Part shown: positions 1 through 64,000 of the stretch, one piece after another
Layout of the letters: every line of letters starts with the position of its first letter
Numbering within the stretch: position 1 is the stretch's first letter
NCBI RefSeq assembly: GCF_000243415.2
Contig: NZ_KI912270.1
Span: 186,001 to 250,000 of the forward strand
DNA from: Mycolicibacterium tusciae JS617
Lineage (GTDB): Bacteria > Actinomycetota > Actinomycetes > Mycobacteriales > Mycobacteriaceae
Direction: 5' to 3'
DNA length: 64,000 bases
Notes under the pieces: generated by a model
The model's database searches: none
Told to the model about the DNA's origin: nothing
Seen by the model: only the letters and a program-made list of their open reading frames with translations
Made by a program: the position numbers and the translations under genes

Positions 1-595
1 CGGCCAATAGTTGCTCGAGCGGTTGCGACGCCGGCTGCGCCGCCGGGTCGAATGTCCCGCGATGTCCGCCCGCCGAGGGGCCCTGTGCGGCCAGCACATC
101 GACGCCCGCGGTGACGGCCGCCTGCGCCTCCGCCAGCGTCGTCACGGTGCCGACGGTCACGATGCCTGCCTCGCGCAGCCTCCTGCATTCGTCCGCGCTC
201 GGCGCACCGAAGGTGAAGGACGCCACCTCTGGTCGCAGATCGAGCAACACGTCCAGCTTCGCGGCCCATGCGTCGTCATCGAACCGGGGCGGGGCGAGCG
301 CAGCACCGTAGCGCTCCGCCTCGGGGGCCAGCGCTGCGGCGTACGCCTCGATTGCGGCAGGCGTACCCGCACTGGGCTGTGGCGCAAACAGATTGGCGCC
401 GATGGGCCCGGTCGCGAGTTGGCGCGCCTTGGTCACTCGTTCGGCGAATACCTCGGCCGTCAGGTATCCCGCGGGGACGAACCCGAGGCCGCCGGCGTTC
501 GTTCCTGCGGCGGCCAGCTCAGGCGTCGACGGCCCACCGGCCATCGGCGCGACGATGATCGGGACCGTGAGGTCGCGGAGGTTGAACGCACTCAT
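1..595 (-). CDS. Nitronate monooxygenase (2-nitropropane dioxygenase family), 3' end outside window
   Basis: FMN-dependent oxidase of the NMO/NPD family, which oxidises alkyl nitronates. Read on the minus strand, the frame is open from ATG at 595 to the window edge, about 198 residues. The N-terminus reads MSAFNLRDLTVPIIVAPMAGG, the typical first beta-strand and loop of the NMO TIM barrel. Near the edge are GVDVLAAQGPSAGGH and then GTFDP, matching the family's flavin-phosphate and catalytic-histidine region (QGxEAGGH in relatives). A GTG lies directly before the ATG and is an alternative start. It sits 39 bp downstream of the broken acetyltransferase gene on the same strand, so the two were probably co-transcribed. 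The C-terminus is missing only because the window ends. Confidence 0.85.
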   Translation of the reverse strand, partial: MSAFNLRDLTVPIIVAPMAGGPSTPELAAAGTNAGGLGFVPAGYLTAEVFAERVTKARQLATGPIGANLFAPQPSAGTPAAIEAYAAALAPEAERYGAALAPPRFDDDAWAAKLDVLLDLRPEVASFTFGAPSADECRRLREAGIVTVGTVTTLAEAQAAVTAGVDVLAAQGPSAGGHRGTFDPAAQPASQPLEQLLA

Positions 596-634
596 CACTT
601 GACCGCCTTTGCGAACAGCAGGCAGTCCTGCGGC

Positions 635-902
635 TCAGAGCTGATATTCGGTAGCACTGTATAGCGCTTCAGGCGGCCTTCCAGCCAGGGTGAGCCCGCT
701 ACGTTTGAGCACCTGCGCCGAAGCCGCGTTGTCGGCGTAGCAGTGCGCCGAGACGTGGTATACGGCCGGGTCGCTGCGGGCGCTGTCGAGGACGAGCCGT
801 ACCGCCTCCGACATGTACCCCCGGCCCCACCACTGACGGCCAAGGTAATAGCCGAAGTCGACGATGTGGGGTTGTGGGCGCCGCCAGCCGGGCGGATTCA
901 TA
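635..902 (-). pseudogene. GNAT acetyltransferase, 3' fragment (RimJ/RimL type)
   Basis: C-terminal half of a GNAT N-acetyltransferase, cut off from its start by the IS30/IS110 insertion. It contains VDFGYYLGRQWWGRGYMSEA, the acetyl-CoA pyrophosphate-binding motif A (Q/R-x-x-G-x-G/A) of RimJ/RimL-type enzymes, then a typical NxASxxVLKRSG segment near the end. The matching N-terminal half lies at 3492-3742. Joining base 3492 to base 902 on the minus strand (251 + 268 nt) gives exactly 173 codons in one frame, so a functional gene of 172 residues existed before the insertion. The internal ATG at about 892 could start a short product, but that would lack the N-terminal half of the fold. Confidence 0.88.
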
Positions 903-938
903 CGGTCAGTGCAATATCTGTGATCAGAGGGGTTGCAC

Positions 939-1985
939 ATGCCGAGTGGTTATCCGCATTCGAGGTCGACGCGGCGGGAGTTGTTCGATCGGGTCTGCCT
1001 GGGTGAGCCGTTGGAGCGGGTGGCCAGGGACATGGGCGTGTCGACTACGGCGGCGAGTCTGTGGTGGCGTCAGGCTGGCGCAATGCCACTACTGCGCGGA
1101 CAGAACTCCGAGAGAACCCACGGCCTGATCACCTCCGGCGATCCCGACCGTCTCGGCGGCCGGGGGCATCGCCTCAGCCTGGATGAACGCATCGAGATCA
1201 TGCGCGGCCGCGACAACGGGCTCACCTACGAACGGATCGGCGAGAAGATCGGCCGGGACGCCAGCGTCGTCTGGCGAGAAGTGCACCGCAACAGCAACCC
1301 TGACGGGGATTACCACGCCGGGATGGCCCATGCCCGGGCTGCTCAGAAGGCCAAGCGTCCCAAGGGGTTCACCCTCGATGACCCGGTGCTGTGCGCCATG
1401 ATCGAAACGGCGATGGACGACGGGTGGAGTCCGAAGCTGATCTCCGAGCTGTTGGTCCGCGATCATCCCGATGACAAGCTGGCACGGGTGAGCCACGAAA
1501 CCATCTACAAATGCCTCTACGTCCAAACCCGTGGTCAACTCCGGGCTGACCTGCACAAGTGTCTATCGACCAAACGGGCGGCCCGTAAACCCCACCGGTC
1601 GGTCACCCGTGCCGGCGTCTATCCACCGGGATCGGTCTTCACCATCCGTGATCGCCCCGCCGAGGCCGCCGACCGGGCAGTGCCCGGGCACTGGGAGGGA
1701 GACTTGATCATGGGCGCCGGAAATGCCAGTGCCATAGGCACATTGGTGGAGCGCAGTACTCGGTTCACCATCCTGTTACACCTGCCCGCCGATCACACCG
1801 CCGAGTCGGTGGCCACCGCGATGATCGGGGCGATGAGCGAGCTGCCGGCGCACCTGCGGCGCACCATCACCTGGGACCGGGGCAGCGAGATGGCCAACTG
1901 GCGCACCATCGATCTGCAACTGCAGGCGCCGGTCTACTTCTGCGATCCTCACTCGCCCTGGCAACGGGGCACCAACGAGAACACC
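939..1985 (+). pseudogene. IS30-family transposase, 5' part
   Basis: DDE transposase of IS30. Start at ATG 939 is chosen because GAGGGG lies about 8 nt upstream (TTG at 933 is possible). The N-terminal part has a helix-turn-helix (LSLDERIEIMRGRDNGLTYERIGEKIGRD, written here in overlapping family terms). The catalytic core shows GHWEGDLIMG with the first Asp, TWDRGSEM with the second, and the Glu in GTNENT at the break point. After ACC at 1983-1985 the frame runs into IS110 sequence and stops at 2147, giving a chimeric tail. The correct C-terminus continues at 3302 with NRLLRFWFEKG. Counting the single C at the junction once, the intact gene would have been 404 codons. Confidence 0.88.
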
Positions 1986-2040
1986 TATTGGTGCACAGTG
2001 TTAGAACCGGACGGTTTCGACGGGAGCCGACCCGGTGAGC

Positions 2041-2190
2041 TGCTCGGTGACTCGGAAAACACGTGCCGTGAATGGCCTTCCGTTGATTTGTCCACAGCGG
2101 CTCGAGGCAAGAGCCCTGACCGGTGTGACCTGATAGAAGCCTGCTGAGCCTTCAACTCGCAATAGGTCTGTCCACCGGGCAGAGCCCCCG
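2041..2190 (+). ncRNA. Candidate IS110 bridge RNA with target- and donor-binding loops
   Basis: Noncoding left end of the IS110 element. IS110 recombinases use a structured bridge RNA from this position with two loops, each holding two guide segments. Here 2055-2062 (GAAAACAC) matches 7 of 8 bases of the left target GAGAACAC (1977-1984), and GTTG at 2082-2085 is complementary to CAAC at the right target (3301-3304). In a second loop ATAGAAGC at 2133-2140 is identical to the element's right end (3291-3298), and CAATA at 2160-2164 is complementary to its left end TATTG (1986-1990). The two loops have nearly equal spans (31 and 32 nt). A hairpin GGCTC/GAGCC (2099-2115) lies between them. RNA ends are approximate; expression is not shown. 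Confidence 0.68.
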
Positions 2191-2229
2191 CCATCGTCCC
2201 GTCACCCGGATGAGCGGAGGGACATTTCG

Positions 2230-3294
2230 ATGGTGACAGTAGGGATCGACCCACACAAGCACGTCCATGTTGCGGTGGCTGTCGATGCTCGCGGTAATCG
2301 CATAGGCAAGCCGCTGACCGTGAAAAACGATGGGCTGCTGATTACCGCGGTGCTCACCTGGATTCGCGCGATCACGGACGCCACCCCAGTGACCTGGGCC
2401 ATCGAAGACGGTCACGGCTTTGCCCGCCGGCTGGCCGATGGACTGCTGCTTGCGGGTCAAGAGGTGGTGTGGGTTCCTAGCCGGCTGACCGCCGCGCATC
2501 GTAAGTTGCACGCCGCCACGGGCTCCAAGTCAGATGCCATCGATGCCGTCGCGGCCGCACATGCCGCGATCGCGACACCGGATCTGACCCGCCATCGCAT
2601 CGACGAGCGGGTCCGCGAACTCCGCGTTCTCACCGACTACCGTGCTGACCTCGTCAAACGCCGCACCATGATGATCAACCAGCTCAAGGCGCAATCGCAT
2701 CTGTGGCTTGACCACACGCCCGGCGACCTGGCGCGGGCCAAGGTAGTAGCGGCGTTGACCGCGCGGCTCGAAGCCGCAGAGGTGGGCATCCACGTACGAC
2801 AGGTGATCGTCACGATGATCAGCGAGCTCGCCGAGGCCAACAACCGCATCCACGATCTCGACATCAGGATCAAAGAGCTCGTCACGCCCCTTACGCCGAA
2901 CCTGTTGGCAATAACCGGGATCAGCCACAACTCCGCAGCGGTGCTGCTCTCCGAAATCGGTGACATCGAACGGTTTTCGAGCTCAGCCAAACTAGCCCGC
3001 TACACCGGGTGCGCTCCGATTCCCGTCTATTCATCAGACAACGAACGTCACCGACTTCATCGAGGCGGCAACCGCCGTCTCAACAGCGTCCTTTACACGG
3101 CGGCGATCGTGCAGACACGCTTCAACCCGGCGGCTCAAAAACTCATCGCACGCCAAGAACCGACGAAGGGTGCCCGCGGCGCCAGACGCATCCTCAAGCG
3201 CCACCTCGTCGATGTGATCTACCGAGCGATGCACACCGACCAAGCCTCCTGGCAGCACCAAATCGCCAGATGCCAACCACTCGCATTGACATAG
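2230..3294 (+). CDS. IS110-family transposase (DEDD recombinase)
   Basis: 354 residues, normal for the family. The N-terminus MVTVGIDPHKHVHVAVAVD holds the first Asp of the RuvC-like DEDD domain, WAIEDGHGFARRLA the Glu, and GSKSDAIDAVAAA the later Asp pair. A coiled middle (about 150-225) leads to the C-terminal Transposase_20 domain with LLAITGISHNSAAVLLSEIGDI and the serine-bearing region around YTGCAPIPVYSS. The C-terminal Ser is thought to attack DNA in this family. The ATG follows GCGGAGGGACATTTCG, a good Shine-Dalgarno. The gene appears intact and lies directly after the candidate bridge RNA, so this inner element could still be active. Confidence 0.92.
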   Translation: MVTVGIDPHKHVHVAVAVDARGNRIGKPLTVKNDGLLITAVLTWIRAITDATPVTWAIEDGHGFARRLADGLLLAGQEVVWVPSRLTAAHRKLHAATGSKSDAIDAVAAAHAAIATPDLTRHRIDERVRELRVLTDYRADLVKRRTMMINQLKAQSHLWLDHTPGDLARAKVVAALTARLEAAEVGIHVRQVIVTMISELAEANNRIHDLDIRIKELVTPLTPNLLAITGISHNSAAVLLSEIGDIERFSSSAKLARYTGCAPIPVYSSDNERHRLHRGGNRRLNSVLYTAAIVQTRFNPAAQKLIARQEPTKGARGARRILKRHLVDVIYRAMHTDQASWQHQIARCQPLALT

Positions 3295-3300
3295 AAGCAT

Positions 3301-3466
3301 CAACCGGCTCCTGCGGTTCTGGTTCGAGAAGGGCGCCGACCTGAGCATGCACACCAAGGCCGACCTCAAACGGATCCAAGACAAACTCAACACCCGACCC
3401 CGACCTACCTTGGACCTCGACACGCCCGCCGACCGACTCGCCGCACTCATCGACCAAGCAGCCTGA
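3301..3466 (+). pseudogene. IS30-family transposase, 3' part
   Basis: Continuation of the IS30 transposase beyond the IS110 insert. In the frame starting at base 3302 it reads NRLLRFWFEKGADLS, then HTKADLKRIQDKLNTRPRP, ending LAALIDQAA with TGA at 3464-3466. This is the standard C-terminal tail of actinobacterial IS30 transposases. It has no start codon or ribosome binding site of its own, so it should not be expressed as a useful product. Its frame agrees with the 5' part once the single junction C is counted once. Confidence 0.88.
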
Positions 3467-3491
3467 CCAACAGCCGACGTTGCATTGACCG

Positions 3492-3742
3492 CTTGACAAC
3501 GCCCCGATGGCTCCTATCACTTCTCCACCTTCGCGCAAGTCGATCAACCGTGTGGTCTCCCCGCCGACGTTCAGCACCTCGGTGATGACGCGTTGGGTCT
3601 CGCCGACATTCCGATGTGGGCGCCACGACATATAGCGCGGCACTTCGGGGTCGGACGCAATCGCGAACAGCGGTTCTGCGTCGTCGAGGGTGGGTGCTCG
3701 CAGCGTTACCCGTGGACCCGTCAGGACATCGGCGTGCGTCAT
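3492..3742 (-). pseudogene. GNAT acetyltransferase, 5' fragment
   Basis: N-terminal half of the interrupted GNAT gene. From ATG 3742 it reads MTHADVLTGPRVTLRAPTLDDAEPL (split: MTHADVLTGPRV, then TLRAPTLDD), the standard RimJ/RimL opening, and runs to LREGGEVIGAIGALSS at the insertion point. ATG 3742 is preferred because AGGGGA lies just before it; an in-frame ATG at 3757 is possible. Downstream of base 3492 the frame enters the IS30 end and continues as unrelated sequence to 3194. The rest of the enzyme is at 635-902. Confidence 0.88.
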
Positions 3743-3796
3743 TCCCCTATGGTGCATCGTTGCCGCCCCGGCGTTGACGGTGGTTCACTGGATCTG

Positions 3797-4189
3797 ATGG
3801 CAATCACGTTCAACCACACCATCGTCGCCGCGAAAAATCGCGAAGAATCGGCGCGGTTCTTCACTGAGCTCTTCGGCCTTCCTGCCCCCAAGGAATTCGG
3901 GCCCTTCCTGGCCGTCGAACTCAATCACGGCGCCAGCCTCGACTACGCCCAGATAGGCACCGACGAGGACATCCGCCCGCAGCACTACGCATTCCTCGTC
4001 TCCGAGGACGAGTTCGACGCCATCTACGGGCGCATCCGCGAGCGCGGTCTGCAGCATTGGACCGACCCGCGGGGCAGCCGGCCCGGGGAGATCAACCACA
4101 ACGACGGAGGCCGCGGGGTGTACTTCCAAGATCCCGGCGGCCACTATCTGGAGATCATCACCCGGCCCTACGGATCCGGCGCGGACTGA
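3797..4189 (+). CDS. VOC (glyoxalase/bleomycin-resistance fold) family protein
   Basis: 130-residue single-domain vicinal-oxygen-chelate protein. The start ATG 3797 gives MAITFNHTIVAAKNREESARFF, with an early metal-site His (H7) and the ARFFTELFGLP helix typical of the family. A second half has QHYAFLVSEDEFDAIYGRIRERG (in parts), and the end has GRGVYFQDPGGHYLEIITRPYG, where the GHYLEI glutamate is the usual metal ligand. The substrate cannot be told from sequence; members act in detoxification, dioxygenation or antibiotic binding. Longer upstream reading to 3593 overlaps the GNAT 5' region and is not expected to be coding. Its 3' end overlaps the convergent next gene by 32 bp. Confidence 0.88.
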   Translation: MAITFNHTIVAAKNREESARFFTELFGLPAPKEFGPFLAVELNHGASLDYAQIGTDEDIRPQHYAFLVSEDEFDAIYGRIRERGLQHWTDPRGSRPGEINHNDGGRGVYFQDPGGHYLEIITRPYGSGAD

Positions 4190-4817
4190 CCCGCGACGCG
4201 AGCAGTTCGACACCGTCGCCGCGCAGTACGGGCAGCATTCGCGGCCGGTTGCCCAGAACGGATACCAGGTCGGCGGCGCGGCCCTCGACAAGCGGCCCCT
4301 GCGCACCGTGCGCCCACTCGACGTCGATGGCGTGCAGTCGCAGTCCCCGGCTGTTTGCGAACGCGGGCACGAACGGATTGGGCAGTGCCACTTGGGTGTT
4401 GAGCACCGCCATCAGGGCCTCGCCGGGAATCTGCGGTGCACGGTCGAGTGCGAACAGGATGTCGAGTTCATGGGTGATGTGATCGCCCAGCAGCAGCCGC
4501 GACGGGAAGATGCGGCCGAGCCCACGGGGCCGATGCACCAGCTGCCCGAACTCGTCGAGCAATTCGGCGGGGCTACGGACGTCCGCGAGCGCGCAGGCCA
4601 TCGCGGTGTTGGCGCGGTCGAATGAGCCGCCGTGGCGCAGTATCTCGCGCATCGTCAGACCGACGCCCGAGCGGTAGCCGATGACGAGGTGTGCCAGCAC
4701 CTGGTGGTTGGACCACTCGTCGCAGAGGCTCGGGTGCGCCCACTCGTCTTGGCCGAGTCCGGCGGCCAAGGAACGGAAGCGCTCGTCGTTGCCGCGCAGC
4801 ATTTCACGCACCGACAT
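4158..4817 (-). CDS. DinB/mycothiol-dependent maleylpyruvate isomerase-type protein
   Basis: 219 residues from ATG 4817 (MSVREMLRGNDERFRSLAAGL). The pattern HPSLCDEWSNHQVLAHLVIGY (in two parts: HPSLCDEWSN, HQVLAHLV) matches the metal-binding first part of the MDMPI/DinB four-helix fold, where early His and a later HxxxH (here GDHITHELDI) hold a divalent metal. In actinobacteria such proteins are often mycothiol-dependent S-transferases or isomerases. The start lies inside the end of the upstream hydrolase gene (14-bp overlap), indicating translational coupling. The more upstream in-frame ATG at 4853 would overlap that gene further and lacks family support. Confidence 0.82.
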   Translation of the reverse strand: MSVREMLRGNDERFRSLAAGLGQDEWAHPSLCDEWSNHQVLAHLVIGYRSGVGLTMREILRHGGSFDRANTAMACALADVRSPAELLDEFGQLVHRPRGLGRIFPSRLLLGDHITHELDILFALDRAPQIPGEALMAVLNTQVALPNPFVPAFANSRGLRLHAIDVEWAHGAQGPLVEGRAADLVSVLGNRPRMLPVLRGDGVELLASRVSPRRIRRAG

Positions 4818-5706
4818 TGAGGTGCTCCTGCAGGAAGGCGGTCTGGTCGGCAAGGACCTGGCTGACCAGCGGCGGATGGTAGATCGCGAAATGGTCCGAG
4901 TCGTAGTGCCTGGCGACGCCGCGAGGTGCCCGACGAGCCGCCAATTCGGCGTACCCGGGATCCATCAGGTTCTCGCGATCACACACGCACACCAGCAGAG
5001 GCGCCGTGACGTCGCGGGCGTGACGGAGCGCCGATGTGGTCACCATGGCCAACGCATTCGCGGCAGCGATCCGGTTGTCGAACCGTGCACCAGGCGGCAC
5101 AGTCGAGTTCCAGCCCTCCTCGGCACCCTCGACCGTGACCATCGCGAACCCTCCCGGCGGTCCCACGATCGGTACGTAGCGGCGCCCGCGCCGCATCGCG
5201 ACGCGCAGGAGGTCTTCGGTGATCGCCGGCGCCAGACGTAGCGCCGCGAACAGTCCGAGTCGGCGCGCTGCGCCTGGCCCGTGCACAATCGGGCACTGCA
5301 CGACCGCAACGGCGACATCGTCGCGCTCGGCCGCGACCCGGATGACGTTCATTGCACCGAGGCTGGTGCCCCACAGCCCGATTCGCGCGGCGTCGATATC
5401 GGCGCGGACGCCAAGGTGCGCGATGGCCGCCGCAACGTCCTGACATTGGTTTCGCGTCGAGATACGTTGCCGTGGTTGACCATCGGACGCACCGGTGTGT
5501 CGGTAATCGAATGCCAGGGTGGCGATGCCGGCCGCGGCGAAGTGCTGTTCGTACTGAGCCAGCATCATGTCGTGCGTCGCACCCAGGCCGTGGACGAGTA
5601 CGACGGCCGGATGTGGTCCGGCACCGGCAGGCAGCGTCAACCACGCCGCGCAACGCGTCCCGCGCGAATCGAAGTCCAGCCGTTCGGTCGGAATCGTCAC
5701 TGTCAT
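4804..5706 (-). CDS. Alpha/beta hydrolase (dienelactone hydrolase-like)
   Basis: 300 residues. HGLGATHD (about 39-46) is the oxyanion-hole motif, WGTSLGAMN (about 113-121) is the nucleophile elbow with Ser in GxSxG, and SDHFAIYHPP near the C-terminus holds the catalytic His. An acidic residue before it (DREN or nearby) would complete the triad. The substrate is unknown. It is the first gene of a two-gene operon with the DinB-like protein and is divergent from a TetR regulator. The 5723-5764 inverted repeats sit right in front of its start, so the operon is very probably repressed by that TetR protein. Confidence 0.87.
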   Translation of the reverse strand: MTVTIPTERLDFDSRGTRCAAWLTLPAGAGPHPAVVLVHGLGATHDMMLAQYEQHFAAAGIATLAFDYRHTGASDGQPRQRISTRNQCQDVAAAIAHLGVRADIDAARIGLWGTSLGAMNVIRVAAERDDVAVAVVQCPIVHGPGAARRLGLFAALRLAPAITEDLLRVAMRRGRRYVPIVGPPGGFAMVTVEGAEEGWNSTVPPGARFDNRIAAANALAMVTTSALRHARDVTAPLLVCVCDRENLMDPGYAELAARRAPRGVARHYDSDHFAIYHPPLVSQVLADQTAFLQEHLNVGA

Positions 5707-5722
5707 TGTCCACTCCTCATAG

Positions 5723-5764
5723 GTACGTTGTACGTATGGTTAGATTGCTTCACGTACGACGTAC
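5723..5764. promoter_or_regulatory. Probable TetR operator between divergent hydrolase and tetR genes
   Basis: Two copies of a 13-bp sequence face each other: GTACGTTGTACGT at 5723-5735 and, on the other strand, GTACGTCGTACGT (5752-5764), matching at 12 of 13 bases. Each copy is itself nearly palindromic (GTACG..GTACG type). They lie in the 76-bp gap between divergent start codons at 5706 and 5783, the classic site for a TetR autoregulator that also controls its neighbour. Confidence 0.75.
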
Positions 5765-5782
5765 TTGTCAAGGGGTTCAGAA

Positions 5783-6424
5783 ATGCGCGCACGGTTCACC
5801 ACCGACGAGATCGCCGCCGCGGCGTTGAGCATTGTCGACGACGCCGGCGTGAGCGCGTTGAGCATGCGCGCACTCGCGGCTGCGCTGGGCACCGGACCGA
5901 TGACGGTCTACAACTACGTGCCCGATAAGGAAGGGCTGGAGGAACTGGTCGTCGCCGCGGTGGTCGCCGAGGTGCGAGTGCCCGAGCCGACCGCGAACTG
6001 GATCGACGATGTCTACGCGGTGGCCGAGGCGATGTGGTTGGGCATCAGGGCCCATCCTGCCGCCATCCCCCTGGTGCTGACGCGCCGCACGTCGTCGGCG
6101 ACCGGTTTCGCGGTGGTCGACGCGCTCATTGCCGCACTTGGCCGTGGTGGCCTCTCGGACGCCGACCACCTCTCGGCCTTCCACGCCGTCTTTGCCCTCA
6201 TTGTCGGCGCGGCCCAGGCCGAACTCGCCGGGCCGTTCACGCGTGGCCGTGATGCCGGCGACGCCGCCGCGCGCATCGGATCGACCGCGGGCGCGGCGCA
6301 TCCCCACGTGGAAGCGCTCTCGCATGTCGCCGAGAAGGTGTCGGTGGAAGAGGACTTCGCGCAGGGCCTGCGCATGCTCCTCGAAGGGATCGCCGCGCGC
6401 GGCACGAAGCGGCGCCGGCGCTAA
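5783..6424 (+). CDS. TetR-family transcriptional regulator
   Basis: 213 residues from ATG 5783, preceded by AAGGGG. The N-terminal DNA-binding domain reads FTTDEIAAAALSIVDDAGV, then SMRALAAALGTGPMTVYNYV, the standard TetR helix-turn-helix with the TVYNYV recognition-helix end. The C-terminal part (about 70-210) resembles the TetR_C group found in tetracycline-type and actinobacterial regulators and would bind an unknown ligand. A basic tail (GTKRRRR) ends the protein. It is divergent from the hydrolase/DinB operon and shares the operator region at 5723-5764. Confidence 0.92.
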   Translation: MRARFTTDEIAAAALSIVDDAGVSALSMRALAAALGTGPMTVYNYVPDKEGLEELVVAAVVAEVRVPEPTANWIDDVYAVAEAMWLGIRAHPAAIPLVLTRRTSSATGFAVVDALIAALGRGGLSDADHLSAFHAVFALIVGAAQAELAGPFTRGRDAGDAAARIGSTAGAAHPHVEALSHVAEKVSVEEDFAQGLRMLLEGIAARGTKRRRR

Positions 6425-6433
6425 CGCAGGGCG

Positions 6434-6910
6434 CTAGCCCAGCGAGTGGCCGCGGGTCTCCTCCTGCGCGCGATAGTCGTCGGCCAGCTTGCCGACATGC
6501 TCGGGCAAGGTGCCTGCGGCGACCTCGGCGAGACTGGTCTGTTCGAGCACCGATCGCATACTGGCCCGCAACGCCCGCCACACGTCGGTCAGCGCCGCGG
6601 TCGGACCGGAGTACGGAAGGTCGCCGAGTCCGATGTCGCGCACGCTGGCCAGCGGGCCGTCGATGCATCTGAGCACGTCGGCAAGGCTGATGTCGGCGGC
6701 CGGCCTCGCCAGCGTGTATCCGCCGTCGCGGCCGCGGTGGCTGCGAACGAGGCGGTCGGTGCGCAGGTCGGAGAGGATGTCGACGAGGAACTGCGCGGGG
6801 ATGCCCTGCGCCTTGGCCAGGTCGTCGGTCTTGACCACCGCGCCGTCATCGGTGGTGGCGAGCTGAATCATCGCGCGGACGGCATATTCAGCTTTTGCCG
6901 ACATCCGCAT
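6434..6910 (-). CDS. Rrf2-family transcriptional regulator of the sulfur operon
   Basis: 158 residues from ATG 6910 ([18 protein letters not shown]); ATG 6904 is also possible, and TTG 6922 would overlap the cysQ stop as TTGA. The N-terminal winged helix ([41 protein letters not shown]) is typical of Rrf2. The region after it ([11 protein letters not shown] to LTDVWRAL) has only one Cys and not the three Fe-S cysteines of IscR, so it is more like CymR, the cysteine-metabolism regulator. It is the last gene of cysD-cysNC-cysQ-rrf2; an Rrf2 gene follows cysN in M. tuberculosis too (recalled as Rv1287). This suggests feedback control of sulfate assimilation. Confidence 0.85.
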
Positions 6911-6918
6911 GAGCCCAG

Positions 6919-7659
6919 TCAATCACGTGTGACCGTGAGCACCGCTTCTGCGAGCTCCGGTCGGCACACGACCACGTCGGGTAACCGTGGATCGCGTCTG
7001 TTGTAGGTGAGCGGTGAGCCGTCGATTCGCGACGTGTGCAGTCCGGCTGCCCGGGCCACCGCGACGGGCGCCGCCGAGTCCCATTCGTATTGACCGCCGG
7101 CGTGCACGTAGACGTCAGAGAGCCCTTGCACCACGGAGGCGACCTTGGCCCCCGCCGAGCCCATTTCGACCAGTACGCCACCCAACGCGTCACGCACCGC
7201 CAGCGCGACAGCGGGCGGCCGGGTACGCGAAACCACTACCCGCGGCTGCTCGGGAGCCGGCGGCGGTGCGCTGACCGTGGGCGTCGCGAGCGTGATGCCC
7301 TGTGCTGGAAGGGCGACCGCGCCTGCGACCAGTTCACCCGACTGCCAAAGTGCCACGTGTACCGCCCAATCGTCGCGGCCCAACTCGGAGAACTCCCGCG
7401 TGCCGTCGAGCGGGTCGATGATCCACACCCGGTCCGCGGACAGCCGGATCGGGTCGTCCGCACCTTCTTCTGAGAGCACCGCATCGCCGGGACGCTCGGC
7501 GGCCAGCGCGGCCATCAGGAAATCGTGGGACCGCTTGTCCCCCGCAGCTTTCCGCTCATCCTGACTGGCCTGCGCGAGCTCGTCGCGGACTTCGAGCAAA
7601 AGCTTGCCCGCGTCCGTCGCCAACCGCGCAGCGACGTCATGATCGCTGTGATCGCTCAC
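6919..7659 (-). CDS. cysQ: 3'(2'),5'-bisphosphate nucleotidase CysQ
   Basis: 246 residues of the inositol-monophosphatase superfamily. It dephosphorylates PAP/PAPS to AMP/APS in the cytoplasm and so tunes sulfate assimilation. The metal-binding signatures are present: LSEEG (62-66), [12 protein letters not shown] (79-90) and EWDSAAP (192-198). The N-terminal text [10 protein letters not shown] and [10 protein letters not shown] resemble the mycobacterial CysQ I recall as Rv2131c. The start ATG overlaps the end of cysNC by 4 nt (ATGA), so it is translationally coupled. In M. tuberculosis cysQ is at another locus, so its place here inside the cys operon is a difference. Confidence 0.9.
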
Positions 7660-9499
7660 TGCTTACTCTCCAGCAGTTCAACCACCCTGTCCGCGAGCTC
7701 GTCCGGCGTGGATTCGGGAGTGAGTCGCAGGTCAGGGGTCTTGGGCCGTTGGTACGGGCTGTCGATTCCGGTGAAGTGGGTGATCTCGCCCGCACGCGCC
7801 TTCTTGTACAGGCCCTTCGGGTCGCGCCGTTCGCAGTCGTCCAGCGGGGTGTCGCAGAACACCTCGAAGAAGTCCAGGCCCGCGTCTGTGGTCACCTTGC
7901 GCGCCAGCGCACGGTGCTCCTCCAGCGGGCTGATGGCGGGCACCAGGACGACCTGACCGGAGTCGGCGAGGATAGCGGCGATGTGGGCCAGCCGGCGCTG
8001 GTTCTCGGCGCGGTCGGCCATGGAGAACCCGAGGTCTGCGTTGAGCCCGTGCCGCAGGTTGTCGCCGTCGAGAACATAAGCGGGTACGCCTTTTTCGAGC
8101 AGCTTCTGCTCGACGAGCATGGCCACCGAGGATTTTCCAGATCCCGACAACCCGGTGAACCAGATGGTCCTACCCCTGGACAGCCGGTCCTCGGCCTTGC
8201 ACAGCGATTCGTGGCGCACGGTATTCGGACTCGAGGTGCGTGCCGCGACTTGCGGCAGGATCATGCCCGCCGCGATGGTGCCGTTGGTATTCGGATCGAT
8301 CAGGATGAACGAGCCGGTGGCCGCGTTGCGGCTGTACTCGTCGAGCAGCAGCGGAACCTGCGTGCGTAGCGAGATACGGCCCAGCTCATTGAGTTTGAGT
8401 GCCGTCGCGGTCTTGTCTCGGTGCAGTGTGTTGACGTCGAGCCGGTAGTCCAGCGCCGTCACCTTGACCCGCGTGGTGCGGGTCGTGTGCTTGATGACGT
8501 AGTCGCGGCCGGGTTCGAGCGACGTCTCGTCGGCCATCCAACACACCGTCGCGTCGAATTCCTGTGCCACCCTCGGCTGGTTGTTCGGCCGGGCGATCAG
8601 GTCACCGCGCGAGATGTCGATGTCGTCGGCCAGGCTGACCGACACCGCCATCGGCGGAAAGGCTTCCGCTACCGGCCCGCTGGGGCCTTCGATCGTGGTG
8701 ATACGGCTCGTCTTTCCGGTGGGAAGAACGACTACCTCGTCACCGGGGCGCATCACCCCGCCGGCGACGGTGCCGGCATAACTACGGTGATCGGCGTGCT
8801 CGTGGGTCTGCGGCCTGATCACGAACTGGACCGGGAACCGCACGTCGACGAGGTTGCGATCGCCTGCGATGTACACATCCTCGAGGTGCGACAGCAGTGC
8901 GGGCCCGTCGTACCACGGCGTGACGTCGGATTTGGTTACCACGTTGTCGCCCTTGAGCGCCGACAACGGAATGGTCGTCACGTCGTGGATGTCCAGGCGC
9001 GCGGCGAACTCATGAAAACTGTCCCGTATCGTCTCAAATTTCTCCTGATCCCAGTCGACGAGGTCCATTTTGTTGACCGCGAGAACGATGTGCCTGATGC
9101 CGAGAAGCGAGGCCAGGAAGGCGTGCCGACGCGACTGCTCGAGCAGGCCGTGGCGGGCGTCGACCAACACGATCGCCAGTTGGGCGGTCGACGTGCCGGT
9201 CACCATGTTGCGCGTGTACTGGATGTGGCCCGGCGTGTCGGCGATGATGAATTTCCGCTTGGGAGTGGCGAAGTAGCGGTAGGCGACGTCGATCGTGATG
9301 CCTTGTTCGCGTTCGGCGCGCAGGCCGTCCGTCACCAACGCCAGATCGGTGTAGTCGTGTCCGCGTTCCTTGGAGGTGCGCTCGACAGCGGCGAGCTGAT
9401 CCTCCATGACCGCCTTGGAGTCGAACAAGAGGCGGCCGATGAGAGTTGACTTGCCGTCGTCGACGGAACCTGCCGTCGCGATGCGCAGTAGCGTCGCCA

Positions 9500-9500
<1 letters not shown>
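7656..9500 (-). CDS. cysNC: Bifunctional sulfate adenylyltransferase subunit 1 / APS kinase CysNC
   Basis: 614 residues with two enzymes fused. Residues 1 to about 430 are the CysN GTPase that drives APS formation by CysD: P-loop GSVDDGKST (11-19), DTPGH and NKMD motifs, and an EF-Tu-like beta-barrel. From about 445 the APS kinase follows: GRTIWFTGLSGSGKSS, DGDNLRHGLN, and the YKKARAG / FTGIDSPY region. The fused protein makes PAPS from APS. It starts at ATG 9500, overlapping the cysD stop as TGATG, and overlaps cysQ by 4 nt, so the whole operon is tightly coupled. Confidence 0.96.
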
Positions 9501-10426
<926 letters not shown>

Positions 10427-10459
10427 GATTTCCTCGTAAAGTTGGTAGAAATGACCAGC

Positions 10460-10483
10460 TTTATCTGCATAACCCGATATAAA
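10460..10483. promoter_or_regulatory. AT-rich imperfect inverted repeat upstream of cysD
   Basis: In the 215-bp gap between cysD and the divergent thioesterase gene, TTTATCTG...GATATAAA forms an imperfect dyad in otherwise GC-rich sequence, 34 bp upstream of the cysD start. It is a plausible promoter or binding site for the Rrf2 regulator encoded at the end of the operon. There is no direct consensus match. The rest of the gap shows nothing I can name. Confidence 0.3.
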
Positions 10484-10641
10484 ACCAGGGTCGGCCTGCC
10501 ATGTCAACGCTCGGTCTGCGGCGATCGCCGGTGACTGTGCGGATTTCTACGCCGCAGCGGCGCGTCGCGTACGAAACCGCACATTCAGGCGAGCGAGGCG
10601 ACTACCCCGGAGGTAATTGATCCGGCGCAGATACTGGATGC

Positions 10642-11020
10642 ATGTCGCAGACCGCTACCCCACCCCAGACCGGCGCCGAGGTTATGGCGCAGTTCATCCC
10701 CGCGTCCCCGTTCGTCGCCAAGCTCAGCATCGTCGCCGAGGTGCTCGACGGTGACGAAGTGCGGCTGCGCTTGCCGTGGGACAAATCCAACGTCACGCTC
10801 GGCGACATGGTCCACGGTGGTGCCGTCGCGGCGCTGGCCGATGTCGCGGTGATGGCCGCCGCATGGGCGGGTGCCGAGGTGCCGGACTCGCTGCGCGGCG
10901 TGACCACATCGATCTCCGTGCAGTTTCTGGCGCCGGCCCGCGCGACGGACCTGATCGCGATCGGCCGGGTGCTGCGCCGCGGCAAGACGTTGGTCAATTG
11001 CGACGTCGACGTCGTCACCC
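10642..11020 (+). pseudogene. PaaI-type hotdog thioesterase, 5' part (interrupted by IS3)
   Basis: N-terminal 126 codons of a single-hotdog thioesterase. FIPASPFVAKLSIVAE and DMVHGGAVAALADVAVMAA are family hallmarks; the second is the HGG-x-x-x-x-x-x-D catalytic and CoA-binding motif, and TTSISVQFLAPAR the core beta-strand. At VDVVT the IS3 element enters and the frame ends four codons later (LR then TGA). The missing 16 residues lie at 12273-12322. The truncated product keeps the active-site motif but lacks the last beta-strand. Confidence 0.9.
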
Positions 11021-11100
11021 TGAGGTGAGCCCGTCGTAGTGGTCCAGTCATTGTGGGACTCTGTTGCCCGGTGTTCGGGCGAGGAAGAATCAACAACGAC

Positions 11101-11388
11101 ATGGCATCGAACAAGCGCCGGCGGCATACGCCGGATCAGATCATCCGCAAGCTCGCCGAGGGCAACAAGCTCCTGGGGGCCGGCCAGGAGCTCGACGAGG
11201 TGTGCCGACACCTGCAGATCGCGGAGTCGACGTGGCATCGCTGGCTTGCCCAGTACGGCGGCATGAAAGCCAACGAGGCCAAACGGCTCAAAGAACTCGA
11301 GGCCGAGAACACCCGATTGAAGAAGTTGGTCGCCAACCAGGCCCTCGACATCGACATGCTCAAGGAGATCTCGGCGGGAAACTTCTGA
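11101..11388 (+). CDS. IS3-family transposase OrfA
   Basis: 95 residues from ATG 11101 (MASNKRRRHTPDQIIRKLAEG). A helix-turn-helix of the HTH_21/transposase_8 type (EVCRHLQIAESTWHRWLAQYGGM) is followed by a leucine-zipper coiled coil (EAKRLKELEAENTRLKKLVA) used for OrfA/OrfAB multimerisation. The spacing and GGM-x5-AKRLKxLExEN pattern are those of the IS407 group. It ends in TGA at 11386-11388, just past a slippery heptamer, and is expected both alone and as the N-terminus of the OrfAB fusion. Confidence 0.92.
   Translation: MASNKRRRHTPDQIIRKLAEGNKLLGAGQELDEVCRHLQIAESTWHRWLAQYGGMKANEAKRLKELEAENTRLKKLVANQALDIDMLKEISAGNF
11376..11382 (+). promoter_or_regulatory. Programmed -1 ribosomal frameshift site GGGAAAC
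   Basis: The heptamer GGGAAAC reads as G-GGA-AAC in the orfA frame (codons GCG GGA AAC), the canonical X-XXY-YYZ slippery arrangement. Slipping back one base continues in the orfB frame with CTT at 11382 and avoids the orfA stop four bases further. This is the usual way IS3 elements make the OrfAB transposase. Confidence 0.82.
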
Positions 11389-12239
11389 CCCCGAACCGCA
11401 AGCGCCGCGCCGTCACGGCGCTGCGCGACCGGTTCGGGGTTTCCGAGCGCCGCGCCTGCACAGTGGTTGGCCTGCACCGTTCCACGATGCGCCTGACACC
11501 GCCGCCGATCACCACCGAGGAGGCCGAGTTGCGCGCCTGGCTGCGCCGGTTCTCCACTGACCGGCCCCGCTGGGGATGGCGGCGGGCAGCCAAGATGGCC
11601 CGCCGAGCCGGCTGGCAGGTCAACAACAAGCGCATCCGTCGTCTGTGGCGCGAGGAGGGCCTCCGCGTCCCGCAGCGCCGCAAGAAGAAGCGTCTGACCG
11701 GTATCGGTATCGCCGTGGGCGCGATGTCACCGATTCGTCCGAACGTCATCTGGGCGATGGACTTCCAGTTCGACACCACCGCCGATGGCCGCACCTTGAA
11801 GATGTTGAACGTCATCGACGAGTTCACCCGCGAAGCCCTCGCGATCGAAGTCGATCGTGGCATCGACGCCGACGGCGTCGTCGACGTGCTGGATCGCCTG
11901 GCTCTGCACCACGGTGCGCCGCACTACGTGCGCTTCGACAACGGTCCCGAGTTCGTGGCCCACGCGGTCAGTGATTGGTGCCGATTCAACAGTGCTGGTT
12001 CACTTTTCATCGATCCGGGCTCGCCTTGGCAGAACGCCTGGATCGAGTCGTTCAACGGCAGGCTTCGTGATGAACTGCTCAACTCATGGCGCTTCGACTC
12101 GCTCCTGGAAGCCCGCGTGATCATCGAGGACTGGCGGGTCGACTACAACGCCAACAGGCCCCACTCCGCCCATGGCGAGCTCACCCCTGCCGAGTTCGCT
12201 CTACAGTGGACCACGACCCACCAACCCCAAGTCGCATAG
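11382..12239 (+). CDS. IS3-family transposase OrfB (DDE catalytic part of OrfAB)
   Basis: About 285 residues in the -1 frame relative to OrfA, made as OrfAB by frameshifting at 11376-11382. After an HTH_21-like segment (PRWGWRRAAKMARRAGWQVN) comes the rve/DDE domain: VIWAMDFQFDT (Asp), YVRFDNGPEF (Asp) and NAWIESFNGRLRDELLN (Glu, with the K/R seven residues later). The end ANRPHSAHGELTPAEFA is standard for IS407-group OrfB. The frame is open upstream without a convincing start codon, which agrees with production only through the fusion. Confidence 0.92.
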   Translation, partial: LLTPNRKRRAVTALRDRFGVSERRACTVVGLHRSTMRLTPPPITTEEAELRAWLRRFSTDRPRWGWRRAAKMARRAGWQVNNKRIRRLWREEGLRVPQRRKKKRLTGIGIAVGAMSPIRPNVIWAMDFQFDTTADGRTLKMLNVIDEFTREALAIEVDRGIDADGVVDVLDRLALHHGAPHYVRFDNGPEFVAHAVSDWCRFNSAGSLFIDPGSPWQNAWIESFNGRLRDELLNSWRFDSLLEARVIIEDWRVDYNANRPHSAHGELTPAEFALQWTTTHQPQVA

Positions 12240-12272
12240 CGACTGGACCACCAAACGGGTCCCCCTCAACCC

Positions 12273-12322
12273 CGGACGGCGAAGCGGTCGCGAAGGCGAT
12301 CGCCACCTACAAAATCGGATGA
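12273..12322 (+). pseudogene. PaaI-type thioesterase, 3' part
   Basis: The last 16 codons and the stop of the thioesterase, stranded after the IS3 element. Joining base 11020 to base 12273 restores VVTPDGEAVAKAIATYKIG and TGA in frame, for a total of 429 nt and a 142-residue protein. The PDGxxVAKAxATYKI ending is the normal terminal strand of mycobacterial PaaI proteins. It is too short to be expressed alone. The stop is 4 bp from the convergent carbonic anhydrase stop. Confidence 0.9.
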
Positions 12323-12326
12323 GCTC

Positions 12327-12812
12327 TCAGAGCGTCACTTCGTTGAGGCAGCCCGTCGCCACATCGAAGACGAACCCGCGCAGCGACTCATGCTGTGTGA
12401 CAAAGGGACTGGCTTCGATGCGGCGGAGCGACTGGCGCACGTCCTCGTCGATGTCGACGAACGCCTCCGCCGCCCACTCCGGTTTGATGCCGGTGTCGTC
12501 CTGGATCTGCTGTTTGAATCCGTCGTCGGTGAAGGTGAGCATCCCGCAGTCGGTGTGGTGGATCAGGATGATCTCTTTGGTGCCGAGTAACCGCTGACTG
12601 ATGGCCAGCGAGCGGATCTCGTCGTCGGTGATCACGCCGCCGGCATTGCGGATGACGTGGGCCTCGCCGTCGCCGAGGCCGAGCATTCGGTACACGTCGA
12701 GCCGGGCGTCCATGCACGCCACCACGGCGACGTGCTTGCTCGGCGGCAGTGGCAGCGGGCCTGAGAAGGAGCTCGCGTAGGCCTCGTTGTTCTTCAGGTA
12801 GTCGTCGGTCAC
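12327..12812 (-). CDS. canA: Beta-class carbonic anhydrase
   Basis: 161 residues from GTG 12812 (VTDDYLKNNEAYASSF); relatives start here. The frame is also open to ATG 12917, which would add 35 low-complexity residues. It interconverts CO2 and bicarbonate with zinc. Ligands are visible: C33-M-D35-A-R37 (the Asp/Arg dyad) and HHTDCGM with H86 and C89. Text such as RLDVYRMLGL, HVIRNAGG, RSLAISQRLLGT and GFVFDVATG matches the M. tuberculosis enzyme I recall as Rv1284 (CanA). That gene also lies next to cysD and opp, which supports orthology. Confidence 0.92.
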   Translation of the reverse strand: MTDDYLKNNEAYASSFSGPLPLPPSKHVAVVACMDARLDVYRMLGLGDGEAHVIRNAGGVITDDEIRSLAISQRLLGTKEIILIHHTDCGMLTFTDDGFKQQIQDDTGIKPEWAAEAFVDIDEDVRQSLRRIEASPFVTQHESLRGFVFDVATGCLNEVTL

Positions 12813-12966
12813 AGACAGCGTTCGACTGTATCCCCGCCTGGTGGTGTCCGCGGCGAAGAGAATCAGCCCGATCGAATTGACGACGGCCGCGCTGTCGGGG
12901 GGAGCTGGGCCGGTCATCGACCCGACGGTCGACCAGGCGACAGGAACCAGGAATTGTCAGGCCTGG

Positions 12967-14550
12967 CTATGGCTCGGATTGGCTTGTGCTGTGGCCTATC
13001 TGTGAATCGCCCGGCAAGGTCACGGTGAAGACAGTCGATCCCGGCCCGCTGCGCACATCGATGGCGCCGCGGTGCGCCTTGACGACCGCCGCGACGATCG
13101 CGAGGCCTAACCCGGTGCTGCCCCCGCGCCGGGAGCGCGATGTGTCGCCCCGCGCAAATCGCTCGAAGATCTCGGGCTGCAGCCACTCCGCGATGCCGGG
13201 ACCGTCGTCGACCACCGTCAGCACTGCGCCTCCGCCGGGGGATCGCGCCAACGACGTCGTGACGGACGTGCCCGGCGGCGTGTGGGTGCGCGCGTTGGCG
13301 AGCAGGTTGCCCAACACCTGATGCAGACGCGCTTCGTCACCGATGACGACGACGGGCTCGTCGGGCAGGTCGAGTAACCACTGATGGTCAGGTCCGGCGA
13401 TGTGGGCGTCGCTGACGGTGTCGACGACCAATCGCGAAAGATCCACTGCCTCCTGCTGCAACGGCCGCCCGGTGTCCAGGCGGGCCAGCAGCAGCATGTC
13501 CTCGACCAGCTGGGTCATCCGCTCGGTCTCGGACTCGACGCGGTTCATCGCATGCGCCACATCGTCGGGGACATCACCGCGCTTGCGTTGTGCCAGTTCG
13601 GTATAGCCGCGGATCGCCGCGAGCGGCGTGCGCAGCTCGTGGCTCGCATCCGCGACGAACTGACGCACCCTGGTCTCGCTGGCGTGCCGGGCGGACAACG
13701 CGTCGGAGATGCGGTCGAGCATCCGGTTCAGCGCAGAACCGAGCTGCCCGATCTCGGTGTGCGCACCCGCCGGGTCCACCTCGACGATCGGCGTGGGCAG
13801 CCGGACCTCGCCGCGGTCGAGTTCCAGGTCAGCCACCTGCCGCGCTGCCGCCGAAACCGTTGAAAGCGGCGCGAGTTGGCGCCGGATGATCAGGATCCCC
13901 GCCGTCGTGCCACCGATCAGCGCCATGACACCCACCACACTGAAGATGATGGCGACGGTGAGCAGGGTGTCGTCGACCTCGGAGGTGGGCAGGCCCGTGA
14001 CGATCGTCTCGCCCGGTCCGTGCGAGCGCAGCGCGATCACGCGGTAGCGGCCGAGACCGTCGAGCTGAACCGTCGTCGGCGTTTCGTGCGGCTCGATGCC
14101 GGCCAGTTGTTGGGCGGCAGTGGAACTGATCTGGCTGCGAGTGCCGTCGGCGGTGATGACACCGGCGTTGACGGGCGTGCCGCGCGAGATCACCGCGCCG
14201 ACCGTTCGTGCTGCCTGACCGGGTGCGTTGAGGAAGGCCGGGCCGGGACCCATGTCGTCGCGGATGATCATCCGTCGCGGGAAGCCCGGCCGCCCGGGAA
14301 AACCTGGCGGTGGCGGGACCGGGCCGAATTCGAACAGACCCGCCGAACGCCTGCCGGTCTCAGCCAGCCGGTCGTCGAGTTGGTTGGTCAAAAAATGTTG
14401 CAGCGCAATCATTGTGCCGACACCGATACCGGCGCACACCAGGGCCAGCAGAAGTACTTGTGACACGAGCAGTCGCGTTCGAAGTGACCACGTGCGCGGT
14501 GAGCGCCACCGCGTCCGACCCGCCGATTCAGCGTGCGGGTTTGAGGACAT
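12967..14550 (-). CDS. tcrY: Sensor histidine kinase, TcrY-like
   Basis: 527-residue class I membrane sensor kinase. A first membrane span (about 25-50, LLVSQVLLLALVCAGIGVGT) is followed by an extracytoplasmic domain with a Pro-rich loop (GPVPPPPGFPGRPGFPRR, about 76-93). A second span (about 199-222) leads to a HAMP region, the HisKA box FVADASHELRTPLAAIRG with the phospho-His, and the HATPase with NLLANARTHTPPG, DDGPGI and GGSTGLGLAIV. Its start overlaps the response regulator's end by 23 nt. The regulator is very like M. tuberculosis TcrX, so this should be TcrY, although the locus differs from the H37Rv one. The signal is unknown. Confidence 0.85.
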   Translation of the reverse strand: MSSNPHAESAGRTRWRSPRTWSLRTRLLVSQVLLLALVCAGIGVGTMIALQHFLTNQLDDRLAETGRRSAGLFEFGPVPPPPGFPGRPGFPRRMIIRDDMGPGPAFLNAPGQAARTVGAVISRGTPVNAGVITADGTRSQISSTAAQQLAGIEPHETPTTVQLDGLGRYRVIALRSHGPGETIVTGLPTSEVDDTLLTVAIIFSVVGVMALIGGTTAGILIIRRQLAPLSTVSAAARQVADLELDRGEVRLPTPIVEVDPAGAHTEIGQLGSALNRMLDRISDALSARHASETRVRQFVADASHELRTPLAAIRGYTELAQRKRGDVPDDVAHAMNRVESETERMTQLVEDMLLLARLDTGRPLQQEAVDLSRLVVDTVSDAHIAGPDHQWLLDLPDEPVVVIGDEARLHQVLGNLLANARTHTPPGTSVTTSLARSPGGGAVLTVVDDGPGIAEWLQPEIFERFARGDTSRSRRGGSTGLGLAIVAAVVKAHRGAIDVRSGPGSTVFTVTLPGDSQIGHSTSQSEP

Positions 14551-15232
14551 AACCGGCGCCGCGCAGTGTGTGGATCATCGGTTCGCGCCCGATGTCGATC
14601 TTCTTGCGCAGATACGAGACGTACAACTCCACGATGTTGGATCGCCCACCGAAGTCGTAACTCCATACCCGGTCCAGGATCTGGGCCTTGCTCAGTACCC
14701 GTTTGGAGTTGCGCATCATGAACCGCAGCAGCTCGAACTCGGTCGCCGTCAATGTGATCAACTCACCCGCGCGGGTCACTTCGTGACTGTCTTCGTCGAG
14801 CACCAGATCCCCGACAACGATCTTGGCGCCGCCCGACTCGCTGGTGACCCCCGTGCGTCGCAGCAGGGCGCGCAGCCGCAGCACCACCTCTTCTAGGCTG
14901 AACGGTTTCGTGACGTAGTCATCGCCGCCCGCGGTCAGCCCGGCGATACGGTCCTCGACCGAATCCTTGGCGGTCAGTAGCAGTAGTGGTAGCCCCGGAA
15001 TCTGCTCGCGCAGTTTGTGCAGCACGTCCAACCCACTCATGTCCGGCAACATCACGTCGAGCACGACCACGTCGGGTGGGGTCTGCCGGGCCAGGGCGAT
15101 GGCGCTGGCTCCGTCGCCCGCGGTCACGATCTCCCAGCCCTCATAGCGAAGGGCCATGGACACCAGCTCGGCGAGTACCGGTTCGTCGTCGACGACCAGT
15201 ACATGGATGGGGTTGCCGTCGGCCCTGCGCAT
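14528..15232 (-). CDS. tcrX: OmpR/PhoB-type response regulator TcrX
   Basis: 234 residues from ATG 15232 (MRRADGNPIHVLVVDDEPVL), the length I recall for M. tuberculosis TcrX; an upstream ATG at 15283 would add 17 residues. The receiver domain has the acidic pair DD15-16, phospho-acceptor D59 in VVVLDVMLPDMSG, Thr in LLLTAKD and Lys in VTKPF. The C-terminal winged helix reads LTATEFELLRFMM, then RVLSKAQILDRVW and ELYVSYLRKKID. The near match over the whole length to TcrX (for example PMIHTLRGAGYVLKPAR) is from memory. It is the first gene of the tcrXY pair. Confidence 0.87.
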   Translation of the reverse strand: MRRADGNPIHVLVVDDEPVLAELVSMALRYEGWEIVTAGDGASAIALARQTPPDVVVLDVMLPDMSGLDVLHKLREQIPGLPLLLLTAKDSVEDRIAGLTAGGDDYVTKPFSLEEVVLRLRALLRRTGVTSESGGAKIVVGDLVLDEDSHEVTRAGELITLTATEFELLRFMMRNSKRVLSKAQILDRVWSYDFGGRSNIVELYVSYLRKKIDIGREPMIHTLRGAGYVLKPAR

Positions 15233-15388
15233 GATCACGCGGGCGGGCTCCTGGTCGTTGACCGCCGAACCGTTGGGACTCACATGCCCATTATCGGCCG
15301 GGCTGTGAGCGGCGACTGTGTGTTGTCTATGTGCCAGCTGTGAATTTCGCGGTGTCTATGTCCGGCCAGCACCGTCGGCAAAAGACAA

Positions 15389-15419
15389 GTTCCGGCAGCC
15401 CACGTCGGGCTACCGGAAC
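15389..15419 (-). terminator. Hairpin terminator after the 73-residue exported protein gene
   Basis: GTTCCGG-C-AGCCC-ACGT-GGGCT-A-CCGGAAC type hairpin: stems of 7 and 5 bp separated by one mismatch, with a short loop. On the minus strand it is followed by a T-rich stretch (TTGTCTTTTG). It lies 13 bp past the stop at 15433 and before the tcrX promoter region, so it should end the small gene's transcript. Confidence 0.75.
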
Positions 15420-15432
15420 CTGCTCTGGACTA

Positions 15433-15654
15433 TCAGCCCGGAAACATCGGCTGCGTGGCCGAAACGTCGGGGAGGATGACCGTTGTGTCGCTGACCACGA
15501 CCTCCGACGTCGCCGGCCCTGGCGGGGTCGGTTCGTCTTGAGCAGCACTCGTGCCGCTGGAGACGCCGAAAATGCCCATCGCGATCAGGGCGCCGGAGCC
15601 CAGTGTTGCCGCACCCAACTTGACCTGCTTCGAATTCACCTTGACCACTCCCAT
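15433..15654 (-). CDS. Small exported or membrane-anchored protein, mycobacterial type
   Basis: 73 residues: MGVVKVNSKQVKLGAATLG, then a hydrophobic signal segment (about 18-38, GSGALIAMGIFGVSSGTSAA) with a possible signal-peptidase site at TSAA-QDE, leaving a short Pro/Thr/Val-rich acidic mature part of about 35 residues. Small proteins beginning with a VKVNSKQVKLGAA-type sequence recur in mycobacteria, to my recollection without known function. A strong hairpin follows. It is divergent from oppB with about 295 bp between, in which I see no recognisable operator. Function unknown. Confidence 0.72.
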   Translation of the reverse strand: MGVVKVNSKQVKLGAATLGSGALIAMGIFGVSSGTSAAQDEPTPPGPATSEVVVSDTTVILPDVSATQPMFPG

Positions 15655-15949
15655 TCGGTTTCACGCGGGTCGCGTCAATCGAGCTACACGGCCCACCGGA
15701 ACGATGCGCAACGGGGTCGTCGGTGACCCCTCTACACGTTGGGTAACCGATGTGGACAGCGGCGAAACGAATTACTTGGCAGCGGGCGAGCCAATGCCGA
15801 CGCGTCGGCGCGGCCGGAGAAACTCCAGGTAATTGCCACTGGACGCGCCGAATCTGGACACCCGCTGTGCGCCACATGTGAGTTGTCCACGGGTCGGCCG
15901 CCTCGATCTCATAACCTGTGCGGATGCAGCCCACGCACGGACCGGCCGA

Positions 15950-16927
15950 ATGACGCGCTTTCTCGCGCAGCGGCTGCTCAACTACGTCGTGCTGCTGGCG
16001 CTGGCGTCGTTCGTGGTTTTCACTTTGGCTGCCTGGCAGTTCGACCCCCTCGAGAATCTCCTGAGCCGCAACCCGCGTCCGCCGGACACGGTGATCGAAG
16101 CAAAAAGGGTCGAACTCAATCTCGACAAGCCGATATTGATCCAGTACGGACTCTGGGCCTCCGGTGTCATCCACGGCGATTTCGGCACCACAGTCGGCGG
16201 CCAGCCCGTGAGCGACGAGCTGTGGCGGCGCGTCGGCGTCAGCCTGCGGCTGCTCGTCCTCGGTTCGGTGATCGGCACGGTCGCCGGAGTGACCATCGGC
16301 GCATGGGGCGCGATTCGTCAGTATCGGTTGAGCGATCGCGTCATCACCGCGCTGTCGCTGCTGGTGATCAGCACTCCGTCATTCGTGATGGCCACCTTGT
16401 TGATCCTGTCGGCGTTGGGAGTCAACTCCGCGCTAGGCGTCCAACTGTTCGAGTTCACCGGCGAGACATCACCGGACGCGGTCGGCGGCGCATGGAACCA
16501 ATTCGTCGACCGCCTCCAGCATCTGGTGCTGCCGACTCTGACCCTCGCGCTGGGAGGAATGGCCGGCTACAGCCGCTATCAACGCAACGCGATGCTCGAC
16601 GTGCTCGGGCAGGACTTCATCCGCACGGCCCGCGCCAAGGGGTTGACCCGCCGCAGAGCGCTGTTCAAACACGGGCTGCGCACCGCACTCATCCCGATGG
16701 CAACGATGTTCGCCTACAGTTTCGCCGGATTGTTCACCGGAGCGGTGTTCGTCGAAAAGATATTTGGGTGGCACGGCATGGGCGAATGGTTCATCCAAGG
16801 CCTCAACACCCAGGACATCAATATCATCGCCGCCATCGCCGTGTTCGCGGGTGTCACGGTCCTGTTGGCCGGCCTGCTCTCAGACGTCATCTACGCCGCA
16901 CTTGACCCGAGGGTGCGGGTGACATGA
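15950..16927 (+). CDS. oppB: Oligopeptide ABC transporter permease OppB
   Basis: 325 residues from ATG 15950 (MTRFLAQRLLNYVVLLALASF); the longer upstream frame has no membrane-protein character. Inner-membrane permease of a peptide importer with about six spans. The binding-protein-dependent transport signature appears in TARAKGLTRRRALFKHGLR, the EAA loop that docks on the ATPase. First gene of oppBCDA; the next gene starts in a 4-nt overlap. The order and neighbours match the locus I recall as Rv1283c-Rv1280c. The 295-bp leader (15655-15949) holds no gene. Confidence 0.92.
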   Translation: MTRFLAQRLLNYVVLLALASFVVFTLAAWQFDPLENLLSRNPRPPDTVIEAKRVELNLDKPILIQYGLWASGVIHGDFGTTVGGQPVSDELWRRVGVSLRLLVLGSVIGTVAGVTIGAWGAIRQYRLSDRVITALSLLVISTPSFVMATLLILSALGVNSALGVQLFEFTGETSPDAVGGAWNQFVDRLQHLVLPTLTLALGGMAGYSRYQRNAMLDVLGQDFIRTARAKGLTRRRALFKHGLRTALIPMATMFAYSFAGLFTGAVFVEKIFGWHGMGEWFIQGLNTQDINIIAAIAVFAGVTVLLAGLLSDVIYAALDPRVRVT

Positions 16928-17850
16928 CCGAACCCGTCACCACAAACTCGGCCACGACGGCGAAGCCCGGCGTCGCTGTCTCGTCGTTCGCATCGAGGCG
17001 CACTCTCGTGCTGCGACGGTTCGTGCGCAACAAGCCCGCTGTGGTATCGATCGCCATCCTCGTACTTTTGTTCATCGGCTGCTATGCGCTGCCGCCGTTG
17101 CTGCCTTACAGCTACAGCGATCTCGACTATTTCGCACTGCAGCAGCCGCCCAGCACCACCCACTGGTTCGGCACCAACGGGCTCGGTCAGGACCTGCTGG
17201 CTCAGACGCTGCGCGGAATGCAGAAATCCATGCTTATCGGAGTCTGTGTGGCGTTCATCTCGACCGTCATCGCAGCCACCGTGGGGACGATCGCCGGCTA
17301 CTTCGGTGGCTGGCGCGATCGCACCCTGATGTGGGTTGTCGACCTCATGCTGGTGGTGCCCAGCTTCCTGCTCATCACGATCGTCGTGCAGCGCACCAAA
17401 GGTGACACCGTGTGGATGATCGTTCTGCTGTCCGTGTTCAGCTGGATGATCAGCTCCCGCATCGTGCGTGGTATGACGATGAGCCTGCGAGAACGCGAAT
17501 TCGTGGTGGCCGCAAGATATATGGGTGTGCGCGATGCACGCAACATCATTCGCCACATCCTGCCGAATGTGGCGTCGATCATCATCATCGACACCGCGCT
17601 GAACGTCGGCATCGCGATCCTGGCCGAGACCGGGCTGAGTTACCTGGGCTTCGGCGTGCAGCCACCTGATGTGTCGCTCGGCACCCTCATCGCCAGCGGC
17701 ACACCGTCGGCGACGACGTTCCCGTGGCTCTTCCTGTTTCCCGCAGGTGTGCTGGTCTTGATCATCTTCTGCGCCAACCTCGTCGGCGACGGCCTGCGCG
17801 ACGCCCTCGACCCCGGCAGCCGGGCATTGAGGCGGAAGGCGCGCAAGTGA
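16924..17850 (+). CDS. oppC: Oligopeptide ABC transporter permease OppC
   Basis: 308 residues, ATG overlapping the oppB stop (ATGA). It begins with a cytoplasmic tail and a first span (about 40-58, [18 protein letters not shown]), then the OppC N-terminal motif [20 protein letters not shown], where the peptide-permease C subunit shows its conserved H-x-x-G-T-D/N-x-x-G-x-D. The EAA loop is [26 protein letters not shown]. It pairs with OppB to form the channel for oligopeptide uptake. Confidence 0.93.
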
Positions 17851-19682
17851 GCCTTCTAGAGGTGAGTAACCTGACCGTCGCCTTCCCGACCGACTCCGAC
17901 GTCGTGAATGCGGTGCGCGGGATGAACTTTCACGTCGACCCCCGAGAGGTCGTCGCACTCGTCGGCGAATCGGGTGCCGGCAAGTCCGCGAGCGCGATGG
18001 CCGTCGTCGGCCTGCTGCCTGAATACGCCGCCGTATCCGGCTCGGTACGACTGCACGGCGACGAGCTCATTGGACTTTCCGATCAAAGGATGTCGGAGAT
18101 TCGCGGGAAAACCATCGGGACGGTGTTCCAGGATCCGATGTCGGCGCTCACGCCCGTCTACACGGTCGGCGATCAGATCGCCGAGGCGATCGAGATCCAT
18201 CAACGCGGCACCACACGTCGTGCGGCCCGGGCCCGGGCGATTGAATTGCTGGACCTGGTCGGCATCGCCCAGCCCGAACGGCGGTCGCGAGCCTTCCCTC
18301 ATGAACTGTCCGGTGGCGAGCGGCAGCGCGTCGTCATCGCCATTGCGATCGCCAACGATCCCGATCTGCTGATCTGCGATGAGCCCACCACCGCTCTGGA
18401 TGTCACTGTGCAGGCGCAGATCCTCGAGGTGCTGAAAACCGCGCGCGACGTCACCGGCGCAGGCGTCCTGATCATCACTCACGATCTCGGGGTGGTCGCC
18501 GAGTTCGCCGACCGCGCACTGGTGATGTACGCGGGAAAACCCGTTGAGATCGCGTCCGTCGAAGAGTTGTACCGCGACCGTCGAATGCCTTACACCGCTG
18601 GGCTACTCGGCTCCGTGCCCCGACTCGATGCCCACCAGGGCGCACGGCTGGTGCCGATACCCGGCGCTCCGCCATCGATGACGGCGTTGCCGCCCGGATG
18701 CGCGTTCGAGCCCCGCTGCCCGCTTGCCATCGACGACTGTCGCGCCGCCGAACCGGACCTGCTCGAGGTAGCGCCAAACCACCGTGCCGCCTGCATTCGA
18801 ACCGAAGAGGTCGTCGGCCGCAGCGCCGCCGACATCTACGGCGTGTCCACCGCCTCACCGGACGCGCCGACCGGTGCCGATCCATCCGTGGTGCTGCGCG
18901 TCCGGGATTTGGTGAAGACCTACAAGCTGACCAAGGGCGTCGTCTTCCGCAGGCAGATCGGTGAGGTGCGCGCGGTCGACGGCATCGGCTTCGAACTGCA
19001 ACAGGGGCGCACGCTGGCCATCGTCGGCGAATCGGGATCGGGCAAGTCCACCACTCTGCATCAGATTCTGGAATTGACCGCGCCGCAGTCGGGTTCGATC
19101 GAAGTGCTCGGTACCGACGTCGCGACTCTGGATGCCCGGTCCCGCCGGGCGCTGCGTGGCGATCTGCAGGTGGTGTTTCAGGACCCGGTGGCCGCACTGG
19201 ACCCTCGGCTACCGGTGTTCGACGTTTTAGCAGAACCGTTGAGTGCCAACGGTTTCGACAAGAATCAGATCGACAATAGAGTGTCCGAGCTGCTCGGCGT
19301 CGTCGGCCTGCGACTCCAGGACGCCTCCCGGTACCCGGCGGAGTTCTCCGGCGGCCAGAAGCAGCGCATCGGTATTGCGCGGGCATTGGCTACCCAACCC
19401 AAGATCCTGGCGCTCGATGAGCCCGTTTCGGCGCTCGACGTGTCGATCCAGGCAGGCATCATCAACCTTCTGCTGGATCTACAGCAGCGGTTCGGGCTGT
19501 CCTATCTCTTCGTCTCGCACGACCTGTCGGTGGTCAAGCACCTCGCCCACCGGGTGGCGGTGATGTACAAGGGCACGATCGTCGAACAGGGCGACGGTGA
19601 CCAGGTGTTCAACAGCCCGCAACACACCTACACCCGCCGATTGCTCGCAGCGGTCCCGCAGCCAGAGGTCAATCGCCGCTAG
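17847..19682 (+). CDS. oppD: Oligopeptide ABC transporter ATP-binding protein OppD (fused double ATPase)
   Basis: 611 residues from GTG 17847, overlapping the oppC stop (GTGA); the frame is open upstream but that part is oppC in another frame. Two nucleotide-binding domains in one chain take the roles of OppD and OppF. The first has Walker [10 protein letters not shown], signature LSGGERQRV and Walker [13 protein letters not shown]. The second has [19 protein letters not shown] and [12 protein letters not shown]. Between them lies the oligopeptide-transporter C-terminal region with cysteines ([17 protein letters not shown], then HRAAC), as in the M. tuberculosis OppD. Confidence 0.94.
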
Positions 19683-19693
19683 AGTCGGTTCGC

Positions 19694-21373
19694 ATGAAGC
19701 TCCAACGCATCGCTCAGGCCTGGGGAATGGCAACTGTGATCGCTGCGCTGACCCTGACCGCCTGCTCCGGCAGCAACCAGGAGGCGCCGTCGGCGGGTGG
19801 ATCCGCAGAAGTCGGCAGCACCAACGACATCAATCCGCAGGACGTCGCGAACCTGAAGCAGGGTGGCAACCTCCGGCTGGCGCTCAACGACTTCCCGCCA
19901 AACTTCAACTCACTTCATATCGACGGCAACACCGGCGATGTCGCCTCCATCGAGCGGCCCACCATGCCGCGGGCGTTCCGGATCGGCGCCGACGGCTCAG
20001 CCACCGTCAACACCGACTACTTCACCAGTATCGAGCTGACGGGCACCGACCCGCAGGTCGTCACATACACCATCAACCCCAAAGCGGTGTGGAGCGACGG
20101 AACCCCGATCACCTGGGAAGACCTCCAGTCCCAGATCAACGCCACCAGCGGCAAGGACAAGGGTTTCGCGATCGCGGCCACCAACGGCAGCGATCGCGTG
20201 GAGAAGGTTGAACGCGGAGTCGACGACCGCCAAGCCGTCATGACGTTCGCCAAGCCCTGGGCCGACTGGCGCGGCATGTTCGCGGGCAGCACCATGCTGC
20301 TGCCAAAGGCGTCGACGGCCACCCCGGAAGCGTTCAACCGAGCACAGCTCAACGGGCCGGGCCCGTCGGCAGGACCGTTCATCATTTCCAACCTCGACCG
20401 CGGCGCGAAGCGGATCACGTTGACGCGCAACCCCAAATGGTGGGGCGAGCCACCATTGCTCGACAGCATCACCTACCTGATCCTGGACGACGCGGCCCGC
20501 ATTCCGGCACTGCAGAACAACACGATCGATGCCAGCGGTCTCGCCTCGCTCGACGAGATGGAGATCGCCCGGCGGACATCGGGCCTGTCCATCCGTCGCG
20601 CCCCCGGACTCGGCTGGTACCACTTCACCTTCAACGGCTCCCCGGACAGAATCCTGGCCGATCCGGCACTGAGACGCGCCGTCGCGCGGGGCATCGACCG
20701 CAACACGATTGCGGCAGTGACCCAGCGCGGGCTATCCGACAACCCCGTGCCGCTGAACAACCACATCTACGTCGCCGGTCAGGAGGGCTACCAGGACAAC
20801 AGCGGTGTCGTCGCCTTCGACCCCGAGAAGGCCAAGCAGGAACTCGACGACCTGGGCTGGCGAATGAACGGCCAGTTCCGCGAGAAAGACGGTAAGCAAC
20901 TGGTCATCCGCGACGTACTCTTCGACTCGATCACCACCCGGCAGTACGCCCAGATCGCACAGAACAACCTCGCCCAGATCGGCGTCAAACTAGATCTCGA
21001 CATTCGGCCGGCGGCGGGATTCTTCACCGACTACATCACCGTCGGCAACTTCGACGTCGCCCAATTCTCTTGGAGCGGCGACGCTTTCCCGCTGTCGAGC
21101 CTCACTCAGATCTATCGCACGGGTGCGGAGAGTAATTTCGGAAATATCAGCAGCCCGGAGATCGACGCCAAGATCGAGGAGACGGTCAGCGAACTGGATC
21201 CCGTGAAAGCACGCACGCTCGCCAACGAGCTGGACAAGCTGCTGTTCGAAGAGGTCTTCAGCCTTCCCCTGACTCAGTCGACCGGAAACATCGCGGCGCG
21301 AAGCAATTTGGCGAACTTCGGCGCGTTCGGCCTGGCCGATGCGGACTACTCGAAGATCGGCTTCACGAAGTAG
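19694..21373 (+). CDS. oppA: Oligopeptide-binding lipoprotein OppA
   Basis: 559-residue substrate-binding protein, family SBP_bac_5. The signal peptide ends in the lipobox LTAC with lipidated Cys24, followed by a Ser/Gly-rich linker. Typical SBP_bac_5 segments follow: NPKAVWSDGTPITWEDLQ, GPSAGPFIIS, LTRNPKWWGEPPLLDSI, and YDPEKAKQELDDLGW-like FDPEKAKQELDDLGW. It delivers peptides to OppBCD at the outer face of the membrane; the M. tuberculosis protein is reported to bind peptides. The gene ends 11 bp inside the convergent hydrolase gene. Confidence 0.92.
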   Translation: MKLQRIAQAWGMATVIAALTLTACSGSNQEAPSAGGSAEVGSTNDINPQDVANLKQGGNLRLALNDFPPNFNSLHIDGNTGDVASIERPTMPRAFRIGADGSATVNTDYFTSIELTGTDPQVVTYTINPKAVWSDGTPITWEDLQSQINATSGKDKGFAIAATNGSDRVEKVERGVDDRQAVMTFAKPWADWRGMFAGSTMLLPKASTATPEAFNRAQLNGPGPSAGPFIISNLDRGAKRITLTRNPKWWGEPPLLDSITYLILDDAARIPALQNNTIDASGLASLDEMEIARRTSGLSIRRAPGLGWYHFTFNGSPDRILADPALRRAVARGIDRNTIAAVTQRGLSDNPVPLNNHIYVAGQEGYQDNSGVVAFDPEKAKQELDDLGWRMNGQFREKDGKQLVIRDVLFDSITTRQYAQIAQNNLAQIGVKLDLDIRPAAGFFTDYITVGNFDVAQFSWSGDAFPLSSLTQIYRTGAESNFGNISSPEIDAKIEETVSELDPVKARTLANELDKLLFEEVFSLPLTQSTGNIAARSNLANFGAFGLADADYSKIGFTK

Positions 21374-22625
21374 CCCTGCGTACCGTTCTGGGAACCACTG
21401 CGGGCACCGCCGACTCCAGCGTCGCCGCCGCCTCGATACCCCAGATCAACGCCCGGATTCCCAACCCCGCGGGCTTCGAGTCCAGGCCGGCCCCACGTTC
21501 ACCGAGCGTCTCGAACGTGCCGTCGTAGACGGCCTCGACGATGTCCAGGGCCGCGCCTTCCCGCAGATCGACGATGCTGTGGCCCGCGGTCGGAAGGTTG
21601 ACCAGCACCGAGTTCGGGATCAGCGAGGTGACCCGTTGCGCCACCGTCGGCGGCGTGATCAGGTCGCGGCCCCCGGAGATCACCACTGTCGGCCAGGTGA
21701 ACTTCGGCATCTCGGCGACCAGATCGAACGGCTCGGCATCGAATTGCGTTGTGCCCGTGTCAGCTTCGAGATATGCCACCGCGGGGTCAAATGGCTTGCC
21801 GTCGGGTGTCGCCCCATAGTTGAGCTCGCGGTACGCGATCCGGTTGACGAGGTCGGGCTCGTTTCGGTACGGCGCCTTGCGCTCCAGCACGAGCCGGGTG
21901 GCCTGGCCCATGCCCGACCACAGCCAGTGCTTGCCCGTCAGGAGCAGGTCAAGTTGGCGCCGCAGCAGTGTCGGCCCGGCCAGACCGTAGACGGCGATCG
22001 CGAGTTGGGTGGCTGCGGGCGTCAACTGGTCATCTCCGACCAGCCGTCGCACCTTGGGTGCCAGATCAGCGGTCTCGGGGTCGTCGCCGTTCCAGAGCAG
22101 CCGACGGGCCGCCTCGCGGACCGCATCAATGTCCTGCGCGGACAGCACGGGTGAGTCGAGCACCATCGCATGCACCCGTTGGGGATGGCGCACCCCGAAC
22201 CCGGCGGCGAGATAGGTGCCGTAGGAGGTGCCATAGATGACTGCCTTGTCAACGCCCGCATCGTCGAGTACCGCCGCCACATCGTCGACGACCTGGCCGA
22301 TCGTCAACGCCTCCGGCGGGAGGTCAGCACCGCGATCGTCGTGGCGTGACAGGCCTACCCCGCGGTGCTCGATCATGATCACGTCCAGGCCTTCGGCCGC
22401 GGCGCGACGGCGAAAGCCCCGGTACAGCGCGACGGACGCCGCGCCAGGACCGCCAGGGATGACGACCAGCGGGTGGGCGTTCTTACGTCCGGTCCGCACG
22501 TAGTACAGGTCGAACTCGTCGTCGGCGCCGTTCGCACCGCTTCGCACCGGTCGACGGACGGCGCGAACACCGGGAAGCGCCGCGAGTTTGTCGTGCGCGC
22601 GCCGGCGTCTGGCGTTCATGGTCAT
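21363..22625 (-). CDS. Alpha/beta hydrolase, proline iminopeptidase/tripeptidyl-aminopeptidase type
   Basis: 420 residues. VVIPGGPGAAS (about 53-63) is the HGGPG-type oxyanion motif of the peptidase S33 group, IMIEHRGVGLS precedes it structurally, and VIYGTSYGTYLA (about 140-151) is the nucleophile elbow. The later ISGGRDLITPP holds the acid and AGHSIVD the catalytic His. A cap domain lies between. S33 enzymes release N-terminal residues from peptides. Location next to the oppBCDA importer fits peptide use, but that is inference. There is no clear signal peptide. ATG 22625 or 22619 are both possible starts. Confidence 0.82.
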   Translation of the reverse strand: MTMNARRRRAHDKLAALPGVRAVRRPVRSGANGADDEFDLYYVRTGRKNAHPLVVIPGGPGAASVALYRGFRRRAAAEGLDVIMIEHRGVGLSRHDDRGADLPPEALTIGQVVDDVAAVLDDAGVDKAVIYGTSYGTYLAAGFGVRHPQRVHAMVLDSPVLSAQDIDAVREAARRLLWNGDDPETADLAPKVRRLVGDDQLTPAATQLAIAVYGLAGPTLLRRQLDLLLTGKHWLWSGMGQATRLVLERKAPYRNEPDLVNRIAYRELNYGATPDGKPFDPAVAYLEADTGTTQFDAEPFDLVAEMPKFTWPTVVISGGRDLITPPTVAQRVTSLIPNSVLVNLPTAGHSIVDLREGAALDIVEAVYDGTFETLGERGAGLDSKPAGLGIRALIWGIEAAATLESAVPAVVPRTVRRATS

Positions 22626-22705
22626 TAGTTTTCATTGTGCCCCTCTCGCGCCCAGGTTCTATAGAGTCGCGGAACGAATCGATCACCCGACGGAGCCGAG
22701 GCAGC

Positions 22706-23119
22706 GTGCGAACGGAAGAGTTCTTCGAGCGGGCGACGCAGGCGTTCGAGGTGCTGGGCGTTTTGTCGATGGTCGTGGGGTTCGTCTTTGCCTTCGCCCT
22801 GTCGATAGTCGCCTGGAAACGCACCAAAAGCGGTGGTCGTGCGTTCAAGACGTTGCGGGAATCGCTGGGTGGAGCAATTCTTCTCGGCCTCGAACTGCTT
22901 GTCGCGGCCGATATCGTCAAGACCGTCACGTCGACGCCGTCACTGACCGACGCCGCCGTTCTCGGAATGATCGTGCTGATCCGGACGGTGCTCAGTTTCA
23001 CGATCGAGATCGAAATCGACGGCGTCCCACCGTGGCGCAAGGCGCTGCGAACCGGCCCGGAGATACTGACGAGCGCGGCCCGCAAGGCCATGAAGGCCGA
23101 ACCAGACTCCCCCGCCTAA
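22706..23119 (+). CDS. DUF1622 membrane protein
   Basis: 137 residues from GTG 22706 ([20 protein letters not shown]), with GAGCCGAGG upstream; the longer frame to ATG 22637 is arginine-rich and unlikely. Three hydrophobic segments are visible: about 17-38 ([19 protein letters not shown]), about 56-75 ([18 protein letters not shown]) and about 83-101 ([16 protein letters not shown]). The [13 protein letters not shown] segment with conserved Glu and Asp is the hallmark of DUF1622. Function unknown. It is divergent from the peptidase-like hydrolase and its end overlaps the convergent GMC gene by 4 bp. Confidence 0.85.
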
Positions 23120-24654
23120 CCGGAGCGGATGAGGTCCGCGGCCTTCTCGCCGATCAGCACGGTGGGCGCGTGAGTGTGCCCACGGATGATGGTCGGCATC
23201 ACCGACGCATCGGCGACCCGCAGCCCCTCGACGCCGCGGACCCGCAACTGCGGGTCGACCACACTGGCGTCGTCACCACCCATCCGGCAGGTGCCCACCG
23301 GGTGATAGAGAGTGTGCGACAACGAATTCACCGCCCGGTCCAAAGTCTCGTCGTCGAGGACTGTGGCATTCAGAGGTCTGGCGATCGAACCGATGACGCC
23401 GTTCAACGCAGGCGATTTCGCGATCGTCGCGCACATCCGCAAGCCGGCCATCAAGGCGTCGCGGTCCGCACCGGCGGAGTCGGTCAAATAGCGCGGATCG
23501 ATGGTCGGCTTGTCCTTCGGATCGCGGGACCGCAACGTGATGGTGCCGCTGCTGTAAGGCTTGAGCAGGATGGGACCCATGACGACCGCATGGCCCGGAT
23601 ACGGGTCGCCGATGCCCTCCTCGAAGTACGGTGCGGGAGCGAAGATCAGCTCCAGGTCAGGCAATTCGAGGTCCGCACGACTCTTCACGAACCCGTATGC
23701 CTCACCGACATTGGATGTGAGCATTCCGCGCCTGCGGATGAAGTAGTTCAGCAGCTCCAGCGGTTTCTCCGCTGCGAACAGCGTGTCGTTGCCCACGTCG
23801 AATCCCAGCGGCACCACCAGATGATCGAGCAGATTACCGCCGACGCCTGACGATGCAGCGACCACGTCGATGCCGTGCTCACCCAGTTGGTCGGGGTCAC
23901 CGATTCCCGAGAGCATCAGCAGCTGCGGACTGTTGATCGAGCCAGCGCACAGCACCACCTCACGGCGCGCCCGGATCACCTGCCTGCTTCCGCCCTTGTC
24001 GAACTCGACGCCGACGGCGCGGCGCCCCTCGAAGATCACCTTCGTCGCAGAAGCCTCGGTCAGCAGAGTCAGGTTCGGGCGCTTGAGCGCGGGCCGCAAG
24101 TAGGCATCCGCGGTGCTCCACCTGGCACCGCGGCGCTGCGTGACGCGCGTTTCGCAGAAGCCCTCCGGCTCAGTTTGATTGGGCTCCTCAACTCGATATC
24201 CGCATTCCTCGACGGCCTTCAGCCACGCGGCGGTGGACGAACGTGGGCTGCGCTGACGCGCGATCGACAGCGGGCCGCTCTCGATGCGGGACAGGTACGG
24301 TTCGAGGTGGGCGTAGTCCCACTGATCACCGGCGGCGGCACCCCACTCGTCGTAGTCCGCGGCAAAGCCGCGCACCCACATCATCGCGTTCATCGACGAG
24401 GAGCCGCCGAGCATTCTGCCTCGCGGCCAATAGATCTCGCGTCCGTCGAGCTCTTTCTGCGGCTCCGTCCGGTAGTCCCAATCCACAACGCTGCGCATCA
24501 GATTGGCGAAGCCCGCGGGGATGCGGATGAATTTATCCTTGTCCTTCGGCCCGGCTTCGAGCACCGCGACCGCAGCGGACGGATCCGCACTGAGACGGTT
24601 GGCCACCACCGATCCGGCAGAGCCCGTTCCCACAACAACGTAGTCGGCGTCCAC
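23116..24654 (-). CDS. GMC-family FAD-dependent oxidoreductase
   Basis: 512 residues, choline dehydrogenase-like. The N-terminus [19 protein letters not shown] is the FAD dinucleotide fold, followed by GMC signature 1 ([20 protein letters not shown]) and signature 2 ([16 protein letters not shown]). The C-terminus has [15 protein letters not shown], holding the active-site His, and the final flavin segment [19 protein letters not shown]. It oxidises an alcohol substrate that cannot be named here. I recall Rv1279 as the counterpart, adjacent to the opp genes. IS1380 copy 1 is inserted only 11 bp upstream of its start codon and may have replaced its promoter. Confidence 0.9.
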
Positions 24655-24669
24655 CCGCCGGAGTCTAAG

Positions 24670-26330
24670 CCTCGATCCACCGACTGACCTGGTGTGTGGC
24701 TGTGAGGTCGGGCTGTCGTTGGTCGTCGGGTTGTGCGCATGAGGTAGCTGCTGGTTTGCCCAGCTTTTCCTCTGCGCTCCGTTCGGGGGCTTTCGGCCAG
24801 GTGGTCAGACAGTAGCGGCATTGGGCGGGCTAGGGCCGATGATGTTGTGCCACAGCATGAGCCAGGCCCGAGACCAGGGCCAGTGGGTGGGTAGGTGCAG
24901 GATGGGCCGGCGTTGCGGACGGGCGAGTCGCGCGGGAATGTTGACGATCTTGCGGCGCAGTGTGGATCCCCGCGCCCGGCCGTGGTTCTCACCTGCCAGC
25001 ACCCCGGCGGCGCGCAGCAGGTTGTGGGCGATGGCCGCGCACAGGATCCAGGCGGAGTTCGCCCCGAAGCGGCCCGACGGGATGTGTGCCAGCGGTCCGT
25101 CGATCAGGTCGGCGAACACGGTCTCGATGATCGCGTGTTGGCGGTGGGTGATGTCGGCCTGATCGGCGGGCAGGTCGGTGTTGGTGAAGAACGGGTGATA
25201 TCGCCAGACCGGAAACAGTGCGTCGGGAAACCGGGCGTCTTTGACTCGACGCACGATGAGGCGCGCGGTGATTCGATCGGGGGTGGATGCAAAAGCGGTG
25301 TAGGGGATTTCGGCGACTTCGGCATCAGAGATCCAGGCCCCGGTATCGGGATCTTGGACTGCGCCGGGATAAGACACCGGGGTCCAGGCGCTCTCGTCGA
25401 TGGCGGCCAGCGCGCGTTCCACGGCGGGGTTTCGGATCATCACCAGCGAGAACCGGGCGCCCGCGCGCAGGCAGCTCCGCACCACCGCCCGGTTGCCGTA
25501 GGCCGAGTCGCCGCGCACCAGGATCTGCCCGCTGGCTCCGGCGGCGCGGGCGGTTCTGATGGCTTGGGCGACCATGCGCCCGGCACCCTTGGCCGAGGCG
25601 GTCTTGCCCGCGCGTAGCCGCATCCCGGCGATCACCGGTGCCGACCCCGCGGTGCTGATGGTGGTGGCCAGCGGTGAGAGTCCCTTGCGCAGGATCTGCT
25701 TGCCGGCGATCTTGGTGTGTCCGTAGGAGGCGCCCTGTTTGGCGCGCCCGTAGACCGGACGTAGCAGCGAGTCGATGTCGATGAACACCGACCCCTTGGC
25801 GGCATCAGGGAGCAGGTCGACCCTCCCACACAGCGCCACCAGATGGTCACGTAGTACCGATTCGAGTTGGCGGGCGTGACCGAAGGTGAACTCTCGCAAC
25901 AACGTTCCGACCGTCGACGGTGCGTACACGCCGTCGAAGAGCGTCGTCATGCCGCCGCTGCGGACCAGGTCGATGTCGTCGATGCAGTCCGCGCCCGCGC
26001 ACATGCCCGCGATCAGCGTGGCCAGTTTCGGAGACGGGTTGGCCGCCCCGGACTTGATCCGCGGCGCGACGATCTGGACCTTCTCCGAGAGAAGCCGAGT
26101 CAGCCCGGTCTGCTGGGCCAACGTCATCACCGGTACCAGCCCGGCGCACGACACGAGATGATCGTCATCGAACACCGCTGACTGCGAAGCGAAGCTGTGC
26201 GAAACTTGCACTGGAAGTGCCTTTCCGAACTGACCCGATTGTTTGTGTGAGAACTACAATCATCCCAGTTCAGAGGGCACTTTCCTCATTCCGACACCCA
26301 GAAAACACCAGGTCAGTCGGTGGATCGAGG
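24670..26330 (-). mobile_element. IS1380-family insertion sequence, copy 1
   Basis: 1661 bp with perfect 26-bp terminal inverted repeats beginning CCTCGATCCACCGACTGACC. It is flanked by CTAAG on both sides (24665-24669 and 26331-26335), a 5-bp target duplication. One transposase gene reads leftward. A second copy at 52667-54327 has the same length and orientation. The one difference I noticed is a silent change (C at 25090 versus T at 53087), so both inserted recently. Confidence 0.94.
24805..26211 (-). CDS. IS1380-family transposase (copy 1)
   Basis: 468 residues, intact, family Transposase_DDE/IS1380. Landmarks are the N-terminal DDHLVSCAGLVPVMTLAQQTG, the first catalytic Asp in VFIDIDSLLRPVYG, a second in LVRGDSAYGN, and a C-terminal HAIIETVFADLIDGPLAHIPSG with the likely Glu, followed by ANSAWILCAAIAHNLLRAAG. 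These fit the IS4-like DDE fold with a beta-strand insertion. The first codons lie just inside the right terminal repeat region; AGTGCCTTTCC-like sequence precedes the start on the other strand and no strong ribosome site is seen. Confidence 0.95.
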   Translation of the reverse strand: MQVSHSFASQSAVFDDDHLVSCAGLVPVMTLAQQTGLTRLLSEKVQIVAPRIKSGAANPSPKLATLIAGMCAGADCIDDIDLVRSGGMTTLFDGVYAPSTVGTLLREFTFGHARQLESVLRDHLVALCGRVDLLPDAAKGSVFIDIDSLLRPVYGRAKQGASYGHTKIAGKQILRKGLSPLATTISTAGSAPVIAGMRLRAGKTASAKGAGRMVAQAIRTARAAGASGQILVRGDSAYGNRAVVRSCLRAGARFSLVMIRNPAVERALAAIDESAWTPVSYPGAVQDPDTGAWISDAEVAEIPYTAFASTPDRITARLIVRRVKDARFPDALFPVWRYHPFFTNTDLPADQADITHRQHAIIETVFADLIDGPLAHIPSGRFGANSAWILCAAIAHNLLRAAGVLAGENHGRARGSTLRRKIVNIPARLARPQRRPILHLPTHWPWSRAWLMLWHNIIGPSPPNAATV

Positions 26331-26437
26331 CTAAGAGCCTGCAGGGCCGGCGTGGGCCACATCGCGCGAGCAGACACAAAATCACCCGACCCGCCCCACG
26401 AATGGAGACCGTTGCGCCTGCTCGCGCAAAGAGGTGG

Positions 26438-29083
26438 CTATACCGACAGTGCGATGTGATGGGCGCCGTCGACGCATGCGTACCGCTGCGGACTGCACGT
26501 CAGCACGATCACCTGACCGTCGCCGCCCACCGCGTTGAACACCGCGCCCATCTTCACCAGGCGATCGGCATCGGTGAATCCCAGCGCGTCGTCGATCACC
26601 ACCGGGACGGTGTCTTCCTTGGCCACCAGCGCCGCGCCGGCCAACCGGGCGACGATGCCCAGCTGCTCCTTCGCCCCGCCGGACAGCGAGTCGTACGGAA
26701 CGGTGCGGCCTGACAGCGTGCGGCTGCAGATCTTGAGGTCAGTGTCGATCTCGACCTCGAAACTGCTGCCGAAGACGAGGCGACCGAGCCGTTCCACCTC
26801 GCTGCGGAACGGGTCTACATAGCGCAGCCGAGTGGCGTCACGGTGCCGCGTGATCACCGAACGCAGCAGTTCCGCGGCCCGGGCGCGACGTTGCACCCGC
26901 AGGAACTCCGCCTCGGCGTGCTCGCGCTCGGTTTCCGCCGCGTCCAGTTGTGCCTTACGGCCTTCGGTGCCGTATACCTTCAGCTGCGTCGTCACCTCTC
27001 GCAACGACTCGGCCACCTCGTCGTGGCCGCGTCCCACCGCATCGGCTCGACGGGTGGCTTCGCCGAGCGCTGCAGCGACTTGGTCGGGTGCGGCGCCCGC
27101 CAGCTCGGCACTGAGCCCGGCGACGAGGGCGTTCGCGCGGCGCAGCTCTTCGGAGTGTGCCGCGGCCTTGGCGGTCAACTCTTCATCGGTGGTCGTCGCC
27201 CGCTGTCGCGCCAGCTGGTCGCGCGCCATCGCGACCTGCGCCTGCTCGGTGGCGAGTTTGTCGCGCAACAGCGCGGCGCGGGTTTCGCGCTCGCCCAACA
27301 GTTTTACCGCCGTTTCGGCAACTTTGCGATGCTTGTCGCAGTCCGCGATGGCTTGGGTAACGGCGGCCGTCGCCGCGTCGAGTTCGGCACGCGCCGCGTT
27401 CGGATCGGTTCCGAACAGGTCAGCGGTCGCGGGTTGACGGGCGGTCACCTCGGCCAACCGGGTCCGCAGCTGGTCAAGTGATGCGTCACCCGTCAGCGCC
27501 TCGATACGGGCACCGAGCCGGTCCCGCGTTGTCATCAAACGTTGACGCCGCTGGTCGAGACTGCGGGCGGCGGCCACATCGGCGACACCGCCTTTCGTCA
27601 GCGCTGCCGCCAGAGCCTGCTGGGCGGCATCCAGTTTGGCCTGCGTGTCCGACGCCGGCGTGCCCGGCGCCAGGCGCGCGGTCAGTACACCCGGGACTTC
27701 GATGTCGGTCTGCGCGCTGACACTCGTCGACCATGACTCGCCCGCCGCGAGCGCGCGCAATTCGCCGTCCAGGCGCACCTCGATGTCACCGAGTGCGACC
27801 AGTTCGATGTGAGCCGACACCAGCTCGACCTGCCCACGGGCCACATCGACCGCTGCGTTCGCGGTCTCGATGGTCCGCATTCCCTCGCCCGTCAGCGCGA
27901 TGCCCGCGAGCTCGGCATCGGTGCCGTCCAGATCGCGTTGTGTCCCAGCGATCTTGGCCAGTAGCGACGACAGCCGGTCGGCTTCGTCGCGGGCTGCCAG
28001 CTGATCCACATTTCGGCGGGCCGCTTCGGCGCGAGCCTGGGCGGTAGCCATCGCCTTGCGTGCCTGCTCGGCCACGGCATCGGCCGCCAGCTGCACCTCG
28101 GCGGCGGTGGTCAGCGCCTCGGCCGCTTCGACCGACGAGGCTTCGAGCTCGACGATCGCGGCGGCCCGCGCATCGATCCCCTCGACCAGCATGCGCCGGT
28201 CATTGCGCGCCGCAGCCGAATTGGCGCTGACGGCATCGGCGGCAGCTGCCACCTGCTGGGCCTGTTTGAGTTGGCCGGCCAGCGCGGCGACGGCGTCGGC
28301 AGCGGCATGGGCCGTCGCGAGCTGTTTCGAAGCGGCTGTGCGCTCGGCGGTCAGCTGAGCCAAGTCCGCGGTGAGTATCGCGTGCCGCCGGACCGCGTCA
28401 TCGACCTGGGCGATAGCCGCGGCGCTTCGGGCCAACTCCTCGTCGGCGGCGCGCAGCCGGCTCGTCGCGGCGGCCCACGCCCCGGTGGGACGGCCGGTTC
28501 TGGTGAAGTAGCCGAGGTACTCGGCTTCGATGCGGTCGACCAGCAGCGTGTCGGTTCCGCCGACGGCCGACGGCGAAGCGTCCGACAGTGCGACGGCCTC
28601 ACCCGCGGCCACGTCGAGCGCACGCGACAGCGCATCGCACCCGGACAGGTCGACCGCCGCTGTGGATGCCGACTGCAATACGCGCTGCGCCTGCCACAGG
28701 CAGGTGTCGACGGTCTCGTCCAGCATGGCCCGCACCCGGTCGTGCGCCTCGTCGCCCGTCAGCTGTTCGCGCCGCGGCGCCAGCACGGTCAGTTCGGTCT
28801 CACACCGCTTGTGAAACCGCTTGCGATAGACGAACCGGTAAGGGCCGGTGGAGATTTCGGCGGTGATTTCGGCACCCACATCGGCGTGCGTCGGCTTGAC
28901 CTGTTTGATTTCCTTCTTCGATGACCGGTCCTTGGCCTCCAGGAGCAGGTCAAGTGCCTCGATCATCGACGATTTGCCGATCTCGTTGGCGCCACTGACC
29001 ACGACAACGCCGCGGTCGGGAAACTCGACCTCGCGGTGCGTGATGCCGCGGTAGTTGGTCAAAACCATGCGGTGCAGCTTCAT
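26438..29083 (-). CDS. SbcC/RecN-like AAA ATPase with long coiled coil
   Basis: 881 residues. The N-terminus MKLHRMVLTNYRGITHREVEF opens like Rad50/SbcC/RecF proteins, with a degenerate Walker A GANEIGKSSMIEAL (about 31-44). A very Ala-, Glu- and Arg-rich middle (about 190-740) would be coiled coil; no CxxC zinc hook is visible in it. The C-terminus has the ABC signature YDSLSGGAKEQLGIVARLAG and Walker B VPVVIDDALGFTD. It overlaps its upstream partner, an SbcD-like nuclease, by 4 nt. The pair is probably an SMC-type ATPase and nuclease acting on DNA ends (counterparts recalled as Rv1278/Rv1277). No function is established. Confidence 0.85.
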   Translation of the reverse strand: MKLHRMVLTNYRGITHREVEFPDRGVVVVSGANEIGKSSMIEALDLLLEAKDRSSKKEIKQVKPTHADVGAEITAEISTGPYRFVYRKRFHKRCETELTVLAPRREQLTGDEAHDRVRAMLDETVDTCLWQAQRVLQSASTAAVDLSGCDALSRALDVAAGEAVALSDASPSAVGGTDTLLVDRIEAEYLGYFTRTGRPTGAWAAATSRLRAADEELARSAAAIAQVDDAVRRHAILTADLAQLTAERTAASKQLATAHAAADAVAALAGQLKQAQQVAAAADAVSANSAAARNDRRMLVEGIDARAAAIVELEASSVEAAEALTTAAEVQLAADAVAEQARKAMATAQARAEAARRNVDQLAARDEADRLSSLLAKIAGTQRDLDGTDAELAGIALTGEGMRTIETANAAVDVARGQVELVSAHIELVALGDIEVRLDGELRALAAGESWSTSVSAQTDIEVPGVLTARLAPGTPASDTQAKLDAAQQALAAALTKGGVADVAAARSLDQRRQRLMTTRDRLGARIEALTGDASLDQLRTRLAEVTARQPATADLFGTDPNAARAELDAATAAVTQAIADCDKHRKVAETAVKLLGERETRAALLRDKLATEQAQVAMARDQLARQRATTTDEELTAKAAAHSEELRRANALVAGLSAELAGAAPDQVAAALGEATRRADAVGRGHDEVAESLREVTTQLKVYGTEGRKAQLDAAETEREHAEAEFLRVQRRARAAELLRSVITRHRDATRLRYVDPFRSEVERLGRLVFGSSFEVEIDTDLKICSRTLSGRTVPYDSLSGGAKEQLGIVARLAGAALVAKEDTVPVVIDDALGFTDADRLVKMGAVFNAVGGDGQVIVLTCSPQRYACVDGAHHIALSV

Positions 29084-30228
29084 GCCACACCCCTGTCGGC
29101 CAGGCGCAGCAGCAGAGCCAGTGCGGCACGCGCGTCGTCACCGTCGTCACCGTCGGACCGCGCGACGGTGACCAACTCGTCGACCGCCGCTGCGGCGAAT
29201 CCACCGATCCCGAGGTTGTCGAACTCGCCGTCGGCGGGTGTCACCGCGATATCGGACTGCTTGTCCCACAGGCTGAGTGCCGCGAAGAGGCGCGAGTACT
29301 TGTCCAGACACGCATCGAGCGCCGCCTTGTCGGTCACCGTCAGTGAACCGGTCAGTCCGATTCGCACCACGGTGCGTTCCTTCTCCGGCATGAGATCCAG
29401 GTTGAGGTCCAGGTCGGCGATGTCACGGCTGCTGTCAACGGAACGGCGAAGCGTCACGAACCGCCACCGGCCCACCTTGTGGGGTTCGACCCGCACGGGC
29501 CCGCCGGGGTCGGCCTCGTCGAGATCGACGACCAGTACATGACCGGGATCGGACTCGATGTCGTCGTAGTTGGTGACCTCCGGCGAGCCCGAGTACCAGA
29601 TGCGGCCGGTGGAACCGACCTGCATGCGAGAGTGCTTGTCCCCCAACGCCACATAATGCACCGCACCGCGGGCGACGGCGGCCTCCAGTGCCGCCAGCCG
29701 AATCAGCGACGGTCGGTCCTTGTCGGGAACGAAGATGTCGACGCCGCCGTGGCCGACGACGATGCGAGCCACGCCGTCGGCCGGCAGGTCGTCGAGGACC
29801 GCGGCGACTGGATCTGCGCATGGCGCCTTGGACGTCCACGGCGCCGCCACCAGAGCCAGGCCCGGCCGTACCTCGTGAACGCCCGGGCGATCGAGAACCG
29901 TCACGTTGTCCGGGCACTCGGCGACGAACAGCGCGCTGGTGTAAATCGACGACGCGTCAAGCGGATCGTGATTGCCCGGCAGCAGATACACCGGCACGCC
30001 GATGCCACGCATCGCCTCCAACGACTGGCTGACGTCCCTTGGTGCGAGTTGGTTGTGTTCGAAGACGTCGCCCGCCACGACGACGAACTCGGCACCGGTG
30101 TCTGCGGCCAGCTTGTTCAGCCCGGCGACGGCATCACGACGCGCGGCCGAATAGCGCGGCTGCGCCTCGCCGTTGAGGAAGTAGCGGGTCATGCCGAGCT
30201 GCCAGTCTGCGGTGTGTATGAATCGCAT
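29080..30228 (-). CDS. SbcD-like metallophosphoesterase (Mre11/SbcD family)
   Basis: 382 residues. Calcineurin-like phosphoesterase motifs appear in order: FIHTADWQLG (D-x-H type site with His5 and Asp8), VVAGDVFEHNQL (Asp), LLPGNHDPLD (Asn-His), VVGHGGVD (His) and ALGDKHSRM (His). This is the Mre11/SbcD active-site set for Mn-dependent nucleases. The C-terminal part has a capping region (VEPHKVGRWRFVTL). The next gene, overlapping by 4 nt, encodes the SbcC-like ATPase, so they should form one complex. Overall size and order match the recalled Rv1277. Confidence 0.87.
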   Translation of the reverse strand: MRFIHTADWQLGMTRYFLNGEAQPRYSAARRDAVAGLNKLAADTGAEFVVVAGDVFEHNQLAPRDVSQSLEAMRGIGVPVYLLPGNHDPLDASSIYTSALFVAECPDNVTVLDRPGVHEVRPGLALVAAPWTSKAPCADPVAAVLDDLPADGVARIVVGHGGVDIFVPDKDRPSLIRLAALEAAVARGAVHYVALGDKHSRMQVGSTGRIWYSGSPEVTNYDDIESDPGHVLVVDLDEADPGGPVRVEPHKVGRWRFVTLRRSVDSSRDIADLDLNLDLMPEKERTVVRIGLTGSLTVTDKAALDACLDKYSRLFAALSLWDKQSDIAVTPADGEFDNLGIGGFAAAAVDELVTVARSDGDDGDDARAALALLLRLADRGVA

Positions 30229-30323
30229 CTCGGACCATCCCCTCTACTCGGTCTTTGCCAGGCATCGCGAGTGTAGGTCCGGCCGCCGACAAGTCCGGTG
30301 AGGCGCGACGCGCCCGGGACGGT

Positions 30324-31553
30324 TCATCGACGGGATTCGAGCAGCGTCTGGCCCAGATATCCGGTGGGCGTTCCGACACCGGGCAGGACCGCGAACGTGG
30401 CCGATCCGATGGTGGCGATCCACTGGTTGAGCGCGTCGGCGGCCGCGAGCCGCTCTTGGACCGGGACGAATTGGCGCGCGGGGTCACGCTGATAGGACGC
30501 GAAGATGAGCCCACTGTCGGTGGTGCGACCTTCACCGGGTTGATCGTCGTAGTTGTACGGCCTGCGCAGGAACTGCTCGTCGTCGGTGCGGTGCCGGGCC
30601 AGCGCGATGTGGGCGTTCGGCGGAATGACCGGTATCCCGTCGACGGCGGCATCCAGGTCGGGCACGTCGGACTCCATTCGACCGGTCAGCGGAGCGCCGT
30701 TATCCAGGCGTCGACCGACAGTGAGTTCCTTGCTCGCACGGTCGAGTTCGTCCCACGTGTCCATCTCCGCGCGGATCCGCCGGACGATGACAACGGTGCC
30801 GCCGGTGAACCACGGCATCGATGCACGGTCGTCCCAGACGTACCGGTCGAGGGCCTGCTCGTCAGCCAGGTTCGTCGTCCCATCGACCTGCCCCATCAGG
30901 TTGCGCATGCTGCCGCCCGGACGGTCCGAACCGTGAGCATTGCGGAAGCCGCTCTGCCGCCAGCGTCGGCGCGTCATGGAGCGGACATTCTTCAGCAGCA
31001 CCCGGCCGGCATGCGCGATGGCGACGGGATCGTCAGCGCAGATCTGCAGGAGCAGATCACCCCCGCACCATGCCGGTTCCAGCCGGTCGGTGCGGAAAGC
31101 GGGCAGATCGGTCACCGATTCCGGGCGCAGATGCGCCAGCCCCGCGCGGTCGAACACCGCAGGCCCGAGTCCCACGGTGACGGTGAGACGCGCAGGCCGC
31201 ATCGCGAGCTCGGGTTCGGTGTCGGCCAGTGCGGGTTCGCCCTGGGTGAGCCGCGCCGCGTCCGACGTCCAGAGCTTCAGGACGGCGGTCAGCGTTTCGC
31301 GAGCACTTCGACCGGCTTGCCGTTTCAGATCGAGTGCGACGAACAAGGCGTGCGCCTGCGGGGGCGTGGCGACGCCGCTCTGATGCCTGCCATAGAACGG
31401 TTCGGCGGCCGTTCCGAATTCGTCTGCCGGGACGGCGGATTGCGCCGCCCCGCACTGCGTGAGCGCGGCACCCGCGGCCACGGCGGCGGCACCTCCGGTC
31501 AGCAGGCGCCGCCGGTTGATCCCCAACGCCTTCGGAGCGTTCATCTCACCCAT
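30324..31553 (-). CDS. Tat-exported DyP-type (EfeB-like) heme peroxidase
   Basis: 409 residues. The N-terminus has a twin-arginine signal (NRRRLLTGGAAAVAAGAALTQCG, in residues 13-35), so the folded protein is exported. The DyP hallmark GQVDGTTN (221-228) holds the distal Asp224, and NAHIALAR places the probable proximal heme His at 315, with the conserved Arg nearby (RRP, about 330). Members reduce peroxides and some release iron from heme. Here it lies directly after a PCu(A)C copper chaperone and a PepSY protein on the same strand. ATG 31553 and 31544 are both possible starts. A copper or heme link is inferred from context. Confidence 0.88.
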   Translation of the reverse strand: MGEMNAPKALGINRRRLLTGGAAAVAAGAALTQCGAAQSAVPADEFGTAAEPFYGRHQSGVATPPQAHALFVALDLKRQAGRSARETLTAVLKLWTSDAARLTQGEPALADTEPELAMRPARLTVTVGLGPAVFDRAGLAHLRPESVTDLPAFRTDRLEPAWCGGDLLLQICADDPVAIAHAGRVLLKNVRSMTRRRWRQSGFRNAHGSDRPGGSMRNLMGQVDGTTNLADEQALDRYVWDDRASMPWFTGGTVVIVRRIRAEMDTWDELDRASKELTVGRRLDNGAPLTGRMESDVPDLDAAVDGIPVIPPNAHIALARHRTDDEQFLRRPYNYDDQPGEGRTTDSGLIFASYQRDPARQFVPVQERLAAADALNQWIATIGSATFAVLPGVGTPTGYLGQTLLESRR

Positions 31554-31556
31554 GGC

Positions 31557-32084
31557 CTAGTGATGCCCTCCGCCCGACCCAGCGCCACCCGGCGTGTATT
31601 CCTCGTCGGCACCGGCGAAGTCGCGGATCTGCGCGGTCACCGGCAGTGACGAGCCGTCCTCGAATACGACGGTCAGCGACACATCGGCACCCGGCTGCAG
31701 CGGCTGTTTGAGGTCCATCAACATCAGATGGTCACCGCCCGGAATCAACTCGCGCGAACCGCCCGCAGGCACCTCGAGTCCACCTGCCTTGGGACGCATC
31801 GTCATCGCACCCGTGGCATCGGGCACGACCTCGTGAACCTCAACGTGTCCCGCGATCGGCGATTCACCGGACACGATGCGGGCCTCGTGGTCGCCCGTGT
31901 TGGAGATCGTGCCGAAGACCCCAGCCATCCCCGTCTCGGCCGCGCTCGCCCATTGATTCTCGATGGTCACAGTGGCCGCCATCGGCTCCTTGTGATCATC
32001 GGAGGATGCCGAACAGCCCGTCCCCAACAGTGCACACACCGCTAGCACCGCGCCGGTCGCCATTCGGATTCTGTTGTCAGGCAT
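31557..32084 (-). CDS. PCu(A)C-type copper chaperone lipoprotein
   Basis: 175 residues from ATG 32084. The lipobox LLGTGC gives a lipoprotein anchored outside the membrane. The PCu(A)C domain has the copper ligands H-x-n-M...H-x-M: GHVEVHEVVPDATGAMTM (in parts HVEVHE and GAMTM) and GGDHLMLMDL, matching the consensus. The tail GGAGSGGGHH may add metal affinity. Members carry Cu(I) to cytochrome oxidase or other exported copper users. The start overlaps the PepSY gene by 8 nt, and the DyP gene starts within 4 bp of its stop, so the three are an operon. The longer frame to 32186 lies inside the PepSY gene and is rejected. Confidence 0.9.
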   Translation of the reverse strand: MPDNRIRMATGAVLAVCALLGTGCSASSDDHKEPMAATVTIENQWASAAETGMAGVFGTISNTGDHEARIVSGESPIAGHVEVHEVVPDATGAMTMRPKAGGLEVPAGGSRELIPGGDHLMLMDLKQPLQPGADVSLTVVFEDGSSLPVTAQIRDFAGADEEYTPGGAGSGGGHH

Positions 32085-33618
32085 ATGCCTTCGCCTCCTC
32101 GGCATCGTCGGTAACGTCAGGTTGGTGCGTTTGACGCCACTTGGCGAGCACGGCTTCCACCCCCAGCACGACGAGAAGCGATACACCGAACACCGGGAAC
32201 AACAGACCGAGAACCACAGCGGCCACCGACACCGCGACCACAGCGCGCCTCGGCGTGTCGGCGCGGGTGCCTGCGGTGACCGGACCCGGCAATCCGCTAC
32301 GACCCGAAGGGCGTCGGTTCCACCACATCAGCAGTCCGGTCAGCGCACTGACGAGCACGCCGAGGCACGCGATGGTCGCCGAGATTCGGGTCAGCAATCC
32401 GAATTGGTGGCCCATGTGCATCGCGATACCGAAACTCGTCAGCCGCGATAGCGCTCCCTCATGTTCGGCGGTGGCGTTGGTGATCGTGCGCCCGGTGAAC
32501 TGGTTGAGATACAGGGTGCGTTGCTCCGAAAGTTTCTGCGGCCACGCGTTGACCACGGTGTAGCTGCCGTACCGCGTTTCGCCGTTCTCGGTCACGTCCG
32601 ACGGCGGGATGATCGCGTAACCCGGAACCATGTGTTCGCCCTTGGCGAGCCTGTCTACGTCATCGAATGACAGGCGGCCAGGCACGGGACCGTCTGTGGC
32701 TGATGCGTAGACCGGATCGTCGGTCGCCGCCCAGGCGATGCGCCGGCCCAGTCGGTCGTAGTCACCCATCGTCGCGGGCGTCGAGGGTGCGTCGATTTCG
32801 GTCGAGGGGGCGACGGCGTCCGAAACAGCGCGCCAGTTCTCACCCCAATACCGCGACCACGTCAAACCCGAGAGCACGTAGCAGATGAGGACGACCGCCA
32901 TCACCACGCCGGTGAGCGCGTGCAGATCGCGCCACCGGATCCGGCCACCCTTGCGCCATCGGATCTTCAGCAGCGGCTTCGTCGCCTCGATCGCCCTGGG
33001 CCACCACAGAAATATCCCGCTGGCCATCAGCACGAGGATCCATCCGGCCGTGAGTTCCATCCAGAGATTTCCGACCCCGACTGCAATCGTGGCGTCGGGA
33101 TAGGCGGACGGCGAGATCAGGTGTCCGAGTGAGGGTAGGTGCACCTGCGGACCGTCGTTGCCGAACAGTCGGTGCAACTGATTGGCCCACCCGACGAGGC
33201 CGGACAGCTCAGTGAGGTGTCCGAGATAGCGCCCCGTGTGCGGGTCGACGAAGACCTGGGTGAGGTTGCCTTCACCGGCGGGTAGCGAGAGGGCATCCGG
33301 AGGCAGAAAGTCGACCCGCGTCGACTGGCCCGCCCCGGCGGGTGGCGTCACGGCGTCGAGGGTGTAGCCCTGACCGACGTTTCGCTCGGCGACGGCGATC
33401 TGGTCATCGATCCGAACCGTCTCAGGTCCTTCGGCGACGACGTACAGATCGCGATTCAGCCAATCGTTGAGCGGTTGGGTGTAGAGGATCACCAGCCCAG
33501 AACACGCGAGCAGCACCAATGCCGGTGCGGCGAAAAGGCCTACCCAGAAATGCAGTCTCCAGATGCGCCTGAGCGCAGCCGCATCGGCGCGGCGCGTCAC
33601 GCTGGTCGGCGTGCTCAT
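32077..33618 (-). CDS. PepSY-associated membrane protein (PepSY_TM family)
   Basis: 513 residues. It has four main spans: about 24-46 (FWVGLFAAPALVLLACSGLVIL), about 188-210 (ELTAGWILVLMASGIFLWW), about 244-262 and about 397-420 (ISATIACLGVLVSALTGLLMWW), plus a last pair near 455-485. Family motifs RRIWRLHFWVGLF, W-x-RDLHALTGV and IAMHMGHQFGLL carry the conserved histidines of the PepSY_TM family, thought to bind heme or act with ferric/metal reduction. It leads the operon with PCu(A)C and DyP. No substrate can be read. 170 bp separate it from the small membrane gene upstream. Confidence 0.87.
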   Translation of the reverse strand: MSTPTSVTRRADAAALRRIWRLHFWVGLFAAPALVLLACSGLVILYTQPLNDWLNRDLYVVAEGPETVRIDDQIAVAERNVGQGYTLDAVTPPAGAGQSTRVDFLPPDALSLPAGEGNLTQVFVDPHTGRYLGHLTELSGLVGWANQLHRLFGNDGPQVHLPSLGHLISPSAYPDATIAVGVGNLWMELTAGWILVLMASGIFLWWPRAIEATKPLLKIRWRKGGRIRWRDLHALTGVVMAVVLICYVLSGLTWSRYWGENWRAVSDAVAPSTEIDAPSTPATMGDYDRLGRRIAWAATDDPVYASATDGPVPGRLSFDDVDRLAKGEHMVPGYAIIPPSDVTENGETRYGSYTVVNAWPQKLSEQRTLYLNQFTGRTITNATAEHEGALSRLTSFGIAMHMGHQFGLLTRISATIACLGVLVSALTGLLMWWNRRPSGRSGLPGPVTAGTRADTPRRAVVAVSVAAVVLGLLFPVFGVSLLVVLGVEAVLAKWRQTHQPDVTDDAEEAKAYA

Positions 33619-33787
33619 CGAAGACTGCCAAGCACGAAGAATGGTGTGTTGAGCACCTGATCACTTCCTTAGATCAGATCAAGCAAGAAGAGGGAACCTG
33701 TTGCAGCGCATTGATTTTCCGCTGAGACAACAGAACGTCAGCGAGAACTCAACCGAGGGCTTCGCTGGTGTGTGAAGAGTTGGACCG

Positions 33788-34333
33788 CTATGCGGCCAGC
33801 GCTGCGCGCCGTGGGGGCGCGCGCATGCCGAGGCCCGAACAACGCAGCACCGACTGTGCGACAACCTCACTGGTCGCCAGCGGCAACATCCGTGCAGCAG
33901 GCCTCGATGCTGCGATCGAGAACAGTCGCAGCCAGCACAGCACCGACTCGCACACGACGTAGAGGTGTTCGACGGAGTTGATTGCGACGCCGAGGATCAC
34001 GGCGGCGGCGAGATGCGCCGCGGCCATCGATGGCGTAACTGAAAGGGTGTCGCTGTGATGGTGTGCCGCCGACGCCATCAACGTGAGGTGACCGAGCGAC
34101 TGCGCGACGGTGAGCGCGCCGATCGCACTGAGCAGGCGACCGGGCCGGCTCTCGAGGGGCGCGGCGGACAGCACGGCGCCGACGATTGCGCATACGAGCA
34201 TCGCGGCGATCAACCGACCGCCCTGGGGTAGGACCCCGCCCGCGGCGGCGTGAGCACCGACCGTGACCACCGCCGAGCACGTCCCTATCAGGGCACCGCG
34301 CACCCAGCGCGCCCGTGACTTCGGCGTACTCAC
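33788..34333 (-). CDS. Small four-span membrane protein with histidine cluster, unknown
   Basis: 181 residues, not recognised. Four hydrophobic spans lie at about 10-30, 39-58, 66-86 and 103-128. A loop SAAHHHSD (about 89-96) and further His residues (GAHAAAG, GHLTLM, EHLYVVCESVLC) could bind metal. The C-terminal 45 residues are polar and Arg-rich, with cysteines. It is upstream of, and on the same strand as, PepSY, PCu(A)C and DyP, which suggests a related metal role. The gap 33619-33787 to PepSY contains no gene; it includes a small GATC-rich repeat (TTAGATCAGATCAA) of unknown meaning. Confidence 0.68.
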   Translation of the reverse strand: MSTPKSRARWVRGALIGTCSAVVTVGAHAAAGGVLPQGGRLIAAMLVCAIVGAVLSAAPLESRPGRLLSAIGALTVAQSLGHLTLMASAAHHHSDTLSVTPSMAAAHLAAAVILGVAINSVEHLYVVCESVLCWLRLFSIAASRPAARMLPLATSEVVAQSVLRCSGLGMRAPPRRAALAA

Positions 34334-34355
34334 GTGGCGAACCTTACCGTCGCTG

Positions 34356-34374
34356 CTACTACATGGCCTAGTAG
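34356..34374. promoter_or_regulatory. Inverted repeat CTACTA-N7-TAGTAG, candidate BlaI/CopY-type operator
   Basis: Perfect 6-bp arms (34356-34361 and 34369-34374) separated by CATGGCC, located 22 bp upstream of the minus-strand four-span membrane gene and 33 bp before the plus-strand phosphatase. TACTA/TAGTA dyads are typical of BlaI/MecI/CopY-family repressor sites, which in Gram-positives control beta-lactamase or copper genes. The regulator is not in the window. Confidence 0.45.
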
Positions 34375-34407
34375 ATCCGGTGATCGCACCACATCTACGG
34401 TGAGACG

Positions 34408-34935
34408 GTGAGCGACTCCTACCGCACGCTGCTGCTGCTTCGCCACGCCAAGTCGCAATACCCGCCGGGGGTGGCTGATCATGATCGGCCGCTCGCGCCG
34501 CGCGGTATCCGGGAGGCCGCGCTGGCCGGGGACTGGCTGCGTGCCCATGCGCCTGCGGTGGATGCGGTGCTGTGCTCGACGGCCACCCGCACCCGCGAAA
34601 CTCTGGAACGGACCCGCATCGATGCGCCTACGGAGTTCGTCGACCGCCTCTACGACGCCACACCCGGTGCGGTGATCGACGAAATCAACGGGGTCTCGTC
34701 ACGATTCGACTGCTCCGCAAAAAATGTGGCCACCCTGCTGGTCATCGGGCACGAGCCGACGATGTCCGCGTTGTCACTCGGACTGGCGACCGCGGACGGT
34801 AGCAACAGTGCTGCGGCCGAACGAATCTCGGAGAAGTTTCCGACCTCGTCGATCGCGGTCCTGCGTACCGGCGGGGACTGGAGTCAGCTCACACTGAACA
34901 GCGCCACGTTGGTCACGTTCCACGTGCCTCGATAA
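34408..34935 (+). CDS. SixA-like phosphohistidine phosphatase (histidine phosphatase superfamily)
   Basis: 175 residues from GTG 34408. LLLLRHAKSQYP (7-18) is the RHG-type catalytic motif with the phospho-acceptor His13, ERTRID and CSTATRTRETLE carry the second Arg, and LLVIGHEPTMS holds the second catalytic His. SixA removes phosphate from His in signalling proteins. The small single-domain size and the RHAKS form match SixA rather than phosphoglycerate mutase. Counterpart recalled as Rv1276c, also between lprC and the SbcD-like gene. Confidence 0.87.
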   Translation: MSDSYRTLLLLRHAKSQYPPGVADHDRPLAPRGIREAALAGDWLRAHAPAVDAVLCSTATRTRETLERTRIDAPTEFVDRLYDATPGAVIDEINGVSSRFDCSAKNVATLLVIGHEPTMSALSLGLATADGSNSAAAERISEKFPTSSIAVLRTGGDWSQLTLNSATLVTFHVPR

Positions 34936-34975
34936 ATGCTCTTCGCGCAGGCGCTCATCGCCGCTAGCCCCCGGC

Positions 34976-35542
34976 TCAGGCCCTGGTGGCCAGCGTCAGC
35001 TCCATCAGCTTGAGCGCCATCGCGCAGGCATCGCTGCCCGGGCTCTGCGGGTTGACCCACCACCCGACCACCCCAACCGCGTCGCTGGCGACCCCGCAGG
35101 CACCGTTCGGATCGTCCGGGTGCATCACGATGGAGTCGATACCGGCCACTGACTTGCTTTCGACCCGGTAACCGAGTTGGTCCGCCACCTCACGTTCGTT
35201 GTCCAGACTGCCCTCCTCGAACCAGAACCGGGTGATGTCGACCAGTCCCGTCGGGTTGGCCGCCTGCCAGCGGCAGACGGCACCGACGAATGTGCTCTGG
35301 ATGTCCAGCGGATCCGCCTTGACCGTCTCAGCGAGGATGTCCTCGGTCAGGACGTCGCATTCCTTCTGCAGGTTCGGGTACTGGCGTTCGGAGTCGTTGT
35401 TGCGCGGCCCGGCGCCGGTGCCCGATTTGGTCGCGGTGCCCTCAACGGTGCTCGTGCACCCGGCCAGCACCGACACCGCGGCCAGCGCCGCGATCAGAGC
35501 GCCCGCGGCGCCCCGGCGTTGATGGGTATGTCCAGTTCTCAT
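34976..35542 (-). CDS. lprC: DUF3558 lipoprotein, LprC-like
   Basis: 188 residues from ATG 35542 (MRTGHTHQRRGAAGALIAAL), with lipobox VLAGC and a Ser/Thr/Gly linker. Three DUF3558-type cysteines are seen (KECDVL, AVCRW, GACG and DACA near the end), likely in disulfides on the cell surface. The gene starts in a 4-nt overlap with the other DUF3558 lipoprotein upstream. M. tuberculosis lprB-lprC have the same arrangement next to a SixA-like gene and two ABC exporters. Function unknown. The frame extends to 35668 but that part belongs to the upstream gene. Confidence 0.84.
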   Translation of the reverse strand: MRTGHTHQRRGAAGALIAALAAVSVLAGCTSTVEGTATKSGTGAGPRNNDSERQYPNLQKECDVLTEDILAETVKADPLDIQSTFVGAVCRWQAANPTGLVDITRFWFEEGSLDNEREVADQLGYRVESKSVAGIDSIVMHPDDPNGACGVASDAVGVVGWWVNPQSPGSDACAMALKLMELTLATRA

Positions 35543-36123
35543 TTGGAGTTCACAATCGACTGGCGGGTGAGTTCCTTGGCCACCTCGCAGGGGTCCGGGA
35601 ACGGCTTGTCGTTGTAGCTGATCGACCATTCGATGAAGTCGTCCTGGAAACCGATGCCGATCTCGCACAGGTTGGTTCCGAGTATCGGGTCGTCACCGGT
35701 AGCGATGAAACCGTCGTGCCCCTCGATGTTGATGTCCTCCACGCTGGCGCGAGTCAGCTCCTCGGTCTTGCGCTCACGCCCAATCGGGCTCCCCCGAAAC
35801 CACGTGAAGGAGAAGTGCGGCCCCAGGATGCTGCCGCCGGACAACCATTGGCACCCCACCGAGGTCTTCGCGGTGTTCACCAGTGCGGGCACCCGCGTCT
35901 GGGAGATCACCTCTTGGTCGCTGATCCCGCCGCACTCGGGGAAAAACGGGCCGTGGGTCGCGTTGGCGTTCGGCGCCGAGGTCTGCGGCACCTCCGGGCT
36001 GTTGGTCGGCTCCGAGTCCGAGCATGCGGCAAACATCGGAATCATCACCGCAGCCGCCACGGCCAACGCCCTGGCGTTTCGGCTCGGCCGAGCCGTGCGC
36101 GTCGTGGGAGTCACGCCATGCAC
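35539..36123 (-). CDS. lprB: DUF3558 lipoprotein, LprB-like
   Basis: 194 residues from ATG 36123; GTG 36114 is an alternative. After a basic N-terminus a hydrophobic signal (ALAVAAAVMIPMFAAC) ends in lipobox FAAC-S. The mature part has FPECGGISDQEV, VGCQWL, TNLCEIG and PDPCEVAKEL, the four cysteines of the DUF3558 fold. It is paired with the LprC-like lipoprotein in a 4-nt overlap, divergent from a two-subunit ABC exporter 115 bp away. The role is unknown; the conserved pairing suggests the two act together at the cell envelope. Confidence 0.84.
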   Translation of the reverse strand: MHGVTPTTRTARPSRNARALAVAAAVMIPMFAACSDSEPTNSPEVPQTSAPNANATHGPFFPECGGISDQEVISQTRVPALVNTAKTSVGCQWLSGGSILGPHFSFTWFRGSPIGRERKTEELTRASVEDINIEGHDGFIATGDDPILGTNLCEIGIGFQDDFIEWSISYNDKPFPDPCEVAKELTRQSIVNSK

Positions 36124-36238
36124 TGTAGCGGCAGGTCAGATCCTCAACCACCGACATGCCGGTTGACCTGCTTATTTATCCAATTCTCAGGTGATACTGC
36201 CGATCCGGTCCGACAGCGGGTATGCGACAGTAACTCCC

Positions 36239-37972
36239 ATGTTGTGGGCGCTGCTGCGACAGTATGCGCGGCCATATCGGTGGCTGCTTGCGATCGTGGC
36301 GCTGCTCCAGTTGATCAGCACCCTGGCTTCCTTGTACCTGCCGACGGTCAACGCGGCGATCATCGACGAAGGTGTCGCCAAGGGCGATCTGCGGATCATC
36401 GTCGAATTGGGCGGCGTGATGCTCGCGGTCACCGCGCTGCAGGTGCTCTGCGCAATCGGCGCCGTGTTCTTCGGGTCACGGGCCGGCACGGGGTTCGGCC
36501 GTGACCTTCGATCGGCGATCTTCAACCACGTCACGGGGTTCTCGGCCGAGGAGACCGCCCGGTTCGGCGCGGCGTCACTGCTGACCAGGACCACGAACGA
36601 CGTCCAGCAGATACAACTGCTCGTGCAACTGACCTGCACCATGTTGATCACCGCGCCGATCATGTCGATCGGCGGCATTTTCATGGCGGTGCATCAGGAC
36701 GCCGGCCTGTCGTGGCTGCTGTTGGTCAGTGTGCCGATTCTGGCCGCCGCCAACTACTGGATCGTGTCGCATCTGTTGCCGATATTTCGGCGCATGCAAC
36801 GTTTGATCGACGGCATCAACCGGGTCATGCGTGAACAACTCGCGGGCATTAGGGTGATCCGCGCGTTTACCCGGGAATCGTTTGAGCGCAGCCGATTCGA
36901 GCAGGCCAACGTGGCCGTCGCGGACGCCGCGGTCGAAGCGGGGCGCTGGCAGGCATTGATGCTGCCCTCGACGACACTGGTCATCAACATCTCCAGTGTC
37001 GCGCTGATCTGGTTCGGCGGTCTTCGGATCGACGCCGGCCAGATGCAGGTCGGGTCGCTGATCGCGTTCCTCTCCTACTTCATGCAGATCCTGATGGCGG
37101 TGCTGCTTGCGACGTTCATCTTGGTTCTCATTCCCCGCGCGTCCGTATGCGCCGAACGCATTTCAGAAGTGCTGGGCACCGAACCGCAGATCACCAGCCC
37201 GCAGAATCCGGTACGGCCTGCGGTCATCGAGGGCGAGATCCGGCTGGACAGTGCGTCCTTCAGCTACCCCGGTGCCGAGCGCCCTGTGCTGCAAGATGTT
37301 TCGTTGATCGCTCGGCCGGGGACGACGACCGCGATCGTCGGGTCGACAGGTTCGGGTAAGTCGACGCTGGTGGCGCTGATCTGCCGGCTGTATGACGCGA
37401 CGTCCGGATCGGTGCGCATGGACGGAGTCGACGTGCGCGACTTCGATCCCGAACAGCTGTGGGCGGCGATCGGTGTGGTGCCGCAGCGGGGATATTTGTT
37501 CTCGGGAACCGTCGCCGAGAATCTGCGCTACGGAAAAGTTGACGCGACCGAGGACGAAATGTGGCAGGCGTTGGAGGTGGCTGCCGCCGATGATTTCGTG
37601 CGCGCCCACCCCGACGGTTTGGCGATGCGCGTCGCACAGGGCGGCATCAATTTCTCGGGTGGACAGCGGCAGCGGCTGGCCATCGCCCGTGCGGTCATCC
37701 GCAGACCCGCCGTCTACCTCTTCGACGATGCCTTCTCCGCGCTCGACGTACGAACCGATGCACGGGTGCGCGCTGCGCTTCGGGAGGAGTCGGCGGATTC
37801 CACGGTCGTCATCGTTTCCCAGCGCATTTCGACGGTTGCCCGGGCGGATCAGATCATCGTCATCGACAACGGTCGCATCCTCGGGGTCGGCACACATGAG
37901 ACGCTGCTGACCGACTGCCCCGAGTATGCGGAGTTCGCCGACTCGCAGGCCTTGGGGGCGGGTGCCCCATGA
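36239..37972 (+). CDS. ABC exporter half-transporter, subunit 1
   Basis: 577 residues from ATG 36239 ([20 protein letters not shown]). The ABC_membrane domain with six spans covers about 15-300. The nucleotide-binding domain has Walker [12 protein letters not shown]-loop VVPQRGYLF, signature [14 protein letters not shown] and Walker [13 protein letters not shown]. The residue after Walker B is Asp rather than Glu (FDDAF), so this site may be the degenerate one of a heterodimer. It overlaps the next exporter gene by 4 nt. Together they match the pair recalled as Rv1273c-Rv1272c, reported as drug or lipid exporter candidates. Confidence 0.9.
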
Positions 37973-39873
37973 CCGGAGCCTTGGGTCGGGCCGCCCGCGC
38001 GGGAGTCCAGGCACCGACCGAAAAGTCGCGTGATTTCAAGGGTTCTGCAATCAGATTGGTCAAGCAGCTGACTCCCCAGCGGGCGCTGGCCACGACGGTC
38101 GTCCTGCTGGGGGTCGGCGGTATCGCGATCGGCGTCGTCGGGCCGCGCATTCTCGGGCATGCCACCGACCTGTTGTTCAACGGCGTGATCGGCCGTCAAC
38201 TGCCCGCCGGCCTGACGAAAGAGCAGGCGGTAGACGCGGCCCGCGCGCGCGGCGACAACACCTTCGCCGACCTGCTGTCCGGCATGAACGTCGTACCGGG
38301 GCAGGGAGTGGACTTCGCCGCCATTGGCCGCACCCTGCTGCTGGCGCTGAGCCTGTACCTGGTTGCTGCACTGCTGATCTGGCTGCAGGCCAGGCTGCTC
38401 AACGTCGCGGTGCAGCGCACGATGGTGACTCTTCGCTCCGATGTCGAGGACAAGTTGCACCGGATGCCCTTGTCCTACTTCGACTCCCGTCAGCGCGGGG
38501 AGGTGCTCAGTCGGGTAACCAACGACGTCGACAACATCCAGACATCCCTGTCGATGACAATCAGCCAGCTGATGACATCGGTGTTGACGGTATTTGCGGT
38601 GCTGGTGATGATGCTGACCATTTCGCCACTGCTGACGCTGCTCACCGTGATCACCGTGCCGCTGTCGTTATGGGCGACGCGGGTGATCGCGCGGCGTTCT
38701 CAGCGCATGTTCGTCGCGCAATGGGCCAACACCGGGCGGCTCAACGCACATATCGAGGAGACGTACAGCGGCTTCACCATTGTCAAGACCTTCGGTCACC
38801 GCGCTCATGCCCAGAAGCAGTTCGGCGAGTTCAACGAGGATGTGTATCAGACCAGCTTTGGCGCGCAGTTCTTTTCGGGCCTGGTGTCACCGGCGACGGT
38901 GTTCATCGGCAATATCAGCTATGTCGCGGTGGCGGTGGTCGGCGGGCTCCAGGTCGCGACGGGTCAGATCACCCTCGGCAGTATCCAGGCCTTCATCCAG
39001 TACGTCCGCCAGTTCAACCAGCCCCTGACCCAGGTCGCCGGCATGTACAACACGCTGCAATCCGGTGTGGCCAGCGCGGAGCGGGTGTTTGAGCTACTCG
39101 ACGAGGAGGAGGAGTCCCAAGACTCGGCGCCGATGCCTCCTTCACCGGAGGGCCGCCCCGGCCGCGTCGAGTTCAGAAACGTCAGCTTCAGCTATCGCGC
39201 CGGCACACCCGTCATCGAGAATCTGTCGCTGATCGCCGAACCGGGAAGCACGGTGGCGATCGTCGGGCCGACGGGCGCGGGCAAGACGACATTGGTGAAC
39301 CTGCTGATGCGGTTCTATGAGGTCGATTCCGGTCAGATCCTGGTGGACGGTGTGGACATCGCCACCGTGAGCCGTCAATCGCTGCGATCCCGCATCGGGA
39401 TGGTGCTGCAGGACACGTGGCTGTTCGGCGGCACCATCTACGACAACATCGCCTACGGCAGGCCGGATGCAGGCGAGGACGAGGTGATCGAGGCCGCCAA
39501 GGCCGCCTTCGTCGACCGGTTCGTCCACCACCTGCCCGACGGATATCAGACCTGGGTCAGAGGCGACGGCGGAAACATCAGCGCGGGCGAGAAGCAGCTT
39601 GTCACAATCGCCCGTGCCACGCTGTCCGGCCCGCAGCTGTTGGTGCTCGATGAGGCGACGAGTTCGGTGGATACCCGGACTGAACTACTGATCCAACAGG
39701 CCATGGCCGAGCTGCGACGCGACCGAACGAGTTTCATCATCGCGCACCGGCTTTCGACGATCCGCGACGCCGACGTCATCGTCGTCCTGGAAGCCGGTCG
39801 CATCGTCGAACAAGGCAGCCACGCCCAGCTGATGGCTAAGCGTGGCGCTTATTGGTCTATGACACAGACCTAG
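37969..39873 (+). CDS. ABC exporter half-transporter, subunit 2
   Basis: 634 residues, ATG overlapping subunit 1's stop (ATGA). Six membrane spans with a characteristic N-terminal insertion (about 70-115, [20 protein letters not shown]) between spans 1 and 2. The ATPase has Walker [38 protein letters not shown] (signature variant SAGEK) and Walker [13 protein letters not shown] with the catalytic Glu. The canonical Glu here and the Asp in subunit 1 fit an asymmetric heterodimeric exporter. The substrate is unknown. Confidence 0.9.
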
Positions 39874-39893
39874 CCGTCGTACTCTCGAAGGCG

Positions 39894-42068
39894 ATGAGCA
39901 CGACCGCGTACACGTTCTGCAGATACTGCTCGGCAGCCTGCGGCATCGAGGTCACTGTCGACGACAACCGGGTGATGAAGATATCGCCGGACAAGCAGAA
40001 CCCGCACAGCTGGCATGACTTCTGCGCCAAGGGCAGAACGGCGAATCAGCTCGTCGAACATCCGCGCAGGATCGTGGCACCGATGCGCCGCGTCGGCGAC
40101 TCCCCCGCCGAGTACGTCGAGGCCAGCTGGGATGAGGCGATCGCCGACATCGCCGCGCGGATGACGGCGCTCATCGACGCCGACGGTCCCGATGCGATCG
40201 GCCTGTACTACGGGAACCCGACGGGCTACTCATCGTCGAACGTGTTGTTCATGATCGCGTGGCTGGATGCGGTGGGCACTCAGAACCGGTACGCGGTCGG
40301 CTCGGTGGACCAGAACGCGATGCACGTCGTCGCCGAAGCGATGTACGGATCGATGCTGATGGCGCCGGTGTCCGACGTCGACAACTGCGACTATTTCCTG
40401 CTGGTCGGTGCCAACCCCGCGGTCAGCGCATGGAACTGGCTGGAAACGGTGCCCGGCGGCTGGAAACGCGCTTTGGAGCGGCAGCGCCACGGCGCCGAGA
40501 TCGTCGTCGTCGACCCCCTGCGGACCGAGACCGCGGACAAGGCGGACCTGCACTTGGCGGTGCGGCCCGGTCAGGACTGGGCACTGCTGCTCGCCATGGT
40601 CAAGGTCATCTTGGATGAGGGCCTCGAACACGCTGCCGACTGCCGCGATCTCGCCACCGGGGTGGACGAGCTCCGCGCACTCGTCGCCGGCGCGGATCTC
40701 GACGATCTTGCTGCGCGGTGTGATATCCCGCGCGAGGTGATCGAGCGAGTGGCAAGGGATTTCGCCACTGCACAGCGTGCGATGGTGGTCACCCGCACCG
40801 GCGTTTCGTTGCACGTCACCGGCACCATCGGCGAGTGGCTGGGCCATGTGCTCAATGTCATCACGGGGCGGATGGACCGGCCGGGAGGGCGCAGATTCGA
40901 GCCTGGCTACGTCGATGCGCTGAAGCTGTCCGGCATGGCCAAGCCACCGGCACGCAAGAGCCGGCTGCGCGGCACCGACCTCGTCGCGGGTGCCCATGCA
41001 CTGGCAGAGCTGCCCGACGAGATCACCACCCCCGGACCCGGACAGATTCGCGCGATGGTGATCAACTGCGGCAACCCCGTGGTGTCCGGACCGCACGGCG
41101 CCAAGCTCGATGCCGCACTCGAACAACTCGATCTCTTGGTCGCGATCGACTTGGTACAGCGCGAAAGTCACCGCCACGCGCACTGGCTGCTGCCTGCCGT
41201 GCACTGGCTGGAGCGTGACGATCTGTTGGCCCTGACGAGCAACCTTCACGACGAACCGTATGTGCAATACGGGCGGGCGGTCGTGGATCCACCACCGAGC
41301 GCGCGTGAGGAATGGCGAATATTCGTCGATCTCGCGATTGCGATGCGCAGGCCGCTGTTCGGCGCGAAGGGGATGAACAGCTTCGTGCGGGCCACCCGCG
41401 CTCTGGCCAGGATGACCCGCAGGCCGGGCCTCGAGTTCACCCCGCAATGGCTGAACCGCCTGCTCGTGGCCACTAGCCGAAAAGTCAACGGGCGCAGGGT
41501 CAGTTGGCAAGATCTGATGACCAACCCGCACGGCCTGGTGCTCGGGCCAAGGGAGTTCGGCCACTTCCGCAACGCGCTGCGAACCGAAGACAAGATGGTG
41601 CACGCCGCGCCGCCCGAGTTCGTGGCCCGCGCCCGTGAGCTACTCGCCGAACCCGTGGCGCAAGCGCCGAGGGGGTATCCGTTTCAGCTGGCGAACCGAC
41701 GTAATCGGCACTCGATGAACTCCTGGCTCAACGAGCTGCCCGGCCTGCACCCGTCGGGCAAGCGAAATGATGTGGTGATCAACCCTGAGGATGCCGCGGC
41801 ACTCGGGGTCGTCGACGGCGACGTGGTGCGGGTCTTCTCCGCAGTCGGCGAGATCGAGCTGGCCGCTTCGGTCAGTGACCGACCGCGCCGCGGAGTGGTG
41901 ATCGTCGATCATGGTTGGGGTTCAAGGATCTTCGACCCGCGCGGGGGCAGCGTCCCGGTGTCCTACGGCGCCAACAGGAACCTGCTCATCGACGACGTGT
42001 CCGTCGATCCGCTGTCACAGACATCGGCGTTGAGTTCGGGGTACGTAGGCCTCGAACGGCTGGGCTGA
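39894..42068 (+). CDS. Molybdopterin-dependent oxidoreductase (DMSO reductase family)
   Basis: 724 residues from ATG 39894. The N-terminus carries a 4Fe-4S site (C9-x2-C12-x3-C16-x27-C44), followed by molybdopterin-domain text such as SWDEAIADIAARM, IGLYYGNPTGYSSSN and GANPAVSAWNW, and the C-terminal molydop_binding domain (HSMNSWLNELPGLH, VNPEDAAALGVVDGD as INPEDAAALGVVDGD). No Tat signal is present, so it is cytoplasmic. It resembles formate dehydrogenase/BisC-type or nitrate reductase-like enzymes, but the substrate is not clear. The start is 18 bp past the exporter stop; there is no partner subunit gene nearby. Confidence 0.88.
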   Translation: MSTTAYTFCRYCSAACGIEVTVDDNRVMKISPDKQNPHSWHDFCAKGRTANQLVEHPRRIVAPMRRVGDSPAEYVEASWDEAIADIAARMTALIDADGPDAIGLYYGNPTGYSSSNVLFMIAWLDAVGTQNRYAVGSVDQNAMHVVAEAMYGSMLMAPVSDVDNCDYFLLVGANPAVSAWNWLETVPGGWKRALERQRHGAEIVVVDPLRTETADKADLHLAVRPGQDWALLLAMVKVILDEGLEHAADCRDLATGVDELRALVAGADLDDLAARCDIPREVIERVARDFATAQRAMVVTRTGVSLHVTGTIGEWLGHVLNVITGRMDRPGGRRFEPGYVDALKLSGMAKPPARKSRLRGTDLVAGAHALAELPDEITTPGPGQIRAMVINCGNPVVSGPHGAKLDAALEQLDLLVAIDLVQRESHRHAHWLLPAVHWLERDDLLALTSNLHDEPYVQYGRAVVDPPPSAREEWRIFVDLAIAMRRPLFGAKGMNSFVRATRALARMTRRPGLEFTPQWLNRLLVATSRKVNGRRVSWQDLMTNPHGLVLGPREFGHFRNALRTEDKMVHAAPPEFVARARELLAEPVAQAPRGYPFQLANRRNRHSMNSWLNELPGLHPSGKRNDVVINPEDAAALGVVDGDVVRVFSAVGEIELAASVSDRPRRGVVIVDHGWGSRIFDPRGGSVPVSYGANRNLLIDDVSVDPLSQTSALSSGYVGLERLG

Positions 42069-42120
42069 TCCCCCGGTCGTCCCCTGCCCTCCGGGCGTGG
42101 GCCCAAGCACCTGCCCGCCG

Positions 42121-42690
42121 TCAGAGCTGCGGGCCCTCGGACCGAAGATCATCGACGTTACGCATGGCGTCGCGCAGCTTGCCCAGCCACTCATCGGCGT
42201 GTTCGCCGACCAGCTTGACCGACCACGCCAGCGCATCGGAACGGGAACGGGCCACGCCGGCGTCGACCAGCGTGTCGAGCACCTGCCGCTCCGGCTGGCG
42301 CAACCGCGTCATCACCGGTACGGCGATGTGGGTGAACAGGATTCGCTCCGAGGCGCCGTCTGGACCAACGTCTACGCCCCACGCGACCTTGCGTCCGTAT
42401 CGGTTCTCGGCTTCGTCGGCGATGCGCATGCGCTCGGATCGCGTCTCCTCGCGGAAGCGCGCGACTCTGCCGGATGCGTGGGCTTCGCTTTCCTCACCGT
42501 CGCCCCCGTCGGGGAGGCGGCCGATGACGGTGATCTCTTCGCGGTCGACGACGACCGTCGGGTCGCCGGCGAACCAGCCTTGTGGCAGGCGACCGGAGAA
42601 CCAGTCGCCCGCGCTGCTCGCGTCGGGTTGTTCGGCCTGCTGCCAGCCGCCGGGGCGGCCAGACCGTCGGGAGGAATGATGATGTCGCAT
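42121..42690 (-). CDS. Conserved mycobacterial protein of unknown function
   Basis: 189 residues, not assigned to a known function. The first 25 residues are His/Arg/Ser-rich and may be disordered. WFSGRLPQGWFAGDPTVVVDREEITVIG forms a likely beta-rich part, and the C-terminal region (RLRQPERQVLDTLVDAGVARSRSDALAWSVKLVGEHADEWLGKL, read in parts) is helical and looks like a short ribbon-helix-helix or regulator-like segment with SRSDALAW. Upstream (42691-42710) is an AT-rich direct repeat of ATTACAT, unusual in this GC-rich DNA and possibly a regulatory site. It converges with the molybdo-enzyme gene 52 bp away. Confidence 0.7.
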   Translation of the reverse strand: MRHHHSSRRSGRPGGWQQAEQPDASSAGDWFSGRLPQGWFAGDPTVVVDREEITVIGRLPDGGDGEESEAHASGRVARFREETRSERMRIADEAENRYGRKVAWGVDVGPDGASERILFTHIAVPVMTRLRQPERQVLDTLVDAGVARSRSDALAWSVKLVGEHADEWLGKLRDAMRNVDDLRSEGPQL

Positions 42691-42759
42691 GATTACATAA
42701 TTACATCGTTACAACGCCGGATGGACGGCTTTCTCCGCAAGCGAACAGTCGTTGCGGTC

Positions 42760-42963
42760 CTACTTGCGGTTCATCAGCAGCACGGCGCCGCCGCCCACAA
42801 CTGCACCGATGAACAACAGGACGGCCAGGGTCGGACTGACCAGCCACCACACCAGACCCAGCCCGATGATCACCGGGGAGGCGACGAACAGCACCATCGC
42901 CGGGTGCTGCTTGACGACCGCGAGGGCGCTTTGCGCGCGCACCCGGTCAATTTCCTTTGCCAT
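42760..42963 (-). CDS. Small membrane protein, unknown
   Basis: 67 residues from ATG 42963 (MAKEIDRVRAQSALAVVKQHP). Two hydrophobic spans lie at about 22-40 (MVLFVASPVIIGLGLVWWLV) and 44-62 (TLAVLLFIGAVVGGGAVLLM), ending NRK. There are no known domains. It is divergent from the AIM24 gene with only 38 bp between the start codons, which share the inverted repeat at 42973-42989. The frame extends upstream to 43134 but that part overlaps the AIM24 gene. Confidence 0.72.
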   Translation of the reverse strand: MAKEIDRVRAQSALAVVKQHPAMVLFVASPVIIGLGLVWWLVSPTLAVLLFIGAVVGGGAVLLMNRK

Positions 42964-42972
42964 GCCAACAGG

Positions 42973-42989
42973 ATGCCAGCGCTTGGCAT
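42973..42989. promoter_or_regulatory. Inverted repeat ATGCCA-N5-TGGCAT between divergent genes
   Basis: Perfect 6-bp arms in the 38-bp gap between the small membrane gene (start 42963) and the AIM24 gene (start 43002). A dyad placed in the middle of a very short divergent promoter region is a good candidate operator. No matching regulator family can be named. Confidence 0.4.
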
Positions 42990-43001
42990 ACTTTTGTCCC
43001 C

Positions 43002-43883
43002 ATGACAGGACCCAATAACGGAAGCTGGCGACCCGACCCCGAAGGACGTTACGAGCACCGCTGGTGGGACGGCCAGCAGTGGACGGATCAGGTGTCTCAC
43101 CAAGGGCAGGTCGGCCGGGCACCGCTGGGCGCACCGCCCCCAGGACCTGCGCCGCAGCATCAGGCCCCCCAGGCGGCTGTGATGGGCGGGCCGCCTGCAG
43201 GCGACGGCTTCGCGGGTATCACCGGGGATCTGGTCGACGGGCGGTTCAGCGAGAAAGAAGCCAAGCCCATTGCGAACCAGAACTCCAAGCTGCTGCGGGT
43301 GCGCCTCGGCGAGCCGTTCATGGCACGCCAGGGAGCGATGGTGGCGTATCAGGGCAATGTGGACTTCGCCTTCGAGGGTGGCGGTGCGTCGAAGTTCATC
43401 AAGAAGGCGCTGACCGGCGAGGGGCTGCCGCTGATGCGGTGCCAGGGTCAAGGCGATGTATTCCTGGCCGAACGCGCCTTCGACGTGCATCTGCTGAACC
43501 TGAACAACTCCGGCTTATCGATCAGCGGTAAGAACGTGCTGGCCTTTTCGTCGAGCCTCGACTGGAACATCGAGCGCGTCAAGGGCGGCAGCATCGCGAC
43601 GGGCGGGCTGTTCAACACGACGTTGCGCGGCAGTGGTTGGGTCGCGCTGACCACCGACGGCCCACCGGTGGTCCTCAACGCGGCAGAGGCACCGACCTTC
43701 GCCGACACCAACGCGGTGGTGGCGTGGTCGGCGAACCTGCAGACCCAGCTGAAGACGAGCTTCAAGGCAGGGGCGCTGATCGGCCGCGGCTCAGGTGAGG
43801 CGGTTCAGGTGTCGTTCTACGGGCAGGGCTTCGTCATCGTGCAGCCATCGGAGGGCATCCCGCCGGTCGCGACGGCGCACTGA
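43002..43883 (+). CDS. AIM24-family protein with N-terminal DUF2510 domain
   Basis: 293 residues from ATG 43002. The N-terminus GSWRPDPEGRYEHRWWDGQQWTDQV is the DUF2510 motif (W-x-P-D-P...RWWDGxxWT), common in actinobacterial membrane or cell-wall associated proteins. A Pro/Gln linker (about 38-65) precedes the AIM24 (TIGR00266-like) beta-fold domain: LLRVRLGEPFMARQGAMVAYQGNVDFAF, then GEGLPLMRCQGQGDVFLAE and GRGSGEAVQVSFYGQGFVIVQPSE. AIM24 proteins are trimeric folds of unknown role. The IS1182 element begins 27 bp after the stop. Confidence 0.88.
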   Translation: MTGPNNGSWRPDPEGRYEHRWWDGQQWTDQVSHQGQVGRAPLGAPPPGPAPQHQAPQAAVMGGPPAGDGFAGITGDLVDGRFSEKEAKPIANQNSKLLRVRLGEPFMARQGAMVAYQGNVDFAFEGGGASKFIKKALTGEGLPLMRCQGQGDVFLAERAFDVHLLNLNNSGLSISGKNVLAFSSSLDWNIERVKGGSIATGGLFNTTLRGSGWVALTTDGPPVVLNAAEAPTFADTNAVVAWSANLQTQLKTSFKAGALIGRGSGEAVQVSFYGQGFVIVQPSEGIPPVATAH

Positions 43884-43910
43884 GGGGCTTTCGCTACCGC
43901 GCTGCTGCCC

Positions 43911-45682
43911 TAACGGGTTGATTGCAGCCACCAGGTGGCTGTTGCGAAATGCCGGGCGCGGTGCTTGGTCTTGGCTGTCGATCACGAAACGATGAGGTAT
44001 GGCTCGTTCGTATCGACCTGTGGTGCGTGATCAGGAGTTTCTGCTGCCGCCGAATATGGCCGAGTGGCTGCCCGACGATCACTTGGTGTGGTTCGTGCTC
44101 GATGTGGTGGAACGGCTGGATACGTCGGGGTTTCATCAGAGCCGTCGCGTCGGTGGGGTGGGGCGGGCGGGCTATGACCCCGACATGTTGTTAGCGCTGT
44201 TGGTCTATGCGTATGCCTGTGGTGAGCGGTCCTCGCGGCGCATCGAGCGGTTGTGCCTCGATCATGTGGCCTATCGGGTGGTGTGTGCGCAGGACGCACC
44301 CGATCACAGCACGTTGGCGCGGTTCCGCGCGGCCCATGACACCGCGTTCATCGATCTGTTCGCTCAAGTCCTGCGGTTGTGTTCTGAAGCCGGGATGGTG
44401 TCGGTCGGGGTGATCTCGATCGATGGCACCAAGATCGCGGCCAATGCCTCGAAATCAGCCAATCGTTCCCATGATTGGGTGCGCGAACACGCCCGCCGGA
44501 TCGCCGAAGACGTGGTCAGCGAGGCCGCTGAGGTCGATGCCGTCGAGGACGCCGCCGAAGCCGCCGCCGGCCCGGACACGCAACCGCCTGCCGAGTTGAG
44601 CACCCGGGCCGGTCGGGCGGCCGCGATCAAGAAGGCGATGGAGGAAATCCAACGCAAAGATGCCTGCGACGCTGAGGCTGACGCTGCCGATGCGGCTCGC
44701 CAGGCGGACTATCTGCGGCGCTTGGAAGCCGGGGAAACCCCGACCGGCCCACCCCCGGCGGGGGTGGATCAGGTCCGTCTGCACCAGGCCAGGATCGCGC
44801 GTGATCAGCGGCGTCTGGCCGAACTGGGCGACAGGGGTGGCAAGCCAATCACCGAGCGGCGCAGCGATGTTCGTAAGAGCATCAAGCGCTGGCAGGCGGC
44901 GCTAGAGCAGGCGCGCGTCGAGCAGGCGGCGGGGTTGGCAGATCGGCGGGGAGCAGCAGCGCGCCGACGTGACTACAAAAATTCCCGGCGGGCCCAGCGG
45001 GGTGCATCGTCGGTGGTCAACCTGACCGACCCTCAGGCCCGGTTGATGACCGAAGGTTCGGGCGGAGGATCGGTGCAGGGCTACAACAGCCAGATCGTGT
45101 CCTCCGATGACCACTTCATCATCGGCGTGCACGTGTCCCAAGACGCCAACGACACCAACTGCTTCACACCGGCCCTGGATGCGGCCACCGGCCAGATCCA
45201 ATCGCTGGGTAAGAAGATCGGGACGGTGTTGGCCGACGCCGGCTACTTCACCGAAGACAACCTCACCAGCACCGGTCCCGACCGCCTCATCGCCCCTGGT
45301 AAGAACCGCGAGACACTCCAGGAGGCCAAGCACAACCCCGCTGACGGGCCGCCCCCACCCGATCTACCCCCGCTGGAGGCCATGCGGCACAAGATGCGAC
45401 AGCCCGACAGCGTCGAGCAATACAAACGCCGATCAGCCACCGTGGAACCCGTCATCGGACACCTCAAAGATCGAATCGGCTTGCGCCGCTACGCCCGCCG
45501 CGGCCTGCAAGCCGTCGAAGCCGAACTGCACCTGGGGGCCGCAGCACTCAACCTCACCCGACTCCGCCTGGCCACCGCGTAGATCTGCGGGGTTGGACCC
45601 GTTGGATCCGTCCATGACCGCAGCTGCTCAACCCCGACCGGCATTTTGCAAGAGCCACCAGGTGGCTGCAATCAACCCGTTA
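43911..45682 (+). mobile_element. IS1182-family insertion sequence
   Basis: 1772 bp. Inverted ends begin TAACGGGTTGATTGCAGCC (43911 onward) and mirror at the right, ending at 45682. The repeats run for about 46 bp with a few mismatches. Inside each end lies the same perfect hairpin palindrome AGCCACC-A-GGTGGCT (43926-43940 and 45653-45667). It carries one intact transposase gene. No clear target duplication is seen in the flanks (CTGCCC left, AGCGCG right). It lies between AIM24 and dtd in noncoding DNA, so no gene is broken. Confidence 0.88.
43999..45582 (+). CDS. IS1182-family transposase
   Basis: 527 residues, intact. N-terminal DUF772-type region: MARSYRPVVRDQEFLLPPNM, HLVWFVLDVVE, GYDPDMLLALLVYAYACGERSSRRIE and DHSTLARFR. 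The first catalytic Asp lies in VISIDGTKIAANASK, the second in VLADAGYFTEDN, and the Glu in SATVEPVIGHLKDRIGLRR. The central part (about 170-330) is a charged Ala/Glu/Arg-rich helical insertion, typical of long IS1182 members. ATG 43999 follows a weak Shine-Dalgarno (ATGAGGT). Confidence 0.94.
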   Translation: MARSYRPVVRDQEFLLPPNMAEWLPDDHLVWFVLDVVERLDTSGFHQSRRVGGVGRAGYDPDMLLALLVYAYACGERSSRRIERLCLDHVAYRVVCAQDAPDHSTLARFRAAHDTAFIDLFAQVLRLCSEAGMVSVGVISIDGTKIAANASKSANRSHDWVREHARRIAEDVVSEAAEVDAVEDAAEAAAGPDTQPPAELSTRAGRAAAIKKAMEEIQRKDACDAEADAADAARQADYLRRLEAGETPTGPPPAGVDQVRLHQARIARDQRRLAELGDRGGKPITERRSDVRKSIKRWQAALEQARVEQAAGLADRRGAAARRRDYKNSRRAQRGASSVVNLTDPQARLMTEGSGGGSVQGYNSQIVSSDDHFIIGVHVSQDANDTNCFTPALDAATGQIQSLGKKIGTVLADAGYFTEDNLTSTGPDRLIAPGKNRETLQEAKHNPADGPPPPDLPPLEAMRHKMRQPDSVEQYKRRSATVEPVIGHLKDRIGLRRYARRGLQAVEAELHLGAAALNLTRLRLATA

Positions 45683-45731
45683 AGCGCGCGCGCCCGCTGC
45701 ACGGGTTTAACAGGCAGACACGGCTTGGTCA

Positions 45732-45818
45732 CATGTCGCCGCCGGGGCGGCTCCGAGTCAGATGTCGCCGCCGGGGCGGCTCCGAGTCAGATGTCGCCGC
45801 TAGGGCGGCTCCGAGTCA
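45732..45818. repeat. Three tandem 29-bp repeats, each with a GC hairpin, ending on the dtd stop codon
   Basis: Units at 45732-45760, 45761-45789 and 45790-45818, period exactly 29 bp. Each has GATGTCGCC (first unit CATGTCGCC), then a hairpin GCCGCC-GG-GGCGGC, then TCCGAGTCA. The third unit has CTAGG in place of CCGGG in the hairpin. On the minus strand the last bases, TGACTC, include the dtd stop codon TGA. The units could act as repeated terminators or as a small expanding repeat. The preceding 49 bp after IS1182 show nothing recognisable. Confidence 0.88.
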
Positions 45819-46247
45819 CAACTCCAGCAGCACCGTCACAGGGCCGTCGTTGACGAGCTCGACCTGCATATGCGCCCCGAACACGCCCGCTTCCACCTGT
45901 GCGCCGAGTGCGCGCAGACCGTCGGCGAACGCTGTCACCAGCGGTTCGGCCACCGACCGCGGAGCGGCGGCGTTCCAGGCGGGCCTGCGGCCCTTGGCGG
46001 TGTTCGCATAGAGCGTGAACTGGCTGACGACGAGGATCGGGGCGCCGACGTCGCTCGCCGAGCGCTCGTCGTCCAGAATGCGCAGCTGCCAGAGCTTTTC
46101 GGCCATCCGCTGCGCCTTCGACGTGTCGTCATCGTGCGTGACGCCAACCAGCGCGACCAAACCCTGGCCTGCCGGACGCACCGCCCCGACCACCTCACCG
46201 TCGACCCGGACCGCCGCCGACGTCACCCGTTGCACCAGAACGCGCAT
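45816..46247 (-). CDS. dtd: D-aminoacyl-tRNA deacylase
   Basis: 143 residues, the standard DTD length. It hydrolyses D-amino acids (and glycine) from mischarged tRNA in the cytoplasm. Family hallmarks: [21 protein letters not shown] at the start, [25 protein letters not shown] (the SQFTL active-site motif with Thr), and [16 protein letters not shown] (the NxGP cis-Pro motif, here NDGP). The stop codon lies inside the last 29-bp repeat. Divergent from the copper operon. Confidence 0.96.
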
Positions 46248-46282
46248 GGTCGCCGATGTTGCCAGGCGCTGGGGTCGTTTGC

Positions 46283-46299
46283 ATACCCTATGGGGGTAT
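46283..46299. promoter_or_regulatory. CsoR-type copper operator upstream of copZ
   Basis: ATACCCTATGGGGGTAT: a dyad with ATACCC and GGGTAT arms, 16 bp upstream of the copZ start. It is nearly the same as the copper-responsive CsoR operator recalled from the Bacillus subtilis copZA promoter (ATACCCTACGGGGGTAT). CsoR would release it when it binds Cu(I), turning on copZ and copA. The csoR gene is not in this window. Confidence 0.85.
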
Positions 46300-46314
46300 G
46301 GTACCTATGGAGTC

Positions 46315-46521
46315 ATGAGCACGACTACGGTCACCGTAACCGGGATGAGCTGCGGACATTGCGCCACGTCGGTGCGCGAGGAAATCACCGAGATCCCCGG
46401 CGTCCGAGCGGTCGATGTGGACCTGGTCAGCGGCAACGTCACCATCGATAGTGACGGCGCCGTCGAGGCGGCCGCGATCAGGACTGCCGTCGAGGACGCC
46501 GGCTACCAGCTGGCCGGCTGA
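46315..46521 (+). CDS. copZ: Copper chaperone CopZ (HMA domain)
   Basis: 68 residues from ATG 46315. A single heavy-metal-associated domain with GMSCGHCATSV: Cys12 and Cys15 of the CxxC Cu(I) site at the usual loop. The ferredoxin-like fold ends GYQLAG. It carries cytosolic copper to the P-type ATPase encoded two genes on. First gene of the operon under the CsoR-type operator; its stop overlaps the next start (TGATG). The longer frame upstream to 46015 belongs to dtd on the other strand. Confidence 0.94.
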   Translation: MSTTTVTVTGMSCGHCATSVREEITEIPGVRAVDVDLVSGNVTIDSDGAVEAAAIRTAVEDAGYQLAG

Positions 46522-47405
46522 TGAAGACGGGCCAGAAGGTCACGGCGTTCATCGTCGGTCTGGCGGCGGTGTTCGCCATCTCGGTCTGGATCGGCAACGC
46601 CGTCGGTCCGCAAGAAGCGACGATGACGGCTGCCCACGAGCTGCCTGGCGGCCTGCAGTCGACGCAGGACGGCTACACGCTGGCATTGGACACCTCGATC
46701 GCGACCGCCAGTCCCGATGTGCCGCTGAAGTTCCGCATCCTGAGTCCGACCGGAGCACCGGTGAAGCGGTACGTCGAGACCCACGAGAAGCTGCTGCATC
46801 TGATCGTCGTGCGTAATGACCTCGCGGACTTCCAGCACGTCCACCCGACCCTCGACGCGGACGGCACGTGGAGCGTGACGTTGAACCTCGCCCGCGCCGG
46901 CGATTACCGCGTCTTCGCCGACTTCATGCCCACGGGCGGACCGGCGTTGACGTTGGGAGCCAACCTCCATGTCGCCGGCTCCTACGACCCTCAACCACTG
47001 CCCCCGCCATCACAGACCGCGCAGGTCGACGAGTTCACGGTGACGCTCAGCGGGACGCCGAAGGCCAATGAAGCGTCCACGCTGACGCTCTCGGTCAACC
47101 GGGACGGCAAGCCCGTCGACGACCTGCAGCCCTACCTCGGCGCGTACGGCCATCTTGTCGTGGTGCGCGCGTCGGATCTTGCGTATCTGCATGTCCATCC
47201 GATGGGTGAGCCCGACGACGGCACCACAGCCGCGGGCCCGGAGATCGGCTTCCACACGACGTTCCCCAGCGCGGGCGCCTACCGGCTGTTCCTGGATTTC
47301 CAGCATCAGGGTGTGGTGCGTACCGCGGCGTTCACCGTGAATGTCAGCGAGGCGGCGCAGACATCCGCGCCTGCCCCGGCGGGCGGTGGCGGTCATCAGC
47401 ACTGA
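46521..47405 (+). CDS. Exported or membrane-anchored protein with duplicated HVHP module, copper operon
   Basis: 294 residues with no family I can name. One N-terminal hydrophobic segment (about 8-26, [18 protein letters not shown]) is a signal anchor. The rest shows two similar modules: H93-L-I-V-V-R-x-D-L-A-x4-HVHP (93-109), then [10 protein letters not shown] (126-135), and H211[16 protein letters not shown] (211-227), then [14 protein letters not shown] (251-264). The tail ends GGGGHQH. Histidine pairs at matching places in both modules suggest two equal metal sites outside the membrane. It lies between copZ and copA with overlaps of 1 nt and a 1-nt gap, so it is surely co-expressed. Confidence 0.78.
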
Positions 47406-47406
47406 T

Positions 47407-49602
47407 ATGTCAGTCGTCGAACTCTCAGTGGACGGCATGACGTGCGCGTCGTGCGCCAACCGAATCGAGAAGAAGCTCAACAAGATCGATGGCGTCACGG
47501 CGACAGTCAATTTCGCAACCGAGAAGGCTCGGGTCGAGTTCGGTGATGACGTCACCGCCGACCAACTCGTGGCGACGGTGCAAGACGCTGGATACCAGGC
47601 ACATCTGCCAACATCGCATCCCGTTGCGGTGGACGATGATCCGACCGCTGCCCTTCGAACGCGACTCCTAATCTGTCTGACACTGACCGTGCCGGTGGTC
47701 GCGATGGCCATGGTGCCCGCGTGGCAGTTCACGTACTGGCAGTGGCTCTCGCTGGCGTTGGCGGTGCCGGTAGTGCTGTGGGGCGCATGGCCGTTCCATC
47801 GCGCGGCGTGGTCGAACCTGCGGCACGGTACCGCCACCATGGACACGCTGATCTCGGTGGGAACCCTGGCTGCGCTGGGCTGGTCGGTGTATGCGCTGCT
47901 CTGGGGCACCGCGGGCGCACCGGGCATGACCCATGCGTTCGAGTTGACGATCGGGCGCACCGACGGCAGCGGCAACATCTATCTCGAGGCCGCGGCGGGA
48001 GTCACCACCTTCATTCTCGCCGGGCGCTACTTCGAGGCCAGGTCCAAGCGACGCGCGGGCGCAGCACTGCGAGCAATGCTGGAACTCGGCGCCAAAGACG
48101 TGACGGTCCGGAGAAACGGTGCTGAGCAACGCATCCCCATCGATCAGCTGAACATCGACGACGAGTTCGTGGTGCGCCCCGGCGAGAAGATCGCCACTGA
48201 TGGCGTGGTAGTGGAGGGGCGTTCAGCGGTCGACGCGTCGCTGCTGACCGGAGAGTCGGTGCCGGTCGACGTCGAACCGGGTTCCGACGTGGTCGGTGCG
48301 ACCGTCAACGCCGACGGCCGCCTGGTGGTGCGGGCAACCCGGGTCGGCTCCGACACCGCACTGGCGCAGATAAGCCGACTGGTCACCGACGCCCAGAACG
48401 GGAAGGCGCATGCCCAGCGTTTGGCGGACCGGATATCCGGCGTCTTCGTGCCGATCGTCATCGCGTTGTCCGTTGCGACACTGGGGTTCTGGATCGGCAC
48501 AGGCGGATCGGTCGCGGCCGCGTTCACAGCGGCGGTAGCGGTGCTGATCATCGCGTGCCCATGCGCGCTGGGCCTCGCCACGCCGACGGCGTTGATGGTC
48601 GGTACGGGTCGGGGTGCGCAGCTGGGCATCCTGATCAAGGGGCCAGAGGTCTTGGAGTCCACAGATCAGGTCGACACCATCCTGCTGGACAAAACGGGCA
48701 CGGTGACCACCGGCACGATGACCCTGGTCGACGTGATCACCGCCGACGGCGAGCACACGGACCAGATTCTGCGACTCGCAGGTGCGCTCGAGGAGCCATC
48801 CGAGCATCCGATTGCGCAGGCCATCGCGGCAGGCGCGCGGGGAAAGGTCACCGAATTGCCTGCGGCAGCGGACTTCACCAATCTTCAGGGGCTAGGCGTT
48901 CGAGGTGTCGTCGACGGCGTCGACGTGGTGGTCGGCCGACAGCGGCTCTTCGCGCAGATGCCGGAGAAACTCGATGAGGCCATGCGCCGCGCGGAGGCTG
49001 AAGGTAAAACGGCAGTGGTGGTCGGCCGGGACGGCGCAGCCGTCGGCGTACTGGTGGTCGCCGATGCGGTCAAACCGACGTCCGCCGACGCCGTCAAAGA
49101 GCTTCGCGCCCTGGGTCTTACGCCGATCCTGCTCACCGGCGACAACGAGGCGACGGCGCGGACGGTTGCCGCCCAAGTGGGCATCGACGAAGTCATTGCC
49201 GGTGTGCTGCCTACCGAGAAGGTCGACGTGGTCAAGCGGCTGCAGGCCGACGGCAAGGTCGTGGCGATGGTCGGTGACGGCGTCAACGATGCGGCCGCGC
49301 TCGCCCAAGCTGACCTCGGGCTGGCGATGGGTAGCGGTGCGGACGTAGCGATCGAGGCCAGTGACCTGACCCTGGTTCGCAACGACCTGCGCACCGTCGG
49401 TGACGCGATCGGACTGTCACGCAGGACGCTGGCGACGATCAAGGGCAACTTGTTCTGGGCGTTCGCCTATAACGTCGCCGCGCTGCCGTTGGCGGCAGCC
49501 GGCCTGCTCAACCCGATGATCGCTGGTGCCGTAATGGCTTTCAGCTCGGTCTTCGTCGTCAGCAACAGCCTGCGATTGCGCCGGTTCAAGCCGTCCCGGT
49601 AG
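47407..49602 (+). CDS. copA: Copper-exporting P1B-type ATPase
   Basis: 731 residues from ATG 47407, 1 bp after the previous stop. An N-terminal HMA domain with GMTCASC (Cys13, Cys16) precedes eight membrane spans. The transport site is [16 protein letters not shown], specific for Cu(I)-type P1B-1 pumps; the phosphorylated Asp is in [15 protein letters not shown] ([10 protein letters not shown]), HP ([11 protein letters not shown]) and [13 protein letters not shown] are all intact. It exports cytosolic Cu(I). CtpV-like in M. tuberculosis terms. The stop abuts the convergent epimerase stop without a gap. Confidence 0.95.
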
Positions 49603-50502
49603 TCAGCCGACCAGCTCCGGGTGGAACTTGGTTGCCATTCGACGGAGTCCCTCTTTCCAGTCGACAGTCGCGGGCCCGATGAGTTGGCGCATGAACGTGA
49701 CGTCCAGCGGATTGCCGCGCAACGCGCGATCGCTTTCCTCGAACGTCGGCTCCGTGCCCACCAGCGAGCCCAGATACGTGCACCACTCCTGGATGCTGAC
49801 GAATTGCTCGCTGGCCCAGTTGATGGTGGTCGCCGGAACCGAAGCCACCTCAAGGAGTTTCGGGATGGTGGCGATGATGTCGTCCTCGTGCATCAGGTTG
49901 TAGCGGGCCGGCCCACCCGGCGGAACCGGGATCGGTGAACCGTTGAGCATCATTTCCATGTGAAAGAGCGGCCACCCGCCGTTATCGCCGTAGGGCACGT
50001 TGAGACGGGCGATGGTGCTGGGCATGCCGAGCGTTCGTGCCATCGTGCGGACGACGACTTCGCCGGCGATCTTGGAGATGGAATACGTTGGGAACATTGG
50101 CTTGTGGTTGTCACCGAGCACGGCGCGTTCAGAACGGGGGTCGTCGTCGGGTGGATCGTAAACAGCCCCCGACGAACAGTGCAGGAAGGCCTTCGCGCCA
50201 CGGCAGTGCGCCATGAGGAGCCCGACCGACTCTGCATTGGCGGCGAGATCCTTGTCCCACCTCCCGCTCTTCGCGACCGCGAGGTTGATGACATAGTCGA
50301 AATCGGATGGAATGCCGGTGAAGTCACCACTGGCCAGGTTGATGGTCTCGCAGCGCACGCCTGACTTCTCGAGGTCATCGCGCGCCGCGGCGTCGGTGAA
50401 GCGGGCGATGCCCCATACCTCGTTGTGGGCGGCAAGCGCCTTGGTGACCGGAACAGCGACCTGCCCGGTGGGACCGGTGATGAGGATCTTTGAACCGCGC
50501 AT
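49603..50502 (-). CDS. NAD-dependent epimerase/dehydratase family protein (SDR)
   Basis: 299 residues from ATG 50502 (MRGSKILITGPTGQVAVPVT). Rossmann motif GPTGQVA (a TGxxGxx variant), then DYVINLAVAK, and the extended-SDR active site SSGAVYD (Ser) with YSISKIAGE (Tyr-x3-Lys). These make it an extended short-chain dehydrogenase likely to act on a nucleotide sugar or related substrate. The C-terminal half has the substrate-domain text HEDDIIATIPKLLEV. The substrate is unknown. The longer frame upstream overlaps the next gene and is rejected. The family to which it best belongs cannot be set without a search. Confidence 0.85.
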   Translation of the reverse strand: MRGSKILITGPTGQVAVPVTKALAAHNEVWGIARFTDAAARDDLEKSGVRCETINLASGDFTGIPSDFDYVINLAVAKSGRWDKDLAANAESVGLLMAHCRGAKAFLHCSSGAVYDPPDDDPRSERAVLGDNHKPMFPTYSISKIAGEVVVRTMARTLGMPSTIARLNVPYGDNGGWPLFHMEMMLNGSPIPVPPGGPARYNLMHEDDIIATIPKLLEVASVPATTINWASEQFVSIQEWCTYLGSLVGTEPTFEESDRALRGNPLDVTFMRQLIGPATVDWKEGLRRMATKFHPELVG

Positions 50503-50530
50503 CGGCTGATCGTAAGCGACCCCGCCGCGG

Positions 50531-50944
50531 CTACAGCGTGGCGGTGACCGGCCCGACCAACAGGCAGTTGGGGTCGGTCGTGTAGTCGAATACCGCGCCG
50601 CAGCCCCGGCCTGACGACTCGTAGATCTCGCCCGGCTGATATGGCTCAAAAAAGACCTGTGCCGGAGTCGCATCTCTGGACTGCGTGCATCGATCGGCCT
50701 CGCCCACGATGGACAGGCAGGCGATCGTGTACTTGGGCTGCCATGGGGCCAGACAGCCGGCGGGGGCAACTGTGGCCGTCACCTTGGCGACGCCGTCGAC
50801 CTGGATCACCTGCGGCGGCGACACCGTGAAATTGCACGGACCGGGCGGTAGCGGCGGCTGGGCCTGCGCGCCGCCTGCGCCTGCCATCGCGGCGGTCAGC
50901 AACGCCGTTGAGGTCAACCCGATAACTACGGCGGCTCGGTTCAT
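50531..50944 (-). CDS. Exported protein of unknown function
   Basis: 137 residues from ATG 50944 (MNRAAVVIGLTSTALLTAAM). A signal peptide with a likely cleavage after AGGAQA, then mature QPPLPPGPCNFTVSPPQVI. Five cysteines in the mature part (PCNF, GCLAP, IACLS, RCTQ, GCGAVF, NCLL; six including the first) suggest disulfides, and the pattern looks like an Ig-like beta domain. Not recognised. It is upstream of the epimerase on the same strand with a 28-bp gap. Confidence 0.75.
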   Translation of the reverse strand: MNRAAVVIGLTSTALLTAAMAGAGGAQAQPPLPPGPCNFTVSPPQVIQVDGVAKVTATVAPAGCLAPWQPKYTIACLSIVGEADRCTQSRDATPAQVFFEPYQPGEIYESSGRGCGAVFDYTTDPNCLLVGPVTATL

Positions 50945-51011
50945 GACTGGATCGTAAACCCAAAAGAACCAGGGGCCGCCGGCTTCAGGCTGATCTTCGC
51001 CTAGTACCGCG

Positions 51012-52169
51012 TCAGTCGTCGGACACCCTCGCCCGGAAGACCTTGGTCTCCCCCTTGACGCCTTTGAAGTGGCGGGTGCCCGCGAACGACCACGCGAACC
51101 GGCCGGCCTCACCGATCGCCTCGCGAGCTGGTTCGGCGACCAACACCGAATCCGGCCGCGCCGCACCGGTCACCCGACTGGCCACGTTCACCGGACTGCC
51201 GAACCAGTCCCCCGCGCGGCTCACCGCGGGGCCGTAGGACATGCCCACCCGGATCTGCGGAAAGTCGACGTGCTTCGCGGCAGCGGCGAGCAGATCCAAC
51301 ATGGTGCGCAGCAGCGCTACCGAATCCGGACTGACCAGCATCACCGCATCGCCGATCGTCTTGATGAACCGAACCGGCGGTGCCACGACATCGTGCGCCG
51401 TGGAGGTGAGCCGGCTGGCCAGATTCTCCAGCTCCTCCGGAGGTACCGCCTCGCCGAGCTTCGTGAAGCCAACCAGATCTGCGAACGCCACCGCGACGCT
51501 GCGCGCGCCCGGCAGAGTGCCCGCGGCGCGTTCGGCGGCGCTCACAGCTTCGATCTCCAACGTGTGACGCAACTGGACCCGCAGGACGTCTTCGCACAGG
51601 GGGCCCAAAAGCGGCGAGATCTCCCGCACCAGCACCTCATAGGACTTCGCGAGCTCGAGTTCGGATGCCCCCGGTGACAGGACTGCTTCGAGCACGACTT
51701 CCCGCATGGCTTCTGCAGTCTGCGCGAGGCCATGTCCCAGCACCCTGGCCACGGCGATCACCTGTTCGCGGCTCAAACCCATGTCCAGGAAGATCTTCAC
51801 GCGCGCGGCCGCTTCGATGTCGGCGCGCAGATGAATCGCCGCGTCCGGATCGTCGGCTCTCGGCAGGCCGAGCGCGGACTGCATCGCACCGAGCAGTTCA
51901 AGATCGATGCCGACCTCGTCGCAGATCAGACGGGCCGGGACATGCACACCGTCGTTGCCGACGATCCGCCCCGCGGGCAAGAGCATCGGCGAGACCTCGC
52001 CACGAATCTGGTCGACGGTGAAGCCCTCACCCAGCAGCCACTCGATGAGTTCGGCCCGCTCGGTGCGGGCCTTGCCGTCGAGACGGTCCAGCAGCCCGGA
52101 CACCTCGATGTCGAAGTCTTCGGCCACCGGCTCAACGTATACCGCCCAGCCGTGCGATATTCGGCCCAT
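51012..52169 (-). CDS. Class III adenylyl cyclase with autoinhibitory N-domain, Rv1264-like
   Basis: 385 residues from ATG 52169. The N-terminal 180 residues form the helical pH-sensing regulatory domain of the type recalled for Rv1264 (RLDGKARTERAELIEWLLGEGF, HVPARLICDEVGIDLELL, DDPDAAIHLRADIEAAAR in parts). The C-terminal catalytic domain has VAFADLVGFTKLGE (metal Asp), FIKTIGDAVMLVSP (Lys and second Asp) and GDWFGSPVNVASRVTG with Asn/Arg. All canonical residues appear present, so it should make cAMP, as the recalled relative does at acid pH. ATG 52169 overlaps the divergent glycosylase ATG; GTG 52127 (VAEDFDIEVSG) is an equally plausible start. Confidence 0.9.
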   Translation of the reverse strand: MGRISHGWAVYVEPVAEDFDIEVSGLLDRLDGKARTERAELIEWLLGEGFTVDQIRGEVSPMLLPAGRIVGNDGVHVPARLICDEVGIDLELLGAMQSALGLPRADDPDAAIHLRADIEAAARVKIFLDMGLSREQVIAVARVLGHGLAQTAEAMREVVLEAVLSPGASELELAKSYEVLVREISPLLGPLCEDVLRVQLRHTLEIEAVSAAERAAGTLPGARSVAVAFADLVGFTKLGEAVPPEELENLASRLTSTAHDVVAPPVRFIKTIGDAVMLVSPDSVALLRTMLDLLAAAAKHVDFPQIRVGMSYGPAVSRAGDWFGSPVNVASRVTGAARPDSVLVAEPAREAIGEAGRFAWSFAGTRHFKGVKGETKVFRARVSDD

Positions 52170-52665
52170 GACAGCACCACAGGTGCATGGGCTTGACCCG
52201 ATCGTCGGAGACGGGGCACACACCTTGATCCTGGGCAACATGCTCAGCGTGCGCTCTGTCGAGAATCAGCAGTACTACGGTAATCCCCGCAACGCGTTCT
52301 GGCGGATCACCGGTGAGCTCTACGGGTTCGCCGCCGACGATCCGTACGTCGAGCGGACCGCGGCGCTTGTCGCCAACGGCGTCGCGGTGTGGGACGTCCT
52401 GAAATCCTGCAGGCGCGCAGGCAGTCTGGATTCAGCAGTGGAGCCGGACAGCATGGTGGCCAACAACTTTGGTGAGCTGTTCATCGCACAGCCGGGAATC
52501 ACGCGGGTCTTTTTCAACGGTGCGGCCGCGGAGAAGAACTTCCACCGTCTGGTCCGCGTCGAGCCGGACGTGCACTATCGGCGACTACCGTCGACGAGTC
52601 CCGCTCATACGATGCGTTATGAGGACAAGCTGACCGCGTGGCGCGATGCCATCACCGCGCGCTAA
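52168..52665 (+). CDS. DNA-deoxyinosine glycosylase (uracil-DNA glycosylase superfamily)
   Basis: 165 residues from ATG 52168 (MTAPQVHGLDPIVGDGAHTL). The UDG motif 1 is LILGNMLSVRSVENQQYYGNPRNAFW (given as two parts; GNMLSVRS and YYGNPRNAFW), the conserved text of the DNA-deoxyinosine glycosylase group. A later VFFNGAAAEKNFHRL and RRLPSTSPAHTM supply the second active-site motif (PSTSPAH). It removes deaminated bases. The start is in the same CATG as the divergent cyclase's upstream start. Its TAA stop lies within the CTAAG duplicated by IS1380 copy 2, so it is intact. Confidence 0.88.
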   Translation: MTAPQVHGLDPIVGDGAHTLILGNMLSVRSVENQQYYGNPRNAFWRITGELYGFAADDPYVERTAALVANGVAVWDVLKSCRRAGSLDSAVEPDSMVANNFGELFIAQPGITRVFFNGAAAEKNFHRLVRVEPDVHYRRLPSTSPAHTMRYEDKLTAWRDAITAR

Positions 52666-52666
52666 G

Positions 52667-54327
52667 CCTCGATCCACCGACTGACCTGGTGTGTGGCTGT
52701 GAGGTCGGGCTGTCGTTGGTCGTCGGGTTGTGCGCATGAGGTAGCTGCTGGTTTGCCCAGCTTTTCCTCTGCGCTCCGTTCGGGGGCTTTCGGCCAGGTG
52801 GTCAGACAGTAGCGGCATTGGGCGGGCTAGGGCCGATGATGTTGTGCCACAGCATGAGCCAGGCCCGAGACCAGGGCCAGTGGGTGGGTAGGTGCAGGAT
52901 GGGCCGGCGTTGCGGACGGGCGAGTCGCGCGGGAATGTTGACGATCTTGCGGCGCAGTGTGGATCCCCGCGCCCGGCCGTGGTTCTCACCTGCCAGCACC
53001 CCGGCGGCGCGCAGCAGGTTGTGGGCGATGGCCGCGCACAGGATCCAGGCGGAGTTCGCCCCGAAGCGGCCCGACGGGATGTGTGCTAGCGGTCCGTCGA
53101 TCAGGTCGGCGAACACGGTCTCGATGATCGCGTGTTGGCGGTGGGTGATGTCGGCCTGATCGGCGGGCAGGTCGGTGTTGGTGAAGAACGGGTGATATCG
53201 CCAGACCGGAAACAGTGCGTCGGGAAACCGGGCGTCTTTGACTCGACGCACGATGAGGCGCGCGGTGATTCGATCGGGGGTGGATGCAAAAGCGGTGTAG
53301 GGGATTTCGGCGACTTCGGCATCAGAGATCCAGGCCCCGGTATCGGGATCTTGGACTGCGCCGGGATAAGACACCGGGGTCCAGGCGCTCTCGTCGATGG
53401 CGGCCAGCGCGCGTTCCACGGCGGGGTTTCGGATCATCACCAGCGAGAACCGGGCGCCCGCGCGCAGGCAGCTCCGCACCACCGCCCGGTTGCCGTAGGC
53501 CGAGTCGCCGCGCACCAGGATCTGCCCGCTGGCTCCGGCGGCGCGGGCGGTTCTGATGGCTTGGGCGACCATGCGCCCGGCACCCTTGGCCGAGGCGGTC
53601 TTGCCCGCGCGTAGCCGCATCCCGGCGATCACCGGTGCCGACCCCGCGGTGCTGATGGTGGTGGCCAGCGGTGAGAGTCCCTTGCGCAGGATCTGCTTGC
53701 CGGCGATCTTGGTGTGTCCGTAGGAGGCGCCCTGTTTGGCGCGCCCGTAGACCGGACGTAGCAGCGAGTCGATGTCGATGAACACCGACCCCTTGGCGGC
53801 ATCAGGGAGCAGGTCGACCCTCCCACACAGCGCCACCAGATGGTCACGTAGTACCGATTCGAGTTGGCGGGCGTGACCGAAGGTGAACTCTCGCAACAAC
53901 GTTCCGACCGTCGACGGTGCGTACACGCCGTCGAAGAGCGTCGTCATGCCGCCGCTGCGGACCAGGTCGATGTCGTCGATGCAGTCCGCGCCCGCGCACA
54001 TGCCCGCGATCAGCGTGGCCAGTTTCGGAGACGGGTTGGCCGCCCCGGACTTGATCCGCGGCGCGACGATCTGGACCTTCTCCGAGAGAAGCCGAGTCAG
54101 CCCGGTCTGCTGGGCCAACGTCATCACCGGTACCAGCCCGGCGCACGACACGAGATGATCGTCATCGAACACCGCTGACTGCGAAGCGAAGCTGTGCGAA
54201 ACTTGCACTGGAAGTGCCTTTCCGAACTGACCCGATTGTTTGTGTGAGAACTACAATCATCCCAGTTCAGAGGGCACTTTCCTCATTCCGACACCCAGAA
54301 AACACCAGGTCAGTCGGTGGATCGAGG
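52667..54327 (-). mobile_element. IS1380-family insertion sequence, copy 2
   Basis: 1661 bp, same ends and orientation as copy 1, flanked by CTAAG (52662-52666 and 54328-54332). Before insertion, the single CTAAG supplied TAA for the plus-strand glycosylase and TAG (on CTTAG) for the minus-strand amidase. Duplication of the target gave each gene its own stop, so the insertion was precise and harmless to both. Confidence 0.94.
52802..54208 (-). CDS. IS1380-family transposase (copy 2)
   Basis: 468 residues with the same protein sequence as copy 1. The only nucleotide change I found (T for C at 53087) is a silent Leu codon change. Catalytic motifs are as in copy 1, so both transposases should be active. 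The gene reads leftward, towards the glycosylase. Confidence 0.95.
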   Translation of the reverse strand: MQVSHSFASQSAVFDDDHLVSCAGLVPVMTLAQQTGLTRLLSEKVQIVAPRIKSGAANPSPKLATLIAGMCAGADCIDDIDLVRSGGMTTLFDGVYAPSTVGTLLREFTFGHARQLESVLRDHLVALCGRVDLLPDAAKGSVFIDIDSLLRPVYGRAKQGASYGHTKIAGKQILRKGLSPLATTISTAGSAPVIAGMRLRAGKTASAKGAGRMVAQAIRTARAAGASGQILVRGDSAYGNRAVVRSCLRAGARFSLVMIRNPAVERALAAIDESAWTPVSYPGAVQDPDTGAWISDAEVAEIPYTAFASTPDRITARLIVRRVKDARFPDALFPVWRYHPFFTNTDLPADQADITHRQHAIIETVFADLIDGPLAHIPSGRFGANSAWILCAAIAHNLLRAAGVLAGENHGRARGSTLRRKIVNIPARLARPQRRPILHLPTHWPWSRAWLMLWHNIIGPSPPNAATV

Positions 54328-55704
54328 CTAAGACACCGGAGGGCGGCGGTCCGCCCACGGTCGCGCCTTCTCGATCTGGGCACTCAGCGACAGCAGCGTC
54401 GCCTCGTCGAACGGCCGCCCTACCAACTGGATCGAGGTCGGCACGCCATTGCCGTCGAGGCCCCAGGGCACGACGGCGGCCGGCTGACCCGTCGCATTGA
54501 ACACCGCCTGATACGGCACCCGCGCGGCAACCAGCATCAGCGTCGACACTGCACCGCGCCGCTGGTAGGCGCCGATTCGCGACGGCCCCAACGCCGTGCC
54601 TGGAGTGAGGACGACGTCTACGTCGTCATAGATCGACTGAACACGTTCGGCCAGCTCGCTCTCTGCCGCCCTGATCCGATTCATCCGTTCATCGGAGATG
54701 AAGCTACCGATCCGGGCGAACTCCCGGGTACGCGCCTCCAGTCGCTCCGGTTGAGGCAAGGTCTGCACATCGTCGTAAGCCCCCCGGAAGTACCGCGACA
54801 ACGCATGGGCTATCGCGGTCGATGGATAGTCGGGGTCCCGCAAGACCACGTGATGTCCAAGCTCACGCAGTAGCGATGCCGACTCCTCCACCGCCGCCCG
54901 CTGTCGGGCGCCAACTCGTGTCACCACTCCCAACGGGACCTTCGTGCCGACCGCAATCCGAAGCGTGCCAGGCTCTTTCGCCGCCGCGGCGACGAAGCCG
55001 GACTCGTCGCTCGTCACATCGAGGAACAACGCGGCGTCCTCGACCGTCCGCGCAATCGGGCCGTTGACGGTCAAGCCATTCCACGCGCCGTCACGCGGGG
55101 CCAGCGGTACCCGGTCCCGCTGCGGCTTGATGCCGAACAACCCACACCACGTCGACGGGATCCGGATCGACCCCATGCCGTCGGACCCCAAGGCCATCGA
55201 TGCGAGTCCCGCGGCGACCGACGCGGCACTTCCACCGCTGCTGCCGCCCGGGGTGTATTCGGTGTTCCACGGATTTCTTGTCGCCCCGAACGCGACCGTC
55301 TCGGCGAACGACCACAACGTCATCTCGGGCACGTTGGTCTTGCCGACGAAGACCGCCCCCGCGTGGCGCAGTCGCCGAATGACTTCAGCGTCAGCGGCGC
55401 GAGCTGGGCCATGGGCCGCAGATCCGTACGTCGTGACCGCACCCGCGATGTCCACGTCGTCCTTGATGGCGATCGGCACACCGAGCAGCGGCAACCGTTC
55501 ACCCGCGTCGAGGCGGGCCTGGGCGTCGGCCGCCTGCTCGCGAGCGCTTTCGGCGAGGACGACGCGATAGGACCGGAGTTCGGGGTCGAGGCGGGCGATG
55601 CGTTCCAGGTACACATCGAGCAGCGCAGGAGCGGTGATAGTGCCGTCGGCCAGCAGGCGGGCCTGCTGTGCGGCGCCCACGAAGGCGAGTTCACGATCGT
55701 CCAT
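54328..55704 (-). CDS. amiB2: Amidase (amidase signature family), AmiB2-like
   Basis: 458 residues. The catalytic Ser-cisSer-Lys triad is visible: Lys in IAIKDDVDIAG, cis-Ser and nucleophile Ser in TPGGSSGGSAASVAAGLA, and GSDGMGSIRIPSTWCGLFGIKP with the GSIRIP motif. It hydrolyses amides to carboxylates; the substrate is unknown. The start ATG 55704 follows ACGGAGGTATCAC, a strong ribosome site. It matches the gene recalled as amiB2 (Rv1263), which also lies beside Rv1264 and the HIT gene. The stop TAG is in the IS1380 target duplicate. Confidence 0.9.
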   Translation of the reverse strand: MDDRELAFVGAAQQARLLADGTITAPALLDVYLERIARLDPELRSYRVVLAESAREQAADAQARLDAGERLPLLGVPIAIKDDVDIAGAVTTYGSAAHGPARAADAEVIRRLRHAGAVFVGKTNVPEMTLWSFAETVAFGATRNPWNTEYTPGGSSGGSAASVAAGLASMALGSDGMGSIRIPSTWCGLFGIKPQRDRVPLAPRDGAWNGLTVNGPIARTVEDAALFLDVTSDESGFVAAAAKEPGTLRIAVGTKVPLGVVTRVGARQRAAVEESASLLRELGHHVVLRDPDYPSTAIAHALSRYFRGAYDDVQTLPQPERLEARTREFARIGSFISDERMNRIRAAESELAERVQSIYDDVDVVLTPGTALGPSRIGAYQRRGAVSTLMLVAARVPYQAVFNATGQPAAVVPWGLDGNGVPTSIQLVGRPFDEATLLSLSAQIEKARPWADRRPPVS

Positions 55705-55770
55705 GTGATACCTCCGTACTTGCCGCGCACCCGGCTACTGGGTGCGTGCCGATCAGGCTAACGTGGCCCA

Positions 55771-56217
55771 ATGTCCTGTGTGTTCTGCGCCGTCGTCGCC
55801 GGCGAATCTCCTGCCATCAAGATCTATGAGGACGACGACTATCTGGCTCTGCTGGACATCCGGCCGTTCACGCGTGGCCACACGCTGGTCATCCCCAAAC
55901 AGCACACTGTCGACCTGACCGACACGCCGCCGCAGACGGTCGCCGCGATGGTGACCATAGGGCAGCGGATCGCGCGCGCGGCGCGGCAGTCTGGTCTGCA
56001 CGCCGACGGCAACAACGTCGTCATCAACGACGGTAAGGCCGCCTTTCAGAGCGTCTTCCACATTCACCTGCACGTGTTGCCGCGCCAAAGCGGCGACAAG
56101 CTGTCGTTCGCGAAAGGCATGCTGCTGCGCCGTGACCCGGATCGGGAGGAGTCCGGTCGCCTCCTGGCCGAAGCGCTGGCCAAGCTCGACGCCGCTTCAG
56201 AGGAGGGGGCGTCGTGA
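55771..56217 (+). CDS. HIT-family nucleotide-binding protein
   Basis: 148 residues. The histidine triad is HIHLHVLPRQ (H-x-H-x-H), the site where phosphoramidates and nucleotide conjugates are cleaved. An N-terminal CVFC pair with later residues marks the Hint-like type: CVFCAVVAGESPAIKIYEDD. DIRPFTRGHTLVIPKQH is the usual nucleotide-binding segment. It overlaps the next gene by 4 nt (GTGA). Counterpart recalled as Rv1262c. Confidence 0.93.
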   Translation: MSCVFCAVVAGESPAIKIYEDDDYLALLDIRPFTRGHTLVIPKQHTVDLTDTPPQTVAAMVTIGQRIARAARQSGLHADGNNVVINDGKAAFQSVFHIHLHVLPRQSGDKLSFAKGMLLRRDPDREESGRLLAEALAKLDAASEEGAS

Positions 56218-56657
56218 CTTCACGGCTCCAGCGCGCGGCGCTGAAGGTGTTGAGCATCCACGACAAGATCTACCAGGCCAGCAACGGCTGGATCGGCCAC
56301 CGCCTGCCCTTCGCTCCGCCGAACCTGTTGTTGCGCTCAATCGGAGCGAAAACAGGTGCGGCAAGGACGAACTCGTTGACCTACGCCAAAGACGGCGACA
56401 CCTATCTGATCGTCGCGTCCAACGGGGGCGCGAAACGGTATCCGGCCTGGTACCACAATCTGAAGGCCAAACCCGACGTCGAGATCAACGTGGGGCCCAA
56501 GCGGTTTCCGGTCACAGCGCGGATCGTGGGACCAGAAGATGCCGACTACGCCAGGCTCTTCCGGATCGCCGACGAAAACAACAGCGGCCGCTATACGGCC
56601 TACCAGAAGAAGACGACACGGCCGATCAGTGTCATCGCGCTCACGCCGAAAGCTTGA
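56214..56657 (+). CDS. Deazaflavin (F420)-dependent nitroreductase family protein (Ddn-like)
   Basis: 147 residues from GTG 56214, overlapping the HIT gene stop. The Ddn/FDOR-A pattern is clear: LLLRSIGAKTGAARTNSLTY, YLIVASNGGAKRYPAWYHNLKAKPDVEI (in parts) and a C-terminal RYTAYQKKTTRPISVIAL. K/R-rich GGA...PAWYHNL residues hold F420 phosphate. Such proteins reduce quinones with F420H2, and Ddn activates pretomanid; this protein is of the wider group (recalled as Rv1261c). F420 use implies mycobacteria or relatives. Confidence 0.9.
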   Translation: MTSRLQRAALKVLSIHDKIYQASNGWIGHRLPFAPPNLLLRSIGAKTGAARTNSLTYAKDGDTYLIVASNGGAKRYPAWYHNLKAKPDVEINVGPKRFPVTARIVGPEDADYARLFRIADENNSGRYTAYQKKTTRPISVIALTPKA

Positions 56658-57695
56658 TCAGAACAGCTCTTTGGACAGCAGTTCCAGCGTCTTGTCCCGC
56701 GCGGGTGCGGTCGCGGGGTCGGTTCCCCGGCGTGCCGACGCGGCCGGGTTGACCATGACCTCGTCGACACCGAACTCGTCGGCCAGCGCACGCATCTGCT
56801 CGGCCGCCTCCGTCGGAGATCCGACCACGGAACGACTCAGGACGGCTTCGGCGATGTGCTGAGCCTGCGGGCTGATCACCGCGGATTGGGCATCCTCGAC
56901 GAGATCGAGTGCCCCGAGCGGCTGACCGGTCCTCAGGCGCGCCATCATCTGCAGGTTGGGCAGCGCCAGAGCAACTGCCTCGTCGTGTGTTTCGGCCACG
57001 ACCGCGTTGACGGTGAGGAACGTCAGCGGTTCGGGCGCCAGCTCGCTCGGCCGGAACTCCGACCGGTATATGGCCAGCGCCTCGGCTGTGCCCTGGCCCG
57101 AGAAATGGTGCGCGAACACGTACGGCAGACCCTTCGCGGCGGCCAGGTGCGCCGAATACATCGACGAGCCCAGCAGCCAGAGCTTCGGCTCCGTCACCGC
57201 GGCCGGTGTCGCCTTGAGGACATAGCGCTGGTTCGGGATCGGCACCCGAACACCCTGGGCGCCCATCAGGGCGACGACGTCGTCGAGATACTCCGGAAAC
57301 GCCTCGATATCACGATCGTCGCGACCGGCGGCGCCGCGCAGTGCCATCGACGTGACCGGGTCGGAGCCCGGCGCTCGGCCGATTCCGAGGTCGATTCGTC
57401 CCGGGTGAGCGGCCTCCAATAACGCGAACTGCTCGGCGACGGCCAGCGGCGCATGGTTGGGCAACATGACGCCACCCGAGCCGAGCCGCAGCCGGGTGGT
57501 GTGCGCGGCCAGATGGGCGATGACCACCGGTGGGCTGGTCGCGGCGACCGACGGCATGTTGTGGTGCTCGGCGATCCAATAGCGGGTGTAACCGAGCCGG
57601 TCAGCGGTCTGCGCCAGGTGGGTCGAGGCCGCAAGGGCGTCCGACGTGGACTGGTCGGTGCGTACCGGGACGAGGTCTAGGACGGAAAGCTGCAT
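56658..57695 (-). CDS. LLM-class flavin-dependent oxidoreductase
   Basis: 345 residues from ATG 57695 (MQLSVLDLVPVRTDQSTSDAL). The bacterial luciferase-like fold: RYWIAEHHNMPSVAATSPPV (the AEHH motif with active-site His), RLRLGSGGVMLPNHAPLAVAEQFALLE (in parts; GSGGVMLPNH), and GRIDLGIGRAPGSD. The GIGRAPG motif is that of the group 1 LLM subfamily (YhbW/MsnO8-like), which uses FMNH2. The substrate is unknown. It converges with the Ddn-like gene, with stops adjacent. Confidence 0.9.
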   Translation of the reverse strand: MQLSVLDLVPVRTDQSTSDALAASTHLAQTADRLGYTRYWIAEHHNMPSVAATSPPVVIAHLAAHTTRLRLGSGGVMLPNHAPLAVAEQFALLEAAHPGRIDLGIGRAPGSDPVTSMALRGAAGRDDRDIEAFPEYLDDVVALMGAQGVRVPIPNQRYVLKATPAAVTEPKLWLLGSSMYSAHLAAAKGLPYVFAHHFSGQGTAEALAIYRSEFRPSELAPEPLTFLTVNAVVAETHDEAVALALPNLQMMARLRTGQPLGALDLVEDAQSAVISPQAQHIAEAVLSRSVVGSPTEAAEQMRALADEFGVDEVMVNPAASARRGTDPATAPARDKTLELLSKELF

Positions 57696-57731
57696 CTGAA
57701 TGTCAACGCTCCTCGGTGGTCGGACGTTCCC

Positions 57732-57784
57732 GCGATTTGTGTGCGTTTTGTTGCGCTGATCGCACTCAATCGCACACAAATCGC
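57732..57784. terminator. 14-bp perfect inverted repeat at the udgB 3' end
   Basis: GCGATTTGTGTGCG at 57732-57745 and its exact complement at 57771-57784, with a 25-nt loop. The right arm covers the last codons of udgB (KRFVCD). A strong hairpin overlapping a stop codon just before the next gene is probably a terminator for udgB, or a bidirectional structure that insulates it from the LLM gene. AAAA/TTTT lies in the loop side. Confidence 0.7.
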
Positions 57785-58602
57785 TTGGCGGTGGCGAATA
57801 CGTCGTCGAGCATCTGTGGCGTGAGCCGGCCGGTGAACGTGTTCTGCTGGCTGGGGTGAAAGCAGCCGATGAGAGTGACGTCGCCAAGGTCGGCCGTGGC
57901 ACCGTGGCCGAATTTCGGTGCGGGCGATCCAACGGCACCGCCGCCATTGCGAACCATGTCCAAAGCGGCCCGCCACCCGAACCCGCCGAGCGCGATGATG
58001 ACGCGCACAGACGAATGTATGAGTCGCCACTCAGCATCGAGCCACGGCGCGCATGCGGCCCGCTCCGCGGGTGTCGGCGCGTTGGCGGGCGGCGCGCAGC
58101 GTACTGCGGCGGCGATACGAGTGTCGTTGAGCGCCAATCCATCCGCGGCGTCGACGCAGAGTGCCTGATTCGCCAGTCCTGCGCGATGCAGCCCGGCGAA
58201 GAGGAAGTCCCCGGAGCGATCGCCGGTGAAAACCCTGCCGGTGCGATTTCCCCCGTGCGCCGCGGGCGCCAGTCCCACGATCATCACCCGAGGTTGCGGT
58301 GACCCCCACCCCGGTATCGGTCGTCCCCAATACGGCTGGTCGGCGTAGGCCTTGCGTTTGACGACGGCGACGTCTTCGCGCCACTGCACCAGCCGGGGAC
58401 AAGCTCGGCATACCGACACTTCGGCGTCCAGTTGTTCGAGTGTCTGAGCCACCCGGGCCAGCCGTCTCACCTGAGCTGGCGTCGTCGCGACAGGGGTCGA
58501 CGACGAGGCCACGTCACCGGGCCACCCGACGCCCGGCGGTACCGGCGAGTCGAAGAGTGCGGCGGTACGCGGATGGGCCAGCTTCACATGAACACTGTGC
58601 AT
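57766..58602 (-). CDS. udgB: Uracil-DNA glycosylase family 5, UdgB
   Basis: 278 residues from ATG 58602; GTG 58593 is possible. Family 4/5 Fe-S uracil-DNA glycosylase. Cysteines of the cluster: [11 protein letters not shown] and others (LCVDAAD, RCAPP). [26 protein letters not shown] is motif 1 (GLAPA, family 5 form with Ala in place of Asp/Asn), and [13 protein letters not shown] is motif 2 (HPSQQN). It removes uracil, including in double-stranded DNA. It matches the protein recalled as Rv1259, adjacent to tap. Its 3' end carries the inverted repeat at 57732-57784. Confidence 0.93.
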
Positions 58603-58660
58603 GCGGGACAAAATGGCATGGCCAGCGACCCCCACCGCTGTTAGATTCCTCGAGATCACC

Positions 58661-59911
58661 ATGACGAAAAGCAAGCGCGGCCCGCTCTACCTGATCCTGT
58701 TCTCCGCGCTGATGGCAGGCGCCGGCAACGGCATCTCGATCGTCGCATTCCCATGGCTTGTATTGCAGCGCAACGGCTCTGCCATTGAAGCATCGATTGT
58801 CGCGATGGCCGGGACCCTGCCGCTACTTGCGGCCACCCTGATCGCGGGCGCCGCGGTGGACTATCTCGGGCGCAGGCGAGTATCGATGATCTCCGACACA
58901 CTGTCCGCGTTGTCGGTGGCGGCGGTGCCTGTGCTGGCACTGATCTACGGGGTCGACGTCATCAACGTCGCGGTCCTGGCCACCCTCGCCGCGCTCGGCG
59001 CCCTATTCGATCCGGCGGGTATGACCGCCCGCGAGACGATGTTGCCCGAGGCGGCCGGTCGGGCGGGCTGGACCCTGGACCACGCCAACAGCGTCTACGA
59101 GGCGATCTTCAATCTGGCCTACATCGTGGGCCCGGGTATCGGTGGACTGCTGATCGCCACGCTCGGGGGCATCAACACCATGTGGGTGACCGCAACGGCG
59201 TTCGTCGTGTCGATCATCTCGATCAGCGTGCTGAAGTTGGAAGGCACCGGAAAGCCCGATAAGGATTCACTGCCGGAGAACGTCTGGGCGGGCATCGTCG
59301 AAGGACTGAAATTCGTCTGGCACAACCCGGTGTTGCGGGCCTTGGCTTTTGTGGACCTGGCCGCCACCGGACTCTACATGCCGATGGAATCGGTCCTTTT
59401 TCCAAAATATTTCACCGATCGCAATGAGCCCGCGCAGCTCGGATGGGTTTTGATGGCGCTGAGTATCGGCGGTCTGATCGGCGCGCTCGGGTATGCGGTG
59501 CTGTCGAAGTACATGAGCCGCCGCACAACCATGCTGACCGCGCTTCTCACGCTCGGCGTGGCGATGACCGTGATTGCGTTTCTGCCCCCGTTGCCGATGA
59601 TTCTCGTACTGTGCGCTGTTGTCGGACTCGTGTACGGGCCGATCGCGCCGATCTACAACTACGTCATGCAGACGCGGGCACCAAAGCATCTGCGCGGCCG
59701 GGTGGTCGGGGTGATGGGCTCGCTCGCCTACGCCGCAGGCCCGCTGGGATTGATCGTGGCGGGCCCGCTCGCCGACACCGCCGGCCTGCATGCGACCTTC
59801 CTGGCGCTGGCACTTCCGATGCTGCTCCTCGGCGTGGTGGCGATCTTCTTGCCAGGGCTGCGGGACCTCGATCGCCCGCCACCCGCTGAAGCATCAGTTG
59901 AACGGATCTAG
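58661..59911 (+). CDS. tap: MFS multidrug efflux pump Tap
   Basis: 416 residues from ATG 58661 ([20 protein letters not shown]). Twelve membrane spans with motif-A-like [13 protein letters not shown] between spans 2 and 3. Text such as [55 protein letters not shown] and [22 protein letters not shown] match the Tap/Rv1258c protein I recall, a proton-driven exporter of tetracycline and aminoglycosides. Upstream, an AAAAT motif (about 58612-58616) precedes a possible weak promoter with TTAGATT (about 58641-58647), the pattern used by WhiB7-dependent promoters; this is only suggestive. The start overlaps nothing and lies 58 bp from divergent udgB. Confidence 0.93.
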
Positions 59912-62530
59912 CGTGTCGCGGCGGGCCCCGCCCGAGCGATGCTCGCCAATTCCTCACGGGAGCTTGCTCCGACCCGTTGGCAGGCGCGGTACACGTGACC
60001 CTCGACGCTGCGGACGGACATCACCAGCCGGTCGGCGATTTGACGATTACTCAGGCCCGCCAGGACGAGTTCGACGATCTCACGCTGACGGCCGGTCAAC
60101 GGTTGGCTGGCCGGGCTGCGCAACGCGGGTGTACACAGGCCGCCGCACGCATCGCTGAGTTCCTTGGCCATCGCGGCGGCATAGAGACCACGCTTACGCT
60201 GCTGGTCTGCCGTGAAGGCCACCGCCGCCTGCGCGGCGACATCAGCGGCAGCCGCGCGGTCACCCATCGTCTGGTAGTCGCTGGACGCCCCCAGCAAGCC
60301 TTCGCCGTCGTTGGCGGCCAGCGATTCCGTATGCCGGGCAACGGCTTTAGCCAATGGCAGGTCCAGCTCATCGGCGAGTTCGCGGGCACGCACCGCACCG
60401 GCGACGTCACCCCACTGCGCCGCCACCTGCAGACACGCCAGTTCATGAGTGGGTTGATTACGGTCGCGCGCCACGGCCGCCGCCGACTGCACGGTCGCGG
60501 TGGCCTCGTTGACGCAGCCGTTCGCGGCAAGCGACCACCCCGTGGCGATGCTCAGCGCGGTCTGCATGAACAAATAGTCGGGCGGAACGCAGGACTGCGC
60601 CTCGGTGATCGCCGCTTCGGAGGCCTCCGCCTCGCCCAGCTTCGCATGCGCCTCGGCGAGCAGAAAACAGGTAGCAGGTCTCAGACCGGTCCTGACACTG
60701 TGCCTTTCGACACCGGCGAGCGCCTCGTGCAGGAGTTTGACCGCGCTCCTGACATCGCCACGCATCAGGTCGGCGACGCCCATCAGCGAGGCGAGGTTGG
60801 CGTAGGCCAGGCTCGGAGCCTCACGCGCCGAGTCGGCAAGGCGCGCAACCATGGCCACGCACTCGTCGGTCCTGCCGGTCAGCCTGCACGCCCGGGTGTA
60901 GACACTGCCGAACCAGAACCGCATATGGGACGCCTGGAATGACGTGATGGAACGGTCCAGAGCGACCTGCGCCACGGTGGTGACGTCGTCTCCCCGGCCC
61001 AAGGCTCCCAGCGCCATGGTCAAAGCGACCGACGCCAACATCGCGTGGAAATCCGACAGCAAGCCCGATTCCAGTGCGGCCACGGCCTTTTCCACCGCGC
61101 AGTCACATCGGGCGGAGACGGAGTCGAGGCATGCTTGCACCGCCGTCCGCGCAGCCGTGTCGGCAGGCGATTCCGGACCGCGGGCCAACTCATCGAGCAA
61201 CATCGCGGCGTCGTTGCACCGGCCGAGCATCCAGATCAGGTTCGCGGCCCGCAGGGTGGCCCACTGGTATGCCCCTTCGCCGCCGTCCTCACCGTTTGCG
61301 CTCAAGACCTCCTCGGTCGGGGGGCCGCGACCGAGAAGCAGCAGGTTCATCGCCCGCACCGCAAGCGCATCGGACGCTCCCGCCGAAGCTGCCGCGGTGG
61401 CGAAGCGATCGGCCAGGTCGAGGTCCAACAACGTCATCGCATACTGCGCGGCCTGAAGGCACAGTTTCGGATCGGTGGGCAGATCGGACTCCAGCGCCAG
61501 CAAGGCCCGGCGCACGGTCGCTTGCGAATCTGCGTCCGCATCGGCTGCGAGCCGCAGCGCCAACTGACCGCGGATCGTCGACAGATACATTTCGCCCGCG
61601 GCGGCCCGCCGAAGTTCGCCGTACAGCGGATGTGCCAGGCGGGCCATGACCGCGACCGCCGGTCCGCTCGACGGTGACCAGGTGCAGCCGCTCGGCGCTT
61701 TCGAGATCACCCCGTCCCACCAGATCGCACAGCACGTCGACCGCCAGCGGTTCGCACTGCGACAAGGTGTCGACGACGAGAGCCACTTCTGGATCGAGTT
61801 CGTGCAGTCGCCGGCCGACCATGTCGCTGATGCTTTGCGATACCGCGACGTCGCCATCCCACATCCAGACGCCGGCCGTCATCCGCATCCGGCCCGCGGC
61901 CACCTGGTCCTTCACGAGCTGGTGCAGAAACAGCGCGTTTCCGCCGGTGAGCTTCCAGAAGCGGCGCGCAGTGCGGGCGTCCACGGCACCATCGAGGGCA
62001 CTTTCGATCATCGCGCGCGTGGCGTCGACGGTCAGCGGCTCCAGGTCCAGTCGGGTGAGCAGGCCGTCCTTCCACAGGGCGGTGATGGCATCCGGCGGCT
62101 TCGTGCCTGCCCGCAACGTCACCACGAGGCGGGCGCCGCGGCTGTGGGCAAGTTGATGAACGACGTGCGCGGACAGGCCGTCGAGAAGGTGCGCATCGTC
62201 GACGCCGATGAGGATCCGACCCTGTCGCTGTTGAGCGACAAAGGAATTGATCACGTGCCGCACATTGGGCATGGGATCGGCAATCGGGTCGCTTATCAAT
62301 GCCGTGAAGGCTCCGAGTGGAAGCGCCCTCGCCGATTCGGTGCCGACGATCCAGTTCGTGCGTTCCCCCGCGTTCTCGGCGCGCGTGAGGACTTCGCGGG
62401 CGAGCCGGGTCTTTCCGACCCCCGCGGCCCCCACGATCACGACGCCGGAATTCTTACTGCCCCCGCTGAGCGCGCGACGAATCGTTGCGAGCTCGCCGTC
62501 GCGTCCCGCCAGCGGATCCCCGCTGATCAC
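59908..62530 (-). pseudogene. LuxR-family (LAL-type) regulator with a +1 frameshift
   Basis: A large AAA/LuxR regulator. The N-terminal part from GTG 62530 (VISGDPLAGRDGELATIRRAL) has Walker A VGAAGVGKTRLAREVL, Walker B ILIGVDDAHLL and continues to LHLVTVE near 61680. The protein then resumes in another frame with GPAVAVMARLAHPLYGELRRAA and runs through TPR-like repeats to the C-terminal helix-turn-helix LTGRQREIVELVLAGLSNRQIADRLV. Total 2623 nt is 874 codons plus one base, so a single extra base near 61675 explains it. The 506-residue upstream frame and 649-residue downstream frame overlap. It may be a true pseudogene or a sequencing error. Converges with tap (4-bp overlap). Confidence 0.78.
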
Positions 62531-62660
62531 GGCGCGACTATAGCCCGCTTGACGTGCTCTTGGCCGTGAATGACGGGGATTCCCGTCGCGGCGTTTCACA
62601 TCCGATCGCGACGGGGTAACCCACAGACGATGTGACGCGCGACACAACCCGAGGTGGGGC

Positions 62661-64000
62661 ATGTACCAACAAGTTCTTGATCCAGTCGGCGGCTCGCTCG
62701 CCTGGAGTGCGGTGGTCGCGGCGCTACCGCTCCTGCTGCTGTTCGTGATGCTGGGCGCGTTGAAGATGACAGCCTGGGTGGCGTCGCTGATATCGCTGGC
62801 GGTCAGCATCGTGATCGCCGTCGTGATCTACGGAATGCCCGTCGGGCAGACGCTGCTGGCCGGCACCGAGGGCGCCGCGTTCGGTTTCTTCCCCATTCTC
62901 TGGATCGTGATCAACGCGATCTGGGTGTACCAGATGACCGTGGAGACCGGCCATTTCGACGTGCTGCGGCGATCCTTCAGTCAGGTGAGTGACGACCAGC
63001 GAATCCAGGCCATCATCATCGCCTTCTCGTTCGGCGCGTTGATCGAGGCGTTGGCCGGGTTCGGCACCCCCGTCGCGGTGACATCGGTGATGCTGATGGC
63101 GCTCGGCTTCAAGCCGCTGAAGGCGGCCGTGCTCGCGTTGGTCGCCAACACCGCCCCCGTCGCGTTCGGCGCCATGGCGACGCCGATCATCACGCTGGGC
63201 AAGGTCACCGAACTGCCCGTCGACACGCTCGGCGCGATGGTGGGTCGACAGACCCCGATCCTGGCGCTGCTCGTGCCGCTGGCCCTGGTCGCGATCGTCG
63301 ACGGCTGGCGCGGCATGCGGGAGACCTGGCCGGCCGCGGTGGTCTGCGGAGTGGTCTTCGCGTTGGCCCAGTTCGCCACCTCGAACTATCTGTCCGTGCC
63401 GCTGGCCGATGTCGTCGCATCGCTGCTGTCCGCCGCGGCGGTGGTGGCGCTGGTGCGAGTCTGGCGGCCACGGCACGCCTATACCGAGCAGCCCGCACCC
63501 GTCGCGGGCGGCGCTGCCGACGAACCGCCCGCCGATTTCGCGCAGCGAGTCGGCAACGCCGACGGCCATCACGATTCGCGTGCCGATGTCATTCGGGCGT
63601 ATGCGCCGTACGCGATCATCATCGCGGTCTTCGTCGTGTGTCAGATCTCGGTGGTGAAAAACCTGCTCGACAAGGCGACGTTCGCCTTCAACTGGCCGGG
63701 ACTCGACGTCGTCGACCCGGACGGAGAGTCGTTGTCTCTCACGAAATTCAGCCTGAATCTGCTCACCACTCCGGGCACCCAGATGCTCGTCGCCGGCATT
63801 CTCACAATGGTCGCGCTGAAGCTTTCCGCGTCACGGGCGCTCAAGGCCTACGGGGTGACACTGCATCAGCTCCGCTGGGCGATCGTCACGGTCATGACGG
63901 TGCTGGCCCTTGCCTTCGTGATGAACCTGTCCGGTCAGACGATCACGCTCGGCACCTGGATGGCCGCGGCGGGTGGAGCATTCGCGGTTCTGTCTCCCAT
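62661..64000 (+). CDS. lctP: L-lactate permease (LctP/LldP family), 3' end outside window
   Basis: ATG 62661 follows GAGGTGGGGC, a strong ribosome site. The reading frame is open to the window edge (446 codons). It reads MYQQVLDPVGGSLAWSAVVA, then hydrophobic spans (ALPLLLLFVMLGAL, ASLISLAVSIVIAVVIYG), FFPILWIVINAIWVYQMTVETG, and IIIAFSFGALIEALAGFGTPVAVTS, the last being the signature core of lactate permeases. It imports L-lactate with protons. Divergent from the LuxR-type regulator by 130 bp, which may once have controlled it. The gap has no clear operator. Confidence 0.92.
   Translation, partial: MYQQVLDPVGGSLAWSAVVAALPLLLLFVMLGALKMTAWVASLISLAVSIVIAVVIYGMPVGQTLLAGTEGAAFGFFPILWIVINAIWVYQMTVETGHFDVLRRSFSQVSDDQRIQAIIIAFSFGALIEALAGFGTPVAVTSVMLMALGFKPLKAAVLALVANTAPVAFGAMATPIITLGKVTELPVDTLGAMVGRQTPILALLVPLALVAIVDGWRGMRETWPAAVVCGVVFALAQFATSNYLSVPLADVVASLLSAAAVVALVRVWRPRHAYTEQPAPVAGGAADEPPADFAQRVGNADGHHDSRADVIRAYAPYAIIIAVFVVCQISVVKNLLDKATFAFNWPGLDVVDPDGESLSLTKFSLNLLTTPGTQMLVAGILTMVALKLSASRALKAYGVTLHQLRWAIVTVMTVLALAFVMNLSGQTITLGTWMAAAGGAFAVLSP

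Follow-up and report, generated by a model that had tools for sequence, protein, structure and literature searches.

After analyzing the window, a 64,000-nucleotide stretch of the Mycolicibacterium tusciae JS617 genome, we consider it very probable, judging from its sequence and that of its relatives, that a nested IS110 element in it is guided by a bridge RNA aimed at the codons of the IS30 catalytic site. The mechanism is already known, and the choice of target is unusual. The guide is directed against a protein motif that a different transposon family conserves, and it has been kept over deep divergence; relatives of the element carry other guides and have other targets.

The nested locus and its candidate bridge RNA

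The first 3.8 kb of the window contain a GNAT acetyltransferase gene interrupted by an IS30 element, which is itself interrupted by the IS110 element. The acetyltransferase gene lies on the minus strand in two pieces (window 638-937 and 3501-3754) that are contiguous on the Pfam profile, with the IS30 element between them. The remaining features of the locus are listed below.

891..3503 (ends approximate), plus strand: interrupted host IS30 element, delimited as the stretch common to the IS30 copies of the genome
933-1984, continuing into the IS110 left end, plus strand: host IS30 transposase frame (NCBIfam transpos_IS30, 214.1 bits, cutoff 80)
1977..1984, plus strand: left target half GAGAACAC, from empty copies in the same genome
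1985..3300 (left end ambiguous by one base), plus strand: IS110 element, 1316 bp, from occupied versus empty sites
1985..1991, plus strand: left end and right donor half CTATTGG, from the junctions
1994..1999, plus strand: -10-like CACAGT, which in a circle with joined ends would be separated from TTGACA by 18 bp
2230..3294, plus strand: IS110 transposase, 354 aa (Pfam PF01548 and PF02371, NCBIfam NF033542)
3286..3291, plus strand: -35-like TTGACA, overlapping the end of the transposase gene and present in 18/19 elements
3291..3298, plus strand: left donor half ATAGAAGC, the right end of the element, followed by AT at 3299-3300, from junction comparison and an 8/8 guide match
3301..3307, plus strand: right target half CAACCGG, from empty copies

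The left junction reads GAGAACAC/CTATTGG (1977-1984 and 1985-1991) and the right junction ATAGAAGC-AT/CAACCGG (3291-3300 and from 3301 onward), whereas the three IS30 copies of this genome that are uninterrupted have GAGAACAC/CAACCGG there. The occupied ends rejoin to the empty-site sequence, and therefore no target bases were lost or duplicated. An earlier note on this DNA had rightly described an IS110 nested in an IS30 but had begun the element at 1986; the empty sites put its left end at 1985, with an ambiguity of one base owing to a C common to target and element. The left target half encodes Glu, Asn and two bases of Thr, and the insertion is just 3′ of the glutamate codon. This residue is the E of D(33)E, with 33 residues between it and the conserved aspartate. 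The IS30 motif is given as D-(54-61)-D-(33)-E in the matching part of PMC2516522, and from that motif we infer that the targeted glutamate is the catalytic one of IS30.

The 7.3-Mb genome (4 contigs) carries six IS110 copies with identical proteins, and 8 further matches are relatives at 30-34% identity. All six copies occupy one IS30 position and point the same way with respect to IS30; over 1985-3300 the sole difference among them is a single base in one copy. The genome has exactly three occurrences of the 14-mer site GARAACACCAACSG, each at an empty IS30. The differing copy, L001 (G000:C4:3855385), has G changed to C at the equivalent of window 3297, inside the left donor half (ATAGAACC), and this change may hinder later excision.

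The protein carries the DEDD/RuvC N-terminal domain (PF01548, 87.3 bits, cutoff 29) and the Transposase_20 domain (PF02371, 71 bits, cutoff 21.3), and it scores 167.8 bits against NF033542, 'IS110 family RNA-guided transposase' (cutoff 140). A PDB sequence search at E 0.001 gave no match. The noncoding left end of 245 nt and the mere 6 nt between stop codon and right end correspond to the IS110-group layout and not to that of the IS1111 group, which has a long noncoding region downstream of the gene. Additionally, the left end contains a candidate RNA with two internal loops, seen in the consensus fold and covariation of 18 sequences, the first loop fitting the target and the second the element ends. 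By these sequence features, the element is a member of the IS110 group of the IS110 family. The RNA and its guides are as follows.

2019..2203, plus strand: bridge RNA candidate, with a closing stem GACGGGA (2019-2025) / TCCCGTC (2197-2203) around two internal loops (RNAalifold and pair counts, 18 left ends)
2055..2062, plus strand: left target guide GAAAACAC (flank match and shuffle test)
2080..2087, plus strand: CCGTTGAT, the right target guide CCGTTG and two handshake-like bases, AT (guide/junction table)
2133..2140, plus strand: left donor guide ATAGAAGC, 8/8 to 3291-3298
2160..2167, plus strand: right donor guide CAATAG (2160-2165) and two handshake-like bases, GT, complementary to AC (guide/junction table)

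All four guide stretches stand where the earlier note had placed them, its GTTG (2082-2085) lying inside the longer right target guide stretch, and the spans of 31 and 32 nt that it gave for the two loops hold as well. The left guide of the window copy matches its target at 7/8 bases, the mismatch being GAA in the guide against GAG in the target; on the right side CAAC is paired and is followed by a mismatch. The GAA and GAG alleles of guide and target look associated, the cases being few and not independent. We shuffled 1993-2229 20,000 times with dinucleotides kept. A left-target guide with at most one mismatch arose in 3013/20,000 shuffles (15%), left-target and right-target guides together in 406/20,000, an exact left-donor guide in 21/20,000, the two donor guides together in 0/20,000 and the full four-guide layout in 0/20,000. 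The target loop of the window copy is therefore not strong alone, the donor loop is strong, and the relatives are decisive.

When 18 homologous left ends were aligned, RNAalifold returned a closing stem, a first stem leading to the target loop and a second stem leading to the donor loop. In this consensus fold 95.8% of cells were paired, compared with 37-46% when partners were slid, a comparison favoured by taking the structure from the same alignment. Changes on both sides were found in 15/37 pairs, a covariation count that relatedness makes less independent than shuffles suggest, and none of the five fold measures was reached by shuffles that do not keep relatedness (0/500). Single sequences were less telling: the window RNA folded alone (1988-2229) gave a nonsignificant z of -1.23, 22/200 shuffles folding equally well, and five of six single-sequence pieces were indistinguishable from shuffles. 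The one piece that stood out was window 2098-2204, the donor-loop half (z -2.13, 4/200). Searching window 1-10000 against Rfam at E 1 revealed no bridge RNA family, its only two matches being far below the gathering score. The left end does not look coding because relatives differ there by 1- and 2-nt indels. The earlier note had named the lack of a conserved two-loop structure and coding selection on the left end as grounds for giving up its reading; the fold, with its compensatory pair changes, answers the former, and the indels argue against the latter.

Guides, handshake-like bases and cores among relatives

The scan of genome contigs yielded 78 loci, most of the later ones distant, and plasmids yielded 5 records; more came from genome searches. 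We tabulated 26 elements, 25 of them with a readable left flank (L060 was kept without one). Among these 25, which have five different guide sequences, the guide matched its own left flank at 8/8 bases in 20, 7/8 in 4 and 6/8 in 1. The flank counts omit L027 and L028 (the same loci as L056 and L057), L154-L156 (the same as L151-L153), the near-duplicates L061 and L068, the fragment L030, the remnants L135-L137, L066 with an unrecognisable left end, L071 and L152 with the left end missing, L069 and L078, which are truncated with a flank that by eye does not match the guide, the distant L007-L014 and L079-L133, the other five copies of the source genome, and a mycobacterial group at 35-39% identity that has its own table (15/25 loci parsed). 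Outside these counts, L159 read by eye has the guide GGGATGAT, identical to its own flank. The 6/8 match belongs to L056, in whose junction two bases are unlike the others. When the 8 distinct guide/target pairs were compared, 60/64 positions matched, versus a mean of 40.4 for swapped pairs, and only 17/20,000 swaps scored as high.

Guides and targets differ jointly between lineages, as the sequences show. Nocardiopsis metallicus, whose protein is 50% identical, has the guide AGCAAGAT at a AGCAAGAT flank in all six copies tabulated, and its genome (G297) contains 19 empty AGCAAGATCATCG sites, compared with 0 for the reversed control. In 5/6 of the occupied N. metallicus copies (L072-L077), this alternative target lies beside a palindrome. 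The sites apparently belong to a REP-like repeat family. TACAAGAT is found in both guide and flank of L150, whose right side also matches at ten bases, and again in both guide and flank of L158; TCCATGAT is found in both guide and flank of L151 and L153. The donor guide likewise follows the element end, with ATAGAAGG in the guide and right end of L158, CTACTG in the guide and left end of L072 and L150, and CTCTCT in the guide and left end of L151. An unchanged first loop in unrelated targets, which the earlier note had set down as an objection to its own reading, is not what we found: relatives elsewhere carry changed guides that match their targets.

We add to that note, which had none, the handshake-like bases. 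The two bases after the right-target guide fit the two pre-crossover bases of the donor at 28/34 positions and those of the target itself at 13/34, and the two bases after the right-donor guide fit the target at 30/34 and the donor's own at 10/34; the counts come from 17 of the 26 elements, which are related and are not 17 independent cases. Some positions misfit, for example in the Streptomyces copies and L157. In the passages of Hiraizumi et al. 2024 (PMC11208158) on handshake guides, this pattern is reported to favour strand exchange.

Wherever a right end was tabulated, the right target half starts with CA, and the left ends of the elements start with CT (TT in L064). We first placed the target core at AC/AT and the donor core at NT, and dropped this because aligning the right guides to the published numbering favours CA for the target core and CT for the donor core. 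AC/AT and NT then become the two handshake positions, and the crossover can be located no more closely than the shared C. The CT core of IS621, common to target and donor, was thus not encountered; it is a preference of IS621 and does not define the family. If the core is CA/CT, the products at every junction of the clade retain the second core base on their right half, although top-strand cleavage in IS621 falls after the core.

TTGACA follows the gene in 18/19 elements when checked without using the motif, L159 being the one that lacks it. CANNNT stands 17-18 bp from TTGACA across the joined ends in 17/17 elements, a count without a chance control. The guide/junction and handshake tables located right ends by the motif TTGACATAGAAG[C/G], and TTGACA in them is not independently counted. 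In IS621, -35 and -10 boxes meet at the joined ends, according to the relevant passages of Hiraizumi et al. 2024 (PMC11208158).

IS30 as the target and the origin of the shared site

Elements with this guide type have their left junction in an IS30 transposase at 15 loci, the window included and three of them read by eye. At 3 more loci only the right junction is in an IS30 transposase, 1 locus is in TnpB, and the flank of the truncated L069 does not match its guide. The expectation in the earlier note that the element is aimed at IS30 elements in general is thus borne out, with the TnpB copy and L069 as exceptions. In a tree of 21 proteins, the 12 that are IS30-aimed form one group (support 92/99), requiring one change, with members in at least four actinobacterial families: Mycobacteriaceae, Pseudonocardiaceae, Nocardioidaceae and Streptomycetaceae. 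The TnpB copy, from M. neglectum (L027/L056), is identical over the 1314 bases compared and sits in the TnpB gene at GAAAACCTCAACG; its site, GAAAAC-CT-CAACG, retains GAAAAC and CAACG of the guide. The 14-mer GARAACACCAACGG was present in 47/197 genomes of the class, and among the 30 loci listed with the exact 14-mer, one per genome, 18 were IS30 transposases and 12 were not. The 14-mer sequence is therefore not fully IS30-specific. Among the matches listed in our searches of open-access journal articles on IS110 with IS30 or another IS, IS1111/seekRNA and bridge RNA, no IS110 lineage aimed at IS30 was announced.

We provide a putative mechanism for the insertion. The left end would encode a bridge RNA of the IS110 type. 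The element would be excised as a circle, in which TTGACA of the right end and CANNNT of the left end would make a junction promoter driving the RNA. The first loop would pair with the conserved IS30 codons GARAACAC/CAACGG and the second with the joined ends of the element itself, ATAGAAGC/CTATTG. The IS110 recombinase would then swap strands, placing the element just after the Glu codon of D(33)E without target loss or duplication. In this scheme transcription, the binding of RNA to protein, the circle and the chemistry are inferred from IS621.

Could the shared site instead descend from a single ancestral insertion, with IS30 and IS110 forming one old composite in which IS110 moves as an IS30 passenger? 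Within the source genome this has some appeal. Five of the six copies lie in IS30 elements whose upstream parts show no more than one base difference and which occupy different chromosomal places, and some of these may be moved by an intact IS30 in trans. The sixth, L002, is excepted: its IS30 has 257 upstream differences from the other copies (equivalent of 891-1217), the last at 1217, and is alike afterwards, and is thus chimeric or recombined in its 5′ part. At base 1725, however, both alleles are found among occupied and among empty IS30 copies, and together with the distinct 5′ part of L002 this implies at least two insertions, or gene conversion, in this genome. The composite is contradicted between species. 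Among 12 host loci (L058 and L062 were omitted for short flanks, and some host alignments cover only 35 aa), the IS30 hosts were less alike than their IS110 passengers in 65/66 pairs, by more than 10 points in 62, and between species the hosts were 26-59% identical in 56/66 pairs in which the passengers were 71-88% identical. The insertions were therefore independent and repeated, because the hosts differ far more than the passengers. The identical element in the TnpB gene of M. neglectum also speaks against a fixed composite, and we regard this origin as very unlikely.

It is less likely again that the recombinase protein itself recognizes the site, with guide matches that are mere coincidence or relics. 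Conservation of the IS30 motif would allow protein recognition, but guides differ jointly with targets in other lineages while the left donor guide is nearly constant, and the handshake-like bases fit the partner DNA. A leader, protein-coding or untranslated, whose matches to target and ends arose by chance is so improbable an account of the left end that we set it aside, since the read-through frames on both strands and a left-target match that alone is within chance are outweighed by the 1-2-nt indels, the compensatory pair changes and the full layout in 0/20,000 shuffles.

Comparison with known systems and a mycobacterial side group

The RNA-guided reading of the element agrees in most respects with the bridge RNAs of IS621 and the IS110 group, as far as these are set out in the corresponding passages of Durrant et al. 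2024 (PMC11208160) and Hiraizumi et al. 2024 (PMC11208158). As there, the candidate RNA belongs to the left end, ahead of the recombinase gene, and has two internal loops; the left guides equal the top strand and the right guides are complementary to it; a -35-like box in the right end would meet a -10-like box in the left end at the joined ends; and handshake-like bases follow the right guides. Unlike IS621, which in those passages has CT cores in target and donor, the present element, read in the register given by the right guides, has a CA target core and a CT donor core, with CT at the left junction and CA at the right, and its target is a coding motif of another transposon.

The seekRNA elements of the IS1111 and IS110 types, such as ISEc21, are similar in the parts of Siddiquee et al. 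2024 (PMC11187229) that describe an upstream noncoding region (in IS110 types), target-matching guides and natural reprogramming between relatives. IS30, the target here, is not among the targets described in those parts. In the matching part of PMC1525189, REP-targeting IS110 elements use a scattered repeated site that offers many landing places, and the Nocardiopsis relative seems to use its palindromic repeat in this way. The IS30-aimed clade, in contrast, lands in a motif that is conserved, codes for protein and belongs to a mobile element.

We lean toward the view that this IS110 clade, long-lived and present in four or more families of actinobacteria, is now a specialist parasite of IS30. 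Its guide would be locked on catalytic Glu codons that IS30 cannot easily change; its landings would break the IS30 transposase and give a neutral site, and the element may ride on IS30 mobility and restrain the spread of IS30. IS30, TnpB and the palindromic repeats form a natural test set for bridge-RNA rules, such as the assignment of loop bases to target, donor and handshake, and the same set could test how differing target and donor cores get resolved.

We also observed a side group of mycobacterial relatives near start codons. In 7 related loci (L032, L034-L037, L040 and L049) with a CAATG/CTATG end, mostly no real gene follows the end. At 13 loci (approximately 35-40% identical), the element ends with TTGACATAGGAG-AAAC-NN directly before ATG or GTG (right ends of L039, L041-L046, L048, L050 and L052-L055), and an ORF of at least 135 aa follows the right end in 12/13. 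The left-target guides of these loci contain TANNNT in all 10 that could be parsed. From these sequences, the group looks aimed between the -10 box and the start codon; perhaps the targets are leaderless genes, with the element supplying GGAG as a ribosome site. In the wider mycobacterial group (15 parsed loci), the mean run of matches between guide and left flank was 6.9, versus 3.7 when swapped, and 0/5000 swaps were as high. L042 and L043 have common flanks adjoining the element.
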